In this document: positions 1 through 64,000 of the stretch, piece by piece | How the letters are laid out: each line of letters starts with the position of its first letter | Position numbering within the stretch: the stretch's first letter is position 1 | Assembly: GCA_035651655.1 (NCBI GenBank) | Contig: DASRFG010000028.1 | Location: 62,001-126,000, forward strand | Length of the DNA: 64,000 nt | Reading direction: 5' to 3' | DNA from: Terriglobales bacterium | Lineage (GTDB): Bacteria > Acidobacteriota > Terriglobia > Terriglobales > Acidobacteriaceae | Program-made: the position numbers and the translations under genes | Notes under the pieces: model-generated | Told to the model about the DNA's origin: nothing | Seen by the model: only the letters and a program-made list of their open reading frames with translations | Databases searched by the model: none

Positions 1-893
1 GCCAGCCACAGCAAGAGTAGTCCCCAGAAGACAAGCAACGGCACGGTATCGTAGTCGCGGGGCACTCGCTTGTTCAGATAACGCAGGAAGTGTTCGTTTA
101 CGAAATAAAACCAAAGAAACCCGCGCACGCTGCCCTGGGTGGGATTGCGAAGCGCCGCCAGGATGTGCCAGGGCGCGGCAATCGCCAAAAACACCGCGGC
201 ACTGGAGAGCAAGCGCATCCGCAGCAAGTGGCGCAGATTCCCGGTGAGCAGCAGGAAGGTGAATATGATTGCACCCGGGAAGACGAGCCCGATCAACCCT
301 TTGGTGAGCACATTGAGGGCGACAGTCCCAGCTAATCCCCAACACGCCAACCGCGATGGCGGCTGCTCTTTGAGCGTGCGCAGGAAAAAATAAAAACCGA
401 GCGCCAACCAGAGGGCAACCAAGACGTCGGGGATCTGAAAACGGGTGAAGAGGTAAATTCCCAGGCAGGTGGCGAGCACCAATGCAGAGTAGAATCCGCC
501 CACTTCGCCATAGGCGCGTTTTCCCAGACCGTAGGTGGCGAGCAGCAGCGCCAAAACGCCGAGCGCCAGGGGCAGACGTGCGCTCCATTCGCTTACGCCG
601 AACAGCTTGAAACTAGCGGCAATGCCCCAGTACATAAAAGGGGCTTTCTCCAAATAACGAATTCCATTGGCGTAGAGCGTCACCCAGTCATGGCGGACCA
701 GCATTTCACGTGCAGCTTCGGCGTGGACTGAATCCGCGTCGTCGAGCAAGGGGGGCGTGAAAAGCCCCGGAATATAAATGACTGCCCAGAGAAGGACAAT
801 CATAAGAATGTGGAAATTCTTGCGCGTATGAGAGCAGCTCGTGGCGCCTTGAGATAAGGTCTGTTGATTTGGGATCGCGATGGATTGAGGCAT
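1..893 (-). CDS. Membrane glycosyltransferase, GT39/ArnT-like (PMT_2 family), partial
   Basis: The reading frame begins at the ATG at 893 and runs off the left edge, so about 297 codons, the N-terminal half or more, are visible. After a polar N-terminus there is a hydrophobic segment (LMIVLLWAVIYIPGLF), then an acidic luminal motif DDADSVHAEAAREM. That motif corresponds to the DE-x-R-Y-A-E-x-x-R-E-M signature of the ArnT/PMT family, and the downstream LEKAPFMYW also fits. Several further hydrophobic helices follow. Family members use polyprenyl-phosphate sugars to glycosylate lipid A, proteins or other envelope molecules on the outer face of the inner membrane. The acceptor cannot be told from this fragment. 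The frame has no stop in the visible part. Identification as a GT39-type transferase is fairly safe; substrate is unknown. Confidence 0.8.
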   Translation of the reverse strand, partial: MPQSIAIPNQQTLSQGATSCSHTRKNFHILMIVLLWAVIYIPGLFTPPLLDDADSVHAEAAREMLVRHDWVTLYANGIRYLEKAPFMYWGIAASFKLFGVSEWSARLPLALGVLALLLATYGLGKRAYGEVGGFYSALVLATCLGIYLFTRFQIPDVLVALWLALGFYFFLRTLKEQPPSRLACWGLAGTVALNVLTKGLIGLVFPGAIIFTFLLLTGNLRHLLRMRLLSSAAVFLAIAAPWHILAALRNPTQGSVRGFLWFYFVNEHFLRYLNKRVPRDYDTVPLLVFWGLLLLWL

Positions 894-981
894 GCGGTCG
901 CGGAGCTGACTAGCTAAAACCTCGATTATAAGGGAGAGAGATTCTCGACCCGCCGTCGGCTAACAGGTGATTTCGCGAACC

Positions 982-1287
982 TCACAACCGGGTTGGCAGG
1001 GTCGGGTCCGGCTCACGGACCGGCGCAGGCGGCTCAGGCTGCGGCCCATCGGGAGGTTCCTCTACCGGCGAACGGGGTTCCTGGTCGGGTGGTATCGGCG
1101 GCGCGGGACGGTCTTTCTTCAGCTCGTTGTTTGCTCGCGGCCCGAGCAGGCCACCAGCTAAGCCGGAAAACCCCAAAGCTCGCGACGAACGGTGTAATTC
1201 GCTTTGCCCACTCTGGGCAACATCTTCCAATATCTCTTGAGCGGTGCGGCGGGAAGAACTCACGACGGTGCTTTCTTGTGTTGCCAT
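982..1287 (-). CDS. Small protein: apparent N-terminal stub of an FNT-family transporter fused to a proline-rich tail
   Basis: The ATG at 1287 (MATQESTVV) is preferred over one at 1305. The first ~47 residues contain RRTAQEILEDVAQSGQSEL and HRSSRALGFSGLAGGL. From memory this matches the cytoplasmic N-terminus and start of the first helix of YfdC-like formate/nitrite transporters. Instead of entering the membrane domain (some 220 residues in the family), the frame passes straight into a charged Pro/Glu-rich tail (PPIPPDQEPRSPVEEPPDGP). It then stops at about 101 residues. No membrane segment remains, so it cannot be a channel. The simplest reading is an internal deletion that joined a transporter start to the end of a neighbouring proline-rich small protein; an independent small gene is possible. 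Whether it is expressed is unknown. Confidence 0.5.
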   Translation of the reverse strand: MATQESTVVSSSRRTAQEILEDVAQSGQSELHRSSRALGFSGLAGGLLGPRANNELKKDRPAPPIPPDQEPRSPVEEPPDGPQPEPPAPVREPDPTLPTRL

Positions 1288-1407
1288 GGTGATGCTTAGA
1301 TGCATGCTTACCGACTGGTGGGTTTGGGTGTGTTTGAAGGTCAGGCAGGGATTACCAGAGTCGGTGCGCGCGGAAGGCTGCGCGACTCAGTTATTCAGTC
1401 ACCGGTT

Positions 1408-2157
1408 CTACCTAACGAAGCGAATGGTGCCGAATCGCGTGGGAGTATGGAAGTTGGCTTTAGAAGCGGGCACAGAACTCCAACAGAGGAATTTGCGTGA
1501 AGCGTCATCACCCTGGCCATCAGCGCGGAAGAAGTTAATCCGCCACACCTCGCCCGTTTTCAATCTGGCCTTGAGTGCGCTCAGGGGGATGCGCATCTCA
1601 CATATCCAAATGTTCCGCTGGGCATCAATGCGAGTCACGTGCTCGAAACCTGAATCCCAGGCAGCCGCGTTGAAGGGATGCTTGTCGAGATTGATTTCCA
1701 GGTCCACCCATTGATTATTGGGCGCAACCTCGAACTCATAATAGTGCTTCACTCGCGCGGGCTCCGGGTTTAGGAACACCTCCACCACATCGCGCTCCCA
1801 CAGTCCCCAACGCTCTTTTCTAGAGTCTTCGCCTTCATAAACATTCAAGGTCGAATACTTACAGCGGAAGGCAAAGTAAACGAACTTTTCCGTCCACAGA
1901 CTGGCAACTTCCGTAGCCAGTTCTGGAAAATTGCGCTTGCCCGTCCAGTCGGTGTCGAAACGAACATGCTGCGTTCGCCTCCAGACATCTTTTTCCAGGT
2001 TGCCATCGAGGACGAAGTCTTGCATGGCAAATGTCGAAGCGATATGGAGCTGGCTGGTGTACGGGCTGTCGGCGTCGGGTGCTAAAGCGGTCTTCACTGG
2101 CGACGCCTGCACAAGCGCGGTTGCCAGGATAAAAAATGACACCAGAAATTTGTGCAT
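1408..2157 (-). CDS. Secreted CBM9-like (DOMON-fold) carbohydrate-binding protein
   Basis: A 249-residue protein with a clear signal peptide (MHKFLVSFFILATALVQAS). The mature part resembles the family-9 carbohydrate-binding fold found alone or at the end of xylanases: FVLDGNLEKDVWRR near the start, VASLWTEKFVYFAFRC, a central DVVEVFLNPEP, then YYEFEVAPNNQWVDLEIN, MRIPLSAL and EVWRINFFRAD. These blocks are the usual order of the CBM9-like 1 family. No catalytic domain is attached, so the protein probably binds sugar or another small ligand in the periplasm or outside the cell. It lies just downstream of pckA on the same strand (33 bp gap), but no metabolic link is evident. The fold assignment is good; the ligand is unknown. 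Confidence 0.75.
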   Translation of the reverse strand: MHKFLVSFFILATALVQASPVKTALAPDADSPYTSQLHIASTFAMQDFVLDGNLEKDVWRRTQHVRFDTDWTGKRNFPELATEVASLWTEKFVYFAFRCKYSTLNVYEGEDSRKERWGLWERDVVEVFLNPEPARVKHYYEFEVAPNNQWVDLEINLDKHPFNAAAWDSGFEHVTRIDAQRNIWICEMRIPLSALKARLKTGEVWRINFFRADGQGDDASRKFLCWSSVPASKANFHTPTRFGTIRFVR

Positions 2158-2190
2158 GCAGGTTCCATCAGCAGTGATACGCGTTCGGTT

Positions 2191-3774
2191 CTATTTACGA
2201 GATGGTCTTGGTCCCGCCGCCCGTATCTCATCAGAGACTTCGAACCTCTCAAAGTTCTTTACAAAGCGATCAGCCAATTCGGCTGCGGCGCGGTCATACG
2301 CGGTTTTGTCAGGCCACGCGTTGCGGGGATTTAGCAGCTCGCGAGGCACAGCGGGGACGGCCTTCGGAAGGCTCAATCCAAATGCGGGTTCGGTTTCGAA
2401 TTCAGCGTTCGTGAGCAGGCCCTCAACTGCAGCTCGCACCATGGCGCGGGTGTAACTTAGGTCCATGCGCTTGCCAACGCCATATTTCCCGCCTTGCCAC
2501 CCGGTATTCACCAGCCAGCATTGAGCGCTGTGCTCACGCATGCGGCGCCCAAGCATCTCGGCGTAGACCTTCGGCCGAAGGGGAATAAAAGGTGAGGCGA
2601 AGCAGGTAGAAAACGTAGCTTGCGGCTCGTTTCCCATGCCCGCTTCAGTACCTGCCACTTTGGCGGTGTATCCGGAAAGGAAGTGATACATAGCCTGTTC
2701 AGGGTTGAGCCGCGAGATGGGGGGGAGCACACCAAACGCGTCAGCGGTTAAAAAGACGATATGTTTGGGATGAGTGCCAATGCCAGGAATCTGCGCGTTA
2801 TCAATGAACTCCACCGGGTAAGCCGCTCGCGTGTTCTCCGTAATGCTTTCGTCGTCGTAATTGGGAACGTGCGTCTCCGGCTGGAGCACAACATTCTCCA
2901 AGACAGCGCCAAAACGCAGTGCATTCCAGATCTGTGGCTCCCGCTGCTGTGAGAGCCGAATGCACTTGGCATAGCAGCCGCCTTCGAAATTGAACACCCC
3001 ATTCTGACTCCAGCCGTGCTCGTCGTCACCGATGAGCCGGCGATCGGGATCGGCTGAGAGGGTGGTTTTACCCGTTCCCGAAAGGCCGAAGAAAAGAGCT
3101 GTAGTTCCATCCTTGCCGATGTTGGCAGAGCAATGCATGGGAAAAACGTCACGTGGCGGCAGGATGAAGTTCATCACACTGAAAACAGACTTCTTGATTT
3201 CGCCAGCGTAAGCCGTGCCCCCGATCAGCACAATCTTGCGGGCGAAGTTCAAAAGGATGAACGCTCCCGAATTGGTGCCATCCCGTAATGGATCGGCGTT
3301 GAAGTCGGGAGCACCAATCACCGTGAACTCGGGTTGATGATTCTGCAGGTCGCCACTACTGGGGCGAATAAACAACTGGCGGGCAAACAAACTGTGCCAG
3401 GCGAGCTCAGTCACGACCCGCACCGGGAGGCGGTACTCGGGGTCGGCGCCAGCGTACAGGTCTTGGACGAAGAGCTCGCGCCCGCGGAGATATTCCACCA
3501 CCCGGTCATAGAGGGCATCGAATCTGGAGGGCTCAAATGGCTGATTGACGGCGCCCCAATGCACGTTTTCCGCAGTAAGCGCGTCTTTGACAATGAATTT
3601 GTCTTTGGGGGAACGACCGGTACGGCCGGTATACCCCACCAGAGAGCCGTTGCTCGCCAGACGTGCTTCGTGTCGCGCAATGGAATGTTCCACCAGGATG
3701 GCGGCTGAATCGTTGCGGTGCACCTTTTCCTGGCGCAGCAGTTCAGCTAAATCGGGTTGAGCGGCCGTTGACAT
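2191..3774 (-). CDS. pckA: Phosphoenolpyruvate carboxykinase (ATP)
   Basis: 527 residues, the usual length for the ATP-dependent enzyme. It converts oxaloacetate and ATP to phosphoenolpyruvate, ADP and CO2, the first committed step of gluconeogenesis, in the cytoplasm. Visible signatures are [13 protein letters not shown] (about 48-60), the PEPCK-specific P-loop [11 protein letters not shown] (230-240), the metal-binding kinase-2 motif LIGDDEHGW (247-255) and the Arg-rich region [15 protein letters not shown] that binds adenine. The start ATG is supported by AAGGAG eight bases upstream on the minus strand. It seems to be transcribed alone or with the CBM9-like gene behind it. Nothing essential is missing. 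Confidence 0.97.
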
Positions 3775-3975
3775 AAGTGCGGCTCCTTACAATGCAGGAG
3801 ACGGCATATTGTGCCCTAATCCCCAATAGGTTCCAAGTCTACGCTTCGGGGGTAACCTCAACCAGTAATGCCGATTACGGCAGCCGACAATTGTTAAGGA
3901 TTCCCATTCCGGAGTGGCATCCGAAGCCGGAACTCTCATTCTCTGAGCTGAAGAATGGCAGTTTGGTTGGCTGCA

Positions 3976-4350
3976 TCAGGCCGAGATGCCGGTGCGCGCT
4001 TCTTTTATGACCGCATCAAGGTGAAGAAGGGTTTCCTGGACGGTAAGGGAATAAAGCTCGCGCCCGCCGTCCTCGCCGGACTCGATTGCGCTTTTCAGAT
4101 AGTGGCCGGCAACCTGCACGGCCAAAGGATCGGTGATTGGCTTGCCGGTGCGCTTCTTGTATTCCACCCACGCCGCCATCGGAAGAGCAATCCATGCCGA
4201 ACGGCCCCCGGCCAAAAATTTTATGTCCACGGCATCCGCGTGGCGCGTGGAGATCGCCAGGATCAGAGACTGATACATGCAATGCAGTTCTTCCCCGGTC
4301 CAACGGTCCACCGCATGAAAGTCCTCGTACATAGAGTTAGAAATATACAT
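3976..4350 (-). CDS. Conserved hypothetical protein of unknown function
   Basis: A 124-residue soluble protein with no signal peptide and no membrane segment. I do not recognise a domain. It is acidic and aromatic at the N-terminus (EDFHAVDRWTGEELHCMYQSL). A middle block (VDIKFLAGGRSAWIALPMAAW) reads like a short beta strand and helix pair, and the protein ends in a helical stretch. It is divergent from pgeF, whose start is 72 bp away, so the two may share a control region. Codon use resembles the neighbours and the frame is clean, which supports a real gene. Confidence 0.6.
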   Translation of the reverse strand: MYISNSMYEDFHAVDRWTGEELHCMYQSLILAISTRHADAVDIKFLAGGRSAWIALPMAAWVEYKKRTGKPITDPLAVQVAGHYLKSAIESGEDGGRELYSLTVQETLLHLDAVIKEARTGISA

Positions 4351-4421
4351 GAGATTTCAGTTGGGCCGGCTTCGACCCAGCGAACCAATCAGACATACTC
4401 GAGCAGGTTAGAATCGGAATC

Positions 4422-5315
4422 GTGCCATCAGCAAAGACGCGGCCCTCGAAAAAATCCAGAACCCCAAAGTCGAAACTCCAGGTCCTGCAATCGGACATAC
4501 TAAAGCTGCCCTGGCTGGTACATGGGTTTAGCACCCGTACCGGCGGATCATCAACCAATTACGGCGGCGGAGCTCTCAACCTGGGCTTCACCGAGCGCGA
4601 TTCGCCGAAGACAGTGGAGCATGATCGAGAGGCCTTTCTACGCAAGCTTGGGGTGGAAGCGCCGGTGTTCAAGCTCATCACGCTGCGTCAAATCCATTCA
4701 GACATTATTCATGTCGTCGAAGATGCGTCGTCGGACGTCCTGACCGGAGATGGACTGGTTACCAATACCACAGGTCTGCTTCTTGGTATTCAGACCGCCG
4801 ATTGTCTTCCAGTCCTGTTAGTGGACACCAAGCGACGAGTGGTAGGCGCTTTTCATGCCGGCTGGCGTGGCACCCTCGCCCGCATCGTTAAAAAAGGTGT
4901 AGGCGACATGCAGCGTCACTTCGGCACTTCCCCGCGTGACCTGAAAGCAGCCATCGGCCCCGGAATTCACGCCTGTTGTTATGAGGTCGGGCAAGAACTG
5001 CGGGAGAAATTTCATTCACAGTTTTCATACGCTGACGATCTGTTTCGCGAGTTGCGCGATTCTGATCCGGTGCGCGAAAAATATCCTCTGCTATTCATGA
5101 ATGCTCGGGCGCCAGGCCACGGCCCGGACATCCCCAAGATATTTCTCGACCTGGTCGCCGCCAATACTCGACAACTACTCGACGCAGGTTTATTAGCGAA
5201 GAACATTCAAAGTTCACCGCTGTGCACCTCGTGCCGAACGGACCTTTTGTTCTCCTATCGAGCGGAAAAGGGAAGCACCGGCAGATTAATGGCAGTTATC
5301 GGACTGCGGCCGTAA
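4422..5315 (+). CDS. pgeF: Peptidoglycan editing factor PgeF (YfiH / DUF152, laccase-like domain)
   Basis: 297 residues, slightly long because of a basic, low-complexity N-terminus; the start is a GTG at 4422. The multicopper-oxidase-like DUF152 domain shows all metal ligands expected for the family: H92 in LRQIHSD, C128 in TADCLP and H145 in FHAGWRGT, followed by IGPGIHACCYEVG. The C-terminal CTSCRTDLLFSYRAEKG block is also typical. Bacterial homologues remove L-Ser-containing muropeptides or act on purine nucleosides, so older names such as polyphenol oxidase are probably misleading. The gene converges on trpE (stops 24 bp apart). The gene product is near certain; the physiological reaction here is inferred from the family. 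Confidence 0.92.
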   Translation: MPSAKTRPSKKSRTPKSKLQVLQSDILKLPWLVHGFSTRTGGSSTNYGGGALNLGFTERDSPKTVEHDREAFLRKLGVEAPVFKLITLRQIHSDIIHVVEDASSDVLTGDGLVTNTTGLLLGIQTADCLPVLLVDTKRRVVGAFHAGWRGTLARIVKKGVGDMQRHFGTSPRDLKAAIGPGIHACCYEVGQELREKFHSQFSYADDLFRELRDSDPVREKYPLLFMNARAPGHGPDIPKIFLDLVAANTRQLLDAGLLAKNIQSSPLCTSCRTDLLFSYRAEKGSTGRLMAVIGLRP

Positions 5316-5338
5316 ACACCTACTCAGGCGTGTGCCTG

Positions 5339-6844
5339 TTAGAGGCCGGCTCTCGCCAATTCCACCGCCTTTAGCAGCGCTTGCGCCTTGTTGGAGGATT
5401 CCTCGAACTCGCTTTGCGGGTCGGAGTCCGCGACGATACCCGCGCCGGCTTGCAAGTAGGCGCGCTTGCCTTTCAATAACATCGTGCGGATAGCGATGCA
5501 TGAATCGAGGTTTCCGGCGAAGTCAGCATAAAGCACTGATCCGCCGTATATTCCGCGACGCACGGGCTCCAGCTGCTCAATGATTTGCATGGCCCGCACC
5601 TTAGGCGCGCCGGTGAGGGTGCCGGCGGGAAAGCACGCGGCGAAGGCATCCAGAGCGTCCAGTTCTGGCCGGAGCCTGCCCTCAATCGCAGAGACCAGAT
5701 GCATGACGTGCGAGTAACGCTCCACATACATCAGATCCCGCACCTGCACCGAGCCGTATTCACTGACCCGACCGACGTCGTTCCTGCCCAGGTCTACCAG
5801 CATGACGTGTTCGGCACGTTCCTTTTCGTCGGTCCGCATTTGTTGCTCCAGTCGCTGGTCTTCAGCTTCATCCCGGCCACGTGGGTGGGTGCCGGCAATG
5901 GGACGATACTCGAGCTTGCGGCCGCCCACTCGCACCAGCATCTCCGGTGAGGAACCGAGCACATGCAAAGGTTCTTTGCTGGCGCCGGATTTGGCGTCGA
6001 GATCGGCGAATCGCAGGAAGTACATATACGGCGAGGGATTCACCATGCGCAATGCGCGATAAAGATCAAAGGGAGGCGCTCCCGGATGGAACTCCAGGCG
6101 CTGCGATAGCACTGCCTGAAATATGTCGCCGGCAAAAATGTATTCCTTCATACGGCGGACGTTGCCCAGGAAAGTCTCGCGGCTGGTGTTTGATCGTACC
6201 TGCAGGTTGCCGGCTGACGGACGACGCTTCTGGGCGGCGCGAAATCCACCGGCCAGCTTTTTTTCAAGCATGGCGATATCACGGAGCGCTCGCTCGTAGG
6301 CACGCCGCGGACTTTCAGCGGTGACATCGGCCGCCGCTATGATCTGGATTTGGTGGCGCACGTGGTCGAACGCCAACAAGCGGTCGAAGAACATGAGCAC
6401 ACAATCGGGAATGTGCAGATCGTCCTTGGCATGTTCCCCAATGTTTTCCAGATGACGCACTACGTCGTAAGAAAAGTAACCCACCGCTCCTGCTGTGAAG
6501 GGAGGCAGCTCTGGCATAGTCGCCGGCCGATGCTGACGCAAAAGTTGCTGCACCGTCTCGAATATATTTCCGGTGCGCCGCTCGCGCTTACGGCCACGAA
6601 CTATGGTGATCTCATTACCCCGGGCCTGCACCTGCATGTAGGGACGCGCGCCCAGAAAGGTGTAGCGGCCAATCTTCTCTCCGCCTTCAACCGACTCCAG
6701 CAGAAAGACGCCGGGCTCGTCGGCTGCGATGGCCGAGAACGCAGACACAGGCGTCAGTAAATCAGCTGTCACCGATTTGGCCACGGGTACTAGTGTGGAG
6801 TCCCGGGCCAGCCGAAGGAATTCCTGATAATTGGGACGCAGCAT
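5339..6844 (-). CDS. trpE: Anthranilate synthase component I
   Basis: 501 residues, usual length for TrpE. It makes anthranilate from chorismate, with ammonia from the TrpG glutaminase, as the first step of tryptophan synthesis. The N-terminal domain carries FLLESVEGGEKIGRYTFLG, the TrpE pattern that forms the tryptophan feedback site (LLES element). The C-terminal chorismate-binding domain shows RPIAGTHPRGR, DLGRNDVGRV and the closing GTLTGAPKVRAMQIIEQLEP. The LLES element and length argue for TrpE rather than PabB. No trpG or other trp gene is adjacent, so the pathway is dispersed. No leader peptide or attenuator was recognised upstream, where the next gene diverges 222 bp away. Confidence 0.95.
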   Translation of the reverse strand: MLRPNYQEFLRLARDSTLVPVAKSVTADLLTPVSAFSAIAADEPGVFLLESVEGGEKIGRYTFLGARPYMQVQARGNEITIVRGRKRERRTGNIFETVQQLLRQHRPATMPELPPFTAGAVGYFSYDVVRHLENIGEHAKDDLHIPDCVLMFFDRLLAFDHVRHQIQIIAAADVTAESPRRAYERALRDIAMLEKKLAGGFRAAQKRRPSAGNLQVRSNTSRETFLGNVRRMKEYIFAGDIFQAVLSQRLEFHPGAPPFDLYRALRMVNPSPYMYFLRFADLDAKSGASKEPLHVLGSSPEMLVRVGGRKLEYRPIAGTHPRGRDEAEDQRLEQQMRTDEKERAEHVMLVDLGRNDVGRVSEYGSVQVRDLMYVERYSHVMHLVSAIEGRLRPELDALDAFAACFPAGTLTGAPKVRAMQIIEQLEPVRRGIYGGSVLYADFAGNLDSCIAIRTMLLKGKRAYLQAGAGIVADSDPQSEFEESSNKAQALLKAVELARAGL

Positions 6845-7065
6845 GAATTGGAAGCAGTATTCTCGCGAGCCGTAAAAGATGCCATAGCGGGCAAGAGGTG
6901 GCCATTATATGTGGGTTCCGCTTTGGAACTGTGCCGCGGGTCTCTGTGCTTACGATACCATCGATCAACCCTCGTATATTCAGCAACTTACAGTCATCCA
7001 TTTCAGCGGCCACCCTTTGGCACGTGCACTCTCGGTAATTGACGAAGCCTTGAACACAGAGGAAG

Positions 7066-7926
7066 ATGAGCAAACCTAACCACCCGTCCGCGCGGAGGCG
7101 CATGCTAGTTAGATTCTGGGGAGTACGGGGCTCTACCCCCACGCCCCAAACCGAGAATATGCGTTATGGGGGCAATACCTCCTGTGTCGAGGTGCGCCTG
7201 AACGACCATCTGTACGTTTTTGATTGCGGAACAGGTTTCCGTAATCTGGGCAAACACCTGAACGCCAACGGCGCGGGCGTCAACGCTCACATATTCATCT
7301 CCCATTTTCATTGGGACCACATCCAGGGTATTCCGTTCTTCCGTCCGCTTTATGAGGGAACTGACAACCGATTTATTTTTTACTCCTCGAAGCGCCGGCG
7401 CGGCTTGCAGCGGCTCCTCGAAGATCAGATGGAAGATCCATATTTTCCGGTGGACATGAGTCAAATGGCTGCCAGGCGCGACTTCCGCGATATCCCGGAC
7501 GGCCCCATGTCAATGCCGCATTGCACCATCCATACCAAGTGGCTCAATCATCCCCAGGGCAGCCTCGGATTTCGTCTTGAGAGCAAGGATGGTGTTCTGG
7601 TTTATGCCACTGACAATGAGCCTGGGCATCCTGTCTTCGATAAAGAAGTCCGCAAACTGGCAGAAGGCGCTGACATTCTGATTTACGACGCACAATATCT
7701 TCCCGACGAATACGAAACTCAGCGCCGCGGTTGGGGCCATAGTCACTGGCGCGAGGCTGTCAACATCGTGTTGGAAAGCGGAGCCAAGGAGCTGGTGTTA
7801 TTCCATCACGACCCCGACCATGACGACGCCTGCATCGACCGCATCGTCAACGAAGCCAGCAACTACTATCCGCGAGTGCGAGCAGCGGCCGAAGGCATGG
7901 AGATCAGAGTCGGGCGCTTAGGTTGA
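7066..7926 (+). CDS. Metallo-beta-lactamase-fold hydrolase (PhnP/RNase Z-like)
   Basis: 286 residues. The protein opens with VRFWGVRGSTPTP and GGNTSCVEV, typical of a distinct group of cytoplasmic MBL-fold hydrolases. It carries the metal-binding motif HFHWDH (80-85), then YATDNEPGHP and, near the end, LFHHDPDHDD. The relatives include cyclic phosphodiesterases and, in some bacteria, MBL domains associated with signalling modules. No partner domain is present here. GAGGAAG abuts the ATG at 7066, while the second ATG at 7102 has a GGAGG three bases upstream, so the true start may be 36 bases downstream. The fold and metal dependence are safe; the substrate is unknown. Confidence 0.85.
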   Translation: MSKPNHPSARRRMLVRFWGVRGSTPTPQTENMRYGGNTSCVEVRLNDHLYVFDCGTGFRNLGKHLNANGAGVNAHIFISHFHWDHIQGIPFFRPLYEGTDNRFIFYSSKRRRGLQRLLEDQMEDPYFPVDMSQMAARRDFRDIPDGPMSMPHCTIHTKWLNHPQGSLGFRLESKDGVLVYATDNEPGHPVFDKEVRKLAEGADILIYDAQYLPDEYETQRRGWGHSHWREAVNIVLESGAKELVLFHHDPDHDDACIDRIVNEASNYYPRVRAAAEGMEIRVGRLG

Positions 7927-8123
7927 GAAGCGCTTACAGCTTGAAAGACCGGCCGTGCGCTGTCGTATCCCCATCGCCACGGGTTACTTTGTATATCCAC
8001 AAACGTTATTCGTTACCGTCTCTAGCTTGCCTCTACCTCCGGCACCTTCGTATACTGCATCGTTTGCCTGAACGGACTACACTGGAGTTCTACCCAGCGT
8101 TATAGCTGCACTAATGGGAGATC

Positions 8124-9392
8124 ATGATGAAGACTCTCGCCCTGGAACAGGAAATTAATCCCTGGGAAGCGCAGGCGGCGCGTTTTGATCTCGCCGCCAT
8201 GAAGCTCAACCTCGACGAAGGTCTCTGGAAGGTCCTGCGCTATCCCAACCGCGAGATCATCGTCCACATTCCGGTAAGTATGGACAATGGGCGGCTGGAA
8301 GTTTTTACCGGGTTTCGCGTGCAACACTCCATCGCGCGCGGTCCGGCCAAAGGCGGAGTGCGCTATTCACCTGACGTAACCCTCGATGAGGTCCGAGCTC
8401 TGGCTAGCTGGATGACCTGGAAGTGCGCCGTAGTCAATATTCCTTTTGGCGGGGCCAAAGGGGGGATTATTTGCGACCCGCAAAAGATGTCCATGGGAGA
8501 ATTGGAGCGGATGACCCGCCGTTATACCGCTGAGCTGGTGGAATTCATCGGCCCCGAGAAGGACGTTCCCGCGCCTGACATGAATACCAACGAACAGACA
8601 ATGGCGTGGATGATGGACACTTACTCCATGCACATGCGGCAGACAGTGACCGCGGTTGTCACCGGCAAGCCGCTGAGCATGGGCGGATCGCAAGGGCGCC
8701 TGCAAGCCACCGGACGCGGCCTGATGGTGATCTGCGACGAGGCCCTGAAGAAGCTCAACATGGTGCGCGAGCAAACGCGAGTGGTCATTCAGGGATTCGG
8801 TAATGTGGGCTCCAATGCCGCGCGCCTGATGCACGAGCGCGGCTACAAAATCATCGGCATAGCCGAATGGGACGGCGGACTTTATAACCCGAACGGCATA
8901 GACATTGAAGCGCTTGTGGAATACAAAAAACGCAACCGCACCATCCACGGATTTCCCGGCGCGGAGCCGTATGATTCAGCCGCCCTGTTGGTCACAGACT
9001 GCGACATCCTCATTCCCGCCGCTACGGAGAACCAGATCTCCAGTCGCAATGCCGATAAGGTTAAAGCTCGCATCCTGGTCGAAGGGGCGAATGGACCCAC
9101 AACCGCCGCGGCCGACGACATCCTCGGCGATAAGAGAGTATTTATCGTCCCGGACATTCTGGCCAACGCCGGCGGTGTGACCGCCTCCTATTTCGAGTGG
9201 GTACAAGATCGCCAGGGTTACTTCTGGAAAGAATCGGTGGTTAACGAGCAGCTTGATCACATCATGCGCTCCTCGTTCGATGACGTAGTGCAGTACGCTG
9301 AAGCCCATAACGTCAACAATCGTATTGCGGCATATATGCTGGCGATTGATCGCGTCGCTTCCACCATCAAAGTGCGGGGAATCTACGCCTAA
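8124..9392 (+). CDS. gdhA: Glutamate dehydrogenase (Glu/Leu/Phe/Val dehydrogenase family)
   Basis: 422 residues, the size of the NAD(P)-dependent hexameric enzymes of the shorter (type I, about 420 residue) class. It interconverts glutamate and 2-oxoglutarate plus ammonia, linking nitrogen and carbon metabolism. The substrate-binding motif [12 protein letters not shown], the catalytic-lysine block PFGGAKGGI (Lys112) and the Rossmann motif [11 protein letters not shown] (from about 223) are all present. [13 protein letters not shown] near the end is also typical. Two tandem ATGs occur at 8124 and 8127; GGGAG at 8116-8120 fits the second slightly better. Coenzyme preference cannot be read reliably. 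It is flanked by about 200 bp of gene-free DNA upstream and probably has its own promoter there. Confidence 0.95.
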
Positions 9393-9539
9393 GCGTTGGG
9401 ACTAAAGTACGTTGATCGGGAGTATTGGTTCCAACCCTAAAACCCATTTCGCAGGCCCACTCGCCGACAGGTTTGTTCTTTCCCCGCTTAATTGCTTTCC
9501 CTCACTGGGGTGGAGGATAATTTACCAGCAGTTTGTGCT

Positions 9540-10190
9540 GTGAATCTGCCCAACTACATCACGTTGACCCGGATCTTCAGTGTTCCAGTACTGATCTGGC
9601 TTCTCTCCAGCAGCCGCTTCAATGGCAGCAATGGTGAAAGAGAACTGCTGGCCTCGGCGATGTTTATCGCGGCCTCGCTGACCGACATGATGGACGGCTT
9701 CCTCGCCCGCCGTCGGGGCCAGATTACAACCATGGGCATGTTGCTCGATCCGCTCGCCGATAAGCTGCTGGTGGCCGCGGCATTTGTCACTTTGGTGCAG
9801 TTCAACCCGCGCGTGGTTCCTGCCTGGATGGCGGTGGTGATCATTGGGCGCGAGTTCCTGGTCAGTGGATTGCGCTCGATTGCCGCCTCGGAGGGCTTCA
9901 CCATTGAAGCCAGCGACCTTGGAAAATTCAAGATGGTGGTGCAAATCGTCGCCGTGGTGGCGGCGATTCTCGACCACCACTGGCCGATTTTGTACCTGCG
10001 CAACAACCTTGTGTTTCCGGTTGAGGTGATTGCTCACACCGCCATTTGGTTCATGGTGGTGCTATCGCTGGTTTCCGCCGGCGACTATTTTGCGGCTTTT
10101 TGGTCGAAGATTGATCGCCACGTGGTCAAGAGGAAGCGACGGGCTTTCATTTTGAGCCGCCGCCGCAAACGCGATGTCGCTGCCACCTGA
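9540..10190 (+). CDS. pgsA: CDP-diacylglycerol--glycerol-3-phosphate 3-phosphatidyltransferase
   Basis: An integral membrane enzyme of about 216 residues that makes phosphatidylglycerol-phosphate, the first step toward phosphatidylglycerol and cardiolipin. The full CDP-alcohol phosphotransferase signature D-x2-D-G-x2-A-R-x8-G-x3-D-x3-D is visible as DMMDGFLAR followed by GMLLDPLAD. N-terminal NLPNYITLTRI is characteristic of PgsA. I take the GTG at 9540 as start because the homologous N-terminus begins there. An in-frame TTG at 9492 would add 16 residues and lies upstream of a GGAGG. The 3' end overlaps the next gene by 17 bases, so they are probably translated together. Confidence 0.93.
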   Translation: MNLPNYITLTRIFSVPVLIWLLSSSRFNGSNGERELLASAMFIAASLTDMMDGFLARRRGQITTMGMLLDPLADKLLVAAAFVTLVQFNPRVVPAWMAVVIIGREFLVSGLRSIAASEGFTIEASDLGKFKMVVQIVAVVAAILDHHWPILYLRNNLVFPVEVIAHTAIWFMVVLSLVSAGDYFAAFWSKIDRHVVKRKRRAFILSRRRKRDVAAT

Positions 10191-10800
10191 AGACCGCTCT
10201 TATAAAGCAGGGCGTGTGGGTATAAGCCAGCTTGCCGTCCCAGCCATTGCCGATCCAGACCCGCAGTACTCCCCCGAAGAAAGACTCTCCCTGATACGCC
10301 TTGCGCGAGAAGCTATATTGTCTTCCCTGGAACAACGGGACGTGGTCCTTCCTGGGACAGCTGGCCGTCTCCAGGAACCGCGCGGCGCTTTCACGACCTT
10401 ATATCTGGAAGGAGAGGTGCGCGGCTGCGTGGGATACGTTTATCCGGTTGCGCCGCTAGTGCAAACCATAGTTGAAACGGCGCGGGCAGCAGCCTTCCAG
10501 GATATGCGCTTTTTACCGGTGACGCCAGACGAAGCCACCCGGTTGAAGATCGAGATCTCCGTGCTTTCGCGTCTGGTTCAAGTCACGGCGGAGGAGATCG
10601 TTCTCGGCAAGCACGGGCTTCTCCTGTCGTTTGGCACCAGCCGAGGCCTGCTGTTGCCACAGGTGCCTATTGAGCATGGCTGGGACCGCGTCACATTTCT
10701 GCAGCAGGTCTGCCGTAAAGCCGGTCTGGGAAGCGATGCCTGGCAGCATGGCGCGATCCTGGAGGCCTTTACCGCGGAAGTATTCGGCGAGCACGAATAG
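10174..10800 (+). CDS. amrA: AMMECR1-domain protein (AmmeMemoRadiSam system protein A)
   Basis: 208 residues. The AMMECR1 fold is seen in ARLAREAI-like (IRLAREAILSSL), RGAFTTLYLEGEVRGCVGYV (the LRGCIG-type motif of the family), FQDMRFLPVTPDE and the closing GLLLPQVPIEHGWDRVTFLQQVCRKAGL. In many bacteria this protein is encoded beside MEMO1-like and radical SAM proteins, together called AmmeMemoRadiSam. No such partners lie within this window. The biochemical role is not established; an active-site Cys in the RGCVG motif suggests redox or thiol chemistry. The ATG lies inside the pgsA 3' end. A 9-bp inverted repeat follows the stop at 10831-10871. Confidence 0.88.
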   Translation: MSLPPEDRSYKAGRVGISQLAVPAIADPDPQYSPEERLSLIRLAREAILSSLEQRDVVLPGTAGRLQEPRGAFTTLYLEGEVRGCVGYVYPVAPLVQTIVETARAAAFQDMRFLPVTPDEATRLKIEISVLSRLVQVTAEEIVLGKHGLLLSFGTSRGLLLPQVPIEHGWDRVTFLQQVCRKAGLGSDAWQHGAILEAFTAEVFGEHE

Positions 10801-10830
10801 CCGAGCTAAAGCGGCTGCCTAAACACAACA

Positions 10831-10871
10831 GCGGACCAGCGCCGAATAGGCTTCGACTGTCTCTGGTCCGC
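10831..10871. terminator. Long-loop inverted repeat between convergent genes
   Basis: GCGGACCAG at 10831-10839 pairs exactly with CTGGTCCGC at 10863-10871, across a 23-base loop. It lies between the stop of the AMMECR1 gene and the stop of the minus-strand gene that follows, so it could end transcripts from either side. There is no T-run, so a Rho-independent terminator is not assured. Confidence 0.4.
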
Positions 10872-10893
10872 GTTACAGCAAGTCAGATCAATG

Positions 10894-11904
10894 TCACTTT
10901 TGGACTGGAGTTTCGTCCGAGACTGATGCTGTCGCCGGCGGAGTGTCTTCCAGTTCGACGCCATCGCCTACGTGGATGTCCTCCAGAGCAAAGGTGATCA
11001 TTCCAGTCGCGCTGGTGGGAGTGGTGCTTAGGATGATCATCTCTCCCATGGCGCGGCGCGGCATATCTTTTACATGAACCACAGGGCCCTTGCTTCTCTT
11101 CCACCAGGCCGATTCCACTGAGGGCGGATGCATCTGTGTGTCTTCAGCGTAGGAAGCCTTGAAAGAAAGAGAGTCGACGGGATCCTCGAGGTCCTCGATA
11201 TAGTCGCGGGTGATGCGGAAATAATCGCCGACTTTAACGCCTTTATCGGCGCCCACCGTCAAGTACGCTTTCCTGCCAGTGCCGAGGAAATTGTCGAAGT
11301 CTTTGCCCAGAACGATCTGACCGCTAGTCTTGCCGCTAGGCGGAGAAAAACGGTCAAAGCGAAGCGGGTTGCGGTACGAGACCTGCTGCCTCTCTGCAAG
11401 AGCAATCACCTGGTCTCCGACCACGATCGGCTCGCAACTAAAATCGAGTAATGCGATCGCCATATTGTGCCGGGTATCTATGACGCGAGCGTGCCCGAGC
11501 TCAGCATACGGTTGGCCGGTAGCGCTCAATAGCTTGAACTGGCCGGGAAACATTTCATACCGGTTGGGATCCACCAGCTCACGTATGATCGCTACCCGGT
11601 CGCCCTCTTTAAATTTGCTGCCGCTCAGGTAGATGACTTCATTCTTCACGAACTTGGTGGCGTGTGGAGAGTGCAATCCGCCGGCGACAAATGTGTCGTG
11701 CGGAACATCTTGTTTAGTGATGAATCCCGCGCAGTACAGATCTTCATAGGTTGGGGTTTGGACACGTTCCACGGGATGGGTATTCGCTGAGGTTGAGACT
11801 CCCGCTAGTTGGTCCTGAGAAGTCGTGACATCCGGAGTTGGGCCGGATTCCTGCCCCAGCGAGACTCCCACCAGCAGAAGTACCCAGAAAACTGTCTTCG
11901 TCAT
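10894..11904 (-). CDS. Secreted protein of unknown function
   Basis: About 336 residues starting at the ATG at 11904, which has GGGGAGG six bases upstream; a longer frame to 11955 would only add a basic leader. The signal peptide is MTKTVFWVLLLVGVSLG. I do not recognise a named domain. Two segments stand out: YCAGFITKQDVPHDTFVAGG, with a lone cysteine, and repeated beta-rich turns ending in KVGDYFRITRDY and EDIHVGDGVELED. VGD turns of this kind are common in proteins with small beta-barrel domains, and similar sequences follow LysM modules in other acidobacterial proteins, although no LysM is visible here. The C-terminus is low-complexity. Location is periplasmic or extracellular by signal peptide. 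Confidence 0.7.
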   Translation of the reverse strand: MTKTVFWVLLLVGVSLGQESGPTPDVTTSQDQLAGVSTSANTHPVERVQTPTYEDLYCAGFITKQDVPHDTFVAGGLHSPHATKFVKNEVIYLSGSKFKEGDRVAIIRELVDPNRYEMFPGQFKLLSATGQPYAELGHARVIDTRHNMAIALLDFSCEPIVVGDQVIALAERQQVSYRNPLRFDRFSPPSGKTSGQIVLGKDFDNFLGTGRKAYLTVGADKGVKVGDYFRITRDYIEDLEDPVDSLSFKASYAEDTQMHPPSVESAWWKRSKGPVVHVKDMPRRAMGEMIILSTTPTSATGMITFALEDIHVGDGVELEDTPPATASVSDETPVQK

Positions 11905-12141
11905 GTATCCTCCCCTTCGCACAGCCCCTCGTGAGCCCTGTCCGACAAGAACCATTTAGCTCCAAAACCAAGAAATGGCGTGTCTTACACGGACGTTAGC
12001 AAGGCAGTACGGGTGGGTCAAGGTTACGCAGGTGATAGGAAAGGTACATGGGCGCTCGGAAACCCAGCTTGCAATGTTATTGCATCTGTCTTGTGGCACC
12101 TGTAATATCGCGCCCGACCTTAGAGCCGACGCCATCAGCCA

Positions 12142-13743
12142 ATGAGTGCCGCCCAATCCAGTTACGTTCCTCGGATGCTACCCAACCACATGCCACGGCT
12201 TTGCGTCGCGCTGGCAGACGCGGATGTGGAAGGGCTATTTGACAAAGCGGAACTCTTGGTGCGCGATAACCCTTTTATTGAGTTGAGGTTAGATTACCTA
12301 CCCCGACCGGCAACCGCGCTCCCCAAACTCAGACGTTTTCTTGATGCACACCCCGGGGCCCTGGTGGTCGCCACCTGTCGGCGGGCCATCAATGGTGGCA
12401 AGTTTCGCGGTTCGGTAGCCAGCCAGCTGGATCTGCTTTACAAAGCCGTCGCTAACGGCTGCCAACTGGTGGATGTGGAGTTGCAGAGTGCTGCGGCGGT
12501 CAAGCCTCGGGAGCTGCAACGCCTCCGCAGCCGAGGCGCACTCATCCTCTCGTTCCACGACTTTCGTGCTACCCGAAAATTGGCCGAAACCTTCCAGAAG
12601 ATGACGAGCTTCGGCGCTGATTTCTACAAACTTGTTACTACCGCTACGACGCTTTATGACAACGTCGTGATGATGAAGTTTTTGGAGCAGAACGGTTCCC
12701 AGTATTCGGTAGTTGGCTTGTGCATGGGAGAGCAGGGGATCATCAGCCGCGTCCTGGGATTGAGAGCTGGCAGTGTTTTCACCTTTGCGTCGGCCGCTCC
12801 CGGTGAGGAGACCGCTCCCGGCCAGGTGTCAGCTCAGACCCTGCGCGATGTTTATCGCATTGAGCAAGTGGATGCGGCTACCAAGGTTTACGGTGTTGCT
12901 GGGGATCCCATAGGCCACTCCTTATCACCGCTGGTCATGAATACCGCCTTTCGGCGGGAGAATGTGAATGCCGTTTACCTGGCATTGCACGCCAAGAGCC
13001 TTGAGGACCTGCTGGCTTGCACCCGCGACATTCCCATCCAGGGTCTGAGCATAACCATGCCGTACAAAGAAGCCATTCTGAAGCACCTGGACAACTACGA
13101 CGCGCACACCAAGAAGATCGGCGCGTGCAACACCGTGGTTCGTGGTGCGGATGGGAAGCTCTATGGTTTCAACACCGATGTTGCCGGCGTGCTGCGTCCC
13201 TTGGAGCTGCGCCTGCCCTTGCCCGGCGCTAAGGTGTTGGTAATCGGCGCTGGTGGCGCGGCTCGAGCTGCAGTTTTTGGCCTGAAGGAACGAGGCGTGG
13301 AAGTTTACATCTTGAACCGTACCCCGGCGGCTGCCCAGAAACTTGCTCGCCAGGCGCATGTTCGCTTCATTCGGCGCGCCGACCTCAAGAAGCTCAGCTT
13401 CGACGTCATTATCAATGCGACCCCGGTGGGAATGGGGAATTCCAAGGAGTCGCCACTGGGAGAAAAGGAGATCAACACCAAGTATCTCCTGGACATGGTG
13501 TACTCCCCTCCAGAGACCCAGCTTACGAGGCTCGCCCTTTCGAAGGGCGTTCAGGTGATACCCGGGATGGAAATGTTTGTCCATCAAGCGGCCCGTCAAT
13601 TTGAGATATGGACGGGGAAACCCGCTCCCGCAGATGAAATGCAAAGGGTGGTTGCCCGAGCCGTTCTCGAGCCGAATATTCCAAATGGCATAGGGAAAAA
13701 AGGCGTCCGGGCGGTAATTCCTGTCTTTGAGAACACAAGATAG
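12142..13743 (+). CDS. aroDE: Bifunctional 3-dehydroquinate dehydratase / shikimate dehydrogenase
   Basis: 533 residues combining steps three and four of the shikimate pathway. The N-terminal part (about 18-240) is a type I dehydroquinase with the Schiff-base lysine at K163 (FYKLVTTA) and catalytic H139 (ILSFHDF). The C-terminal part (from about 248) is shikimate dehydrogenase with GDPIGHSLSP (254-263), ITMPYKE, GACNTVV, FNTDVAG and the NADP-binding GAGGAARAAVFGL. The domain order is that of the plant DHQ-SDH enzyme. Fusion allows product transfer between sites. The start may be the ATG at 12142, 12175 or 12190; none has a strong ribosome site. It is the only aro gene in the window and stands alone. 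Confidence 0.93.
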   Translation: MSAAQSSYVPRMLPNHMPRLCVALADADVEGLFDKAELLVRDNPFIELRLDYLPRPATALPKLRRFLDAHPGALVVATCRRAINGGKFRGSVASQLDLLYKAVANGCQLVDVELQSAAAVKPRELQRLRSRGALILSFHDFRATRKLAETFQKMTSFGADFYKLVTTATTLYDNVVMMKFLEQNGSQYSVVGLCMGEQGIISRVLGLRAGSVFTFASAAPGEETAPGQVSAQTLRDVYRIEQVDAATKVYGVAGDPIGHSLSPLVMNTAFRRENVNAVYLALHAKSLEDLLACTRDIPIQGLSITMPYKEAILKHLDNYDAHTKKIGACNTVVRGADGKLYGFNTDVAGVLRPLELRLPLPGAKVLVIGAGGAARAAVFGLKERGVEVYILNRTPAAAQKLARQAHVRFIRRADLKKLSFDVIINATPVGMGNSKESPLGEKEINTKYLLDMVYSPPETQLTRLALSKGVQVIPGMEMFVHQAARQFEIWTGKPAPADEMQRVVARAVLEPNIPNGIGKKGVRAVIPVFENTR

Positions 13744-13897
13744 TTGCTATTTAGCTGCAATACGTTCTAAGATGCACCTTGGACGTGGCACTGTCCATCT
13801 CGTAGTATCTAGCCGCTTTCCCAGATTCGACCGTCGTCCTAGGATGTTAATTGCCGAAACGGTAGGTTTCGCTTCGGTCCTGAGCGGAGATAGAGTT

Positions 13898-14638
13898 ATG
13901 GCGTGGTACGCATACTGCATCACCGAACAGCAGCTTCACAATGGCGCCCGCTCACGGCGCCCTTCTATTTTAGAAAGCATAACCGGAGTGGATGGCGCTC
14001 CCGTCCTCAGCTATCCCAGCGGTGAATTCGCGGTAATTGTCAGCGAGTACACGCGCAACGGGGAATTGGACAAAAAAGCCATCTTGGACCACGCCCGCGT
14101 GGTGAGCGCATGTTTCCGCACCATGACGGTGCTTCCTTTCCGCTTCGGTACGATTTTTGACTGCGACGACGCCCTTCGTCAGGCTGTACGCTCGAATCGC
14201 AAAGTCTTCTTCCAAAGTGTCCAACGGCTCCGCGGAAAGGCGGAAATGCACCTGAAACTTGTGGTGCATGACGGTTCTCTGCGCGAGGCCATGACGGAAG
14301 TCCAGCTCCCGGCAACGGTTGGGGGAGAATATCTGGTGAAGCTGCGGGAGAAGGCTGCGCATGAACGCGAGCGCCAAACCAAGGCACGAGCGTTATCGGT
14401 GCAGGTTCATCGCATGTTCAATCCCCTCGAAGAAGACGTTACCTGCAAGAAGGTGGATGCCGATGGAATGATGATTGACATCGCCCACCTCATTGATAAC
14501 AAATCTGTACTTAAGTACCAAAACCGTTTCACTTCTGCCGCGAAGCAATTAAAGAACTGTGAATTAGTGATCAGCGGCCCGTGGCCTCCCTATCGTTTCC
14601 TGCCCGGGAAGTTGCGCACCGTTGCAGGCAGCAGCTAA
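13898..14638 (+). CDS. Orphan GvpL/GvpF-family protein
   Basis: 246 residues from the ATG at 13898, which has GGAGA at 13886-13890; an upstream extension to 13727 would overlap aroDE and is unlikely. The sequence has the GvpL/F layout: MAWYAYCIT at the start, DGAPVLSYPSGEFAVIVSEY, ILDHARVVSACFRTMTVLPFRFGTIF and LKLVVHDGSLREAM. A Lys/Arg-rich helix follows (EYLVKLREKAAHERERQTKA), then the closing LVISGPWPPYRF. GvpF and GvpL are accessory gas-vesicle proteins, but no gvpA or other gvp gene is in the window. Here the gene is followed 72 bp later by a two-component pair in the same direction, so another role is likely. Confidence 0.85.
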   Translation: MAWYAYCITEQQLHNGARSRRPSILESITGVDGAPVLSYPSGEFAVIVSEYTRNGELDKKAILDHARVVSACFRTMTVLPFRFGTIFDCDDALRQAVRSNRKVFFQSVQRLRGKAEMHLKLVVHDGSLREAMTEVQLPATVGGEYLVKLREKAAHERERQTKARALSVQVHRMFNPLEEDVTCKKVDADGMMIDIAHLIDNKSVLKYQNRFTSAAKQLKNCELVISGPWPPYRFLPGKLRTVAGSS

Positions 14639-14710
14639 ATTAGACGTTAATGGTCGAAGCTGCATCATAGTCATGGGTACAGGTTTCGATCCTGCCAGGT
14701 CAGTTAAACC

Positions 14711-16360
14711 GTGATAGCTTCTTCCAAGGCAAGAATCCTAGTTGTGGATGATGATGCGGCAGTCCTTCTAACCACCAAAGCCATTTTGCAACTCGAAAAT
14801 TATGAGGTCGAAGGCATCGGCGACGGTGCTGCGGCGCTGGACGTCATTCGGCAGCGCCACTTCGACCTGGTGCTGACCGACCTGAAGATGCCCGAAGTGG
14901 ATGGGTTGGCGGTGTTGGCCGAAGTGCGCAAGTGCTCCCCAATGACTGTAACCGTAATGATGACCGGCTATGGTTCGGTAGATTCGGCCCTGGAAGCGGT
15001 CCGATTGGGCGCTTATGAGTATTTATTGAAGCCCATCGAGGTTGACGAACTGAAGCAGGCAGTGCGCCGCTCCCTGGAACGAAAGCGTCTATCGGAAATC
15101 GACACTCTCTATCGCGTCAGCGGGACGGTGACCCAGTCCCATGATGTTCGCGTGATTGCAAGCGAGGTCTCAGCCGCCGCGCGCGGTGTCCTGGGAGTGA
15201 GGCAGGTTTCGTTGCTGACCAGAAGCTACGGAAAGTGGCAGGAAGGTTCCGAGTCGCTGTGCCAAGCTCTAGAGGAGCCCGCCCTGCTGCATGTTCTGGA
15301 GCGTGGGTCGGTGATCACCGAACGCGATGAAGTAGCTCCACTTGCCCATTGGGCCGAGCATGCGGGTGCGCGTTCGTACGCGTTAGTGCCGGGAGTCGTC
15401 AACGAGCGGCTCGTGTGCGTGCTCTGCGCCGACAATGCGGGTGAGGCGTACGACTTTCATGCTTCTGCACAGCGCTTTTTGCAAGCCTTGGCTTGCCAGG
15501 CTGCTATGGCAGTGGAGAACGCCACCCTGATTGCTGAACTGCAGCGCAACAACGAAGAGCTGGGTGCAGCCAATGAGAAGTTGCGTCAATTAGATAAATT
15601 GAAGTCCAACTTCCTGAGCATAGCCACGCACGAGCTTCGCACTCCGCTTAGCGTGATTCTCGGCTATAACGCGATGCTGGCTGAAAGCCTGGAAGATCGC
15701 CTCGACGCCGCCGAAAAAGAGACCATGGTGGAGTCAATCGCCGCCTGCAAACGTCTGATACGACTGGTGAATTCAATGTTAGATATAAGCCAGATCGAAT
15801 CCGGCAAGATGAAAATGAATTTTGCGGCTACCGATTTGCGCCAGCTGGTGAACGGCGTGGCTGCCCTGTTCCATCAGGCGGCCCGCGCTCAGCAGATCAG
15901 GTTAGGGGTGGAACTTCCATCTCGCATCCCCCGGGTTGAGGTGGATTCCGAACGCATCGAGCAAGTGTTAATCAATCTTGTAGGTAATGCCCTTAAATTC
16001 ACTCCCGCGGGGGGAAATGTAACGATCCGCCTGCGTCATCACGTGGAGTCGCGGACGGTTGAAATCGGCGTACAAGACACGGGCATAGGTATCGCTCCGC
16101 AAGATCAAGTTCGGATCTTCGACGAATTTGCCCAGGTTCGTAATGATGAAGTCCACCCCATTTTGAGCAAGTCTGCCGATGCTCCGACCTCGCACAGAAG
16201 CGACGGTTCGGGCCTCGGTCTTGCCATTGCCAAACGGATAGTAGAGGCCCACCGGGGACAGCTACACCTGGCAAGTAGTCCCGGCGACGGTAGTACCTTC
16301 TCTTTTACCCTCCCCATAAGGTCCCGTGACGTGGGTTTTGGTAGCGCAGCTTCGGCCTGA
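14711..16360 (+). CDS. Hybrid sensor: receiver-GAF-histidine kinase
   Basis: 549 residues, starting at a GTG at 14711. Order of domains: an N-terminal receiver (1-120) with acidic pocket VVDDDAAV, phospho-acceptor D57 in LTDLKMP and K107 in LLKPIE; a GAF-like sensor region (about 140-270); a coiled segment (NNEELGAANEKLRQLDKL); and a HisKA dimerisation helix with the phospho-histidine H307 in SIATHELRTP. It closes with an HATPase domain (NLVGNALKFTP, VQDTGIGIAPQD, GSGLGLAIAKRIVEAH). No membrane segment is visible, so it is cytoplasmic and its input probably reaches the GAF region or the receiver. It precedes an NtrC-type regulator 238 bp downstream and the two probably form one phosphorelay. 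Confidence 0.93.
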   Translation: MIASSKARILVVDDDAAVLLTTKAILQLENYEVEGIGDGAAALDVIRQRHFDLVLTDLKMPEVDGLAVLAEVRKCSPMTVTVMMTGYGSVDSALEAVRLGAYEYLLKPIEVDELKQAVRRSLERKRLSEIDTLYRVSGTVTQSHDVRVIASEVSAAARGVLGVRQVSLLTRSYGKWQEGSESLCQALEEPALLHVLERGSVITERDEVAPLAHWAEHAGARSYALVPGVVNERLVCVLCADNAGEAYDFHASAQRFLQALACQAAMAVENATLIAELQRNNEELGAANEKLRQLDKLKSNFLSIATHELRTPLSVILGYNAMLAESLEDRLDAAEKETMVESIAACKRLIRLVNSMLDISQIESGKMKMNFAATDLRQLVNGVAALFHQAARAQQIRLGVELPSRIPRVEVDSERIEQVLINLVGNALKFTPAGGNVTIRLRHHVESRTVEIGVQDTGIGIAPQDQVRIFDEFAQVRNDEVHPILSKSADAPTSHRSDGSGLGLAIAKRIVEAHRGQLHLASSPGDGSTFSFTLPIRSRDVGFGSAASA

Positions 16361-16436
16361 ATAGCTCCCGAGGAGCAGAACCTTAGAAATAGGCAACCTG
16401 ATTCCAACTTGTGGAATCCAGTTACAATGAAAGCGG

Positions 16437-16492
16437 CCCTAGCACCCAAGAGTGGGTCGTCCAGCCCTAGCACCCAAAAGTGTGGTCGCCGG
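16437..16492. repeat. 28-bp imperfect tandem repeat, two copies, upstream of the NtrC-type gene
   Basis: Two adjacent 28-base units, 16437-16464 and 16465-16492, match at 24 of 28 positions; both begin CCCTAGCACCCAA. The first copy contains the small inverted repeat ACCCA-AGAG-TGGGT. Slightly upstream, GATTCCA at 16400-16406 pairs with TGGAATC at 16412-16418. They lie in the 238-bp gap between the kinase and the response regulator and may be binding sites or mRNA structures; no protein is implied by sequence alone. Confidence 0.6.
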
Positions 16493-16598
16493 ACTCCCTT
16501 GGATGCATATGGGGTCAAACGCCGGAATGGTTCAACAAAACCGCATTCTCAACGGCTACGGGGTTAAAACCGGCGTCGCGGCTCAGGGGGGTCCCTAA

Positions 16599-18068
16599 TT
16601 GACTGATCAAAAAACGCGCGTGCTGATCGTTGACGACGATGGCACCATGTCCCGCTATCTTTCCTCTTATCTGACCCGACGCAACTTTGAGGTAAACACC
16701 GCGGCCAGTGGCGAGGAAGCGATCCGAATGTTTCGTTCCTTCGATCCTACGCTCGCGTTGCTGGACGTCAGCATGAGCGGCATGAGCGGCATTGAGACCT
16801 TGGAACGTATAAAGCAAATCAAGCCCGACGTGTCGGTGATCATGCTCTCCGGGCAAAACAATCCGGAATTGATCTTTCAGGCCTCAAAAATGGGGGCGGA
16901 CGATTACATCAGCAAGCCCTTTGAGCCGAAGGAGCTCGATATACGCATCGCCAAGGTCCTCGATAAGCAGCGGCTTGTAACCGAGGTGACCCAGCTGCGC
17001 GAGCAGGTGCGAAGGCAGAGCGACTTTTCCATGCTTTACGGCAGCAGCGCAAAGATGGAAGAGGTGAAAATGACCATCGAGCAAGTGGCCGATACGACTG
17101 CCACGGTGCTCATCCGGGGTGAAAGCGGAACCGGAAAAGAAGTGGTTGCCCGCATGGTGCATTCGCTGTCGTCCCGGCACGATCGGCAATTTGTGAAAGT
17201 GAACTGTGCGGCTATCCCCAACGAATTGCTGGAAAGCGAACTGTTCGGCTATGAGCCAGGAGCCTTCACCGGCGCCAACCGGCAGAAACCTGGGAAGTTT
17301 GACCAGGCCAATACCGGGACGTTGTTTTTAGATGAGATCAGTGAAATGCATCCCGCCTTACAAGCCAAGCTGTTGCATGTTCTGCAGGATGGCGAGTTTT
17401 CCCGCCTGGGCGGCAAGCGCGACATTTCGGTAGACGTCAGAGTTCTGGCGGCCACTAACAAGGCCTTGGAACGCGCGGTACAGGAAGGTAGCTTCCGCGA
17501 AGATCTATTCTACCGGCTGAATGTCGTAAGCATTCACATCCCTCCGCTGCGGGAGCGCCGGGAAGAGATACCGATATTTCTGGAATTCTTTCAGCGCAAA
17601 TACAGCGAACACTACGGCAAACAACCGCCGCCGTTCAGTGATAACGCAATCGGCCGCATGATGGAGTACACCTGGCCGGGTAACATCCGCGAACTGGAGA
17701 ACCTGGTCAAGCGCTATGTGATCGTCGGCAATGAAGCCCAAATTTTGCGTGAGCTTTCCACTCATAAGCCGATCGTCTCTTCCTACGCGCAGACCGAACC
17801 GGCGATCCACCCGTCGTCAGCAGGCGAAGCCGTCTCTGGCAAGAATGGCTCCAATGGGGCCAGCGCAGAAGGCTTGTCGCTGCTGGAGATTGGCCGAAGA
17901 GCGGCCATGAAGGCCGAACAGGAAGCCATCGAAAAGGTGCTGCTGCAGACGCGCTGGAATCGGAGACAAGCGGCTAAAATCCTGAAGATCAGCTACAAGG
18001 CCTTGCTCAATAAGCTGAAATTAATGGAAGAGCAGAATCGGCCTTCAAGTGAGCAAACCCCTGCTTAG
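16599..18068 (+). CDS. NtrC-family sigma-54-dependent response regulator
   Basis: 489 residues from a TTG at 16599, with a G-rich ribosome site about eight bases upstream. Receiver domain (1-125) with VDDDG, phospho-acceptor D56 in LLDVSM and lysine in ISKPFEP. Sigma-54 activation domain (about 145-375) with Walker A GESGTGKE (174-181), the sigma-54-contacting GAFTGA loop (221-226), Walker B LFLDEI (242-247) and TWPGNIRELENL. The end is a Fis-type helix-turn-helix (RRQAAKILKISYKALLNKL). It activates promoters of the GG-N10-GC type when phosphorylated, presumably by the upstream kinase. A candidate target lies directly downstream (18083-18394). Confidence 0.96.
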   Translation: MTDQKTRVLIVDDDGTMSRYLSSYLTRRNFEVNTAASGEEAIRMFRSFDPTLALLDVSMSGMSGIETLERIKQIKPDVSVIMLSGQNNPELIFQASKMGADDYISKPFEPKELDIRIAKVLDKQRLVTEVTQLREQVRRQSDFSMLYGSSAKMEEVKMTIEQVADTTATVLIRGESGTGKEVVARMVHSLSSRHDRQFVKVNCAAIPNELLESELFGYEPGAFTGANRQKPGKFDQANTGTLFLDEISEMHPALQAKLLHVLQDGEFSRLGGKRDISVDVRVLAATNKALERAVQEGSFREDLFYRLNVVSIHIPPLRERREEIPIFLEFFQRKYSEHYGKQPPPFSDNAIGRMMEYTWPGNIRELENLVKRYVIVGNEAQILRELSTHKPIVSSYAQTEPAIHPSSAGEAVSGKNGSNGASAEGLSLLEIGRRAAMKAEQEAIEKVLLQTRWNRRQAAKILKISYKALLNKLKLMEEQNRPSSEQTPA

Positions 18069-18082
18069 GTGTGGAACCGCTT

Positions 18083-18103
18083 TGCAACATGTTGTCATGC
18101 AAC
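18083..18103. promoter_or_regulatory. Candidate upstream activator site (TTGCA...TGCAA dyad)
   Basis: TTGCA and TGCAA at the ends of a 21-base stretch form an interrupted dyad with 11 bases between the arms; a palindrome CAACATGTTG (18085-18094) lies inside it. It starts 15 bases after the stop of the sigma-54 activator gene and about 100 bases ahead of the GG-N10-GC element, the distance at which enhancer sites for NtrC-type proteins usually lie. Binding is inferred, not shown. Confidence 0.35.
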
Positions 18104-18200
18104 AGCCTGCTTGAGAGTTGCCCATTTACCCAAAACCCACCTAACTTTAATCTCAGCAATGACTTTGTTGGTCTGCGCTCCCCGTCAATGAGCTCCCGGT

Positions 18201-18218
18201 TTGGCGTCGTAAGTGCAA
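18201..18218 (+). promoter_or_regulatory. Candidate sigma-54 promoter
   Basis: TTGGC at 18201-18205 and TGCAA at 18214-18218 place GG (18203-18204) and GC (18215-18216) exactly ten bases apart, the invariant spacing of sigma-54 (-24/-12) promoters. Nine of 13 consensus positions match. Expected transcription start is about 18228. Its position downstream of a sigma-54 activator gene and of a dyad supports it. Confidence 0.45.
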
Positions 18219-18227
18219 CATACGGAA

Positions 18228-18394
18228 GCAATAAAAGAGGCCGTTCAACCGGAAATGACTTCAACTCTCTTCGTACTTTTTCAACAACTCCATGAAGGTT
18301 CTGCTTGGCAGAACCATAAGCATTGCCTTCCCTGACTTTCCCTCCCTCCCTTGCCTCTTTAAGGGCGGCCCTAGAAATAGGGCCGCTTTTTTTT
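18228..18394 (+). ncRNA. Candidate small RNA locus with intrinsic terminator
   Basis: No credible coding frame occupies this stretch. From the predicted start (about 18228) to the end of the T-run is about 167 bases. It contains a perfect hairpin GGTTCTG-CTTGG-CAGAACC at 18297-18315, a long C/U-rich single-stranded stretch (around 18326-18360, with CCCTCCCTCCC that could pair with Shine-Dalgarno sequences), and the strong terminator at 18365-18394. The layout resembles sigma-54-dependent regulatory RNAs such as Qrr beside their activators, but no sequence relation is claimed. An alternative is simply the 3' untranslated tail of the regulator gene. Confidence 0.4.
18365..18394 (+). terminator. 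Strong Rho-independent terminator
   Basis: GCGGCCCTA and TAGGGCCGC form a near-perfect stem (18365-18386) with a small AT-rich loop and are followed by eight T residues (18387-18394). This is the best intrinsic terminator in the window. It lies 297 bases past the stop of the NtrC-type gene, far for that gene alone. Confidence 0.85.
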
Positions 18395-18606
18395 CCCCCT
18401 GGAAAGAGTGCTAATAATCTCAAAACAGCGTCACCTCTGCCTTTGCCAAAAGAGAGACGCCATTTCACCCAAACCCTCGAAATAAGAAGCGTCACGTGAT
18501 TTAGAACTGCGCATGGGTGGACATCAATTTGTGCGTGTCGTGGACGGCAGGAACGAACTGGTGGCACGATGCGGACGAAGTTCGTCCTCATCGATCAGCG
18601 CGTGAT

Positions 18607-18636
18607 TTGACGCATGTCCCGACCGGCGAATATGAT
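18607..18636 (+). promoter_or_regulatory. Sigma-70-type promoter of the dksA-like gene
   Basis: TTGACG (18607-18612) and TATGAT (18631-18636) are separated by 18 bases, a near-consensus housekeeping promoter. Transcription would start at about 18643. A GGCGGCC-TTTG-GGCCGCC hairpin (18673-18690) then forms in the leader, ending only ten bases before the start codon. Confidence 0.65.
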
Positions 18637-18700
18637 AATTCCTTAATCTCCAGTGGATAACTTCTTCTGAGAGGCGGCCTTTGGGCCGCCATTACAACGT

Positions 18701-19069
18701 ATGGACAAGAAAAAGCTGGAAGCTTTCAAAAAACGGCTGGAAGAGCGACAGCAACAGCTGAAGCGCAATGTATCGCGCACCGAGCAGGACGGTCGAGCTG
18801 CCGACGAGGACTCGGCACAGGACATTGCCGACCGTGCGGCCAGCTCCTACAACAAGGAATTTCTGTTCCATCAGAGCAATAATGAGCGCCAGCTCCTGCA
18901 GATGGTGGAAGGGGCATTAAGCCGGATCCGGGAAGGCAGCTTCGGCGAGTGCATTTCCTGCGGCAAAGAAATCAATTCCAAGCGCCTGGAAGCTGTACCT
19001 TGGACGCGGCATTGTATCGAGTGCCAGGAAAAGCTGGAGCAGGGCCGGTTGGAAGAAGCTTCCCGCTAG
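18701..19069 (+). CDS. DksA/TraR-family zinc-finger transcription factor
   Basis: 122 residues. The N-terminal part is a helical hairpin (KKLEAFKKRLEERQQQLKR) that in the family enters the RNA polymerase secondary channel. Its tip carries D41, D44 and A46 (DIADRA), matching the DxxDxA motif that DksA needs for activity with ppGpp. The C-terminal zinc finger has C84, C87, C105 and C108. It is shorter than E. coli DksA (151) but longer than TraR. It probably modulates rRNA and stress promoters. No Shine-Dalgarno sequence is seen between the leader hairpin and the ATG, so translation may be leader-controlled or the hairpin may hold the G-rich site. Confidence 0.9.
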   Translation: MDKKKLEAFKKRLEERQQQLKRNVSRTEQDGRAADEDSAQDIADRAASSYNKEFLFHQSNNERQLLQMVEGALSRIREGSFGECISCGKEINSKRLEAVPWTRHCIECQEKLEQGRLEEASR

Positions 19070-19129
19070 TCATCTACTCTCCAAAAACCCAACAGTTCGG
19101 CTCGCTCACCGCGCCTTAGAGTTGTGGTC

Positions 19130-19158
19130 TTGACGGGCATCATCCTTTACGGTATTTT
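19130..19158 (+). promoter_or_regulatory. Sigma-70-type promoter upstream of the DUF1264 gene
   Basis: TTGACG (19130-19135) and TATTTT (19153-19158) are 17 bases apart. A perfect hairpin CCGCCG-CTGAT-CGGCGG follows at 19161-19177 and would start at or near the 5' end of the mRNA. The gene's ATG is at 19233, preceded by GGAGGA. Confidence 0.55.
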
Positions 19159-19232
19159 TGCCGCCGCTGATCGGCGGACAACGGCAGTCCCATACCCAAT
19201 AGTCCTCGCAAAGAATTCACCGGAGGAACTCT

Positions 19233-19778
19233 ATGAACAAGAACGTGTGCCTAGCTCTGATATGCGTGTCTACAGCGGTGCTGGCGGTTGGCCAAGAAGC
19301 TAAACAGCCAACACCGGCGGAGGGGTACACCGTGCACGTTACGGCACCCCACGTGGTCAATGGTCAAGTGATGGGTCCCTTTCATCACTATTGCAAGGTG
19401 CATTCCCCTGATCCAGTGATCGTGTGCTTGATCTATGACAGCGCTGAACCCAATGCCAGGCTAAGCCAGGTGGAATACATCATTGCCAAAAAAATCACTC
19501 GGGCCAATGTTTCGTTAAAAGAATGGAACCGCAATTGGCACGACCACCGGCTGGAGATCGCCACCGGTCGAGTACAGGTCCATGATCTCCCGGAGAACAA
19601 GGCGAAAGAAGTTGCGGACCTGGTGGCGACGACAGACGGCCTGATCTTCTCACTGTGGCCTGCTGGAGCAACCGTGCCTCCTGGAAAGGCCGTCAACGCG
19701 CAGTCGGTGGGCCATAAGCCGATAACGGCCGCAGAATTTAAATCCGGCGCAAAAGATGTAGCCGAAGGAAGTAAATAA
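19233..19778 (+). CDS. Secreted DUF1264 (oil-body-associated-protein-like) protein
   Basis: 181 residues with a signal peptide (MNKNVCLALICVSTAVLAVG) and a strong GGAGGA ribosome site. The mature part is a single DUF1264 domain: GPFHHYCKVHSPDPVIVCLI, AEPNARLSQVEYIIAKKI and WNRNWHDHRLEIATGRVQVH, with conserved histidines. This domain is shared with plant oil-body-associated proteins and occurs in many soil bacteria; its biochemical role is not known. The signal peptide places it in the periplasm or outside. It has its own promoter and is followed by an inverted repeat, so it is likely monocistronic. Confidence 0.87.
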   Translation: MNKNVCLALICVSTAVLAVGQEAKQPTPAEGYTVHVTAPHVVNGQVMGPFHHYCKVHSPDPVIVCLIYDSAEPNARLSQVEYIIAKKITRANVSLKEWNRNWHDHRLEIATGRVQVHDLPENKAKEVADLVATTDGLIFSLWPAGATVPPGKAVNAQSVGHKPITAAEFKSGAKDVAEGSK

Positions 19779-19787
19779 GGATCGATA

Positions 19788-19812
19788 GACCGGGCGTTAG
19801 CAGCGCCCGGTC
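19788..19812 (+). terminator. Inverted repeat after the DUF1264 gene
   Basis: GACCGGGCG (19788-19796) and CGCCCGGTC (19804-19812) form a perfect 9-bp GC-rich stem with a seven-base loop, nine bases after the stop codon. No T-run follows, so it may act with Rho or only protect the mRNA end. Confidence 0.5.
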
Positions 19813-19893
19813 CTCGCTCAGGAATTCCTGAAGCTCAAGAAGCTTGCAGGCCATAGGGATTCCTCGCGGCCAAAGCCCTCTCGGAACGAGGAA

Positions 19894-22851
19894 TTATTTT
19901 TGCGGCGGCGGCGGTTGTTGCTGCTTCTTTTTTCCGCCGAATACCTGGTTCAGCACGTTGTTAACAGCGTCTGCGTTAGGGTCCTGCTGCTGATTTTGTT
20001 GCGGCTGATTCTGCTGGGTTTGCGGGGTGGCCTGTTGCCCCCCTTGATTGCCCAGAATGTTGCCCAACACTCCGGAGACCATGCCGCCTGGATTTTTGCT
20101 GCTGGGCAGCAGGTGCTTCAGCTTCATCTGCGCCACCTGTTCAATGTCGGGCGCAAATTGTGGGTGCTGAAAGGTTCCGGTAACAATCACCGGAATCACC
20201 AGTTCGCCTTGATCGTTCTGTAGCGCAGTGTTCATGAATCCGCCTACAGAATTGCCGCCAACTTTCTGGGTAAACCATTTTGAGAGCACGACACTAAGGT
20301 GCAGGTTGATGCTTTGGTCAGCCAGGCCAACGGCACCGACTGCCCCCAGGCTGCCACCATCAATTGTGGCTTGCAGATCGTTGGTCTGTGCCACACCGTT
20401 CTTGATGTTGAAATGCCCGGCAAGTTTCATGATGTCGGTATATGGCTTCGCCTGCTGTTGGCCGTTGAGGAATTTCCCAATATTTCCGACCTCGCGCAGC
20501 AGGTCCATGCCCATGATCCGGCCTTTGCTAAGGTCGATTGCCGTCGCGCCATTCAGAGTGCGCGCGATTTCGGTGGAGGAAGCGGCGCTGAATCCCAACT
20601 GACCTTTGGTACTCAAGATGCCATAGAGTGTCTGCTTCAGCGATGAGACTGAGGACACCAGTTTGTTGGCATCGACATTTGAAAGCGTGGTATTGACGTT
20701 TACCGCCGGCGGGGTCTGGCGGGTATCAAGTATGACCGCGCCATTCTCCGTTCCTCCATAGAGCTGCGCGGTCAATGGCGCCATACGGATGAGACCGCGG
20801 TCCAGCGCGACATTTGAACGGACATTATTCAATATGAGCTGGTCGTTCATGATGGTGGCGACGTTGATGGTTCCGTTGCCGGTGATTTTCTGGAGAATGC
20901 CGGGCTGTGGCGCAGGCGCTGCATAGGCACTAGGCAGGATGCTCCAACCATGGTTCGAAGCGCGTTTGGCTGCCGGCGGATTTGCCGGAGAGGTTATCTG
21001 CTGCAGCTCCTGCACATTGATGCGATTTGCAGAAATATTGAATTGCACTTGCGGCGCGCTAAAGTTGCGGACGGTCAGATTGCCACTTGCGTCTGACTGG
21101 CCAAGAGCCGCAGTCAGGTTCTGCAGAATTGCCGAGTTTTGTGTGAACTGCAGGTCGGCGTTCCGCAGGTTCAATGGCTGCGTGAGTGACGGCGTTTTCA
21201 AGGTGGCGTTCCGCACATTGCCATTTCCGCTGAAGTTCATTGCAGAAGCATTCTTCAGGGGCCCGGTCGCATGGACGTTCAAGGTTAGAACTCCGCTGCC
21301 GCTCGCTCCAGCCAGCGCAGAGACCCCATAAGCCTTAGCGATGTTCAGCAGCTCGTTGATTTGAGCGTTGGCAGTACGCAAGGTGGCATCCACCGCCGGA
21401 GAAGGGCTGGTGTACTGCGCCAAGGTGACTTGCAGGGCTACATTGGTGCTGCCTGCCACTGCTGAGAATGGATTGGAGCGGACCTGGGTGGGAGTCAAGG
21501 TTAGATCCAAAGCATTGACGCTCACTGGTTGCGGCACATCCTTGCCGCTGATCTGCACATTCCGGGCTGAAAGTGTCCCGTTTAGAGCAGGCTGGCTGGT
21601 TGGGCCCTGTGCGTGAACGTCGGCAGTAAGTCTTCCGTTTATGGTGGTGCCCGGGTTGAATGCCACTCCGAAAGCTGAAGCCAGCCGGGCAATTTCAGAA
21701 ATGGAAATATCTCCTGCCTTGAGCTGTAGGTTGACTTGCGCCGGGGTGGGCTTGGTGTCCATGGTGCCAGTGAGAGAAAGCGGAGCAGACCCCAAGCGCA
21801 ACGAGCCTTTGGCTATGTTCAAGACGTCAGTGTTTAAGTTGTCGGTCACCTCATAATCGGCGCTAATGGGATAACCAACGTCCACGCCGCGGATGCGTGC
21901 CTTCTCCAGCTTGATTGAACCGTCAGAGGCCAGTTGGCCGGTCTGATTGTTTACGTGCATCGTGCCGGAAATCACTGCGTCCGTACCGGCGAGCGCGGGG
22001 GCATTCAGAAATTTTTGCGCCGCGTCCAAGGGGACCTGCTCCAGCTTCAGCGTGCCTTGGAATGGCGTGTTGATCATGTTGTCGCTATTGAGTGGGCCGC
22101 CGTGCCAATCCAGGTTGACGACTTGCTTGCCTGTGCCCGGCAAGTGCGCGGTCGCTGAAATCGAAAACGGCTCGTCCACAGCGAAGTTCTTAAGTTGAAG
22201 ATCAATGTGGTCGTAGACTGCGCGCGACTGGTGTTTCTGGAAGTCTGTTAAGGCGATCTGGCCATCGGTCAGCCGCAGATTGTCCAGCGCAAACGCCTGT
22301 TGCGGCTGCTTCTGCGGTGGGTGAGCTGATGTGGTGGTGGCGGCAGGCTGGGATGGAGGCGCCTGCTTCGCATTACGCTGCGTCGGCGGCCGGGATGCAT
22401 TGGGCTGGGTTGGGTTTTCGGCAGGAGCGGTGTGCTGGCTTGTACTCTGGTTTGCGGGTGCACTCTTGCCCAGAGTGGCGAAGTTCCACGCACCTTGCGC
22501 ATTGCGAATCAGCTCCACATGCGGCCGAACCAGTTCCAGCGAGCTTATGGCGACTTCCTTATGAAGCAGCGGCAGCAGCTTGATCGCAACATCTAATTCC
22601 TGAGCTTGCGCAAACGGACGCGAAGCGGAGAACCGGGGATCGTCGCCGATGGTCACATCATCCACCCTGAACTTTGGGGGCAACAACCTGAGGTGCATGG
22701 TGCCCAAACTGACGGAACGGCCCAGCCTCTGCTGCAACTCCGCCTGGATCTTGTCATGATAAGTATTGACGTTTATGAAAGCAGGTGCGATCAGCAACAC
22801 CAGGATGATGAGACCGATGAAAACGGCAATTCCGACTCCGAGTTTGCGCAT
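19894..22851 (-). CDS. AsmA-family inner-membrane-anchored protein
   Basis: About 985 residues. I choose the ATG at 22851 (MRKLGVGIAVFIGLIILVLL), which has AAAGG five bases upstream; a GTG at 22863 would add four residues. After one N-terminal membrane helix the protein is a very long periplasmic chain rich in short beta strands, starting INVNTYHDKIQAELQQRLGRSV, typical of AsmA. The C-terminal AsmA_2 region contains IDLSKGRIMGMDLLREVGNIGKFLN. Residues around 135-190 form a Pro/Gln/Ala-rich linker, and the end is extremely Gln/Pro-rich. AsmA-like proteins of this repeating beta-groove type are implicated in phospholipid transport to the outer membrane. The gene stands alone. Confidence 0.9.
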   Translation of the reverse strand: MRKLGVGIAVFIGLIILVLLIAPAFINVNTYHDKIQAELQQRLGRSVSLGTMHLRLLPPKFRVDDVTIGDDPRFSASRPFAQAQELDVAIKLLPLLHKEVAISSLELVRPHVELIRNAQGAWNFATLGKSAPANQSTSQHTAPAENPTQPNASRPPTQRNAKQAPPSQPAATTTSAHPPQKQPQQAFALDNLRLTDGQIALTDFQKHQSRAVYDHIDLQLKNFAVDEPFSISATAHLPGTGKQVVNLDWHGGPLNSDNMINTPFQGTLKLEQVPLDAAQKFLNAPALAGTDAVISGTMHVNNQTGQLASDGSIKLEKARIRGVDVGYPISADYEVTDNLNTDVLNIAKGSLRLGSAPLSLTGTMDTKPTPAQVNLQLKAGDISISEIARLASAFGVAFNPGTTINGRLTADVHAQGPTSQPALNGTLSARNVQISGKDVPQPVSVNALDLTLTPTQVRSNPFSAVAGSTNVALQVTLAQYTSPSPAVDATLRTANAQINELLNIAKAYGVSALAGASGSGVLTLNVHATGPLKNASAMNFSGNGNVRNATLKTPSLTQPLNLRNADLQFTQNSAILQNLTAALGQSDASGNLTVRNFSAPQVQFNISANRINVQELQQITSPANPPAAKRASNHGWSILPSAYAAPAPQPGILQKITGNGTINVATIMNDQLILNNVRSNVALDRGLIRMAPLTAQLYGGTENGAVILDTRQTPPAVNVNTTLSNVDANKLVSSVSSLKQTLYGILSTKGQLGFSAASSTEIARTLNGATAIDLSKGRIMGMDLLREVGNIGKFLNGQQQAKPYTDIMKLAGHFNIKNGVAQTNDLQATIDGGSLGAVGAVGLADQSINLHLSVVLSKWFTQKVGGNSVGGFMNTALQNDQGELVIPVIVTGTFQHPQFAPDIEQVAQMKLKHLLPSSKNPGGMVSGVLGNILGNQGGQQATPQTQQNQPQQNQQQDPNADAVNNVLNQVFGGKKKQQQPPPPQK

Positions 22852-23000
22852 AAAACCTTTCACACGGCTGCAACTTTGCCGTGTCCTTAGGAGTATAGGC
22901 TTTGAGGACGACTCCTCATTAGTTCGAGGGCTCAGGAAAAGGGCTGGTTGTCTGAGGAGCAGGCCGGCAGCAAGAGCCAGCTACTTTGTTTCCACTGAAA

Positions 23001-23504
23001 TCAGGTTTTCACCGTTGAGTGAACCTTACGCAATGCCTCAATGATTTCTTCGTTTTCCGGGGTTTCATCCAACGGATAAGCCTTGCTGAAAGCAATCTTC
23101 CCCTCTTTGGACACAATGAACACGGCGCGTTCATTGATTCCGGGAATCGGCGGACCTTCGCGAAAAATGCCATATCGTCTTGCGACCTGCCCGTGAGGAA
23201 AGAAGTCACTGCACAGAGGAAAGTCAGTGAGGCCGATACTTTTTTTTTGCCACGCGATGTGACAAGGTACAGGGTCACAACTTATGCCCAGAACCTGGGC
23301 ATCGAGTGCGGCGAACCTGATGAGATCAGCATTGAACGCCGGCACTTGCGCGGATCAAGTCGGGGTCCAGTCCAAAGGATGAAATGCCAGCACCACGTTC
23401 TTTCGGCCACGATAGTCGCGGAGCCGCACCGGAGAGATTTGTTCCCCGGTGCAGGCCAGCAATTCAAAGTCAGGCGCCACCTCTCCTACCGCCAGGGCGG
23501 GCAT
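23001..23504 (-). CDS. Peroxiredoxin with in-frame TGA at the peroxidatic position (predicted selenoprotein)
   Basis: Read from the ATG at 23504 (GAGG five bases upstream), the frame gives 167 residues with a single internal TGA at 23357-23355, codon 50. On both sides the protein is a clean AhpC/TSA peroxiredoxin: VGEVAPDFELLA, RGRKNVVLAFHPLDWTPT, then the TGA, then SAQVPAFNADLIRF and PGINERAVFIVSKEGKIAFS. The TGA occupies exactly the Cys of P-x3-T-x2-C (P43, T47, position 50). The later Arg (R126) is kept. Peroxiredoxins reduce peroxides; in known selenium forms this residue is selenocysteine. A hairpin follows at once. Other cysteines are C18, C76, C81 and C98. Alternative: a nonsense mutation that happened to hit the catalytic codon. 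Gene callers would annotate only the 114-residue C-terminal piece. Confidence 0.8.
23324..23357 (-). promoter_or_regulatory. Candidate bacterial SECIS-like hairpin at the UGA codon
   Basis: Starting inside the TGA, GATC pairs with GATC 29 bases on, then after a mismatch GCG pairs with TGC (with one G-U pair). An inner stem AGTG/CGTT (including G-U pairs) then closes a CCGG loop 16-19 bases from the U of UGA. Bacterial SECIS elements lie at this place and distance inside the coding region, with guanine in the apical loop. The stem is only moderately stable and I folded it by eye, so it is suggestive, not proof. Confidence 0.4.
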
Positions 23505-23689
23505 AGATCCTCACTCGCAGTGAAACAGGTAGTCAAAGGGACAGTTTAACAAACCATCAATGCGAGCTATGAGGTGCTCTGAGATAAAGAGGGAAAACAA
23601 AAGCTGTCCTATTCGGCATCGTATATGGAAAGACCGGAACTCGACGGGAAGCCGGCCACAGTTCTCATTTTCAGCTGACGGAGCCTTTC

Positions 23690-24607
23690 ATGTTTGGATC
23701 CAAATACAACTATGATCGCTTCACGCGCAACGTGCTGCTGAAGGACGTTGCTACGCACAGATTTGGCGGCCCACAGGCGGGGGACAAGGCGCCAGATTTC
23801 AAAGTAAAGAGTTTGGATGGTGAGACTATCCAACTCAGTGATTTTCGTGGCAGCCAGAATGTGGTGCTCACTTTTGGATCGGCAACCTGCCCAGCGACCG
23901 CCGGCTCAATCCGCGGCCTGAACCAGCTTTACGATGAATATTCCGACGATGACGTGCAGTTTCTCTTCGCCTATGTACGCGAGGCGCATCCCGGCGATAA
24001 GCTGCCGGCGCACCGGTCAGACGGCGACAAAAAGGAAGCCGCGGAACTGCTGCGGGAAGAAGAAAACATTGAGATGCCGATTTTGGTGGACGATGTTGAT
24101 GGCAGGCTCCACCGCAAATACGGCAGCATGCCAAACTCGACTTACATAATTGACAAGTCTGGCCGGGTGGCGTTCCGCTCACAGTGGACCCGCCCCAGTC
24201 GGATCCAAGCGGCCTTGGATGAACTGCTGGACCGACAGGAGGAAACTGGCGACGAGCATGTGATCGTGCGCGGCGGCGCGGACAATTCTGTTCCCATGCG
24301 CTACGGGCTCATGTATTCGCATCGGGCTTTAGGACGCGCCGGCGACTCTGCCGTGCAAGATTTTAAAGAAGCGATGGGGCGAAGCGGACGAGTGGCACTC
24401 GCTACCAGCCGAGTTGCGGAGCCGCTGGTCTTGAATCCGGGAAAGGCGTTCGCCGGCGCCGCGATTGCGGGAGGTGTGATTGTTGCGGCATTGCTAGCGG
24501 GCATCAGCCTGCGGCAACGACGCATGGCGATGCGCTCGCCCTACGACGTTCCGCGTCCTAAAAGGCGTGAACGCAGCACGGGTGAATACGAGGCAGTCGG
24601 AATCTAG
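23690..24607 (+). CDS. Membrane-anchored redoxin with deiodinase-like motifs
   Basis: 305 residues. A thioredoxin-fold domain (about 28-185) contains GDKAPDFKVKSLDGETIQL and NVVLTFGSATCPATAGS, where the single active Cys sits in an FGS-x-T-C pattern. FAYVREAHPGDKLP and YIIDKSGRVAFRSQW follow. FGS-x-T-[C/U]-P and EAHP-x-D are hallmarks of the iodothyronine-deiodinase-like branch of redoxins, many members of which use Sec at this Cys. A C-terminal hydrophobic helix (AGAAIAGGVIVAALLAGISL) and a basic tail would anchor it to the membrane; there is no signal peptide. It diverges from the peroxiredoxin above (186 bp apart). Iodine chemistry is not implied; a thiol- or peroxide-related role is more likely. 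Confidence 0.8.
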   Translation: MFGSKYNYDRFTRNVLLKDVATHRFGGPQAGDKAPDFKVKSLDGETIQLSDFRGSQNVVLTFGSATCPATAGSIRGLNQLYDEYSDDDVQFLFAYVREAHPGDKLPAHRSDGDKKEAAELLREEENIEMPILVDDVDGRLHRKYGSMPNSTYIIDKSGRVAFRSQWTRPSRIQAALDELLDRQEETGDEHVIVRGGADNSVPMRYGLMYSHRALGRAGDSAVQDFKEAMGRSGRVALATSRVAEPLVLNPGKAFAGAAIAGGVIVAALLAGISLRQRRMAMRSPYDVPRPKRRERSTGEYEAVGI

Positions 24608-24625
24608 CTTTAAAGACTAAAGAAA

Positions 24626-24656
24626 AAGGGCGACCCTGAAGTCGCCCTTCTTTTTC
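24626..24656. terminator. Bidirectional Rho-independent terminator
   Basis: AAGGGCGAC (24626-24634) and GTCGCCCTT (24641-24649) form a perfect 9-bp stem with a six-base loop. A T-run follows on the plus strand (24651-24655) and an A-run precedes, which acts as a T-run for the minus strand. It serves the redoxin gene and cspA, which converge here. Confidence 0.85.
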
Positions 24657-24666
24657 CTGTTTCAGA

Positions 24667-24867
24667 TTACACAGGCTTTACGTTCTCTGCCTGCCAGCCC
24701 TTGGGTCCCTTTACGACGTCGAACTGGACTTGTTGACCCTCCTGCAAGCTGCGGAAGCCGCTTGCCTGGATCGCCGAGAAATGCACGAAAACGTCTTCGC
24801 CATTCTGACGGCTGATAAAGCCATAGCCCTTCGCGTCATTGAACCACTTCACTGTTCCTGTTTCCAT
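24667..24867 (-). CDS. cspA: Cold-shock protein, CspA family
   Basis: 66 residues, the standard length of a single cold-shock domain. RNP1 (KGYGFI, 13-18) and RNP2 (VFVHF, 26-30) are intact and the opening [17 protein letters not shown] is typical. The protein binds single-stranded RNA and DNA and melts mRNA structure. It has a long gene-free region upstream (24868-25373), with a hairpin plus T-run in the putative leader about 70 bases before the start codon, which could control its expression. Which of several possible Csp paralogues this is cannot be told. Confidence 0.96.
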
Positions 24868-24933
24868 GGTGTTGCTAGTTCCTTTTCTTGTTGAGTTTGC
24901 GAGATCAAGCGCAGGGTGGTGCAGGCAGGTGCT

Positions 24934-24953
24934 AAAAAAAGCAGTTACTGCTT
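24934..24953 (-). terminator. Terminator-like hairpin in the cspA leader
   Basis: On the minus strand AAGCAG-TAA-CTGCTT is followed by seven U residues, a compact intrinsic terminator shape. It lies between a possible promoter (TTGGCT, 18 bases, TAAGAT; about 24979-25008 on this strand) and the cspA start at 24867. It could be an attenuator, or the end of an unrelated upstream transcript. The 6-bp stem is weak. Confidence 0.4.
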
Positions 24954-25008
24954 GACTTACCGCTGTCGATCAAACGCGCCATCATCTTACATCACACGTA
25001 CGATATTA

Positions 25009-25373
25009 GCCAATTACAAACACTTGGGGTCTGATTACAGCCCCGGAAGATGTGCGCCAAGCCACACGTAACGAAGGGGTTAGGCTGTGGATTACGGAAG
25101 TTCGGGGAAGCTGCCGCACTTGAACTTCGTTCCAAATGGCGATGGCGAGGAAGCTTGCGACTGAACTGCGAGGCCATGTGACCGCCGAGGATAAGTTCCG
25201 AGTTGCCGACAATCCGGGAGTTAAACGGAATCCTTCGGGTATATGGGCGCCATTGGAGCAGGCACGCGTCCAAATTGCAAAACCGGAGCGGACAGACATT
25301 CGGCCTCGGGAGCTTGTGAGACAATTGCGCCAATTCAGCCGTGCCTAACTTGCGGCACGCAGTGGGGTGAACA
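25009..25373. other. Gene-free stretch between cspA and the methyltransferase gene
   Basis: Together with the cspA leader this gap is about 500 bp. Short open frames exist on both strands but overlap each other, have poor ribosome sites and show no recognisable motif. I see no RNA gene, repeat or mobile element here. It holds the divergent control regions of cspA and the methyltransferase gene. Confidence 0.4.
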
Positions 25374-26432
25374 ATGGCAACCGATCCGAAACTGTGGCAG
25401 GAGAATTCTCAACAAAACCAGCACCCGCACCTCGAGGCCGCACGCCCCGCCGCCGCCGATGCGGTCATGCAGGTGGTCCAGCTCGCAACCGGCTACTGGT
25501 TTTCGCGATGCTTGCAAGCGGTGGCGGAAATCGGAGTTGCCGACGCGCTGTCCGACGCCCCGCGCTCGGCAGCAGATCTGGCGCAGGCCGTCGGCGCCGC
25601 CCCCGATTCACTCAACCGCGTCCTGCGTTTGCTGAGCTCGCAGGGCGTGTTCGCTTTCGGAGACAGCGGATACTCCCACACGCCGCTTTCGCGCGCGCTA
25701 CGCAGCGATCATCCGCATTCCCTTCGCTCCTACGTGCGCTTCGTCGGGAGTCCGCTCTTCTGGGACAGCTACGCCGAGATGGAACACGTCATCCGCACCG
25801 GACAAACTGGTGTAAGCAAAATTGAGCCGCGTGGCGTGTTCGCTTACTTTAATGATCATCCCGCCATCCTTGAACTCTTCAACGACGCGATGCGGGGAAA
25901 AGCGGAAAGCGCCATCGGTCCGGTACTCGCGGCCTACGATTTCTCCGGCTTCGGGACCGTCGCCGACATCGGCGGAGGCCTCGGTCACATGTTGAAAGCC
26001 ATCCTCCAAACCGCGCCGCAGACGCGCGGTATTTTGTTCGACCAGCCGCACGTCGTCGCGCAAGTCGCTCCCGCTGACCGCCTTGAGCTTCAGGGCGGCG
26101 ATTTCTTCCGCGGCCCCTTGCCGCCATCCGACTGCTACGTCCTGATGGAAGTTCTCCACGACTGGACCGATGAGCAGTGCGTTGCCATCTTGCGACAGAT
26201 CCGCGCCGTGGCGCCGGCTCATGCCAAGTTGCTGATCGTAGAAACCGTGCTGCCACCGGACAATCGCCCGCATTTCGCCCATCATCTCGACATCAACATG
26301 ATGGTCCTCACCGGCGGCCGCGAGCGCACGCCCGACGAGTTCGCCCGGCTTTTTGCCGAGAGTGGCTTTCTGCTGCTGCGCCGCATCCCCACCCGCGGCG
26401 TGTACGCGATCATCGAGGCCGGCCCAGCTTAA
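25374..26432 (+). CDS. SAM-dependent O-methyltransferase, acetylserotonin/hydroxyneurosporene methyltransferase family
   Basis: 352 residues, ATG at 25374 with GGGGTGA upstream. The N-terminal dimerisation and winged-helix part (25-120: YWFSRCLQAVAEIGVADAL, RVLRLLSSQGVF) precedes a Rossmann methyltransferase with the SAM-binding motif DIGGGLGH (198-205). The catalytic-base region follows as EVLHDWTDEQC (His at about 262), then LLIVETVLPPD. This class methylates hydroxyl groups of small aromatic or polyketide-type molecules and is frequent in secondary metabolism. No biosynthetic partner genes are adjacent, so the acceptor is unknown. Codons are visibly richer in G/C third positions than in the following genes, which hints at separate acquisition. 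Confidence 0.9.
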   Translation: MATDPKLWQENSQQNQHPHLEAARPAAADAVMQVVQLATGYWFSRCLQAVAEIGVADALSDAPRSAADLAQAVGAAPDSLNRVLRLLSSQGVFAFGDSGYSHTPLSRALRSDHPHSLRSYVRFVGSPLFWDSYAEMEHVIRTGQTGVSKIEPRGVFAYFNDHPAILELFNDAMRGKAESAIGPVLAAYDFSGFGTVADIGGGLGHMLKAILQTAPQTRGILFDQPHVVAQVAPADRLELQGGDFFRGPLPPSDCYVLMEVLHDWTDEQCVAILRQIRAVAPAHAKLLIVETVLPPDNRPHFAHHLDINMMVLTGGRERTPDEFARLFAESGFLLLRRIPTRGVYAIIEAGPA

Positions 26433-26785
26433 GACATCGCTCTGCTCGCGTTTACATCGTGAAGCCGCATAGCGGCAGTAGTTCATAGCCCGGCGTGAGT
26501 GCCGTGACTGTCGCCTGCTCCGCACCGAGTTGACATCGGATCGGGTGAATCGATCGCAGAAACACCTGCATAACGGGCTATCCGGAAGCTATGGGAAAAG
26601 GAAGCCCAGTTTCCGAGTTGCCGACCATCCACTCGGAACTAGTAGTCTGGGGCTCCAGAACGTTGTGTCTAGCGCAGGAGGAGCCTATAATCCGCGAACT
26701 CGGAAATTTCGGTTCCACCGTCTAAATTGTCTTTGCTTTGGCAGGACCGTCGCAGTGGTTTCGCGGCCGAAGAGGAGGAAAAAGC
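26433..26785. other. Gene-free stretch upstream of the tandem secreted-protein genes
   Basis: About 350 bp without a convincing gene. A small hairpin GCCGC-ATA-GCGGC lies near its left end, and the ribosome site AGGAGG of the next gene is at the right end. The frame that could extend the next gene upstream is not supported by a ribosome site. No RNA gene or repeat family was recognised. Confidence 0.4.
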
Positions 26786-27829
26786 GTGGCCATCTACTCC
26801 GCAAGAACATTGACGAAGTGTGTTTTTGGAGTTGCGTTGGTGGCGAGCCTGTCGGTTCTGAGCGCAGCAGCGCAGTTTCAGAATCCAATTCAGGCGGCGA
26901 AGGACGCATACAAGAGAGCGATGAAACAACAGCAAAATCCGAAGTCGCAGCAGCCTGCTCCGCAGGGCCAGGCCACAAAGCCGGCCAATTCTCCGGTTCA
27001 GTCAAGCGCGGCGGAGCCCGATTCGTCAACCGCAAACGGCGATTGCTGCAGCCGGGAGGCTCTGAAGAAAATCGCCGCTTCCGTCGGATTTGTGGACATC
27101 GTGGGCATCAAGCTGGGCATGACTCCCGCACAGGCCTTGGCCGCCATCAAGGCTTACAAGTCCACGTTCAAAATTGAGGTCCTCCACACAAGATTATTTC
27201 ATCCTGGGGTTGAAACCTTTACCCGCGTGCCGCGTTACATTTCCGCTCAGGAGCCGAACAATGGCAAGGGCTACGAATACATCAACGTGGAATTCACCCA
27301 ACCGCCCAGCCCGCCGCTGGTTTCTAAGATTGAGCGCTATATAGCAATGCCAGCCGGTCAGCCGATAATGGCGTCGACCCTGTTGGAATCTTTGCGCAAA
27401 AAGTATGGGCAGTACAACTTCTCCCAGAACGGACCCTTGGCCTGGATTTATGACCTCAGTGGGAAGTTGCCGGTCCGCTTGCCTAATAGCGCGGCGTATT
27501 GTGCTTACCCTGAGGAACTGCCCCGAGGGAATGGCGAGCCGCAGAGCGACTACGGACAGATTAGCTTGGACACTACGTCGCCGAACTCTATTAAGGGAAA
27601 TACTATAGATACACCGGGCTGCGTGCCCTATGTAGTTTTTGTCGCTCGCGGCGTCGCCGAAGAAACCCCGCCGAACGCGCAACTCAGTCAGCTAACGACG
27701 ACCCTTGAAAGCGGCGCTCTCGTTTACAACTCTGGGCGGGCTAGTTACAACTGGCTGAAGGCGGAAGCCGATGCCAAGGCCAAAAAACAAGAGGATGACG
27801 CGAAATCGCGTACAGGGCCCCCGTTGTAG
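26786..27829 (+). CDS. Secreted protein of unknown function, first of a paralogous pair
   Basis: About 347 residues starting at the GTG at 26786, which has AGGAGG seven to eight bases upstream; a frame from 26738 would put the signal peptide inside the protein. Signal peptide: TKCVFGVALVASLSVLSAAA. A low-complexity Gln/Pro/Ser region (about residues 45-85) follows, then a domain opening VDIVGIKLGMTPAQALAAIK. That opening recalls modules with a G-x-x-x-G-M-T-x-x-x-A pattern for surface or periplasmic proteins. Later blocks are LLESLRKKYGQYNF and LAWIYDLSGKLP. The same blocks recur in the next gene, so the two are duplicates with diverged N-termini. Function is unknown; location is outside the inner membrane. 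Confidence 0.75.
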   Translation: MAIYSARTLTKCVFGVALVASLSVLSAAAQFQNPIQAAKDAYKRAMKQQQNPKSQQPAPQGQATKPANSPVQSSAAEPDSSTANGDCCSREALKKIAASVGFVDIVGIKLGMTPAQALAAIKAYKSTFKIEVLHTRLFHPGVETFTRVPRYISAQEPNNGKGYEYINVEFTQPPSPPLVSKIERYIAMPAGQPIMASTLLESLRKKYGQYNFSQNGPLAWIYDLSGKLPVRLPNSAAYCAYPEELPRGNGEPQSDYGQISLDTTSPNSIKGNTIDTPGCVPYVVFVARGVAEETPPNAQLSQLTTTLESGALVYNSGRASYNWLKAEADAKAKKQEDDAKSRTGPPL

Positions 27830-27868
27830 GCTGAATCTGGATTTCGGTGTCGAAGGAGGATACTTTCT

Positions 27869-28636
27869 ATGTCTCGCAAGCGGATTCTTTTCTCGGCAGG
27901 TGTTCTTCTGTTCGCCTTTGTCGCCGGCGTTTGGGAGACCTCGGCGCAGAATCTTCCTCCAACTCCACGCACTCCAGACCTGATGGGCATCTATCCGGGC
28001 ATGCCTGCGTCGGCCGCGCGCGCTCAGCTTCAAAAGCGCTCGTCAACGGTGAACGTGAGAAGTGCTTGGCCGGCGGATTCGGGGTTCGGGCTCAACATTA
28101 GTGATCCCACGGGTCGAGAAGGTACCAATGTGAACCTGACCCTAGCGCCCAATGATCCGATGGTGTGGTGGATCACGCGATCTCAGGCTTACCAGAATCC
28201 AGGGCCCCCTCTGATGCTGAACACCGTGCTTACAGCTTTGCGTGAAAAATATGGAAAAGAGACCATGACCCACGACCAAGGTGGCGGCGGCCTTTACGTG
28301 TTCTGGATATTCGATCAGAGCGGCAAGCTGCTGGCAACCGCCGACCCAACGCTGCAAGGCTGCAACAGCGGTCAGTTCAGTCTGTATATGCGAAACGGGT
28401 TGCCACCGGCACCGACCCAAGTCGAACAAACCTGTTTCAAATCCTATTTCGCCGTCAAAGCAAGTTTTAATAGCGCCTCTGCAGACGGTATGCTCAACTC
28501 CTACACCGTCGAGCTGGTCAACTTGCCCTACGCCTATAGAGCGGCGATGAACACGGCCAACGAGAAAAAAGCAGCCGATCAGAAGGCCCAGCAGGAACTG
28601 AAAAAGCGGGGTGAACAGAACAAGCCCAGCTTCTGA
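27869..28636 (+). CDS. Secreted protein of unknown function, second of a paralogous pair
   Basis: 255 residues with a perfect GGAGG ribosome site and signal peptide (MSRKRILFSAGVLLFAFVAGVW). After TPDLMGIYPGMPASAARAQL, matching the GIKLGMTPAQALAAIK of its neighbour, it has VLTALREKYGKETM and YVFWIFDQSGKLLA, which match LLESLRKKYG and AWIYDLSGKLP there. Two cysteines late in the protein (LQGCNSG and EQTCFKSY) could form a disulfide, as two do in the neighbour. It ends in a charged Lys/Gln/Glu tail. Only 39 bp separate the genes, so they are co-transcribed. No function can be assigned. Confidence 0.78.
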   Translation: MSRKRILFSAGVLLFAFVAGVWETSAQNLPPTPRTPDLMGIYPGMPASAARAQLQKRSSTVNVRSAWPADSGFGLNISDPTGREGTNVNLTLAPNDPMVWWITRSQAYQNPGPPLMLNTVLTALREKYGKETMTHDQGGGGLYVFWIFDQSGKLLATADPTLQGCNSGQFSLYMRNGLPPAPTQVEQTCFKSYFAVKASFNSASADGMLNSYTVELVNLPYAYRAAMNTANEKKAADQKAQQELKKRGEQNKPSF

Positions 28637-28651
28637 CGAACATTCCTGGGT

Positions 28652-28665
28652 CGCAAGCGCTTGCG
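28652..28665. repeat. 14-bp perfect palindrome between convergent genes
   Basis: CGCAAGCGCTTGCG at 28652-28665, 15 bases after the stop of the secreted-protein gene and ahead of the acnA stop. It may help to end or stabilise transcripts from either side; no T-run is present. Confidence 0.35.
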
Positions 28666-28748
28666 TCTGGCCGGAAAGCGTTTTGCACTCACTCCAGGCA
28701 TGGGGATGGATAATCAGCAACCGGAGCTTTGTAGAGCACACAGACGAA

Positions 28749-31616
28749 CTACGTGATGCTGCTGCCCGACTTTACGTCTGCCACCGTCTTCATGCCCGGA
28801 CTCACCACTTCCGGCTTAGGCTTGCCCGCGAGCAACTGGCGAAGTACGTACTGCAAGATGCCGCCATGTTGGTAATAGAGGGCCTCTTGTGGAGTATCGA
28901 TGCGTACTTGGGCTTGAAAATTCACGGTCTTTCCGTCAGCTGAGCGTGCGTTTACCTGCACCACTCGCTCCGGTGGGAACTTTTCCACGATCGGCGGTAG
29001 ACCTTTGATCTCGTACACTTCTTCGCCGGTGAGCCCTAAAGTGTCGGGATCCTGACCGGCCAGGAATTGCAGCGGAAGCACCCCCATGCCGACTAGATTT
29101 GAGCGGTGAATGCGTTCGTAACTTTCGGCGATCACCGCTCGGACTCCCAGTAAGAGCGGTCCTTTGGCGGCCCAATCGCGTGAAGAACCTGAGCCGTATT
29201 CTTTGCCGGCGAGGATGATCAGCTGCACTCCCTCCTGCTGATATTTTTCTGAAGCCTCGAAAATGGTCATTTCTTTGCCATCCGGCAAATGACGGGTAAA
29301 GCCCCCTTCAAGGCTGGGCACCAGCTTATTGCGCAGGCGCACATTGGCAAACGTGCCGCGCACCATCGCCTCATGGTTGCCGCGCCGCGAACCGTAGGAG
29401 TTAAAGTCCTTGGCCTGTACCCCATGCGCCATCAGATATTTTCCGGCGGGACTGTCCACCTTGATTGATCCTGCCGGTGAGATGTGGTCGGTGGTAACGC
29501 TGTGGCCCAACTTCGCCAGCACGCGCGCGCCGCGAATGTCCTCCACCGGCTGCGGTTGTTTAGGCATTCGATCAAAATAGGGAGCCTGCTTAATGTATGT
29601 AGAGGCGGCATCCCAGGCATAAGTCTCGCCCTTGGGCACCGGCAAAGATCGCCAGCGCTCGTCGCCCGCATACACGTCCGAGTAGCTCTTATGAAACATC
29701 TTGGCCTCGATCGCGGCCGCAATGGCTTCGTTGACCTCTTTTTGCGACGGCCAGATCTCTGATAGAAAAACCGGCTTGCCTGTGCGGTCGCGCCCCAGTG
29801 GCTCGTTACGCAGGTCGATGTCAATTCTGCCGGCGAGAGCGAAAGCCACCACCAAGGGCGGAGACATCAGATAGTTAGCGCGAACCTCGGAGTTGATTCG
29901 GCCTTCGAAATTGCGGTTTCCGGAAAGTACCGAGGCGACCACCAGATCCCCTTCTTCAATGGCTTCCGAAATCTCGGCCGGCAGCGGGCCGGAGTTTCCG
30001 ATGCAAGTCGTGCAGCCGTAACCCACCACGTTGAAGCGAAGCTTGTCGAGATAGGGCTGCAGACCAGCCCGCTCTAGATAATCCCGCACAACTTTTGACC
30101 CTGGCGCCAGGGAACTCTTCACCCATCCTGGTACCGAGAGTCCGCGCTCGGTCGCCTTCTTGGCCACCAGCCCGGCCGCAATCATCACTGAAGGGTTGGA
30201 AGTATTGGTACAGCTGGTAATCGCGGCGATGACAACGCTGCCGTTGTGCAGGTTACGCTTCAAGTCTGCTGAGATGGGTGTGCCTGCAGCCGGCATTTCC
30301 TGGTCTTCGACCCCAACCGCTGTAGGGTTGCCGCCCTCGCCTTCCCATCTTCCGACCTGTCTCGCCACCGGGTGCTTTGCCGCGAGTGCAGCGGTTGCTC
30401 CTCCCCCCTTGGCTGGACGGGTCAGGCTGGGAAGCGCCTCGTGGAACGATCTAGCGGCCTGCGAGAGGGGCACTCGGTCCTGGGGCCGCTTGGGGCCAGC
30501 CAGGCTGGGTTCCACAGTGCTCAAGTCCAGCGTCAGCAGCTCCGAGTACTGCGCGTCGGGCATCTTTGCGGTGTGGAAGAGGCCTTGCTCCTTGCAATAG
30601 GCTTCGACCAACGCGATCTGCTCGTCGCTGCGTCCCGTCAGTTGCAGGTAACGCAAGGTTTCCTGGTCAACCGGAAAGATGCCGCAAGTTGCACCGTATT
30701 CGGGCGCCATGTTTGCGATGGTCGCTCGATCAGCCAGCGAGAGCGCGGGCAAACCCGGGCCGTAAAATTCGACGAACTTCCCAACCACACCGTGCTTGCG
30801 CAGCATCTCGGTGATGGTCAGTACCAGATCGGTTGCGGTGGATCCTTCCCGCAGTTGGCCGGTAAGGCGTACGCCTACTACCTGCGGAATCAGCATAGAA
30901 ACCGGCTGGCCGAGCATGGCCGCTTCGGCCTCGATGCCCCCTACTCCCCAGCCCAAGACGCCGAGGCCGTTGATCATCGTGGTGTGGGAATCGGTCCCCA
31001 CCAGCGTGTCAGGATAGGCGGAGCGCTTTCCGTCGGCTTCGTGCACAAACACAACTCGCGCCAAGAACTCCAGGTTTATCTGGTGAACGATTCCCGTGTC
31101 CGGGGGAACGATGGCGAAATTCCGAAATGCCGACTGGCCCCATCGAAGGAAAGCATAGCGCTCACGGTTGCGCTGGAACTCCAGGGCCGCGTTAATATCG
31201 AACGCGCCCACGCTGCCGAACTCATCCACCTGCACCGAGTGGTCAATTACCAGCTCTGCCGGCTGGATAGGATTGATCAAGCTGGGGTCGCCGCCCAATC
31301 GAGCCATGGCGTCGCGCATGGCCGCCAAATCCACCACCGCCGGCACGCCGGTGAAATCCTGCATCAGTACCCGGCTGGGGGTAAATGAAATCTCGTGTTC
31401 CGCGTGGACAGCATTTCTCCATGCAGCCAGCGATCTGATGTCGTCGGCCTTTACCGCGCGCCCGTCTTCGGTGCGCAGTAGGTTCTCCAACAAAATGCGC
31501 AGCGAATACGGCAAATGTTTTGTCGAGATACCCTGCTTATCAAGCGCATCAAGGCGGTGGATTTCGTATTCGCGGGATCCTACTCGCAGGGACGCACGGC
31601 TTCCGAAGCTATTCAT
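28749..31616 (-). CDS. acnA: Aconitate hydratase
   Basis: 955 residues, the AcnA/IRP type. It isomerises citrate to isocitrate in the TCA cycle using a [4Fe-4S] cluster. The three cluster cysteines are visible in ITSCTNTSNPS and GYGCTTCIGNSGPL. Active-site blocks VGTDSHTTMINGLGVLGWGVGGIEAE and GSSRDWAAKGPLLLGVRAVIAESYERIHRSNL are complete. A linker of about 60 residues in the middle (rich in Gly, Ala and Pro, before the first cluster Cys) is longer than in E. coli AcnA. A TGAGT-N7-ACTCA dyad sits eight bases upstream of the ATG, and mntH lies upstream on the same strand 101 bp away. Confidence 0.96.
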   Translation of the reverse strand: MNSFGSRASLRVGSREYEIHRLDALDKQGISTKHLPYSLRILLENLLRTEDGRAVKADDIRSLAAWRNAVHAEHEISFTPSRVLMQDFTGVPAVVDLAAMRDAMARLGGDPSLINPIQPAELVIDHSVQVDEFGSVGAFDINAALEFQRNRERYAFLRWGQSAFRNFAIVPPDTGIVHQINLEFLARVVFVHEADGKRSAYPDTLVGTDSHTTMINGLGVLGWGVGGIEAEAAMLGQPVSMLIPQVVGVRLTGQLREGSTATDLVLTITEMLRKHGVVGKFVEFYGPGLPALSLADRATIANMAPEYGATCGIFPVDQETLRYLQLTGRSDEQIALVEAYCKEQGLFHTAKMPDAQYSELLTLDLSTVEPSLAGPKRPQDRVPLSQAARSFHEALPSLTRPAKGGGATAALAAKHPVARQVGRWEGEGGNPTAVGVEDQEMPAAGTPISADLKRNLHNGSVVIAAITSCTNTSNPSVMIAAGLVAKKATERGLSVPGWVKSSLAPGSKVVRDYLERAGLQPYLDKLRFNVVGYGCTTCIGNSGPLPAEISEAIEEGDLVVASVLSGNRNFEGRINSEVRANYLMSPPLVVAFALAGRIDIDLRNEPLGRDRTGKPVFLSEIWPSQKEVNEAIAAAIEAKMFHKSYSDVYAGDERWRSLPVPKGETYAWDAASTYIKQAPYFDRMPKQPQPVEDIRGARVLAKLGHSVTTDHISPAGSIKVDSPAGKYLMAHGVQAKDFNSYGSRRGNHEAMVRGTFANVRLRNKLVPSLEGGFTRHLPDGKEMTIFEASEKYQQEGVQLIILAGKEYGSGSSRDWAAKGPLLLGVRAVIAESYERIHRSNLVGMGVLPLQFLAGQDPDTLGLTGEEVYEIKGLPPIVEKFPPERVVQVNARSADGKTVNFQAQVRIDTPQEALYYQHGGILQYVLRQLLAGKPKPEVVSPGMKTVADVKSGSSIT

Positions 31617-31623
31617 ATGAGTT

Positions 31624-31640
31624 TGAGTTCCTAGTACTCA
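31624..31640. promoter_or_regulatory. Operator-like dyad ahead of acnA
   Basis: TGAGT (31624-31628) and ACTCA (31636-31640) form a 5-bp dyad with a seven-base spacer in the acnA leader, overlapping its AGGAA ribosome-site region on the minus strand. A DNA-binding regulator or an mRNA hairpin could use it. The evidence is only symmetry and position. Confidence 0.25.
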
Positions 31641-31717
31641 TTCCTATTGCACAATCGGCAGTTGCGAGCACTCAGTTCACACCTGGCGAAACCGAGAACT
31701 CAGACCGAATCTATAGT

Positions 31718-33013
31718 TTAGAACTTTCCGCCGAAAGTTTGGTAGAGCAGCAGTCCGTTAAGCCCAAGAACGACAAAAGCGATGAGATAGGCGAAAACGT
31801 TGGTCGAGCGACTGTTGGTGAGGTCGCCCATCAACTCCGGGCGGCGGGTGAACATGATCAGCGGGATCAGCGCGAAGGGCAAAGCAAAACTGAGGAAGAC
31901 CTGCGAGAGAACCAAGATGCGCAGCGGATCCAGTCCCATACCGATCACCGCAATGGCGGGCACCATGGTGATGAACCGCCGCAGAAAGATCGGGAACTTG
32001 ATGTCGAGAAAGCCTTCGATGATCACCTGTCCGGCCATGGTGCCGACCGTCGAGGAAGCCAGCCCAGAGAGCAAGAGCGCAATCGCGAAAGCCGCAGCGG
32101 AGAGTGGCCCAAGCAGGGGGCGCAACGTCTCATGTGCCTGCTCGATGGAGGCAACCGTGCGCCCGGAGTGCGCAAATACAGCCGCGGCCATGATAACCAT
32201 GGCCGAGTTCACCAGCCAGGCGCCGTTCATCGCCGCCAGCACGTCCAGCAACTCGTAGCGGGCATGCTTCAGGCGAGTCAGCCATTGTCCGGTGGGGCAG
32301 TTGTACCCGTCCCCGGTCATACGATGTTGCACCAATGCCGAATGAAGATAGACCACATGGGGCATGACCGTCGCCCCCAACATTCCTACTGCGATATAGA
32401 CGCTGCCGCTGGTGAGTTTGGGGACCACAATGTGCCGGGCGACAGCGCTCCAATTTGGGTGTGCCAGGAAAATTTCGATGGCATAGCAAGCAGCGATGCC
32501 AAACACAAACAGCATGATTACCTGTTCCAGACGGCGGAACCCATACAATTCCGAGGCCAGGATGAGGAAAACGCATACCCCGGTAAGCAGCGCCGCCACC
32601 AGCATGTTGATGTGGAAGAGGAGGTAAAAACCCAGCGCGGCGCCGAGAAACTCGGCAAGATCGGTGGCCAGAGCGGCCAGTTCGGCCGCTACCCAGAGTC
32701 CTAGATTCGCGGCCTTGGAAAAGTGGGCTCGGCAATTCTGCGGCAAGGTCCGTCCCGTCGCGATTCCCAACTTGGCAGACAGGAACTGGATCAGAATGGC
32801 CATGGCATTCGACCACAGCAACACCCACAGCAAGTCGTATCCGTACTCCGTGCCCCCCTGAATATTGGTGGCAAAGTTGCCGGGATCTATATAGGCGATG
32901 CTGGCGACAAACGCTGGTCCAAAATAGGACCACACCTCGGCCCGGCGAAAGGCGGGAAACCACTTTCGCTTCCACACATCTTTCTCAGCAGCAGTTTGAG
33001 GAGAGGCTTCCAC
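31718..33013 (-). CDS. mntH: Nramp-family divalent metal (Mn2+/Fe2+) transporter
   Basis: 431 residues from a GTG at 33013, with about eleven hydrophobic helices. The metal-binding DPGN motif of helix 1 (SIAYIDPGNFATNIQGG) and the MPH motif of helix 6 (ATVMPHVVYLHSAL) are intact. Family proteins import manganese, and sometimes iron, with protons across the inner membrane. There is no adjacent metal regulator and no clear MntR or Fur box was seen in the short divergent region toward purD. It is transcribed toward acnA, an iron-sulfur enzyme, which may be chance. Confidence 0.95.
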   Translation of the reverse strand: MEASPQTAAEKDVWKRKWFPAFRRAEVWSYFGPAFVASIAYIDPGNFATNIQGGTEYGYDLLWVLLWSNAMAILIQFLSAKLGIATGRTLPQNCRAHFSKAANLGLWVAAELAALATDLAEFLGAALGFYLLFHINMLVAALLTGVCVFLILASELYGFRRLEQVIMLFVFGIAACYAIEIFLAHPNWSAVARHIVVPKLTSGSVYIAVGMLGATVMPHVVYLHSALVQHRMTGDGYNCPTGQWLTRLKHARYELLDVLAAMNGAWLVNSAMVIMAAAVFAHSGRTVASIEQAHETLRPLLGPLSAAAFAIALLLSGLASSTVGTMAGQVIIEGFLDIKFPIFLRRFITMVPAIAVIGMGLDPLRILVLSQVFLSFALPFALIPLIMFTRRPELMGDLTNSRSTNVFAYLIAFVVLGLNGLLLYQTFGGKF

Positions 33014-33098
33014 CAGGGCAACAGTTTACACGCCGTGCTGCTGGGGTTTGACATCAACCGCAATGCCTCCTAGTCTGTGGTTTCCTCTAGGCCGAGAC

Positions 33099-34376
33099 AT
33101 GAAAGTTCTGGTGATCGGAAGCGGCGGACGCGAACACGCGCTGGTGTGGAAATTACGCCAGTCTCCGCGCGTTTCGCGGGTCTATAGCACGCCTGGTAAT
33201 GGCGGCATCTGCGAGGAAGCCGAATGTCTTCAGGCGGACATCAAAAGCCTGGACTCGCTGATCGCGGTTGCCAATGGAATCCAGCCGGATTTAACGGTGG
33301 TGGGCCCTGAACTACCCCTCAGTCTGGGAATTGTTGATGAGTTCAGGCGACGGGGCTGGCGAATTTTCGGCCCTACGCAAGCAGCAGCACGGCTTGAATC
33401 CAGCAAGAGTTTTGCCAAGGAATTTCTTCAGCGGCACCGCATTCCGACCGCTCACTACGCCATCTGCTTATCTCCGGATGATGTGAAGGATGCCTTGGCC
33501 CATCTCCATGCCCCTGTGGTGGTGAAGGCAGACGGACTGGCGGCGGGAAAGGGCGTGGTGATCGCGCAGACCAAGGAGGAAGCCGCAACCGTTGCCTCCG
33601 AGATGCTAAGCGGAAAGATGCTTGGGGAAGCCGGGCTGCGGGTGGTCCTGGAAGAATGCTTGCAAGGTGAAGAGCTCTCGTTTCTCGTGATCAGCGACGG
33701 CGAACGAGTGGCGCCTCTGGTTGCGGCGCAGGATTACAAGCGAGTTGGCGACGGCGATAGCGGGCCGAACACTGGCGGAATGGGTGCATTTTCCACCGAT
33801 GCCATGCTCGATCCCAAAATGCGGGATTGGCTGGTGGCGCATGTCGCCCGCCCGGTGGTTGCCGGCATGAAGGCGGAGGGCGCGGAGTACCGCGGAGTTC
33901 TTTACTGCGGTCTGATGATGACCGCCAAAGGGCCCATGGTGTTGGAATTCAATTGCCGCTTCGGTGATCCCGAAACCCAGCCCATTCTCATGCGCCTGGA
34001 GAGCGACTTGGTGGACGCCATGGAGGCGTCCATTGAGGGTCGCGTGAGTGACGGCGATTTTAAATGGTCGCCCGATGCAGCGGCATGTGTGGTCATGGCT
34101 TCGGGTGGATACCCGGGAACATTCGAGGCGGGGAAAAAAATTGTAGGATTGGAGCAGGCGGCACAGAAGCCCGGAGTGAAGGTGTTTCACGCGGGTACCA
34201 GCCGAAGAGACAACACGTACTATACAACTGGCGGCCGCGTACTGGGAGTTACCGCCCGCGCCCCCAGCTTAAAAGAGGCAATCACGCGAGCTTATGACGC
34301 CGTAGCTGGGATCGGGTTTGAGAACATGCATTACAGGAAAGACATTGGCGCCCGAGCGATTAACCTCCGCGCTTAA
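33099..34376 (+). CDS. purD: Phosphoribosylamine--glycine ligase
   Basis: 425 residues from the ATG at 33099 (MKVLVIGSGGREHALVWK); a 17-residue upstream extension in frame is not homologous. It is an ATP-grasp enzyme for the second step of purine synthesis. Signatures: GSGGREHAL at the N-terminus, SKSFAKEFLQRHRIPTA, VKADGLAAGKGV (the ATP-grasp loop), the metal site VLEFNCRFGDPETQ and PNTGGMGAFS. purE follows 40 bp downstream in the same direction, so the two purine genes form an operon. Confidence 0.97.
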   Translation: MKVLVIGSGGREHALVWKLRQSPRVSRVYSTPGNGGICEEAECLQADIKSLDSLIAVANGIQPDLTVVGPELPLSLGIVDEFRRRGWRIFGPTQAAARLESSKSFAKEFLQRHRIPTAHYAICLSPDDVKDALAHLHAPVVVKADGLAAGKGVVIAQTKEEAATVASEMLSGKMLGEAGLRVVLEECLQGEELSFLVISDGERVAPLVAAQDYKRVGDGDSGPNTGGMGAFSTDAMLDPKMRDWLVAHVARPVVAGMKAEGAEYRGVLYCGLMMTAKGPMVLEFNCRFGDPETQPILMRLESDLVDAMEASIEGRVSDGDFKWSPDAAACVVMASGGYPGTFEAGKKIVGLEQAAQKPGVKVFHAGTSRRDNTYYTTGGRVLGVTARAPSLKEAITRAYDAVAGIGFENMHYRKDIGARAINLRA

Positions 34377-34416
34377 GAAGTGAGGGACCATTTTATTCGC
34401 AGTTTAGAAAGCCATC

Positions 34417-34923
34417 ATGACAAACAAACCACTAGTCTCAATCGTAATGGGAAGCGACTCCGATCTGGAGATCATGCGCGAAGCCGCCAGAATTCTGGAT
34501 GAATTTGGCATTTCCTACGAAATGGATGTGACTTCTGCCCACCGTTCTCCGGCGCGCACCAGCGAATATGCCAGTCAAGCTGCGGGCCGTGGCGTTCGAG
34601 TGATTATTGCGGGAGCAGGCGGCGCCGCGCACCTGGCAGGAGTGATCGCGGCGCACACAATACTGCCGGTGATCGGAGTTCCCATACCGTCCACTACGTT
34701 GCAAGGCCTGGACTCGTTGCTGGCAATCGTGCAGATGCCGGCCGGTATTCCAGTCGCGACCGTCGCCATCGGTAAACCGGGCGCCACCAATGCCGGAATT
34801 TTGGCGGCACAAGTGCTTGCCATTGGAGATAGTGGCTTGGCGACAAAACTTTCGAGCTATAAAGAGAAGCTCGCGCGGGGAGTGGAAGAGAAATCGCGCA
34901 AGTTAAAAGCGGCGGAAAAATAG
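34417..34923 (+). CDS. purE: N5-carboxyaminoimidazole ribonucleotide mutase
   Basis: 168 residues, class I PurE size. It rearranges N5-CAIR to CAIR in purine synthesis. [10 protein letters not shown] near the N-terminus binds the phosphate, SAHRSPAR holds the active-site histidine, and [18 protein letters not shown] plus the long PVIGVPIPS complete the active site. A Lys-rich tail ends the protein. purK is not in the window. It follows purD closely and converges with galU (stops 4 bp apart). Confidence 0.97.
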
Positions 34924-34927
34924 ATGT

Positions 34928-35809
34928 TCAGAGCTTGAGCTGTTTCAGGTAATCGCGGAACTCCCGGCCAAGGTCGCGCCGCTTAAGCGCAAATTCAACC
35001 GTAGCCTTCAGGAAGCCTAACTTGTCACCAGTGTCGTGGCGCGTGCCTTCGAATACATAGCCGTACATTTTCTCCTGCCGCAAAAGCATCTTCATTCCAT
35101 CAGTAAGCTGCAGTTCGCCCCCCGAACCCAGAGGAGTGCGCGCAAGCGTCTCAAAGACCTTGGGAGTAAGAATGTAGCGGCCAACAATTGCGAGATTGGA
35201 AGGCGCCTCCTCCCGCTTGGGTTTCTCGACTAGATTTGAGATTTCGTATAACCGGCCCGCGAATCGGCCGGGCGCAGGCTTAGCATCGAGAACACCATAT
35301 GCCGAGATGTTCGCCGAATCGATTTCCTGAATGGCAAGCACCGAAGACTGGGTCTCCTCGAAGACGTCCATCATTTGCTTAAGGCAAGGAACTGAACCAT
35401 CAATGATGTCGTCGGCGAGCAGCACCGCAAAGGGTTCGTTGCCCACCAACTCGCGCGCCATGAGAACGGCGTGACCAAGCCCCAGTGCTTCTTTTTGCCG
35501 CACGTAGGCCACGTGAATCATGTCTGAGATCTGCCGAACCACGGTGAGCAATTCGGTCTTGTTGCGCTCCTCCAGCATCTTCTCGAGCTCGTAGCTGACA
35601 TCGAAATGGTCCTCGATGGCGGTTTTGCCCCGGCCAGTGATCAGGATGATCTGGTCGCAGCCCGCCGCCAGTGCCTCTTCCACCCCGTACTGAATGATGG
35701 GCTTGTCTACGAGCGGCAACATCTCTTTGGGCAGGGCCTTGGTGGCAGGCAGAAAACGCGTGCCCAGACCAGCGACAGGAAAAACGGCTTTGCGGACTCG
35801 TTGCTTCAT
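34928..35809 (-). CDS. galU: UTP--glucose-1-phosphate uridylyltransferase
   Basis: 293 residues. Makes UDP-glucose for envelope glycans and exopolysaccharide. The nucleotide-binding start (KAVFPVAGLGTRFLPATKALPKEMLPLVDKP split across the first 35 residues) is diagnostic of bacterial GalU. FAVLLADDIID carries the metal-binding aspartates and VEKPKREEAPSNLAIVGRY is also typical. It is unlinked to sugar genes here. Its stop nearly touches the purE stop. Confidence 0.96.
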   Translation of the reverse strand: MKQRVRKAVFPVAGLGTRFLPATKALPKEMLPLVDKPIIQYGVEEALAAGCDQIILITGRGKTAIEDHFDVSYELEKMLEERNKTELLTVVRQISDMIHVAYVRQKEALGLGHAVLMARELVGNEPFAVLLADDIIDGSVPCLKQMMDVFEETQSSVLAIQEIDSANISAYGVLDAKPAPGRFAGRLYEISNLVEKPKREEAPSNLAIVGRYILTPKVFETLARTPLGSGGELQLTDGMKMLLRQEKMYGYVFEGTRHDTGDKLGFLKATVEFALKRRDLGREFRDYLKQLKL

Positions 35810-35832
35810 CGCTCTATGTAATTAAGGCCCAG

Positions 35833-37599
35833 TTAGAGGACAGGGGAATCATTTCCTAGCATTTGTTTACGTATGATCTTGATGGGAACCGAACCCTGCT
35901 TCATGAACTCATCGTGGAATTGCTGCAGCGTGTAGGCATTGCCCTTTGCCTGCTTGTAATCTTCGCGCAGCTTCAAAATTTGGAGTTTGCCCAGGGTGTA
36001 TACCAGGTATGTGGGATCAGATGTCCCGCGTTTGGTCTCACGTTCGGCGACGGCATGCGTCTGAAGCCCTTCTTTCTGGAAGAACTCGACTCCTTGATCG
36101 AAAGTCATCTTGCCGGTATGCATCTGGATTCCAACTATGTAGCGCGCATCGCGCAGCAGCGCGTCCTGGATTTGGCCAAGGCGGAGCTTGAGATCTCCGT
36201 TGCCGTATCCCTCATCCAGCATCATCTGTTCGCAATAGTGCGCCCATCCCTCGGCATTGGAGCCGACGGCGATGATCTTGCGCGTCTTTGAAGGGGCTTC
36301 TTGCACCCACAAGAACTGCGTGTAGTGTCCGGGATAAACTTCATGAACTGCGGTGCTGATGATAGTTCCGCGGTTGAAGCTGGCCATGTGCTCTTCCACT
36401 TCTTTTCGCGGCCAGTTGGGCTCCGGCAGGGTCACGTTAAAGTAGGCCTCTTTGGCTTTGGTCTCATAAGCGCCCGGAGTATCCATGGAGGCGAAAGTGA
36501 GGGCGCGGGCAAACGGGGGCGTCTCCTCCACGATAGGCGGTACTGGGGAAGGGACAGTGACGATGTGGTGCGCCTCAATCCAGTCCTTCAAACCACCCAG
36601 AACACTGCGGAATGTTTTCAGTAGCTGATCAGGAGCAGGATGGTCCTTCTCGAGTTCGTGAAGAATGTCCTGGGGGTCGCGTTTAGGATCGATTTTGGCG
36701 GCGGTGTCTTTGAATGCCTGTTGATTGTGGCGCAGGTCGGCCATTCCGATCTCGACCAGCCGGTCCAGGGGAATGTCTACCATCTCTTCATCCAGCAGTT
36801 TCTTGCGATAGTTCTCCGCTCCGATGCGGAAATCACCTTGGGAGACGGGCAACAAATCATGCCGCAGAAAATTCTCGTAATTGCGGAGCGCTCCGATTAC
36901 CTGCTGGTTTGCTGCACCGAACTCCGACAGCAATTTCTGGTCCTTCACAGCCGCGAACGCTTGAGGAACATCCTTCTGAAAGAAACCGATAATGCCGGGC
37001 ACTTGCTGTAAGGCGACTTCGGTGTAGATGCGCGGAGGATCCTTCAGATTGTGGCGTGCCGCCGCCAGGGCTTGCGGCATCTGCCGCTCTCGGTCAATCA
37101 CGGCGCGCAGCCTCACCTCTGGCGGGGCGTAACTACGGCTCATGATGACGAAAACACTCGCTGTGATACCGGCGGAGTAGCGGTCCGGGTCCTTCTCCCA
37201 CATGCGGATCGTTTCCAACTCAAGCAGGCGGCCATCAATGGTGCTGCGTAGTAGTTCAAGGTCGGCCGCGGCGGGAATGGCCGGGGTCCCTATGGCTGCG
37301 AACTTGCGCTGGTACTCTCTGACGGAAGCGATCTCCCTATCAATGCCCGCTCGCGAGTAGTCTTCCAGCTTCGAGTCGTATTGGTGAAAGCCCGTGGCCG
37401 TCGCGTCGCTAGGATGAAACTGAAAATAATCATCAAAGTACTGGTCAACCAGCTCGTCAAATTGCGCGTTGGCGGTGGCGCCCGGTGTTCCTGCGGTCTG
37501 TTGGGGAAAACTCTTGGGCAAAGCGTTACCTGTTAGGACAAAGGAAACTATCAATAAACAGAGCACCTTGATTTGGATGCTGCAGGCGGACATTCTCAT
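35833..37599 (-). CDS. Secreted DUF885 family protein (peptidase-like)
   Basis: About 588 residues from the ATG at 37599; a TTG six bases earlier and an ATG at 37593 are alternatives. Signal peptide: SIQIKVLCLLIVSFVLTGNA. The DUF885 domain contains the zinc-metallopeptidase-like motif HEVYPGHYTQF (HE-x4-GH) and, further on, EGWAHYCEQMMLDEG, which together resemble the active site of gluzincin peptidases and are kept in the family. RDARYIVGIQMHTGKMTFDQ near the end is also typical. Probably a periplasmic or secreted peptidase; no substrate is known. It lies upstream of galU on the same strand (23 bp), so a short transcript may carry both. Confidence 0.88.
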   Translation of the reverse strand: MRMSACSIQIKVLCLLIVSFVLTGNALPKSFPQQTAGTPGATANAQFDELVDQYFDDYFQFHPSDATATGFHQYDSKLEDYSRAGIDREIASVREYQRKFAAIGTPAIPAAADLELLRSTIDGRLLELETIRMWEKDPDRYSAGITASVFVIMSRSYAPPEVRLRAVIDRERQMPQALAAARHNLKDPPRIYTEVALQQVPGIIGFFQKDVPQAFAAVKDQKLLSEFGAANQQVIGALRNYENFLRHDLLPVSQGDFRIGAENYRKKLLDEEMVDIPLDRLVEIGMADLRHNQQAFKDTAAKIDPKRDPQDILHELEKDHPAPDQLLKTFRSVLGGLKDWIEAHHIVTVPSPVPPIVEETPPFARALTFASMDTPGAYETKAKEAYFNVTLPEPNWPRKEVEEHMASFNRGTIISTAVHEVYPGHYTQFLWVQEAPSKTRKIIAVGSNAEGWAHYCEQMMLDEGYGNGDLKLRLGQIQDALLRDARYIVGIQMHTGKMTFDQGVEFFQKEGLQTHAVAERETKRGTSDPTYLVYTLGKLQILKLREDYKQAKGNAYTLQQFHDEFMKQGSVPIKIIRKQMLGNDSPVL

Positions 37600-37721
37600 G
37601 AACAATCTCGAACCGGCAAAGCTGTAAAGCCTATCACACGCAGAAGTTCCACGGCGGGACTCTGCGTTGCCAATGCGCTACGGCGGAGATTCCTCTATGT
37701 GTTCCGTGGTTGTGGGCCAGA

Positions 37722-40700
37722 TCACATCACCTGCACGCCGGCGGAGGGTGGAGTCCCTCCCGGGGCCGGCTCTCCTGCCAGTTGCTCCAGCACGCCGCGA
37801 ACCCGGCTGAGCACTTCTTCCGGCTGAGTTGCCTTCAGGAAAAATTTCAGCGTCCCCCCAGGACTGAACTGCGCCCCCGCCTGTGAAGAGACAAAGCGTG
37901 CCAGCTTGTCCGGGTCAATGGCAGCTCGCTCAGTGAAGCGGATACTCAAAAGATCGCGCTTGCGCTCAACCGCGGCTACGCCTAGGCGCTGGCAGATGAG
38001 CTTCAACGCCGCATAATCAAGCAGGTTACGTACCGGAGCTGGAGGTTCACCGTAGCGGTCTTGCAACTCGCTCCGCACGTCGGCGAGCTGATTTTCGTTC
38101 TCCACTCCCGCCGCGCGCTTGTACATCCGCAGACGCTGGTTTTCCTCACCTATGTAATCGGCAGGAATGCGAATGTTCAGGCCGAGATTGAGTTGGGTCT
38201 CTACCTCTTCCGGCGCCTGCTCGCCCTTGATTTCGCGGACGGTGCGCTCCAGCATGGTGGTATAGAGTTCGAAGCCGACGGCATTGATTTCGCCACTTTG
38301 TTCCGCGCCCAGCAGATTTCCTGCACCGCGTAGCTCCAGGTCCAACGCGGCGATCTTGAAGCCGGCGCCGAGGTCTGAAAATTCCTTGAGCGCGGCCAGG
38401 CGGCGACGAGCCAGTGGGGTCAATTCAGCTTCGGCGGGGATCAAGAGATACGCATAGGCGCGGCGATTCGAACGTCCAACCCGGCCGCGCAACTGATACA
38501 GCTCGGAGAGCCCGTAGCGATCGGCCCGATTGATGATAATGGTGTTGCACAGCGGGATATCGAGGCCGTTCTCAATGATCGTGGTCGCGACCAGCACGTC
38601 CGATTTGTGATGCATGAAGTTGAGCATCACCTTTTCGAGCTCTCCTTCCGACATCTGCCCGTGCCCCACGATCACGCGCGCGCCAGGTACCAGTTCCTGA
38701 ATTTTGGCAGCGATTTCATAAATACTTTCCACTCGGTTGTGCACGAAATAAACCTGCCCGCCGCGCTCCAGTTCTTGCTGGATGGAAGACTGAATAAGCT
38801 TTTCATCCCATGCCGCGACCACCGTCTGGATCGCCATGCGGTCTTTGGGAGGAGTCTCAATCACACTCATGTCGCGAAGGCCGACCAGCGACATATGCAA
38901 GGTGCGCGGGATGGGGGTTGCCGACATGGTCAGGACGTCTACTTCTTTCTTGATCTGCTTGAGTCGTTCCTTATGGCGGACGCCAAAACGCTGTTCCTCA
39001 TCCACGACGAGGAGGCCAAGATCGGCAAACTTGACATCTTTGGAAAGCAGGCGATGCGTGCCAATGAGGATGTCAACTTTTCCCGCCTCAACCTTCTGCA
39101 AAATCTCTTTCTGCTGGCGGGCGCTGCGGAAGCGGCTGATCATCTCGACCGTAATCGGAAAAGCGGCAAAGCGGTTTTTGAATGTCTCAAAATGCTGAAA
39201 CGCGAGCACCGTGGTAGGAGCCAGCACCGCAACCTGGCGGTTATCGCCGACCGCCTTGAAAGCCGCGCGCATGGCGACCTCGGTCTTGCCGTAACCCACA
39301 TCACCACACAACAGTCGGTCCATCGGCTGTTGCGATTCCATGTCCCGCTTCACGTCCGCAATTGCGAGTTCCTGGTCTTCGGTTTCGCTGTACTCGAAGG
39401 CATCTTCAAACTCACGCTGCCACTCGGTATCCGCAGGAAAGCCATGTCCTTGCGCCAGCCGGCGTTGGGCATACAACTTCAGGAGTTCGTCCGCCATGTC
39501 CTGCATGGCTTTTTTGACACGCGCCTTCGTCTTGGCCCAGGCGGCGGTCCCTAAACGGCTCAGGACGGGTTTGCCCCCGTCGGCAGAACGATATTTTTGA
39601 ATCAGATCGAGGCGGGTGAGGGGCACATAGAGCTTGGCGCCTTCGGCGTACTCGAGCAGCATGAACTCCGCCGTGCCGTCGCCCTGAGGAATCTCCCGCA
39701 AGCCCTGATAAATGCCAATGCCGTGCTCCACATGGACCACGTAATCGCCGACGGCGAGGTCGCGGAAATCCGAGAGAAACGCGGAAACTTTCGACTTCGG
39801 CCGCGTAGGACGGCTGATCACCGCCTCCGATTCATCGAAAAGATCGCGCGAGCCAAGAATCACCAGACCTGCGTCAGGCAGAATGGCGCCATCAGACACG
39901 TACGCCTTCACAACCGTTGTGGTGTAAACCTCTCCCGAAAAATAGGCGGTCTCATCCACATAACTCTCACCGCCGGGACGGAGCTGCGACCCCAAACGGA
40001 AGGGCACGTTATACTCAGTGAAGATGTCCGCTAGACGTTCAACCTCACCGGTGCTGCCAGCGGCAAACAAGACTTGTTTTCCCTCGGCCGTAAGACGCTG
40101 CAGCTCTTCCACCATGGCCGGCACCGACCCGTGAAAACGAGGAGTGGGCTGCGAGGCGAGCGTCAGGGCTTCAGCTTCGTCCGCTCGCGCGATTCCGAGG
40201 TGCTCGAGCTCAAGGACCGGCAAACTCTCAATGTGCTGTAGCCACTCTGCCGCCGGGAAATAAAGCTCGTCGGGACGTACCAGGTTGCCAATTCCGCTGC
40301 GCTCGTGCAGTTCGGTCAGCTTCTCCCAAAAGCTTGCTAACTCGGTCTCCAGGAGAGCAGGCTCGTCGAACACCACCGCGGCGCGTGGCAAAAGATCAAA
40401 AATGGAGTGGGTAGCGCCGGCCACAGGAGCATAGAACTCCCACCCGGGAAAAACAGTTACGCCACTCTCGCGGATCGCCTCTTCAACTACTGCTTCGGAA
40501 CCGGCAATCCGCCTGCCCGAAAGCCGCGCATGCACCGCGCCTAGAAGTTCTTCCTGGACCGGAGTTTCCGTCAACGGCAGCAGCACCGCCTCATCCACCG
40601 CGGCAGCAGATCGTTGCGTACCGGGATCGAACTTGCGGATGGATTCAACCTCATCGCCGAACAACTCAATGCGGACCGGCCGATCGGCTTCCGGCGAGTA

Positions 40701-41282
40701 CACGTCAAGGATGCCGCCACGCAAGGCGTACTCTCCCGGCATCTCCACCACGTCGGTGGCGGCATAGCCGACCGAGTTCAGATGCTGCTGCAGGGCGTCT
40801 ATTTCAACCGTCTCGGAACGGCGAATTACTCGCGCCAGGTCGGCATAGTATTCGGCTGAACGCAGTCGTACCGCGGTGGCTGCGACCGGGGCGACTACGA
40901 TGGAAGCTGCCCCAGTAGCCATTTTCCATAGCGCGGTGGCGCGTTCTTCCTGGATCTCCGGATGGGGCGAGAGATTTTGGAAGGGAAGCACATCGCGCGC
41001 CGGAAACGAGATCACCGATTCAGGCTCGGCGGCGCCCGTCACTTCCGCCAGCGAACGCAGCACTGGAACCAGTTCCTCGGCAGCACGATTGTTCTGGACA
41101 ACCACAATAAGGGGTCGGTCGGCGGCGCGACGGAGCAAAACTGTTAAAAGCGATTTCGCGGTCGGGATCAGTCCAGAGACACGTATCCGCCCGGTGCCCT
41201 CTTTCAGATGGGAGGCGACACGCGAGAAGGTGGGCAACTTTTCCACGCCCGCGAAGAGTTCGCGGACGAAGGGAAGAACCAT
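37722..41282 (-). CDS. mfd: Transcription-repair coupling factor
   Basis: 1186 residues, full length. Mfd displaces RNA polymerase stalled at DNA damage and recruits UvrA. The N-terminal UvrB-homology region has RGGILDVYSPEADRPVRIELFG. The CarD-like polymerase-interaction domain shows GDYVVHVEHGIGIYQGL. The translocase motor has Walker A GDVGYGKTE, Walker B VVDEEQRFGV, motif III SATPIPRTLHMS and motif VI QLRGRVGRS, and a C-terminal D7 region closes the protein. It is followed upstream by the DDAH-like gene 47 bp away on the same strand. Confidence 0.98.
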   Translation of the reverse strand: MVLPFVRELFAGVEKLPTFSRVASHLKEGTGRIRVSGLIPTAKSLLTVLLRRAADRPLIVVVQNNRAAEELVPVLRSLAEVTGAAEPESVISFPARDVLPFQNLSPHPEIQEERATALWKMATGAASIVVAPVAATAVRLRSAEYYADLARVIRRSETVEIDALQQHLNSVGYAATDVVEMPGEYALRGGILDVYSPEADRPVRIELFGDEVESIRKFDPGTQRSAAAVDEAVLLPLTETPVQEELLGAVHARLSGRRIAGSEAVVEEAIRESGVTVFPGWEFYAPVAGATHSIFDLLPRAAVVFDEPALLETELASFWEKLTELHERSGIGNLVRPDELYFPAAEWLQHIESLPVLELEHLGIARADEAEALTLASQPTPRFHGSVPAMVEELQRLTAEGKQVLFAAGSTGEVERLADIFTEYNVPFRLGSQLRPGGESYVDETAYFSGEVYTTTVVKAYVSDGAILPDAGLVILGSRDLFDESEAVISRPTRPKSKVSAFLSDFRDLAVGDYVVHVEHGIGIYQGLREIPQGDGTAEFMLLEYAEGAKLYVPLTRLDLIQKYRSADGGKPVLSRLGTAAWAKTKARVKKAMQDMADELLKLYAQRRLAQGHGFPADTEWQREFEDAFEYSETEDQELAIADVKRDMESQQPMDRLLCGDVGYGKTEVAMRAAFKAVGDNRQVAVLAPTTVLAFQHFETFKNRFAAFPITVEMISRFRSARQQKEILQKVEAGKVDILIGTHRLLSKDVKFADLGLLVVDEEQRFGVRHKERLKQIKKEVDVLTMSATPIPRTLHMSLVGLRDMSVIETPPKDRMAIQTVVAAWDEKLIQSSIQQELERGGQVYFVHNRVESIYEIAAKIQELVPGARVIVGHGQMSEGELEKVMLNFMHHKSDVLVATTIIENGLDIPLCNTIIINRADRYGLSELYQLRGRVGRSNRRAYAYLLIPAEAELTPLARRRLAALKEFSDLGAGFKIAALDLELRGAGNLLGAEQSGEINAVGFELYTTMLERTVREIKGEQAPEEVETQLNLGLNIRIPADYIGEENQRLRMYKRAAGVENENQLADVRSELQDRYGEPPAPVRNLLDYAALKLICQRLGVAAVERKRDLLSIRFTERAAIDPDKLARFVSSQAGAQFSPGGTLKFFLKATQPEEVLSRVRGVLEQLAGEPAPGGTPPSAGVQVM

Positions 41283-41329
41283 CGCTCTTTGATTCTAACA
41301 GGCCAAGGCGGGCAGGATGCCGGCGCTAC

Positions 41330-42175
41330 TCAGCCGCGCAGAATTGGCCGCGTCAGGCAGGTGGGACCGCCCCCGCCATTAATCCCGATCTCGTCGCCGG
41401 GAAAAGTACGGACGTCGAAGCCCGCCTCTAACAAACGTTGATTGCTGCGTTGGTTCTGCTCTATGGCAAGCAAACGCCGATTTCCCAATGCCAGCACATT
41501 GCAGGCCAGCGAATCGCGTTCCGAGGCGTCAATGGAGATGAAGTCGAAGCCGCCTTCTCGCAATAACTCCACGGTCTCTACTGCCAGCAGAGGAAGGTCA
41601 ACCAACATCGTGTGCTCGTCGAGCACGCTCATCAGCGACATCAAGTGAAGACAACAGGCCGGGCCGGCAGCATAGGGCAATGGCGCGGAAAGGACTGTAA
41701 TCCCATGGGGGGCAAGCAAGTTGTGCAATTGCTCGATGCCGTCGGCATTAGTGCGAAAGCTGTGCCCCGCGAGCACGGTCCTGTCATCCAGCCATACCAG
41801 GTCGCCGGACTCAACCGTACCTGGCGCTCTGATTTCTCCCAAAACCGCGATGCCGAGACTCTGGTAGAACTCCCGGTGACTCGATGGTTCAGCACGACGT
41901 CCGGTTTTACCCATAGCCAGCAAAACAGCTCCAAAGCTGGTGATGAAGGACGCATCATGCACATACACTGCGTCCAGGGACAACCCATCGCGCTTTGGCA
42001 GGGAGAGAACCTCCGCGCCTACCGCTTCCAGTTCCTGGCGCAAGGCCGCGTGCTGAGCCTGGGCGCGGGCAAAATCGGGAGCGTGGCCATAGCCGAGTTC
42101 ACTCCAGTTCTGGCCGTTCTCCCACCCGACGCTTTCCGGTGCACAGATCAACACCCGCTTCAGTGGCGCCACCAT
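41330..42175 (-). CDS. Amidinohydrolase, dimethylarginine dimethylaminohydrolase-like
   Basis: 281 residues, a pentein fold protein. GTVESGDLVWLDDRTVLAG and NADGIEQLHNLL are the guanidine-binding blocks of the DDAH/arginine-deiminase superfamily. A histidine in CCLHLMSLMSVLD and the nucleophilic Cys near the C-terminus (GGGGPTCLTRP, about residue 273) complete the catalytic set. Such enzymes release amines from methylated arginine or related compounds. Prokaryotic members often act on unknown guanidino substrates, so a DDAH name is only a family label. It shares a strand with mfd and the FRG gene (54 bp apart). Confidence 0.85.
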   Translation of the reverse strand: MVAPLKRVLICAPESVGWENGQNWSELGYGHAPDFARAQAQHAALRQELEAVGAEVLSLPKRDGLSLDAVYVHDASFITSFGAVLLAMGKTGRRAEPSSHREFYQSLGIAVLGEIRAPGTVESGDLVWLDDRTVLAGHSFRTNADGIEQLHNLLAPHGITVLSAPLPYAAGPACCLHLMSLMSVLDEHTMLVDLPLLAVETVELLREGGFDFISIDASERDSLACNVLALGNRRLLAIEQNQRSNQRLLEAGFDVRTFPGDEIGINGGGGPTCLTRPILRG

Positions 42176-42229
42176 ACTGTGGCCGCCGTAAGCTTTTGTC
42201 GAAATTGCCAGTACTTGCTTCAGAAGTCC

Positions 42230-43060
42230 TCAGTGTTTCCGTGACAGGCGCTTGGCCTTTGTCGGCGGCATGATCTGTGTGGGAGTGTAATGCCGTCTGA
42301 GCCAGCGCGCCAGTCCGTCGAGTCCGGGGAATAGCACGCGCTCGGTGATGTTGGCCTGGTCGAGCTTGTCGCGGATCTCCCATTTCAATTTCGCGGGAAT
42401 AATGATGCGGCGTACCAGGTCAGAGTGGCGGCGGGCCAGATATTCGTCAAGGCGGGCCGCGGGACTCGACATCATGGAGAACAGCGCGTACTGGTTGACG
42501 ATCCGCGAATCCAGTGACGGCGGCTCAAAAAACAATGCGAACTCCGTCCGCGCCAGCTTTTCAAGGTCGCGAATGGTGTGCGTGGCCTGGGTCAGCATTT
42601 CCACTGTAAAACCGTTCGACCGCTCGCGATTGAGTATCTCCCGCAATTTTCGCGGGAGCAGCTTGTGCAATGCCACATAGTTCACGCACCAAACCATGGC
42701 ATCACGATCGTACAGCTCGAGATTTTCGGTGGCAAAGTGCAAAGCGACATAAGGTGAATAGGTCCAATCGAGGAGGCGGGTCGGCAAACCATGGTGTTGC
42801 GCCACGGCCAGCCAATTCCATTCAGAGGTATCGGCAACCGCTCCCTGGTAAGCGTACTTTCTGAAATTGCGGAGGAGGTGGCGTTCCATCTCGCGGTAGT
42901 TGCCGCCCAGTCGCATCAGCGTGGTGGTAAGGTCTTCGGCGGCATCGGGCATGCCGCGATAGGCGTAGTCGGATCGAAATCGCTGAAGCGAGTCACTCCA
43001 GCTCTTCTCGTAAAGCTGGACGTTGAGCTCTACCCAGTTGTTTACCCGCACGTCTTCCAT
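42230..43060 (-). CDS. FRG-domain protein
   Basis: About 276 residues from the ATG at 43060; a TTG at 43078 adds six. The FRG domain is seen in [11 protein letters not shown] (the Phe/Tyr-Arg-Gly that names it), [27 protein letters not shown] and [10 protein letters not shown]. The rest is charged and ends in a basic tail ([12 protein letters not shown]). FRG proteins are widespread, often in mobile or defence-related neighbourhoods, but their biochemistry is undefined. Here the context is housekeeping genes, so mobility is not suggested. Divergent from hemL, 133 bp away. Confidence 0.88.
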
Positions 43061-43193
43061 GGCGCTACTGTCGCACAACTTGGATGCAAGTTACAGATGC
43101 TGCTTGGGAGCCGGTGCAGTCGCGCCCCGCGAATTAGAGGCGCGCGGTCGTGGTTCCAAGCTGTATCTGACTGGTATAGTAAGCGACGGATCT

Positions 43194-44492
<1,299 letters not shown>

Positions 44493-44652
44493 TCCCGCGT
44501 TTTGCCTAGGAATAATCTCGCCCAAACTGCAAGCCCAAAAGCGCACAGCACGCTGAAACGGGAATGGTCCCACTCTCGTGCAGGTACTCTGGCACCGCTT
44601 CCCAGTCCAGCCCACTTATAACGTAAACAAATACTTTGGTTGGAGGTAGCCC

Positions 44653-45102
44653 ATGGCCACTTCGAAAGCTCTGGCGCTTAAGAACGAATCTGCGACCGCA
44701 CCATCGAAGCAAACTATGGCGTCAGACTGGTGGGAAAACCTTGATAAAAAATTTGCCTCTGCTGCTCCAGTGCATCTTCCCCCGCCTCCCCTCGCAATAG
44801 GGGAGAAGCGCATATCCACTCGGGCAAATGTAAACCTACCGGTCAGCATTAATTTTGACGACATTCACCAAGCTCGGGCCCAGGCAGAAGACTTGAGCGC
44901 ACATGGCATCTTTCTGGTAGTGGCGCAGCGGCTCCTCTACGGTTGTAGCTTTGAGTTGGTCTTCCGCTTGCCACGGAAGGTGATTGGCGCTCGTCGGGTA
45001 TGGCTGCGTTGCCAAGCCGAGATTGTGCGCATCGAAAACCGTCCCAATGGCAGATTCGGCGTGGCCGCTGCCTTTCGAAGCTGCGAAGTGTTCCACCCTT
45101 AG
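44653..45102 (+). CDS. PilZ-domain protein
   Basis: 149 residues with GGAGG seven bases before the ATG. After an unstructured N-terminus comes a PilZ-type beta barrel: RISTRANVNLPVSI, AEDLSAHGIFLVVAQRLLYG and a closing WLRCQAEIVRIENRPNGRFGVAAAF. PilZ domains bind cyclic di-GMP through an RxxxR motif; here R-I-S-T-R appears to fit. The D/NxSxxG motif is present as DLSAHG. It probably links c-di-GMP to motility or polysaccharide export. Its stop codon overlaps the stop of the convergent deacetylase gene (TTAG at 45099-45102). Confidence 0.8.
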   Translation: MATSKALALKNESATAPSKQTMASDWWENLDKKFASAAPVHLPPPPLAIGEKRISTRANVNLPVSINFDDIHQARAQAEDLSAHGIFLVVAQRLLYGCSFELVFRLPRKVIGARRVWLRCQAEIVRIENRPNGRFGVAAAFRSCEVFHP

Positions 45103-45845
45103 ATCTGCTGCTGTTGCCCGGTTTCGCCCGGGTATGCCGGGGATTTTGATTCCATCATTGTCGGCACGGTTACGAACTGCAGCCCTCGTTGCCGGCATTC
45201 CATAATGATCCGCTCCAACGCGGCCACCGTGTGGGACCGATCCACGCCCAGGTGCCGGTGCCCGCCATCATGCAGGAGGATTACGTCCCCACCCTGCAGA
45301 CCGTCCAGAATCTTGTCTTCAATTTGCGCATGCGATTTGGCCTTCCAGTCATTGCCGCTGACGCTCCACATGATCGGCTCCAAACCGCAACGCCGCGCGG
45401 TACGCAGCACCTCCGGGGTGCGCCCGCCGTAAGGCGGACGGAAGAGCTTCGAGTGCTTGCCTACAGTGTCGAGGAGCACACGCTGGCAGCGCTTGATTTG
45501 GCGTTCTACCTCCGGAGCAGAAGTAAAGATCAGGTTGGGATGGGTGAAGGTGTGGTTGCCGATGACGTGGCCGGCGGCTGCAATCTGCTCAGCGATTTCC
45601 GGGCGTTCGACCACAAAACGCCCAATCAGGAAAAATGTGGCCGGAACATTATGTCGAGCCAAGACCTCCAGCAAACGCGGCGTCCAAGGGTCATTGGGTC
45701 CGTCATCAAAAGTAAGAGCTACCCGCTTGGAGCCTTTGTCCGCGGCCGCAAACGTCCTGCCGTACAGCTGTGAGCGTGCCGCCATGGCGTTGTACCCCGC
45801 AGCGGCCATGGCCGCCAAGCCTATGCCACCTAACCATCCAAGCAT
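45099..45845 (-). CDS. Polysaccharide deacetylase (NodB/CE4 family)
   Basis: 248 residues with an N-terminal hydrophobic anchor (GWLGGIGLAAMAAAGYNAM). The NodB domain has all five motifs in order: TFDDGPN (catalytic and metal Asp), HTFTHP (metal His), RPPYGGRTPE, a Trp-containing WSVSGNDW and LLHDGGHR. It removes acetyl groups from N-acetyl sugars of peptidoglycan or an exopolysaccharide at the outer face of the inner membrane. Divergent from the nucleoside kinase and convergent with the PilZ gene. Confidence 0.92.
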   Translation of the reverse strand: MLGWLGGIGLAAMAAAGYNAMAARSQLYGRTFAAADKGSKRVALTFDDGPNDPWTPRLLEVLARHNVPATFFLIGRFVVERPEIAEQIAAAGHVIGNHTFTHPNLIFTSAPEVERQIKRCQRVLLDTVGKHSKLFRPPYGGRTPEVLRTARRCGLEPIMWSVSGNDWKAKSHAQIEDKILDGLQGGDVILLHDGGHRHLGVDRSHTVAALERIIMECRQRGLQFVTVPTMMESKSPAYPGETGQQQQI

Positions 45846-46018
45846 GTTGAATGGATTGTACCGTTAGCCCCAGGGTGCAGCATGGGAGGAAGGACCAGGG
45901 CCGCACTGCTCAACGCGTAACCGACTGCCCCAATCTCCACAGCCAGGTTACTTATCCTGCAATTGCTTCCCGAACCCGCCCGGGATATGCTGCCAATCAG
46001 AAAATCTTTCCGCAACTC

Positions 46019-46687
46019 ATGGCTAAACTTTTCGAACTCCCTCGATATATTGCAATTGATGGACCGATCCGAGTCGGCAAGACTACGCTGGCTCGCATCC
46101 TTGCAGAACGGTTGAACGCCCAGCGTGTCGCCGAACCTGATGAGAACCCGTTTCTGCAGGCGTTTTATGACGGCGAGACCGGGGCTGCATTCCAGGCACA
46201 GCTGACATTCCTGGTGCGACGCTTCGAACAGCTCAGCGCGTTGGATGTGGGGCCACGTTCGCAAAAAACCGTGATTGCCGATTACATTTTCGAAAAAGAC
46301 AAGCTGTTCGCTTATCTCAATTTGAACGATGTCGAACTCGACACCTACAACCGCTATTACAACCACTTCCGCGCCCTGGTGCCCACGCCCGATCTGGTGA
46401 TTTATCTGCAAGCCACGCCCGAAGTGCTGAAAAAACGCCTGAAGAAGAAGAATGCACCCGGAGAAAAGGCAGTAAATCTGGACTACCTCGAAGAAGTGGT
46501 TAAAGCGTACGAGCACTTCTTTTTTCACTACACCGCGTCTGACTTGCTGATCGTGAACACCAGCGACATTGATTTTGTGGACCGCAATGAAGATCTGCAG
46601 GAACTGCTGCGCAAGGTTTCCGCGCCCATCAAGGGGACGCAATACTTCCTTGCCCTGGGCTCGGAAGAGGCCGCAGCCAGCGCCTAG
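46019..46687 (+). CDS. Deoxynucleoside kinase (dCK/dGK family)
   Basis: 222 residues from the ATG at 46019 (MAKLFELPRYIAIDGPIRVG); earlier in-frame starts would overlap the upstream divergent gene. Walker A is GPIRVGKT (15-22). IADYIFEKDKLFAYLNL and YNHFRALVPTPDLVIYLQATPEVLKKRLKKKN are typical of deoxyadenosine/deoxyguanosine kinases of the human dCK type, with the lid Arg/Lys stretch. It phosphorylates salvaged deoxynucleosides. Substrate preference is not readable. Followed by an aminotransferase gene 106 bp later, probably unrelated in pathway. Confidence 0.9.
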   Translation: MAKLFELPRYIAIDGPIRVGKTTLARILAERLNAQRVAEPDENPFLQAFYDGETGAAFQAQLTFLVRRFEQLSALDVGPRSQKTVIADYIFEKDKLFAYLNLNDVELDTYNRYYNHFRALVPTPDLVIYLQATPEVLKKRLKKKNAPGEKAVNLDYLEEVVKAYEHFFFHYTASDLLIVNTSDIDFVDRNEDLQELLRKVSAPIKGTQYFLALGSEEAAASA

Positions 46688-46793
46688 CGTCTCACTCCCA
46701 GTCTCGGTTCCGCTCATGAATACAACTTCGTCAGAGGGGCAGCTTGCCACCTCTCGCCTGCAGCGAATAATCTCTCCAGCACGGAGAGATCGC

Positions 46794-48167
46794 ATGGAAC
46801 CCGCCACCGTGGCAGCCCGCAGTATTGATCGTGCTCGTTTGACTACGCTCATGCTTCGCGAAGAAGAGCGTTTCCGTAAGGAACACCCGCGTTCGCAGGA
46901 ACTCTTTCAGCGCGCACGGCATTCTCTGCTCAGCGGCGTCCCCATGAACTGGATGGCCAAGTGGGCGAGCCCGTTCCCGGTGTTTGTGAAGGAAGCGCGT
47001 GGCGCCCATTTCACTGACGTGGACGGACGCGAATACGTTGATCTCTGCCTGGGCGACACCGGCGCCATGACCGGTCATTCGCCACAAGCAGCGGTGAACG
47101 CCATCCGCGAGCAGGCGCAGCACGGCATAACCTTCATGCTGCCCACGGAAGATTCCATCTGGGTGGGAGAAGAGTTGACCCGCCGCTTCGGTCTGCCGTA
47201 TTGGCAGTTTTGCCTGACGGCCACCGATGCCAATCGCTTTTCGATCCGCCTGGCGCGCGAGATTACACAGCGCAAGCTGGTGCTGGTTTTCAATTATTGC
47301 TATCACGGCACGGTTGACGAAACTTTCATCACGCTGAAAGACGGTGTCGCAGGTCCCCGTCGCGGCAACATTGGTCCACCCGTGAATCCCACGGTGACGA
47401 CCCGGGTGATCGAATTCAACGACGTGGATGCGCTGGAGAAGGCCCTCGCGACTCGCGAGATTGCCTGCGTGCTCGCCGAGCCAGCCCTGACCAATGTAGG
47501 CATCGTCCACCCCGATCCCGGCTACCACCAGGCGCTGCGCGAACTCACCCGAAAATATGGGACTTTGCTGATCATTGACGAGACCCACACCATCTGTACC
47601 GGCCCGGGCGGCTACATCCGTGCTCACGGCCTTGAGCCAGATTTCTTCGTTTTGGGTAAGCCCATCGCGAGCGGGGTCCCAGCTGCGACCTACGGCTTCA
47701 CCGCCGAGGTAGGTGATCGCATTTTGGCGCGCATGCGATTAGAGGACTGCGACACCGGTGGCATTGGCGGCACCCTCGCCGGCAATGCTCTCTCTCTCGC
47801 TGCAATGCGTGCTACCTTGGAGCACGTGCTCACTCCGGCGGCTTTTGAGCACATGGTCCCTATGGCGGAACACTTTACTCACGGCGTGGAAGATGCGATT
47901 GCCGGCTCAGACCTGCCCTGGCACGTAACCCGACTGGGCTGCCGGGCGGAATATTTGTTCCAGAAAAAGCGTCCGCGAAATGGATCAGAAGCCGCGGCGG
48001 CGATGGATTTCGAACTCGAGCGTTTCATGCATCTTTACGCGCTGAACCGTGGAATATTGCTGACGCCGTTTCATAACATGGCACTGATGTCGCCTGCGAC
48101 GGTCGAAGCAGATGTGGACCAGCACACTCGTGCCTTTCGCGAAGCCATAACCGAGCTGGTGAGTTAA
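46794..48167 (+). CDS. Class-III pyridoxal-phosphate aminotransferase, glutamate-semialdehyde-aminomutase-like
   Basis: 457 residues from the ATG at 46794 (GGAGAG six bases upstream); an ATG at 46716 is an alternative. It is a HemL relative with a different N-terminus (EEERFRKEHPRSQELFQRA) and MDWM-like substrate region GVPMNWMAKWASPFPV. GDTGAMTGHSP and CYHGTVDETF follow, and IIDETHTICTGPGG supplies the PLP-binding Asp. The Schiff-base lysine is in FVLGKPIASGVPA. It is one of a subfamily annotated as aspartate aminotransferase family; substrate unknown. The duplication relative to hemL, 3.6 kb away, is clear from shared motifs but the sequences have diverged strongly. Confidence 0.88.
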   Translation: MEPATVAARSIDRARLTTLMLREEERFRKEHPRSQELFQRARHSLLSGVPMNWMAKWASPFPVFVKEARGAHFTDVDGREYVDLCLGDTGAMTGHSPQAAVNAIREQAQHGITFMLPTEDSIWVGEELTRRFGLPYWQFCLTATDANRFSIRLAREITQRKLVLVFNYCYHGTVDETFITLKDGVAGPRRGNIGPPVNPTVTTRVIEFNDVDALEKALATREIACVLAEPALTNVGIVHPDPGYHQALRELTRKYGTLLIIDETHTICTGPGGYIRAHGLEPDFFVLGKPIASGVPAATYGFTAEVGDRILARMRLEDCDTGGIGGTLAGNALSLAAMRATLEHVLTPAAFEHMVPMAEHFTHGVEDAIAGSDLPWHVTRLGCRAEYLFQKKRPRNGSEAAAAMDFELERFMHLYALNRGILLTPFHNMALMSPATVEADVDQHTRAFREAITELVS

Positions 48168-48193
48168 AGACACCCATGTGGGCACAGGCGCCT

Positions 48194-48243
48194 CGCCAGT
48201 GCTGGCGAGCAAAGCTCGCCCGGGCAGCCGAGGGCGGCTGCCC
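48194..48243. repeat. REP/BIME-like element with three consecutive hairpins
   Basis: Three perfect inverted repeats occur in 50 bases: CGCCAG-TG-CTGGCG (48194-48207), GGCGAGC-AAA-GCTCGCC (48204-48220) and GGGCAGCCG-AGGG-CGGCTGCCC (48222-48243). The first two share bases and are alternatives. This is the shape of an intergenic repeat element of the kind scattered through acidobacterial genomes; no second copy was found in the window. It lies between the aminotransferase and panB. Confidence 0.55.
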
Positions 48244-48383
48244 CTACGTGAGTCGACTTCTAAACTGCTGAAAACTCTAGACATTTCAGCTTGCTGCTTT
48301 TCGTGCAACTAGGCTGTAAATGGGCGTATCCTATGTGAGTACAGGCGCTATCTGCCTAGAGCAGAAGTGCACTGGAGGCACCC

Positions 48384-49274
48384 GTGAGTTTCGCTCCGAT
48401 TGGCCAGCCTGGCCAGAAAGTTACAGTCTCCTCCCTCCAACAAAAAAAGCTTCAGCACGAGCCAATCACTTGTTTGACCGCGTACGACTATCCGACTGCG
48501 CGAATTGTTGACCAAGCCGGAATCGACGTCATTCTGGTCGGCGATTCGCTTGCCAATGCCGTGTTGGGTTACGAGAACACACTGCCGGTCACGGTGGACG
48601 AAATGCTTCACCACACCAAGGCGGTGCGGCGTGGCGTTAAGCGAGCATTGCTGATTGCTGATCTGCCTTATGGCAGCTATCACGTGAACGAAAACGAGGC
48701 GCTCAGCAACGCCGCGCGATTCATGAAGGAGGCTGGAGCCGAGGCGGTGAAGGTTGAAGGCGGCGAAAAACGCGCAGACCTCATCCGGCGCATCATTGAT
48801 GCAGAAATTCCGGTGGCCGGTCACATCGGCCTTACGCCGCAGTCGGTGAATGTGATGAGTGGCTACAAGGTGCAAGGCAAGACGTTGTCAGCAATCGAGC
48901 AACTGATGCGAGATGCGGTGGCGCTGGATCGCGCAGGCGTGGCCTGTCTTTATTTGGAAGGGATTCCGCGCGAGGTCGCGGCAATGATCACCGCCGAAGT
49001 ACATACCCCGACGATTGGCATTGGAGCCGGCCCAGAGTGCGACGGCCAGGTTTTAGTTTTGCACGATTTGTTGGGACTCACTTTCGGCCCCCCGCCAAAA
49101 TTTGTGCGCCGCTACGCCGATGTTGGCGCGGTGATTTCGAATGCGGTGAATGCCTTCCGCACCGACGTGACCTCGGGGAATTACCCCTCAGATGAGGAGT
49201 CTTATCATCTGCCGAGTGAAACGCGAGCCGCACTGGAGACGGTGCTCGCACGCAAGCGGGAACTGCGAAAGTAG
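48384..49274 (+). CDS. panB: 3-methyl-2-oxobutanoate hydroxymethyltransferase
   Basis: 296 residues from a GTG at 48384 with GGAGG five bases upstream. First step of pantothenate synthesis: adds hydroxymethyl from methylene-tetrahydrofolate to 2-ketoisovalerate. LTAYDYPTARIVDQAGIDVILVGDSLANAVLGY in the first 55 residues (metal-binding Asp), VKVEGGEKR, GHIGLTPQSVN and IGIGAGPECDGQVLVLHDLLG are the family blocks. panC follows 56 bp later, forming a panBC operon. Confidence 0.97.
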   Translation: MSFAPIGQPGQKVTVSSLQQKKLQHEPITCLTAYDYPTARIVDQAGIDVILVGDSLANAVLGYENTLPVTVDEMLHHTKAVRRGVKRALLIADLPYGSYHVNENEALSNAARFMKEAGAEAVKVEGGEKRADLIRRIIDAEIPVAGHIGLTPQSVNVMSGYKVQGKTLSAIEQLMRDAVALDRAGVACLYLEGIPREVAAMITAEVHTPTIGIGAGPECDGQVLVLHDLLGLTFGPPPKFVRRYADVGAVISNAVNAFRTDVTSGNYPSDEESYHLPSETRAALETVLARKRELRK

Positions 49275-49330
49275 TATCAGCCAACTCAATATTCTTCCTG
49301 TAGCTCTCTAGCGTGGAGTCGAGCAACTGC

Positions 49331-50209
49331 ATGCGCATAATTGCCGGGATTGACGACATGCGGGCCGCCTGCCGGCAGGTGAGGGCGGAGGGCAAGCGGC
49401 TGGGCCTGGTGCCGACTATGGGCGCGCTCCATGACGGGCACTTGTCGCTGGTGCGCGCCGCACGCTCAACCTGCGATCTTGTAGCTGTATCCATTTTCGT
49501 TAATCCCCTTCAATTTGGGCCGAACGAAGACTTCGCGAAGTATCCCCGCGATCTTGAACACGATCGCAAACTGCTGGGACAAGAAAACGTTGATTTGCTG
49601 GTCACCCCCAGCGCCGAGGAGATGTATCCCGCGGGCAATTCGACTTATGTGACTGTTGAAGGACTAAGCGACAGACTATGCGGGCGTTCGCGCCCCGGCC
49701 ACTTTCGCGGTGTAACCACTGTGGTCTCGAAGTTATTTCACATTATTGGGCCGGACGCTTCTTTCTTCGGGCAAAAAGACGCGGCCCAGGCGGCCATCAT
49801 CCGGCGCATGGTTCGTGACCTGCATTTTGACGTTCAGATTGTGGTCTGTCCCACGGTTCGCGAGCGCGACGGCCTGGCCATGAGCTCTCGCAATCGCTAT
49901 CTCGACCCATCGCAACGAAAATCCGGTGGCGTGCTGTATCGCGCTCTGACTCGGATCCAGACCCTGGCGGATAGGGGTGAGCGCCGGGGGGAGGCGCTTA
50001 TTACCGCCGGCAAAGGCGTGATCGGCGAAGAGCTGGGTGTCCGGCTGGATTATTTGGAAGTCGTTGATCCTGACACGCTAGAGCCGTTACAGGATGTGAG
50101 CAGGGGCGCGCTGGTGGCGGTTGCTGCCTTCGTTGACGGCGTCCGTTTAATTGACAATATCCAGCTTACCTCCAGCGGGAAATCGGTAGCCCCATTGTTG
50201 ATTGGATAA
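49331..50209 (+). CDS. panC: Pantothenate synthetase
   Basis: 292 residues from the ATG at 49331; a GTG at 49313 would add six residues. It joins pantoate and beta-alanine with ATP. The HIGH-like motif is seen as PTMGALHDGHLSLVR, followed by SIFVNPLQFGPNEDF. VTTVVSKLFHIIGPDASFFGQKDAAQ is the pantoate-binding block and MSSRNRYL is the KMSKS counterpart. A tandem 14-bp repeat (50211-50238) follows and overlaps the end of the convergent glycosylase gene. Confidence 0.97.
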   Translation: MRIIAGIDDMRAACRQVRAEGKRLGLVPTMGALHDGHLSLVRAARSTCDLVAVSIFVNPLQFGPNEDFAKYPRDLEHDRKLLGQENVDLLVTPSAEEMYPAGNSTYVTVEGLSDRLCGRSRPGHFRGVTTVVSKLFHIIGPDASFFGQKDAAQAAIIRRMVRDLHFDVQIVVCPTVRERDGLAMSSRNRYLDPSQRKSGGVLYRALTRIQTLADRGERRGEALITAGKGVIGEELGVRLDYLEVVDPDTLEPLQDVSRGALVAVAAFVDGVRLIDNIQLTSSGKSVAPLLIG

Positions 50210-50210
50210 C

Positions 50211-50238
50211 GGTTCTAGCTTCTCGGTTCTAGCTTCTC
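50211..50238. repeat. Exact 14-bp tandem repeat
   Basis: GGTTCTAGCTTCTC occurs twice without a gap (50211-50224 and 50225-50238). The second copy overlaps the last codons of the minus-strand glycosylase gene. Likely a slippage duplication between the convergent panC and glycosylase genes. Confidence 0.6.
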
Positions 50239-50936
50239 CTCGCTGATTTCTGAGGCGATACTCTCTTCGTCCTCGGTTGGCGAGAGACGAACTCGTTCTC
50301 CGCGATCAAATAACGCAATGGCATCTCGGTCGCTTTGCTGATTCCAATGCGAGGTGTTACATCCAGTTGTTTGGGCTTGAAGCCGTCATCAGCAATCCAT
50401 AGATCAGACGCATCCGTGGTGAGGTCCTTTCCGTTGTCACGCGTTCGCGTAATACCCATCGCTTCCGCAAGCCGTCCTGGTCCGCTGGTCAGCAGCCGCT
50501 GAATCTTGCGCGACGGCATAATGGGTTTCGTTTTTCCGGCCAGTAATCCACGTTGCCGCAGCATGGCATCGAGTCCGGTCAGTGGCTCCAGAGCTCGAAT
50601 CAAGATGCTGCCCGCTTGGCCTTCCGGCATGCATGAGACATTCAAGCAATAATAATTGCCGTAAATGAAATAAATGTAGGCGTGCCCGGGCGGTCCGAAC
50701 AACACCCGATTGCGTTCTGTGGAACCGGCAAAAGCATGCGCCGCGGGGTCGTCCTCCCCGAGGTACGCCTCCAATTCAACGATTCTTCCAGACAGCAGTT
50801 CTTGGCCGTCCCGCCGGACCAACACTTTGCCCAGCAGTTCGCCCGCGACCTCGCGTGGATCACGGTTAAAGAATCGGCGTGAAACCGGCCTCAGCCGACG
50901 GGATTTAAGGGATTTCCTAGCGGGTGGGTTTCCCAT
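50229..50936 (-). CDS. DNA-3-methyladenine glycosylase (AAG/MPG type)
   Basis: 235 residues. The MPG family fold is evident: FFNRDPREVAGELLGKVLVRR at the start, RIVELEAYLGEDDPAAHAFAG with the catalytic Glu (ELEAY), NRVLFGPPGHAYIYFIYG and SILIRALEPLTGLD. It excises alkylated purines in base excision repair. Convergent with panC (stops 20 bp apart). The C-terminal basic tail (RTKRVSPQKSARRS) is variable in the family. Confidence 0.94.
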   Translation of the reverse strand: MGNPPARKSLKSRRLRPVSRRFFNRDPREVAGELLGKVLVRRDGQELLSGRIVELEAYLGEDDPAAHAFAGSTERNRVLFGPPGHAYIYFIYGNYYCLNVSCMPEGQAGSILIRALEPLTGLDAMLRQRGLLAGKTKPIMPSRKIQRLLTSGPGRLAEAMGITRTRDNGKDLTTDASDLWIADDGFKPKQLDVTPRIGISKATEMPLRYLIAENEFVSRQPRTKRVSPQKSARRS

Positions 50937-51039
50937 CTATCTGCCAATCTCGCGCGTCGCATAGGGCAACGCAAGCTGCCCGGAGCCGTTTTTTTGCATC
51001 GAAGAACAAAGCATAAATCAAAACTTTGAGGCCTGAATA

Positions 51040-51657
51040 ATGCGGAAAACCGCCCTGGTATTCGTGTGCCTGCTCTTCGCAATTTTGGCTCAAGCCCAGA
51101 AAAACGAGATTTCATTCACCGCGGGCGAGTATGTCTCGGCGGGGGCCTCCCTGGATTGGGGCACTGCCACCGCTTTTGAGGGGTCCTTTGCTCACCGCAT
51201 TGCGCATGTACCGCTGCTCGCGCTTTCACTGGAATTGCCAGTCGCTGCAACTACCGGTTCATCTATACCGATCTCGAGCCTTATAAGCAGTTCGCTGCCC
51301 AGCTTTACCTCTCTGTTCATCACCCCGGGGGTGCGCGTAAAGCTGGCGCCTTCGTTCCCGCTTTCACCCTATGTGGCGGTTGGCGTGGGGCTTGCCCGTT
51401 TCAATGTACAGCGGAACAGTTCGGCAGTAGTTTCACGACTCATCGGCAGTGGCGTTAACAACACGTGGGCGGTGGATTTCGCGGGGGGACTCGACCTCAA
51501 GATTCTTCCACATGTTGCGCTCCGCGGTGAGTTGCGAGATTTTTATTCCGGTGCCATAGGGTTACCGGCACTGATACCCGCTCCTTTGCGTTCCCTCTTG
51601 CCCGTCTCCAATCAACACAACTTAATGGGTACAGGAGGAGTAGTCGTCACTTTCTGA
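51040..51657 (+). CDS. Predicted outer-membrane beta-barrel protein
   Basis: 205 residues with a signal peptide (MRKTALVFVCLLFAILAQAQ). The mature part is a run of alternating amphipathic strands of porin-like beta-barrel type (OmpA/OmpW-like small barrel), such as EISFTAGEYVSAGASLDW, VRVKLAPSFPLSPYVAVGVG and VDFAGGLDLKILPHVALRGELRDFY. It ends in VVVTF, with the C-terminal Phe favoured for barrel insertion. No enzymatic motif. Role unknown; it is followed by a 208-bp gap. Confidence 0.75.
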   Translation: MRKTALVFVCLLFAILAQAQKNEISFTAGEYVSAGASLDWGTATAFEGSFAHRIAHVPLLALSLELPVAATTGSSIPISSLISSSLPSFTSLFITPGVRVKLAPSFPLSPYVAVGVGLARFNVQRNSSAVVSRLIGSGVNNTWAVDFAGGLDLKILPHVALRGELRDFYSGAIGLPALIPAPLRSLLPVSNQHNLMGTGGVVVTF

Positions 51658-51865
51658 GTTCCATTGGCTGCACTTTAACTGGTGCAAAAACCCGCCGGCG
51701 GCGCGTGATTCAGTGCAGCACCCTTTCCACCTCCCGGCATCTAACGAACTAATTGCGCGTTCTTAAAAATCGGCACATCGGCACATTTGTTGCTTGCTAG
51801 GTCGCACGTCCTGATTTATCGTTCGCGTTAGTAATGCTAAGCTCCTCGGCTTAGGAAGTGATCTC

Positions 51866-52087
51866 GTGCGAAAGCGCTCCTCAAAACCGACGCGCAAGAA
51901 CGGCGCTGCCAAACGGCATGGGAACCACGGCAATCTAGTGCATCGCATTCCTTCCTCTACGCCGGAAGCCCGGGATGAAGGGCCCCGGCTAATTCCCTGG
52001 AAGGGGGATGAGGACCGCGCCTCGAGCCATGTTGACTACCTGGTGGACTTGGCGGATATCGCCTTGGGACGCAAGAAAAAAAGCTGA
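51866..52087 (+). CDS. Small basic protein of unknown function
   Basis: 73 residues from a GTG at 51866 with AGGAAG in the upstream CTAAGC-GCTTAG hairpin region. The N-terminus is basic (MRKRSSKPTRKNGAAKRHG). The C-terminus has a short acidic-hydrophobic helix (HVDYLVDLADIALGRKKKS) that could be a docking helix. I do not recognise a family. Codon use is like the neighbours, which argues for a real gene, but its small size keeps confidence low. Confidence 0.45.
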   Translation: MRKRSSKPTRKNGAAKRHGNHGNLVHRIPSSTPEARDEGPRLIPWKGDEDRASSHVDYLVDLADIALGRKKKS

Positions 52088-52220
52088 TTTGCCCGTTAGT
52101 ATTGAACTACTGCCTACTTGCAATCCGGTTCGCACTGCGCTACTAATAGCACTCCCCCAACCATATTTTCGGCACCGAGGTGGCGTTTAACCTCCCTTAC
52201 TGCGGGTCAGGAGTGGAATC

Positions 52221-52628
52221 TTGGCGCTTTCTGTGCTGGTAGTTGACGACGAACCTGCGGTCCTGGAAACCATGGCCGCAATCCTCCGCAGCCGCAAGTA
52301 TCGGGTAATGACGGCGGTTGACGGCCTCGACGCGCTGCAAGTGCTGGAAAATACTCTGCCCGACCTGATCCTCACCGACCTGACAATGCCCCGGATGTCC
52401 GGATCCGAGTTGGTGTCCAGGGTTCGAGAGCGGTTTCCGGAGATGCCGATCGTCGTCTTCAGCGGTCAATATATCGAGCTCCCCCCGGAAATCCCGGCGG
52501 ACGCATTCCTGCAAAAAGGGGGGTACTTAATGCGCGATCTTTTTAAGACCTTGGAAGGCCTGATGGCGAAACGCGGCAATGGATTCAAACCGCAGACAGG
52601 AGCCTCTGCGGCCGCGAATACCGACTGA
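52221..52628 (+). CDS. Single-domain response regulator
   Basis: 135 residues, start TTG at 52221 with GGAG upstream. Only a receiver domain is present: acidic residues in LVVDDEPAV, phospho-acceptor D53 in LTDLTMP and the conserved Lys at about K99 (AFLQKGG). There is no output domain, so it acts like CheY or as a phosphorelay shuttle. The usual Thr/Ser before FSG in the fourth strand appears as VVFSGQ. No kinase is adjacent. Confidence 0.9.
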   Translation: MALSVLVVDDEPAVLETMAAILRSRKYRVMTAVDGLDALQVLENTLPDLILTDLTMPRMSGSELVSRVRERFPEMPIVVFSGQYIELPPEIPADAFLQKGGYLMRDLFKTLEGLMAKRGNGFKPQTGASAAANTD

Positions 52629-52633
52629 CGCTC

Positions 52634-53479
52634 TCAATTCCTGGGGAGAACTTTATGCGGATCCCAGGTGGTGTTGGCGGCAAATAAAGAATCCGGTAAA
52701 CCCTGATTGTAGGAAACTGCATTGATAAAGCGCTGGGCGGTCATCTCGCCATTGAAGGTGCGGGTCACGCTCAGCGGCGTAGCGATACCCTGCACTATCT
52801 TGTAATTGTCGTAGATCTCGGCCTCTACGTTTTTCTGCCGGTCAGCGGGATCGCGCCACGCGAAGGTCCTCTGGACCGGCAAATGGCTGATGGAATCAAT
52901 GTAAATCGTGACCGACTCGTTGGCAGCGTTGATAATTGTCACCTGCTCAGTTTGTTTCTGGGCTGCGATCGCAGGCCCCTCATATAGCAGGGCCACACCA
53001 GGCTCCTTAAGCCACTTCCGCAGCACCCATTCGAGGGAATAGTTGCGCCGCCGCAAATAGTCGATGAGCGTCTTTGGATCGGCAGGCGATGTACCGCGAA
53101 ACGTAATCTCGTAACCTTTGTCACCGTTGTACAGGATGATCCAGTCACGCCGCTTGGTCAGCTCCAGGCGATCTTTGTCGGGGAACTTCCAGAAGCGCCA
53201 GTAGAGAGCTCCGCCGCCGCTGGGGTCCCCGTGGTGCATTGTGTAGGTGCGTCCTTCCTGCTTCATGTCCTGGACGTTGAGATACTGCGGGCCGCCCAAG
53301 GCCTGGATCATTTGATCCAGCAGGGCTTTGGCTTTTCGGGCATTCTCATCCTGCGGCGGAGCGGCCGGTCCCGAAGGATTTTGGGACGGGGTCGTCTGCA
53401 GAATGGCCGGTTTTGCCGAATTGGCCTGCAATCCCAGCCCGGCGCACACAACCAAAAGGAATAAACCGGTAGATTTCAT
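52634..53479 (-). CDS. Secreted protein, lipoprotein-sorting-factor-like (LolA-like) domain possible
   Basis: 281 residues with a signal peptide (MKSTGLFLLVVCAGLGLQA). After a Pro/Ala/Gln linker comes a region KALLDQMIQALGGPQYLNVQDM with a beta-rich rest (RRDWIILYNGDKGYEITFRG, SVTIYIDSISHLPVQRTFAWRDP). This layout resembles LolA/LolB or outer-membrane lipoprotein-sorting proteins, which carry an unclosed barrel. It lacks an invariant signature so I leave it at a resemblance. It is convergent with the response-regulator gene and 45 bp from the SDR gene on the same strand. Confidence 0.65.
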   Translation of the reverse strand: MKSTGLFLLVVCAGLGLQANSAKPAILQTTPSQNPSGPAAPPQDENARKAKALLDQMIQALGGPQYLNVQDMKQEGRTYTMHHGDPSGGGALYWRFWKFPDKDRLELTKRRDWIILYNGDKGYEITFRGTSPADPKTLIDYLRRRNYSLEWVLRKWLKEPGVALLYEGPAIAAQKQTEQVTIINAANESVTIYIDSISHLPVQRTFAWRDPADRQKNVEAEIYDNYKIVQGIATPLSVTRTFNGEMTAQRFINAVSYNQGLPDSLFAANTTWDPHKVLPRN

Positions 53480-53524
53480 AGGATCTTTTCAGATTAGATG
53501 CGGCGATTGACCGCACCGACGGTT

Positions 53525-54295
53525 CTATCCCACCAGTACAGCCCCTCCATTGACGTTGAAGATTTCGCCGGTAATGAACCCGGCATGCTCGGTGCACACA
53601 AATAGGATGGGCGCCGCGATCTCTTCCGGTTTGCCCACTCTGGCCAAGGGAATTTTGGAAAGCACCGTATCGCGCGCCGCCGGTTCCAGCAGTATCGGCA
53701 GCGACATGTCGGTTTCTACCCAGCCCGGCGCCACGCAGTTCACATAAATGCCGTCCGGGGCCAGCTCCGTCGAAAGCCCCTTGACCATGCTGATGAGAGC
53801 GCCCTTGCTGGCGGCATAGTCGCAGTGGAAGGCTTCTCCCCGCTGCCCGGCGGTGGAACTCACCAGCACCACATGCCCCGTCGCAAAGCTCTGCCGCGGC
53901 TGAGCTTTCATCTGGGCAACGCTGTACTTCACCAGTCCGAAAACGCTATCCAGATTCACAGCCAGCGTCCGCCGCCATTGCTCTTCGCTCATCTTCTCGA
54001 TGGCAACATCTTCCGGCGGCCAGATACCGTGATTCGCAACTAAGATATCCAGGCGTCCAAACTTCTTAACCGTAGCGGCCACCAGGGTCTGGGCCGCTGC
54101 GACGCTCGCGAGATCGCATTGCACCGCCACGCAGTTGTCGGTCCCACACGACGCCACGATTGAATCGGCGGCACTCTTGGCTTGCTGGTAATTGAACGCG
54201 ACCTTCGCGCCGGCTGCCACCAGCATTTTGACGGTTGCGGCACCGATGCCACGCGATCCACCCGTGACCAGCGCGACTCGCCCATCCAAAGACAT
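53525..54295 (-). CDS. Short-chain dehydrogenase/reductase (FabG-like)
   Basis: 256 residues from the ATG at 54295 (AGGGG five bases upstream), preferred to one at 54316. Classical SDR: NAD(P)-binding TGGSRGIG, NHG (NNAG position), Ser in VSSTAGQ and the catalytic YAASKGA. The C-terminal EIFNVNGGAVLVG is like 3-oxoacyl-ACP reductases. It could serve fatty-acid synthesis or another oxidoreductase pathway; without other fab genes here the role stays open. Diverges from lpxC. Confidence 0.88.
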   Translation of the reverse strand: MSLDGRVALVTGGSRGIGAATVKMLVAAGAKVAFNYQQAKSAADSIVASCGTDNCVAVQCDLASVAAAQTLVAATVKKFGRLDILVANHGIWPPEDVAIEKMSEEQWRRTLAVNLDSVFGLVKYSVAQMKAQPRQSFATGHVVLVSSTAGQRGEAFHCDYAASKGALISMVKGLSTELAPDGIYVNCVAPGWVETDMSLPILLEPAARDTVLSKIPLARVGKPEEIAAPILFVCTEHAGFITGEIFNVNGGAVLVG

Positions 54296-54511
54296 TGAAA
54301 CCCCTGGGTTATTCATGAGCTTACGAAGGTAAGCGAAGGCTGGAGAGTGTGCAAGGGCTCTGGCGTGCGCGCTTTGGGCCCTTGCAAGGCGTGGGGATCC
54401 AGCTCTCGAAGGCCACGCTTCTTAGCCACGATATGTGGCTTTTTTGCCACATACGAATTCGCAACCGTGGTTGTAATCTCTTCATCACACCTGACATACA
54501 CATCAAGTCGT

Positions 54512-55420
54512 TTGCGCTACGAGCAGACAATCCGCACCCCGGTGGAATGCCACGGGATTGGCCTGCACAGCGGCGCGCCGGTCACCCTGCGTATCCTGCC
54601 GGCGCCTGCGGGCTCCGGCATCGTCTTCCGCCGGGTTGACCTGGAAGGCTTCACGGTTGAGGCCGTGAGCCGCAACGTGGCCCGGGTGAGCTATGCCACC
54701 AGTCTCATGAAGAAAGGGGTGCTGATTTCAACCACTGAGCACCTGCTCTCAGCCTTTGTGGGTCTGGGGATAGACAACGCGGTGGTTGAGCTGGATAACC
54801 TGGAGTTGCCCATCCTGGATGGCAGCGCTTTGCCATTTACCCGGATGGTCGAGAAGGCCGGAATCCGCCGCCAGCGCCGTCCTCGCACCTACCTGCGAAT
54901 ACGCCGCAAGCTGGAGTTGAGGGAGGGCGACAAGTTCATTGCGGTTTATCCCGCAGACGAGTACTCGGTGGCCTATACCATCAATTTCCGCCATCCGCTG
55001 GTGGGCCGCGAGCGCTTTGAGGTGGAATTGTCCAACGGGCAGTACCTGCGTGAGATCGCGGCGGCACGTACGTTTGGGTTCCGCGAGGACGAACAGGCTA
55101 TGCGCAACATGGGCCTGATACGCGGCGCTTCGCGGGAGAACTGCATTGCACTTACCCAGGATGGCATTGAAAACCCACCGTTACGCTTCTCCGACGAGTT
55201 TGTCCGCCACAAGGTGCTTGATCTGATCGGAGACTTGGCGCTCCTGGGAAAACAAATTCTGGGTTCCGTAGTGGCCGATCGCGCCGGCCACGCCATGCAC
55301 ACCGCACTGGTTTCACGGCTCTTGAAAGACAGTGATTTGTGGGAGGAAACTACCCGCGAAGATGCTGAACCGGTGCACCCCGAGGAGGCCTACGCCCTAC
55401 CGGACTACCGGGCGCAATAG
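54512..55420 (+). CDS. lpxC: UDP-3-O-acyl-N-acetylglucosamine deacetylase
   Basis: About 302 residues if the TTG at 54512 is used (LRYEQTIRTPVECHGIGLHSG), the normal LpxC length. A longer frame to 54347 has no matching homology. This is the first committed enzyme of lipid A synthesis. Zinc ligands and active-site blocks: ISTTEHLLSAF, LDGSALPF, FVRHKVLDLIGDLALLG and GHAMHTAL. Its presence shows a lipopolysaccharide-type outer membrane. No other lpx gene is adjacent. The start codon is the only uncertainty. Confidence 0.94.
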   Translation: MRYEQTIRTPVECHGIGLHSGAPVTLRILPAPAGSGIVFRRVDLEGFTVEAVSRNVARVSYATSLMKKGVLISTTEHLLSAFVGLGIDNAVVELDNLELPILDGSALPFTRMVEKAGIRRQRRPRTYLRIRRKLELREGDKFIAVYPADEYSVAYTINFRHPLVGRERFEVELSNGQYLREIAAARTFGFREDEQAMRNMGLIRGASRENCIALTQDGIENPPLRFSDEFVRHKVLDLIGDLALLGKQILGSVVADRAGHAMHTALVSRLLKDSDLWEETTREDAEPVHPEEAYALPDYRAQ

Positions 55421-55438
55421 TCATCGGGCCACTCCGGC

Positions 55439-56164
55439 TTACCTTTGAGCCCCAGCAATCGCCCGTGGTGTGTAGGTTTTCAGGTTGGTTTTCTCCAGCT
55501 TGTCCAGTAGCCATCGGTCCAGATTCTCCCGCGACGCCGGCGCGGTTCTTATGAACCGAATGCCGGCGCTACCGGAGACATTGGACCAGGCAATCTGTGC
55601 TCTGATTTCGAGTCCGGTTTTGGTCTCTGGTAGCGTGAACCGCACATGAGTGACCCCTTCCTTGGCGAGGGGCACATCACTTTGAATTCCGATGCCACCC
55701 TCACTCAAGTCAAAGGCATGGGTTATGACTTCACGCTGGTCGCCGTAGCAGATTACAACAGGTATTTCCACCGGAACGCGGAAATAGCGGCGCCTCTCCC
55801 GGTACATGAATCCATAGGCGGCGGTCAGACCGCGAAGCGCATTGGCCATAGTGATGGGCTTTTGCAGCACGAAACCAGCCCCCATATTGAAAACCGTCCG
55901 AACGCTGGTGACCCCGTTCAATACCGCAAAAACCACAGAACTTTTGTTGCTCTCGCCCTTGCGCAACTCTCGAAGCACATCAATTCCCCCGTACAAATCG
56001 TCGCAGTCAATCACGATGGCATCGAACTTCTTCTCCGCCAGCGTCTGACTGGCGGAATCGGCGCCCGTGCACACCTCGACCATCATGTTTAACTTCTCGC
56101 AGGCAGGACGCATGACCCGTAAGACGTCCGGATCGCGACTGAGCAGGAGGGATTCAAGCTCCAT
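55439..56164 (-). CDS. Receiver-PilZ two-domain protein
   Basis: 241 residues from the ATG at 56164. The N-terminal half is a receiver-like domain with D53 in IVIDCDD and a lysine in FVLQKPITM; several consensus positions are altered, so phosphorylation is possible but not certain. The second half is a PilZ domain: RRRYFRVPVEIPV (RxxxR c-di-GMP motif as R-R-Y-F-R) and DLSEGGIGI, the D/NxSxxG motif. It would couple a phosphorelay or protein contact to cyclic di-GMP. Convergent with lpxC. Confidence 0.85.
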   Translation of the reverse strand: MELESLLLSRDPDVLRVMRPACEKLNMMVEVCTGADSASQTLAEKKFDAIVIDCDDLYGGIDVLRELRKGESNKSSVVFAVLNGVTSVRTVFNMGAGFVLQKPITMANALRGLTAAYGFMYRERRRYFRVPVEIPVVICYGDQREVITHAFDLSEGGIGIQSDVPLAKEGVTHVRFTLPETKTGLEIRAQIAWSNVSGSAGIRFIRTAPASRENLDRWLLDKLEKTNLKTYTPRAIAGAQR

Positions 56165-56381
56165 GACTCGTAATCCTAGGTGCTGGCACAAGATACTCAA
56201 ACGTCACCAAGGTAGCTGCTGATGCTGGGCGGAGGGCCACTCCTATGCGCAAACAGAGTGCAAATTGATGAGGAACGAGTCCGAACCTGGTACTGACCTT
56301 TGGTTTCGCGGTTGATTCATCGGGTTACGCGTACTTGAACACCTCTTGAACTCTGGGCACGAAGTCTGAAAACATTCCCCA

Positions 56382-56885
56382 GTGCGCAAGACGGTTTATC
56401 TCTCGCTGGGCTCCAACCTGGGAGACCGGGAGTCAAACTTGCAGGCGGCAGTCTCGCGATTACAGGGTCTGGGAAAAGTGGTGGCGGTATCGTCTCTTTA
56501 CGAAACCGAGCCCGTAGATTTAGCAGCTCAGCCCTGGTTTTTGAACTGCGTGGTGGCGCTGGAAACAGAAAAAATGCCCAAACAGTTCATGTCACAGCTG
56601 TTGTCCATCGAGCAATCCATGGGACGAAAACGGCTGCAGCCCAAAGGGCCACGCATCATTGATCTCGACATCCTGCTGTTTGGGAACTCTGTAGTGGATA
56701 CCAAGGGACTGACCATTCCGCACCCCGCCATGCATGAGCGTCGTTTCGTGCTGGAACCCTTAGCGGAGATCGCTCCCGAACAACGCCATCCGGTATTCAA
56801 GCGGACCATTCGCGAGTTGCGCGATGCGCTGCCCGCCGGGGCACCCGCGGTGCGGAAACTCAATAAAAAATTGGCAGTGAATTAA
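56382..56885 (+). CDS. folK: 2-amino-4-hydroxy-6-hydroxymethyldihydropteridine pyrophosphokinase
   Basis: 167 residues from a GTG at 56382. It transfers pyrophosphate from ATP in folate synthesis. YLSLGSNLGDRESNL, SSLYETEPVDL, the long LLSIEQSMGRKRLQPKGPRIIDLDILLFG region with metal aspartates, and IPHPAMHERRFVLEPLAEIAP are diagnostic. No other fol gene is next to it; a 181-bp gap precedes with no gene. Convergent with the zinc-ribbon gene that follows. Confidence 0.95.
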   Translation: MRKTVYLSLGSNLGDRESNLQAAVSRLQGLGKVVAVSSLYETEPVDLAAQPWFLNCVVALETEKMPKQFMSQLLSIEQSMGRKRLQPKGPRIIDLDILLFGNSVVDTKGLTIPHPAMHERRFVLEPLAEIAPEQRHPVFKRTIRELRDALPAGAPAVRKLNKKLAVN

Positions 56886-56920
56886 AGGGGCGAAAGGAAG
56901 ATGGCTGGGTTCGGCCAGGC

Positions 56921-57577
56921 TCAAGGCACGATGATTCGGCTGGCCTCTTCGGCGGGCGCGATGAGGGCCGAAGTCTTCTCCGGAAATTGCTGGTGTAGCG
57001 AATCGATCAGGGCGCGCGATTTTGCCCGGCCAGAGGTACGTGCGTAAGACATTCTCAACAGGAAGACCAGAGCGCGGAGTACATCGCTATCGCGGAGAAT
57101 GGAACTTCCCATGTGTTTCCTTTCAAGCTCGCGATATTCGCCAAGGGTCTTCTGGATCTCTGCGCTAATCGCTTGCTGCTTCAAGCTGGGAGGCTGGGCA
57201 GGATAGTGCAGCCCCGAACTTACCAATGTGTCGTACCCCTTGGCCATAGCTCCAAGCGCGGCGATTACATCTTGATCATTTAAGCTCCGGTCCGCGCGTG
57301 CGCTTTTCGCAATTGCAAAACTCAAGCCTGCCAGCAAATGCTCATGCTCATACACGAACTGGCTGCTGACTTCGATTTGCGGAAAGAATGATGCCGCGTC
57401 CAAGTTCTCAAGCGCCCGAGGCTTTTCATGCAGACGAGCTTGTTGCAAGTACACGCAATCGCTTGGGCAGTCCAGCGTCACCTCGCGGGCTTCACCGCAA
57501 CACTGGGGACAGATGCGGTCATGCAACGCCGGGCAGAACCGCTTTTCTCTGCGGATTTCACAAATGGCGCAGCTCAC
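56921..57577 (-). CDS. Protein with N-terminal cysteine-rich zinc-finger-like module, unknown function
   Basis: 218 residues from a GTG at 57577. The first 45 residues hold nine cysteines in CAIC, CPALHDRICPQCCG and CPSDCVYLQQA patterns, giving a likely zinc-binding module; this block recurs in unrelated phyla from memory. The remaining part is alpha-helical (ERKHMGSSILRDSDVLRALVFLLRMSYART) with no known catalytic motif and no membrane segment. Possibly a nucleic-acid- or protein-binding adaptor. I cannot name the family. It diverges from the HU gene (250 bp apart). Confidence 0.7.
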   Translation of the reverse strand: MSCAICEIRREKRFCPALHDRICPQCCGEAREVTLDCPSDCVYLQQARLHEKPRALENLDAASFFPQIEVSSQFVYEHEHLLAGLSFAIAKSARADRSLNDQDVIAALGAMAKGYDTLVSSGLHYPAQPPSLKQQAISAEIQKTLGEYRELERKHMGSSILRDSDVLRALVFLLRMSYARTSGRAKSRALIDSLHQQFPEKTSALIAPAEEASRIIVP

Positions 57578-57709
57578 TTACGAAATTTCCTCTCCGTTCC
57601 ATTATGACACCCTAAGGTTGAGCTGGGTGGGCGGACGGCTCGGGAACCGCTAACCATGCGGCTTTCGGAGCCACGGCAGCGGGAAGGCCTCGTTTTTAGG
57701 GCAGTCTAC

Positions 57710-57743
57710 GCACTATTAGTGCAAAAAACCGCATAAAATGCGG
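57710..57743. promoter_or_regulatory. Two small hairpins in the region upstream of the HU gene
   Basis: GCACT-ATT-AGTGC (57710-57722) and CCGCAT-AAA-ATGCGG (57729-57743) lie side by side in the 250-bp gap between the zinc-finger gene and the HU gene. They could be an mRNA leader structure, a protein binding site, or the end of a short transcript. No gene is seen in the rest of this gap. Confidence 0.3.
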
Positions 57744-57827
57744 GGAAAACGCTTCTTTTCCACAGCTGCGTTGATATAGCATGGCGCAATCCGCAAACCA
57801 CGGAACAACCCATTTTAAGGAGGATTC

Positions 57828-58121
57828 ATGGCGTCAGGCATGACTAAGACCCAACTCGTCCGCCACTTGGCCGAGAAGCTGGAGACCAACAATAAACAGG
57901 CGGCGGCATTCCTAGAGCATCTCGCCGATACTGCTATTAAAGAGACCAAGAAGGCCGGGATTTTTGTGATCCCCGGGCTGGGCCGCTTGGTAAAAGCCAA
58001 CCGCAAGGCACGCATGGGCCGCAACCCTCAGACCGGCGAGCCAATCAAGATCCCTGCCAAGACGGTGGTAAAGTTCCGTGTCGCCAAGGCGACGAAGGAC
58101 GCCATCGCCCCCAAGAAGTAG
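57828..58121 (+). CDS. hup: HU-family DNA-binding protein
   Basis: 97 residues, ATG at 57828 with an AAGGAGG ribosome site. MTKTQLVRHLAEKLETNNKQAAAFLEHL and the RMGRNPQTGEPIKIPAKTVVKFRVAKA arm block are the HU/IHF signature, with the conserved prolines of the DNA-bending arms. It is a nucleoid-associated protein that bends DNA. The N-terminus is slightly longer than E. coli HU. A strong terminator follows. Confidence 0.96.
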   Translation: MASGMTKTQLVRHLAEKLETNNKQAAAFLEHLADTAIKETKKAGIFVIPGLGRLVKANRKARMGRNPQTGEPIKIPAKTVVKFRVAKATKDAIAPKK

Positions 58122-58146
58122 TTCCGTAATTTTGTTCCCCTGGTAA

Positions 58147-58187
58147 AAAGGCCAGCTGAGTGCAGCTGGCCTTTGTTATTTTTTATA
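58147..58187 (+). terminator. Rho-independent terminator of the HU gene
   Basis: AAAGGCCAGCTG (58147-58158) and CAGCTGGCCTTT (58163-58174) form a perfect 12-bp stem with a four-base loop, followed by a T-rich tract (58175-58187). It separates the HU gene from the VWFA gene. Confidence 0.9.
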
Positions 58188-58241
58188 CCTGTGTTATCTA
58201 CTTCCATTACTGAAAAGGGAGATCGGCTGAGATCATCAAGC

Positions 58242-59159
58242 ATGGCATGTGCATTAACAAGTGTGATCGCCATAGTTGCGCTTTGTCTGTGCTTCCCAAG
58301 CGCGTTTGCGTCCCAGGGCGGCAGTCAACCTATTTCGTCAGACAAATTTAATGCCCCTGTAACGATACTGATTTCAGTGTGTGACAAGAACGGCAATCCT
58401 ATTTCAAGCTTGACCAATCAATCGTTGACGGTCTTTGATGCAGGAAAGCGTGTCACTTCTCGCCTAGAGATACAGCCGGCGAATGATTATCCGCTCCTAT
58501 TCGCATTGGTCCTTGACCTTAGCGGTTCAATCCGTGTCAGGGTTCCGTTTATACAAACGGCTGCGACAAACCTCTTTGATGTTTTAGATTCCGGCGACAA
58601 TAGGGGCTTCTTGGTCGTCTTTAATGACACGGTGATATTCAGCAAGGACTTCGTTTCCAAGGTGGAGCTTTCAGCCGTGTTGCAGAACATTGAGCCACGG
58701 AAGAGGACCGCGCTTTACGAGGCGATATACAAGTCATCTGAACGGCTATCGCAGCTTGCGAAACAGAAATTCCCGAACCGCAGGACACGGCGAATCATAT
58801 TTGTTCTAACAGATGGCGAAGATAATGCGAGCCATCTGGCCCTGGATCAAGCGATAGGCGAAGCGGTGCGCGAAGGTGTAACCATTGTTCCCATTGGAAT
58901 GCTCTCAGGCCCAGGTCTCAAGCTGCCGTTCATCTTGAACAAACTAGCATGGATGACCGGCGGTAAGGCTCTATTCCCCGACTCTCCAGGTGAAGTCGGT
59001 GATCAGGTTTTGAAGGTCATCAAATCAGAGTACTTCTTGACCTTTACTCCGGTTGCCTCAAAGAGAGTTGGCCAGTTTTACCATCTCCGCATCAAGTCGG
59101 CTGATTCAAAACCGGTTCGAATCGCTGCTCCAGAAGCGTATTACACTCCACGAAATTGA
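58242..59159 (+). CDS. Secreted VWFA-domain protein (acidobacterial VWFA-related family)
   Basis: About 305 residues from the ATG at 58242; a TTG at 58173 would run through the HU terminator and is rejected. Signal peptide: MACALTSVIAIVALCLCFPSA. The MIDAS motif of the A domain is intact (LDLSGSIRV), then LTDGEDNAS with the third metal ligand. It resembles the acidobacterial VWFA-related group that binds partners on the cell surface. Codon use is noticeably more A/T-rich than in the neighbours (many TTT, AAA, ATA, CTA), suggesting later arrival. Partner unknown. Confidence 0.85.
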   Translation: MACALTSVIAIVALCLCFPSAFASQGGSQPISSDKFNAPVTILISVCDKNGNPISSLTNQSLTVFDAGKRVTSRLEIQPANDYPLLFALVLDLSGSIRVRVPFIQTAATNLFDVLDSGDNRGFLVVFNDTVIFSKDFVSKVELSAVLQNIEPRKRTALYEAIYKSSERLSQLAKQKFPNRRTRRIIFVLTDGEDNASHLALDQAIGEAVREGVTIVPIGMLSGPGLKLPFILNKLAWMTGGKALFPDSPGEVGDQVLKVIKSEYFLTFTPVASKRVGQFYHLRIKSADSKPVRIAAPEAYYTPRN

Positions 59160-59176
59160 GCCATCATCAGAGTCTT

Positions 59177-59713
59177 TCAGGCACCAGCGATGGGGCCTTG
59201 GGGGCTGCTCTCGCGAGCACTCGAGCCGGCGTGCAGCAATGCGGGAATCCCAAACATCAGTGCGGTGAAGAACACGTCTCCCGCTAAATCATTGCGGAAA
59301 AACGGCAGTCCAGCGATGTAAGCCAGCTCGAGCCCACCCCATGTACGGGGATACATATTGGGCACCGTAGCCCAGACCGCAAAATTGCTGACCAGGAAAA
59401 ATGACACCGCCGCCACCAGCGAGGCGCTAAGGACTCGCAGCGCGTTCGCATTTTTCTTAAGTGCGCCGCCCAAGAAAACCATCGCGGCATACCACACCCA
59501 ACTGGCAAGGTGATACGAAGTGAAGGGATAGCTGTAAACAAACCGGGTGAGCAGTACGTCGCCTACCGCCAGCAAAAGAACAGGGATCCACGCCTGTTTG
59601 CGTGGCATTCGCGAGCCGAAAAATAAAAGCGAGGCCGCCACGGGAGTAAATGCAAAAGGATGGGGCGCGAAACGAAACGCGGCCGCGAACAGCACAAAGA
59701 TATATGCCAGCAT
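59177..59713 (-). CDS. Integral membrane protein (DUF6580-like)
   Basis: 178 residues from the ATG at 59713 (GAGGTG four bases upstream); GTG at 59719 is an alternative. About five hydrophobic helices, including MLAYIFVLFAAAFRF and PVLLLAVGDVLLTRF. FAPHPFAFTPVAASLLFFG and GLPFFRNDLAGDVFFTALMFG are family-like. I believe it is in the DUF6580 group, whose function is unknown. Convergent with the VWFA gene (stops 18 bp apart). Confidence 0.75.
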   Translation of the reverse strand: MLAYIFVLFAAAFRFAPHPFAFTPVAASLLFFGSRMPRKQAWIPVLLLAVGDVLLTRFVYSYPFTSYHLASWVWYAAMVFLGGALKKNANALRVLSASLVAAVSFFLVSNFAVWATVPNMYPRTWGGLELAYIAGLPFFRNDLAGDVFFTALMFGIPALLHAGSSARESSPQGPIAGA

Positions 59714-59806
59714 GGTCACCTCGATACGTCACTCACGAACCGTACAAAATTCTGGGCCCTGTGACGCCTTCAGTCAAGTTTAACTCAAAACCTGCTTCCA
59801 TCAGGA

Positions 59807-60853
59807 TCAGTGTCGGGCACTACCAGCGCGTTCTCCGCGCGCGCTCATGCGTTGCTCGACCACATTGAGGTTCTCATCGAGCACCACCACTGCGCTGAGC
59901 GGCGAGCCCTCGCGCTCAGGGAACATGTACCGGAGGTCGTAGAACCGAACCACGTATCCTTTCTGCGGCGGCGCCAGTTCCTCGGTCTCGGTAATGGGGT
60001 AGCGTGCCCAATCAAGATAAACCCGGCCGAGATAGGACTTCTTAGCCGCCAGGGTGACCGCCGTTTCCTGGGGTTTGTAGCGAATGCGGGCGTTGTTGTC
60101 AGGGTCAACGTCAGGGGTCAGGGAATCTACGTGCATGTTCTCGAAAAAATTCTGGGTTTCCACCACTCCCATCCACTTGAAGGGATTGACACTGTAGGGA
60201 AAAGCCGAGAAGCGCACTGGCTCGGCACCTTCGTAGTTCCGCGCCTGCATGGCTGCCATGGCCCGACGATGTTCGTAATCACGCACTGCCCAGGTTCCGG
60301 CCATCGCCAACAATGCAAGAATCGCGGCCAGCCGCCCTCGAGGTTCTTTGCGGCGAACCCCAATCTCGGAGCTGATCAAACTTCCCAACCCAGGCAGAAC
60401 CAGGGCCGCGATCAAAATCAACAGCAGTACCGGCTCGACAATCGAGACGATGTCCCAGGCGTACCATCTGTAGCTGAAAGGCTCGAACGGCCGGACTCCA
60501 TAAGCTGTGGTGTAATCCAGCAAAATATGGCTCAGGCCTGCCAGGCACGAAAACACAAAAAGCAGTCCCCAGCGTGGCCGGGAGCTCGCTGAGTGATCTC
60601 GGCGATGCTTTAACCAGTGGCAAATAAAAACAAAACCAACCACCAGCGCCGCCACCAGCGGGACACCAACAAAAGTATGGGTGATGCCGCGATGGTGAGC
60701 GAATCCAACCGCGGACCCGCGAACATAAGCGACTACATCAATGTCCGAAGCTTCGGCAGCAAGCACCAGAGTTGGTGTCGCCAGCGCGGTCATACGATTC
60801 AGCCCGGCACGACTCATGCAGGCGCCGGTCAGCAGGTGGGTGAGCGGATCCAA
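59807..60853 (-). CDS. Membrane-bound metal-dependent hydrolase, YdjM/DUF457 family
   Basis: 348 residues from a TTG at 60853. The N-terminal block MDPLTHLLTGACMSRAG and the HHRGITHTFVGVPLV metal motif (H-x4-H) are characteristic of YdjM-type inner-membrane hydrolases. GLSHILLDYTTAYGVRPFEPF with DYTTA as another conserved patch agrees. At least four membrane helices. The C-terminal half is soluble. Function in the family is unclear, with proposed membrane-associated phosphodiesterase activity. It directly follows the lipid-kinase gene on the same strand (20 bp), so the pair may be co-transcribed. Confidence 0.85.
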   Translation of the reverse strand: MDPLTHLLTGACMSRAGLNRMTALATPTLVLAAEASDIDVVAYVRGSAVGFAHHRGITHTFVGVPLVAALVVGFVFICHWLKHRRDHSASSRPRWGLLFVFSCLAGLSHILLDYTTAYGVRPFEPFSYRWYAWDIVSIVEPVLLLILIAALVLPGLGSLISSEIGVRRKEPRGRLAAILALLAMAGTWAVRDYEHRRAMAAMQARNYEGAEPVRFSAFPYSVNPFKWMGVVETQNFFENMHVDSLTPDVDPDNNARIRYKPQETAVTLAAKKSYLGRVYLDWARYPITETEELAPPQKGYVVRFYDLRYMFPEREGSPLSAVVVLDENLNVVEQRMSARGERAGSARH

Positions 60854-60872
60854 AGTTCAGAGTGTACAGGTT

Positions 60873-61889
60873 TCAGGATATTGCGTCGCCCACCGGCGGC
60901 GCCGCGCTCACCAGCAATTTATCCTGAAGCCTCTCCATGGCCAGAGATTGCGGGACAAGCAGCGTCAATGCACGAGGAACAACTGTAATCTCCACCGGCA
61001 ATTTTCCCAGCAATTCGCCATCGGCTTCAGCATAGATTCTTGCGGTGGCGCCGTTGCCGCTGGTTAGCGGCCGACAGGTCAAACGACTGGTGTGCACCAG
61101 CTCCACACCGGGTACAGGCATGTCGCCGCGGAGCAAAGTCTTGATCAGATAAAGAAGATAGGGCACTCGGCTGGAAGTGCGGAACAATAAGACCTGGACG
61201 TCGTTTCGATCCAAAGCCGCGCCGGGGGCGAGTTTCCTCAACACGCCGCCGAACTGAGTAATCCGCACTGCCAGCATTTGCGACACGCTCTCCCGGCGCG
61301 TGTTTCCGTATGGATCCGTCAATTCCACCTCAAACCGGCTCAACTCGTGGGTAAACCACAGGTGGAATGCTTCCGCGTAATACGCCTTCATCCCCATTCG
61401 TTGTTTCAGGCGGGAGTGAATGCGATAGAAAAGGTGGGCGTCAACTCCTACTCCGGCAGCCACGATGAAATACCGAGTCTGAGACTCGCTGTCGGTCTTG
61501 TTAAAAGTAACCTTTCCCACGGCTACGCGACGGCGTTCAGCGGTAAGCGCGAGACGAGCTGCCGCAACTGGGTTGCGTGGCACTCCCAAGTCGTGAGCCA
61601 AGGCGTTGGCAGTCCCAAGGGGTATTATGCCCACCGCTGCCTGGCTGTAAACCATTCCCTGGATAACGTCATGAATGGTTCCGTCGCCGCCGCAGGCAAG
61701 TATGGAGTCGCAACCATCCGCGATCATTTGTTGCGCCTGTGCGCCAGCCTCACCCGGACCTTTGCTGGCGGCAATAATGGTTTCTACGCCAGTGTTGTGC
61801 AGCACCCTTGCCGCCGCTTCGATCTGGGCCATGCGGCGGCCGTGCTGGCGTCCCGAGGCCGGGTTGTAGATGAGTGCAGCTTTCTTCAC
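60873..61889 (-). CDS. Diacylglycerol kinase-like lipid kinase (YegS family)
   Basis: 338 residues from a GTG at 61889. The catalytic domain has AALIYNPASGR at the start, ILACGGDGTIHDVIQGM with the GGDGT nucleotide motif, and IIPLGTANALAHDLGVPRNP. The second domain shows DGELLGKLPVEITVVPRAL, also typical. It phosphorylates diacylglycerol, sphingosine-like or related lipids on the inner membrane. The exact lipid is unknown. Precedes the YdjM-like gene. Confidence 0.92.
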   Translation of the reverse strand: MKKAALIYNPASGRQHGRRMAQIEAAARVLHNTGVETIIAASKGPGEAGAQAQQMIADGCDSILACGGDGTIHDVIQGMVYSQAAVGIIPLGTANALAHDLGVPRNPVAAARLALTAERRRVAVGKVTFNKTDSESQTRYFIVAAGVGVDAHLFYRIHSRLKQRMGMKAYYAEAFHLWFTHELSRFEVELTDPYGNTRRESVSQMLAVRITQFGGVLRKLAPGAALDRNDVQVLLFRTSSRVPYLLYLIKTLLRGDMPVPGVELVHTSRLTCRPLTSGNGATARIYAEADGELLGKLPVEITVVPRALTLLVPQSLAMERLQDKLLVSAAPPVGDAIS

Positions 61890-62076
61890 TGTTTTGTCGC
61901 CTGGAGCAAGGCTTTTGCCAGGGAAAGCTTAGCAGTTCCTGGATGATGCCGCGTTCCACCGCCAAAATAGCTGCATTGTTGGCTTGCGGCGGCCTCAGGT
62001 TTTGACTACTCTATCTCGAACTCTCCATCGGCCCAAGGTCCGACATATCAAATCCAGATTCGGGAGGAAATTGCCG

Positions 62077-63720
62077 ATGAAACGTTCCACTTTGTTTGTT
62101 GTCCTCCTGCTTGCCTGTAGCGTTGCAATTGCGCAGCAGCATCCTGCCCCGCAGCCTGCAGCTACCCTGATGTCCGGGATTGGCGATACTCATCACCCCG
62201 TCTCCACCAAGAGTCCTGTAGCGCAGCAATTTTTTGACCAGGGCCTCAGGCTGATCTATGCCTTCAATCACGACGAAGCGGCGCATTCCTTCCGACGGGC
62301 GGCGGAGCTCGACCCGCAAATGGCGATGGCGTACTGGGGAATTGCCGAAGCAGTGGGTCCGAACTACAACGATCCGGCGAACGATGACCGCCGGAAGCAA
62401 GCGTACGAGGCGGTCCAAAAGGCGGTCCAACTCTCAGCGAACTCTCCTGCGAATGAGAAAGCCTACATTGAGGCGATGGCTCAGAGGTATCCCAGCCCAG
62501 CTAATGCTGACTGGCATCAAGCGGCGATCAACGCTACCAATGCCATGCGCGAGGTAAGCAGGAAATATCCTGAGGACTTGGATGCCGCCACATTGTTTGC
62601 TGAAGCCGAAATGAACCTGCACCCCTGGGGCTTGTGGAAGGCTGACGGCACCCCGCAAGAAGGCACAGAAGAAGTCATCTCAACGTTGGAATCTGTGATT
62701 CGACGCGATCCGAACCACGTGGGCGCAGTGCATTACTACATTCATGCGGTAGAGGCATCGCCCAGCCCGCAGCGCGCTTTACCCCAGGCAAATCGGCTGG
62801 CATCACTCGCGCCCGCTGCTGGCCATCTCGTCCACATGCCCGCGCACGTATACATCCGCACAGGCGACTACGAGGCTGCTGTGCAAACCAACGAAAAAGC
62901 TGCGGCTGCCGACCGCGCTTACATTAAAGCGAGTGGCGTGCAGGGCATATATCCGATGATGTATTACAGCCATAACCTGCACTTCATCGCGATTGCGGGC
63001 GCGATGGACGGGAAATTCGCCGAATCCAAGCGAGCGGCCGACTTGCTTGCCACCCATGTCGCTCCAGCGGTGAAGATGATGCCGCCGCTAGAGCCTTTTG
63101 TGGCAATTCCCATCGCGGTCAATGTTCGCTTCCACCGCTGGAACGATATTCTCCAAATCCCGCAGCCCGACCCTTCGATGAAGGTCGTAACCACCTTTTG
63201 GCATTTCGCAAGGGGTATGGCATTTGCCGCCACTGGCAAGATGAAAGAGGCCGAGGCTGAACGCCAGACCGTCGTCGAAGTGGAGAACAACACTCCGGCG
63301 GATGCCATCTTTGCAATGCCCTTCAACAATAAGACACGGGACGTTCTGAAGATTGCGGATAATGTCCTGGGTGCCCGGATCGCTGTGGCAAAGAGTGACA
63401 ACGACTCCGCCATTCGCATGCTGCAGGAGGCGGTTGCCGTTCAGGATGGTCTTAACTATGGCGAGCCACCGGATTGGTTTTTCCCAGTCCGCGAATCCTT
63501 GGGGGCGGTCCTGCTGCGCGCGGGAAAACCGGACGAGGCGGAAAAAGTGTTTCGTGCCGACTTGGACAAGAACCCCCGCAATCCCCGCTCCCTGTTCGGC
63601 TTGAAGCAGAGCCTGGATGCGCAGAAGCGCAGCTACGAGGCTGGATTCGTACAGAAGCAATTCGACGCCGCCTGGAAGGGCGCTGACACGAAGCTCACAG
63701 CTGAAGAGCTGGGAACGTAG
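62077..63720 (+). CDS. Secreted TPR-repeat protein
   Basis: 547 residues from the ATG at 62077 (GGGAGG upstream); a longer frame to 61984 is unlikely. Signal peptide: MKRSTLFVVLLLACSVAIA. The early segment AQQFFDQGLRLIYAFNHDEA and AAELDPQMAMAYWGIAEA is a typical opening for a family of secreted TPR proteins in soil bacteria. The middle region HYYIHAVEASPSPQRALPQA and a histidine-rich stretch may bind metal. TPR helices recur near the end (EKVFRADLDKNPRNPRSLFGLKQSLD). No enzymatic motif; likely a binding scaffold in the periplasm. Ends with a terminator. Confidence 0.82.
   Translation: MKRSTLFVVLLLACSVAIAQQHPAPQPAATLMSGIGDTHHPVSTKSPVAQQFFDQGLRLIYAFNHDEAAHSFRRAAELDPQMAMAYWGIAEAVGPNYNDPANDDRRKQAYEAVQKAVQLSANSPANEKAYIEAMAQRYPSPANADWHQAAINATNAMREVSRKYPEDLDAATLFAEAEMNLHPWGLWKADGTPQEGTEEVISTLESVIRRDPNHVGAVHYYIHAVEASPSPQRALPQANRLASLAPAAGHLVHMPAHVYIRTGDYEAAVQTNEKAAAADRAYIKASGVQGIYPMMYYSHNLHFIAIAGAMDGKFAESKRAADLLATHVAPAVKMMPPLEPFVAIPIAVNVRFHRWNDILQIPQPDPSMKVVTTFWHFARGMAFAATGKMKEAEAERQTVVEVENNTPADAIFAMPFNNKTRDVLKIADNVLGARIAVAKSDNDSAIRMLQEAVAVQDGLNYGEPPDWFFPVRESLGAVLLRAGKPDEAEKVFRADLDKNPRNPRSLFGLKQSLDAQKRSYEAGFVQKQFDAAWKGADTKLTAEELGT

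Positions 63721-64000
<280 letters not shown>

Follow-up and report, generated by a model that had tools for sequence, protein, structure and literature searches.

The locus under study lies in the window, by which we mean the whole 64-kb stretch of DNA that was analysed, and consists of a peroxiredoxin gene on the minus strand, interrupted by an in-frame TGA, and a divergent redoxin gene on the plus strand. The peroxiredoxin frame runs from 23504 to 23001 (minus strand) and, by translation of the window, comprises 167 residues followed by a terminal TGA; its lone internal stop is the TGA at 23357-23355, codon 50, and the letters around it (MPALAVGEVAPDFEL...FHPLDWTPT-TGA-SAQVPAF...) give the motif FHPLDWTPTU on readthrough, with the TGA in the peroxidatic place of P-x3-T-x2-C. 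An earlier inspection of the letters (the sequence-only reading) had described a 168-codon frame from the ATG at 23504 broken only by this TGA, with P43 and T47 in register and the TGA as third motif element, and had warned that ORF calling would yield only a 114-residue piece. Translation bears out the frame and the register (168 counts the terminal stop), and the standard ORF list holds just 23001..23345, 114 aa, with its start past the catalytic residue; a GTG stands at codon 54 (23345). The gene is among 17 candidates for TGA-joined frames obtained mechanically across the window. An AGGA at 23508..23511 (minus strand), 3 nt 5' of the ATG, is a possible ribosome-binding site, and a SECIS-like stem-loop region, defined by folding and pair counts, extends from +12 to +48 past the UGA (23307..23343, minus strand). 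The divergent neighbour (23690..24607, plus strand) encodes a 305-aa redoxin with a Cys in the motif GSATCP and, by profile match, similarity to T4_deiodinase (58.5 bits against 27). The same reading had also proposed that the TGA is read as selenocysteine (Sec), had held a random nonsense mutation to be unlikely, and had asked for a search for selA, selB, selD and tRNA-Sec, for a comparison of homologues at codon 50, and for substitution rates past the TGA.

The read-through protein is a member of AhpC-TSA (PF00578), scoring 110.5 bits where 26 is the cut-off, and its nearest solved structure by sequence is Mycobacterium tuberculosis AhpE (E 1.9e-25). Its fold is predicted to be AhpE-like, as an AlphaFold2 model made from an alignment of the window protein and 44 Cys homologues (pLDDT 95.5, pTM 0.91) found M. 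tuberculosis AhpE as its best PDB match in Foldseek (TMq 0.84, 38% identity). Peroxidatic residues are expected close to where a helix begins, as is residue 50 of the model in helix 48-59. Across 35 loci with the TGA, Arg126 is found in 35/35, Thr47 in 33 (Ser in the other two), and Pro43 in 30, while residue 42 is Tyr in 20, His in 14 (the window copy among them), and Phe in one. The best conserved Cys column besides 50 is column 98, with Cys in 18 of the 27 core TGA relatives; the other Cys residues of the window copy recur in none (C76), three (C81), and three (C18) of these 27, where no further Cys column reaches five and no resolving Cys is conserved.

In Prx6-type enzymes, the active-site His and the peroxidatic Cys lie at positions 39 and 47, and an additional C-terminal domain brings the protein to about 220 residues in all. 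The window copy has its His42 eight residues before residue 50, as in the Prx6 type, but at 167 residues it lacks the additional C-terminal domain. Prx6 types possess an active-site His where AhpE types have Tyr or Phe (PMC12697902); His42 stands in place of that Phe or Tyr, and although both sequence and fold are closest to AhpE, we therefore label the protein “AhpE-like” and not AhpE proper. M. tuberculosis AhpE (a 1-Cys peroxiredoxin; PDB 1xxu, 4x0x, and 5c04) is the best match in sequence and fold, its peroxidatic Cys aligns with the catalytic residue here, and its 1-Cys character is paralleled by the lack of a conserved resolving Cys in our family, whereas it differs in having Cys at the place of the Sec codon and, in the wild type, Phe at the place of His42 (PDB 5c04 is the F37H mutant). 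Neither of two named selenoprotein profiles was reached, with 66.3 bits against a cut-off of 270 for the PrxU equivalog NF040737 and 51.3 against 298 for Prx-SUH (NF045827). The Sec peroxiredoxin family with TxxU, including PrxU of Eubacterium acidaminophilum, shares AhpC-TSA and PxxxTxxU with the gene described here (PMC13188914), but the NF040737 profile spans 233 positions as against 167 residues in our AhpE-like protein; Prx-SUH is likewise a peroxiredoxin-fold selenoprotein family, though its motif is CxxU (PMC13188914) rather than TxxU.

Codon 50 was followed through 100 genomes, counting the window's own; 72 of them had a match at 1e-15. A total of 46 AhpE-like loci were read, namely, the 30 best and 16 AhpE-like ones out of 20 additional hand-picked matches. 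Among the 30 best, which include the window copy, 27 have TGA at codon 50 and three have a Cys codon, TGT or TGC (L034, L035, and L036), and across all 46 the codon is TGA in 35, Cys in eight, and Ser in three, so that homologues carry TGA or Cys and rarely Ser. With such recurrence, the TGA is not there by chance, and a sequencing error is very unlikely and was rejected because the same TGA is found in other genomes. Stops other than TGA50 occur only at the C-terminal end of the loci read, and there is no frameshift. In a codon-by-codon check, the 35 TGA loci fall into 34 genomes, the window's among them, and selA is over the cut-off in every one; in the 23 genomes that lack an over-cut-off selA, no match at E 1e-15 bears a TGA (Fisher 2.3e-5 for the association), with the qualification that some of these 23 are incomplete and that a selA fragment at a contig end of G071 falls just short of the cut-off. 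A cruder count of any TGA within the match gave 50 genomes, at least one of which (G091, L068) was counted for its terminal stop, and hence we rely on the 34 codon-checked genomes. More broadly, a phylum sample of 149 genomes contained 15 with a match at 1e-30, and eight of these 15 had a TGA in the match, the codon being checked only for G000 (the window's genome) and G054. A separate contig scan, in which 80 of 240 relatives were kept, required an active-site Cys in its pattern; it could therefore find Cys forms only and is silent on the frequency of Sec elsewhere.

The genome of the window (4.07 Mb, 39 contigs, 99.78% complete) holds the full set that the sequence-only reading had asked for, each over its cut-off: selA (558.1 bits against 267.9), selB (358.5 against 242.25), selD (361 against 125), and a tRNA-Sec (66.8 bits against a gathering score of 47 for RF01852) that ARAGORN calls as tRNA-SeC with anticodon tca. 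Such profiles also ring in genomes used as controls: among 14 of them, selB and selD rang in all 14 and passed the cut-off in two, selA rang in four and passed in one, and RF01852 rang in 14 and passed in five. We therefore relied on over-cut-off matches only and, for the tRNA, additionally on the anticodon call, which matters since RF01852 passed in those five controls. A second RF01852 match in the window's genome (L017, 56.4 bits, also over the gathering score) was rejected as a tRNA-Sec because ARAGORN reads it as tRNA-Ile(tat). The selD gene (L012:1396-2484, minus strand) contains an in-frame TGA of its own in KAAGUASKL, residue 20 in the translation of that stretch, where SelD proteins usually carry Sec; it is also shortened in the standard ORF list, and by its sequence selD is predicted to be a selenoprotein gene itself.

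Sequence past the TGA is as constrained as sequence before it. With the 27 other core TGA relatives as reference, the window copy keeps 5/5 invariant sites before the TGA and 20/20 after, 9/9 and 24/24 of the sites conserved at 95%, 14/14 and 31/32 at 90%, and 21/24 and 42/46 at 80%. Its median pN/pS against the 27 relatives is 0.38 before the TGA and 0.35 after (0.35 and 0.41 among the other relatives), values to be taken as indicative only, because synonymous sites are close to saturated. On average, the window copy has an identity of 0.602 to the others on either side of the TGA, and L025, its nearest relative, has 0.605 after the TGA and 0.628 before. Relaxed evolution past the TGA was thus rejected by the kept conserved sites and pN/pS, which answers the question about rates.

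RNA structure downstream of the codon was examined in the whole family. The 54 nt past the UGA in the 35 TGA loci fold with a mean of -19.01 kcal/mol, versus -16.77 kcal/mol in synonymous-codon shuffles (z -6.2; 0/100 shuffles as good, and 0/300 in another run), whereas the same stretch gave z +1.1 in 10 Cys/Ser loci, and 210/300 shuffles were as good in a separate run on all 11. Fifteen other segments along the gene gave z from -2.3 to +1.8 in the TGA set, and four of them were equalled by just 2 or 3 shuffles in 100. Mean pairing probabilities outline a lower stem (+12 to +18 with +42 to +48), an apical stem (+24 to +27 with +33 to +36), and a 5-nt loop from +28, where G is kept in 31/35 TGA loci, though the codon also constrains this G. 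When drawn as a 13-pair structure, 73.4% of 455 cells are paired, 10 of the 13 pairs show two-sided changes, and covariation (0.208 versus 0.109 shuffled, 0/500) exceeds that of every slid register, in counts made on the same sequences from which the structure was drawn and with relatedness not fully controlled. RNAalifold gave no consensus structure for the TGA set, and the case for a structure is therefore built on synonymous shuffles and pair counts.

Within this family, the window copy is atypical. Its UGA plus 48 nt shows no gain in stability over shuffles (z 0.62; 152/200 at least as good), and the apical register of the family is mismatched, with the lower stem partly kept. The usual criterion for such hairpins is a G as first or second base of the loop, and this is seen in the hairpins of SelD and of a second TGA-bearing peroxiredoxin in the window's genome; the window copy is instead predicted to form a 5-bp hairpin whose CUC loop runs from +31 and whose stem takes up the G at +28. 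In L025, the nearest relative (72% identical), a perfect apical stem of 4 bp closes a GAACU loop. One reading of this difference, which qualifies the Sec interpretation rather than competing with it, is that the relatives decode Sec while the window copy is drifting, its atypical hairpin causing weak Sec insertion and a Cys paralogue (L056, contig C30) taking over. The lost register and the paralogue speak for such drift, and the presence of L056 means that the Sec form need not be essential; however, the copy still has the alternative 5-bp apical hairpin and some of the lower stem, the sequence also permits a 4-bp alternative whose loop begins with G (+18), although it is absent from the predicted fold, and the protein is not under relaxed constraint. 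On balance, we regard drift as improbable.

The two remaining alternatives fare far worse. That UGA is passed by internal restart, or by readthrough with another amino acid through near-cognate suppression and not Sec, is highly improbable: the GTG at codon 54 makes a 114-aa product possible in principle, but without its catalytic residue such a product would have no peroxidase function, constraint is as strong on the codons ahead of the TGA as on those after it, codon 50 alternates with Cys, and the checked TGA forms are confined to selA genomes. Equally hard to credit is a recent nonsense mutation from a Cys codon that left only a dead or truncated gene, since the C-terminal fragment in the ORF list and the atypical hairpin, both of which would suit a pseudogene, are set against the same TGA in 35/46 AhpE-like loci of 34 genomes, every invariant and 95%-conserved site kept past it, no frameshift, and no further stop except at the C-terminal end; the earlier judgement that a random mutation is unlikely is upheld by these observations.

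The Sec reading of the TGA is likewise supported, by the sel set, by TGA or Cys in homologues, and by the absence of relaxation. The sequence itself establishes the reading frame, the recurrence of the TGA, the Sec machinery, and the constraint; the catalytic residue 50 of this presumed peroxide-destroying enzyme is very probably Sec, written as a stop codon, and we hold with great confidence the explanation as a whole, i.e., an AhpE-like Sec peroxiredoxin whose UGA is read by Sec-tRNA(UCA) and SelB with help from a stem-loop and which works by 1-Sec chemistry. The ribosome would decode UGA codon 50 as Sec through Sec-tRNA(UCA) and SelB, and the stem-loop just 3' of the UGA would aid this decoding. 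In the protein, Pro43, Thr47, and Arg126 would hold the peroxide substrate, and the Sec50 selenolate would attack H2O2 or an organic hydroperoxide and become a selenenic acid, to be reduced by a small thiol or redoxin. We propose an external reductant because no resolving Cys is conserved, and the lack of any conserved Cys column besides 50 argues for a 1-Sec mechanism; peroxide reduction by Sec50 followed by regeneration by an external thiol would be analogous to AhpE, which is 1-Cys by its PDB titles. Given His42 in the window copy and the active-site His of Prx6 types, a Sec-His pair in the active site is possible.

The divergent deiodinase-like gene recurs beside this peroxiredoxin. It was found in 12 of 130 loci (L024-L153), the window's own and 11 further ones, all 12 among the 46 AhpE-like loci, and in 12/12 it lies on the opposite strand, upstream of the peroxiredoxin, as a head-to-head pair. 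The peroxiredoxin is the TGA form in 11 of these and the Cys form in one (L034), the match of L057 being cut by the locus end. Since the flanks of the 46 loci were short (0.5 or 1.5 kb, less at contig ends), 12 is a lower bound. The arrangement suggests that the peroxiredoxin and the deiodinase-like redoxin are a functional pair.

Exchange between Sec and Cys was traced on a quick 90-row tree in which codon 50 was set to X in TGA rows, four duplicates were dropped, contig-scan rows were Cys-selected, and 40 of 87 inner branches are open. The Sec label changes at least 11 times, at least five of them forced by starred branches, versus 27.9 when shuffled, and Cys tips are nested among Sec tips. 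This suggests repeated Sec-to-Cys change, a direction that the counts themselves do not give. Table 1 of an earlier survey lists five Cys-to-Sec and no Sec-to-Cys events for the Prx family (PMC1794560). A wider picture, which we put forward tentatively and would not expect to hold in full, is that an AhpE-scaffold peroxidase pairs Sec50 with a Prx6-type His42 and forms one redox module with the divergent deiodinase-like redoxin, and that Sec is ancestral in this acidobacterial lineage and was swapped for Cys (Ser in paralogues) several times.

The TxxU family of Sec peroxiredoxins is established in the literature (PMC13188914, PMC1794560, and PMC5029168), one source counting 91 members in 78 organisms (PMC5029168). 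For Acidobacteria, counts are given of three families and four selenoproteins in 2006 (PMC1794560) and of three known selenoprotein genes in one acidobacterial species (PMC12013277). Judged by titles and the openings of abstracts among open-licence papers, no literature on an AhpE-like Sec peroxiredoxin was found. The enzyme is a new AhpE-like member of the known Sec peroxiredoxins and, since many relatives have the same gene, it is real but not unprecedented. Together with its relatives, it adds a probable Sec peroxidase that is distributed across a single acidobacterial lineage and that standard ORF calling reduces to a fragment, and offers close Sec/Cys pairs; if the interpretation is true, these would be natural pairs with which to test what selenium buys.

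Further paralogues were seen in the same and in related genomes. The Cys paralogue L056 (G000:C30:39079-39558) is 51% identical to the window gene, and its nearest row in the tree is the TGA-bearing L058 of G004 (support 82), so this pair also shows a Sec/Cys switch. The second TGA-bearing gene of the peroxiredoxin family in the window's genome, L070 (G000:C25:49024-49431), has its in-frame TGA in place of the peroxidatic codon (FTGGU), an N-terminus that by eye resembles a signal peptide, a downstream hairpin with an 8-bp stem, and TGA-bearing relatives of its own (L071, L072, and L073); it is probably an exported Sec peroxiredoxin. Lastly, Ser paralogues in related genomes, L059 (TCA), L061 (AGC), and L066 (AGC) at the peroxidatic position, group with a Cys paralogue and a Sec paralogue on a starred branch.
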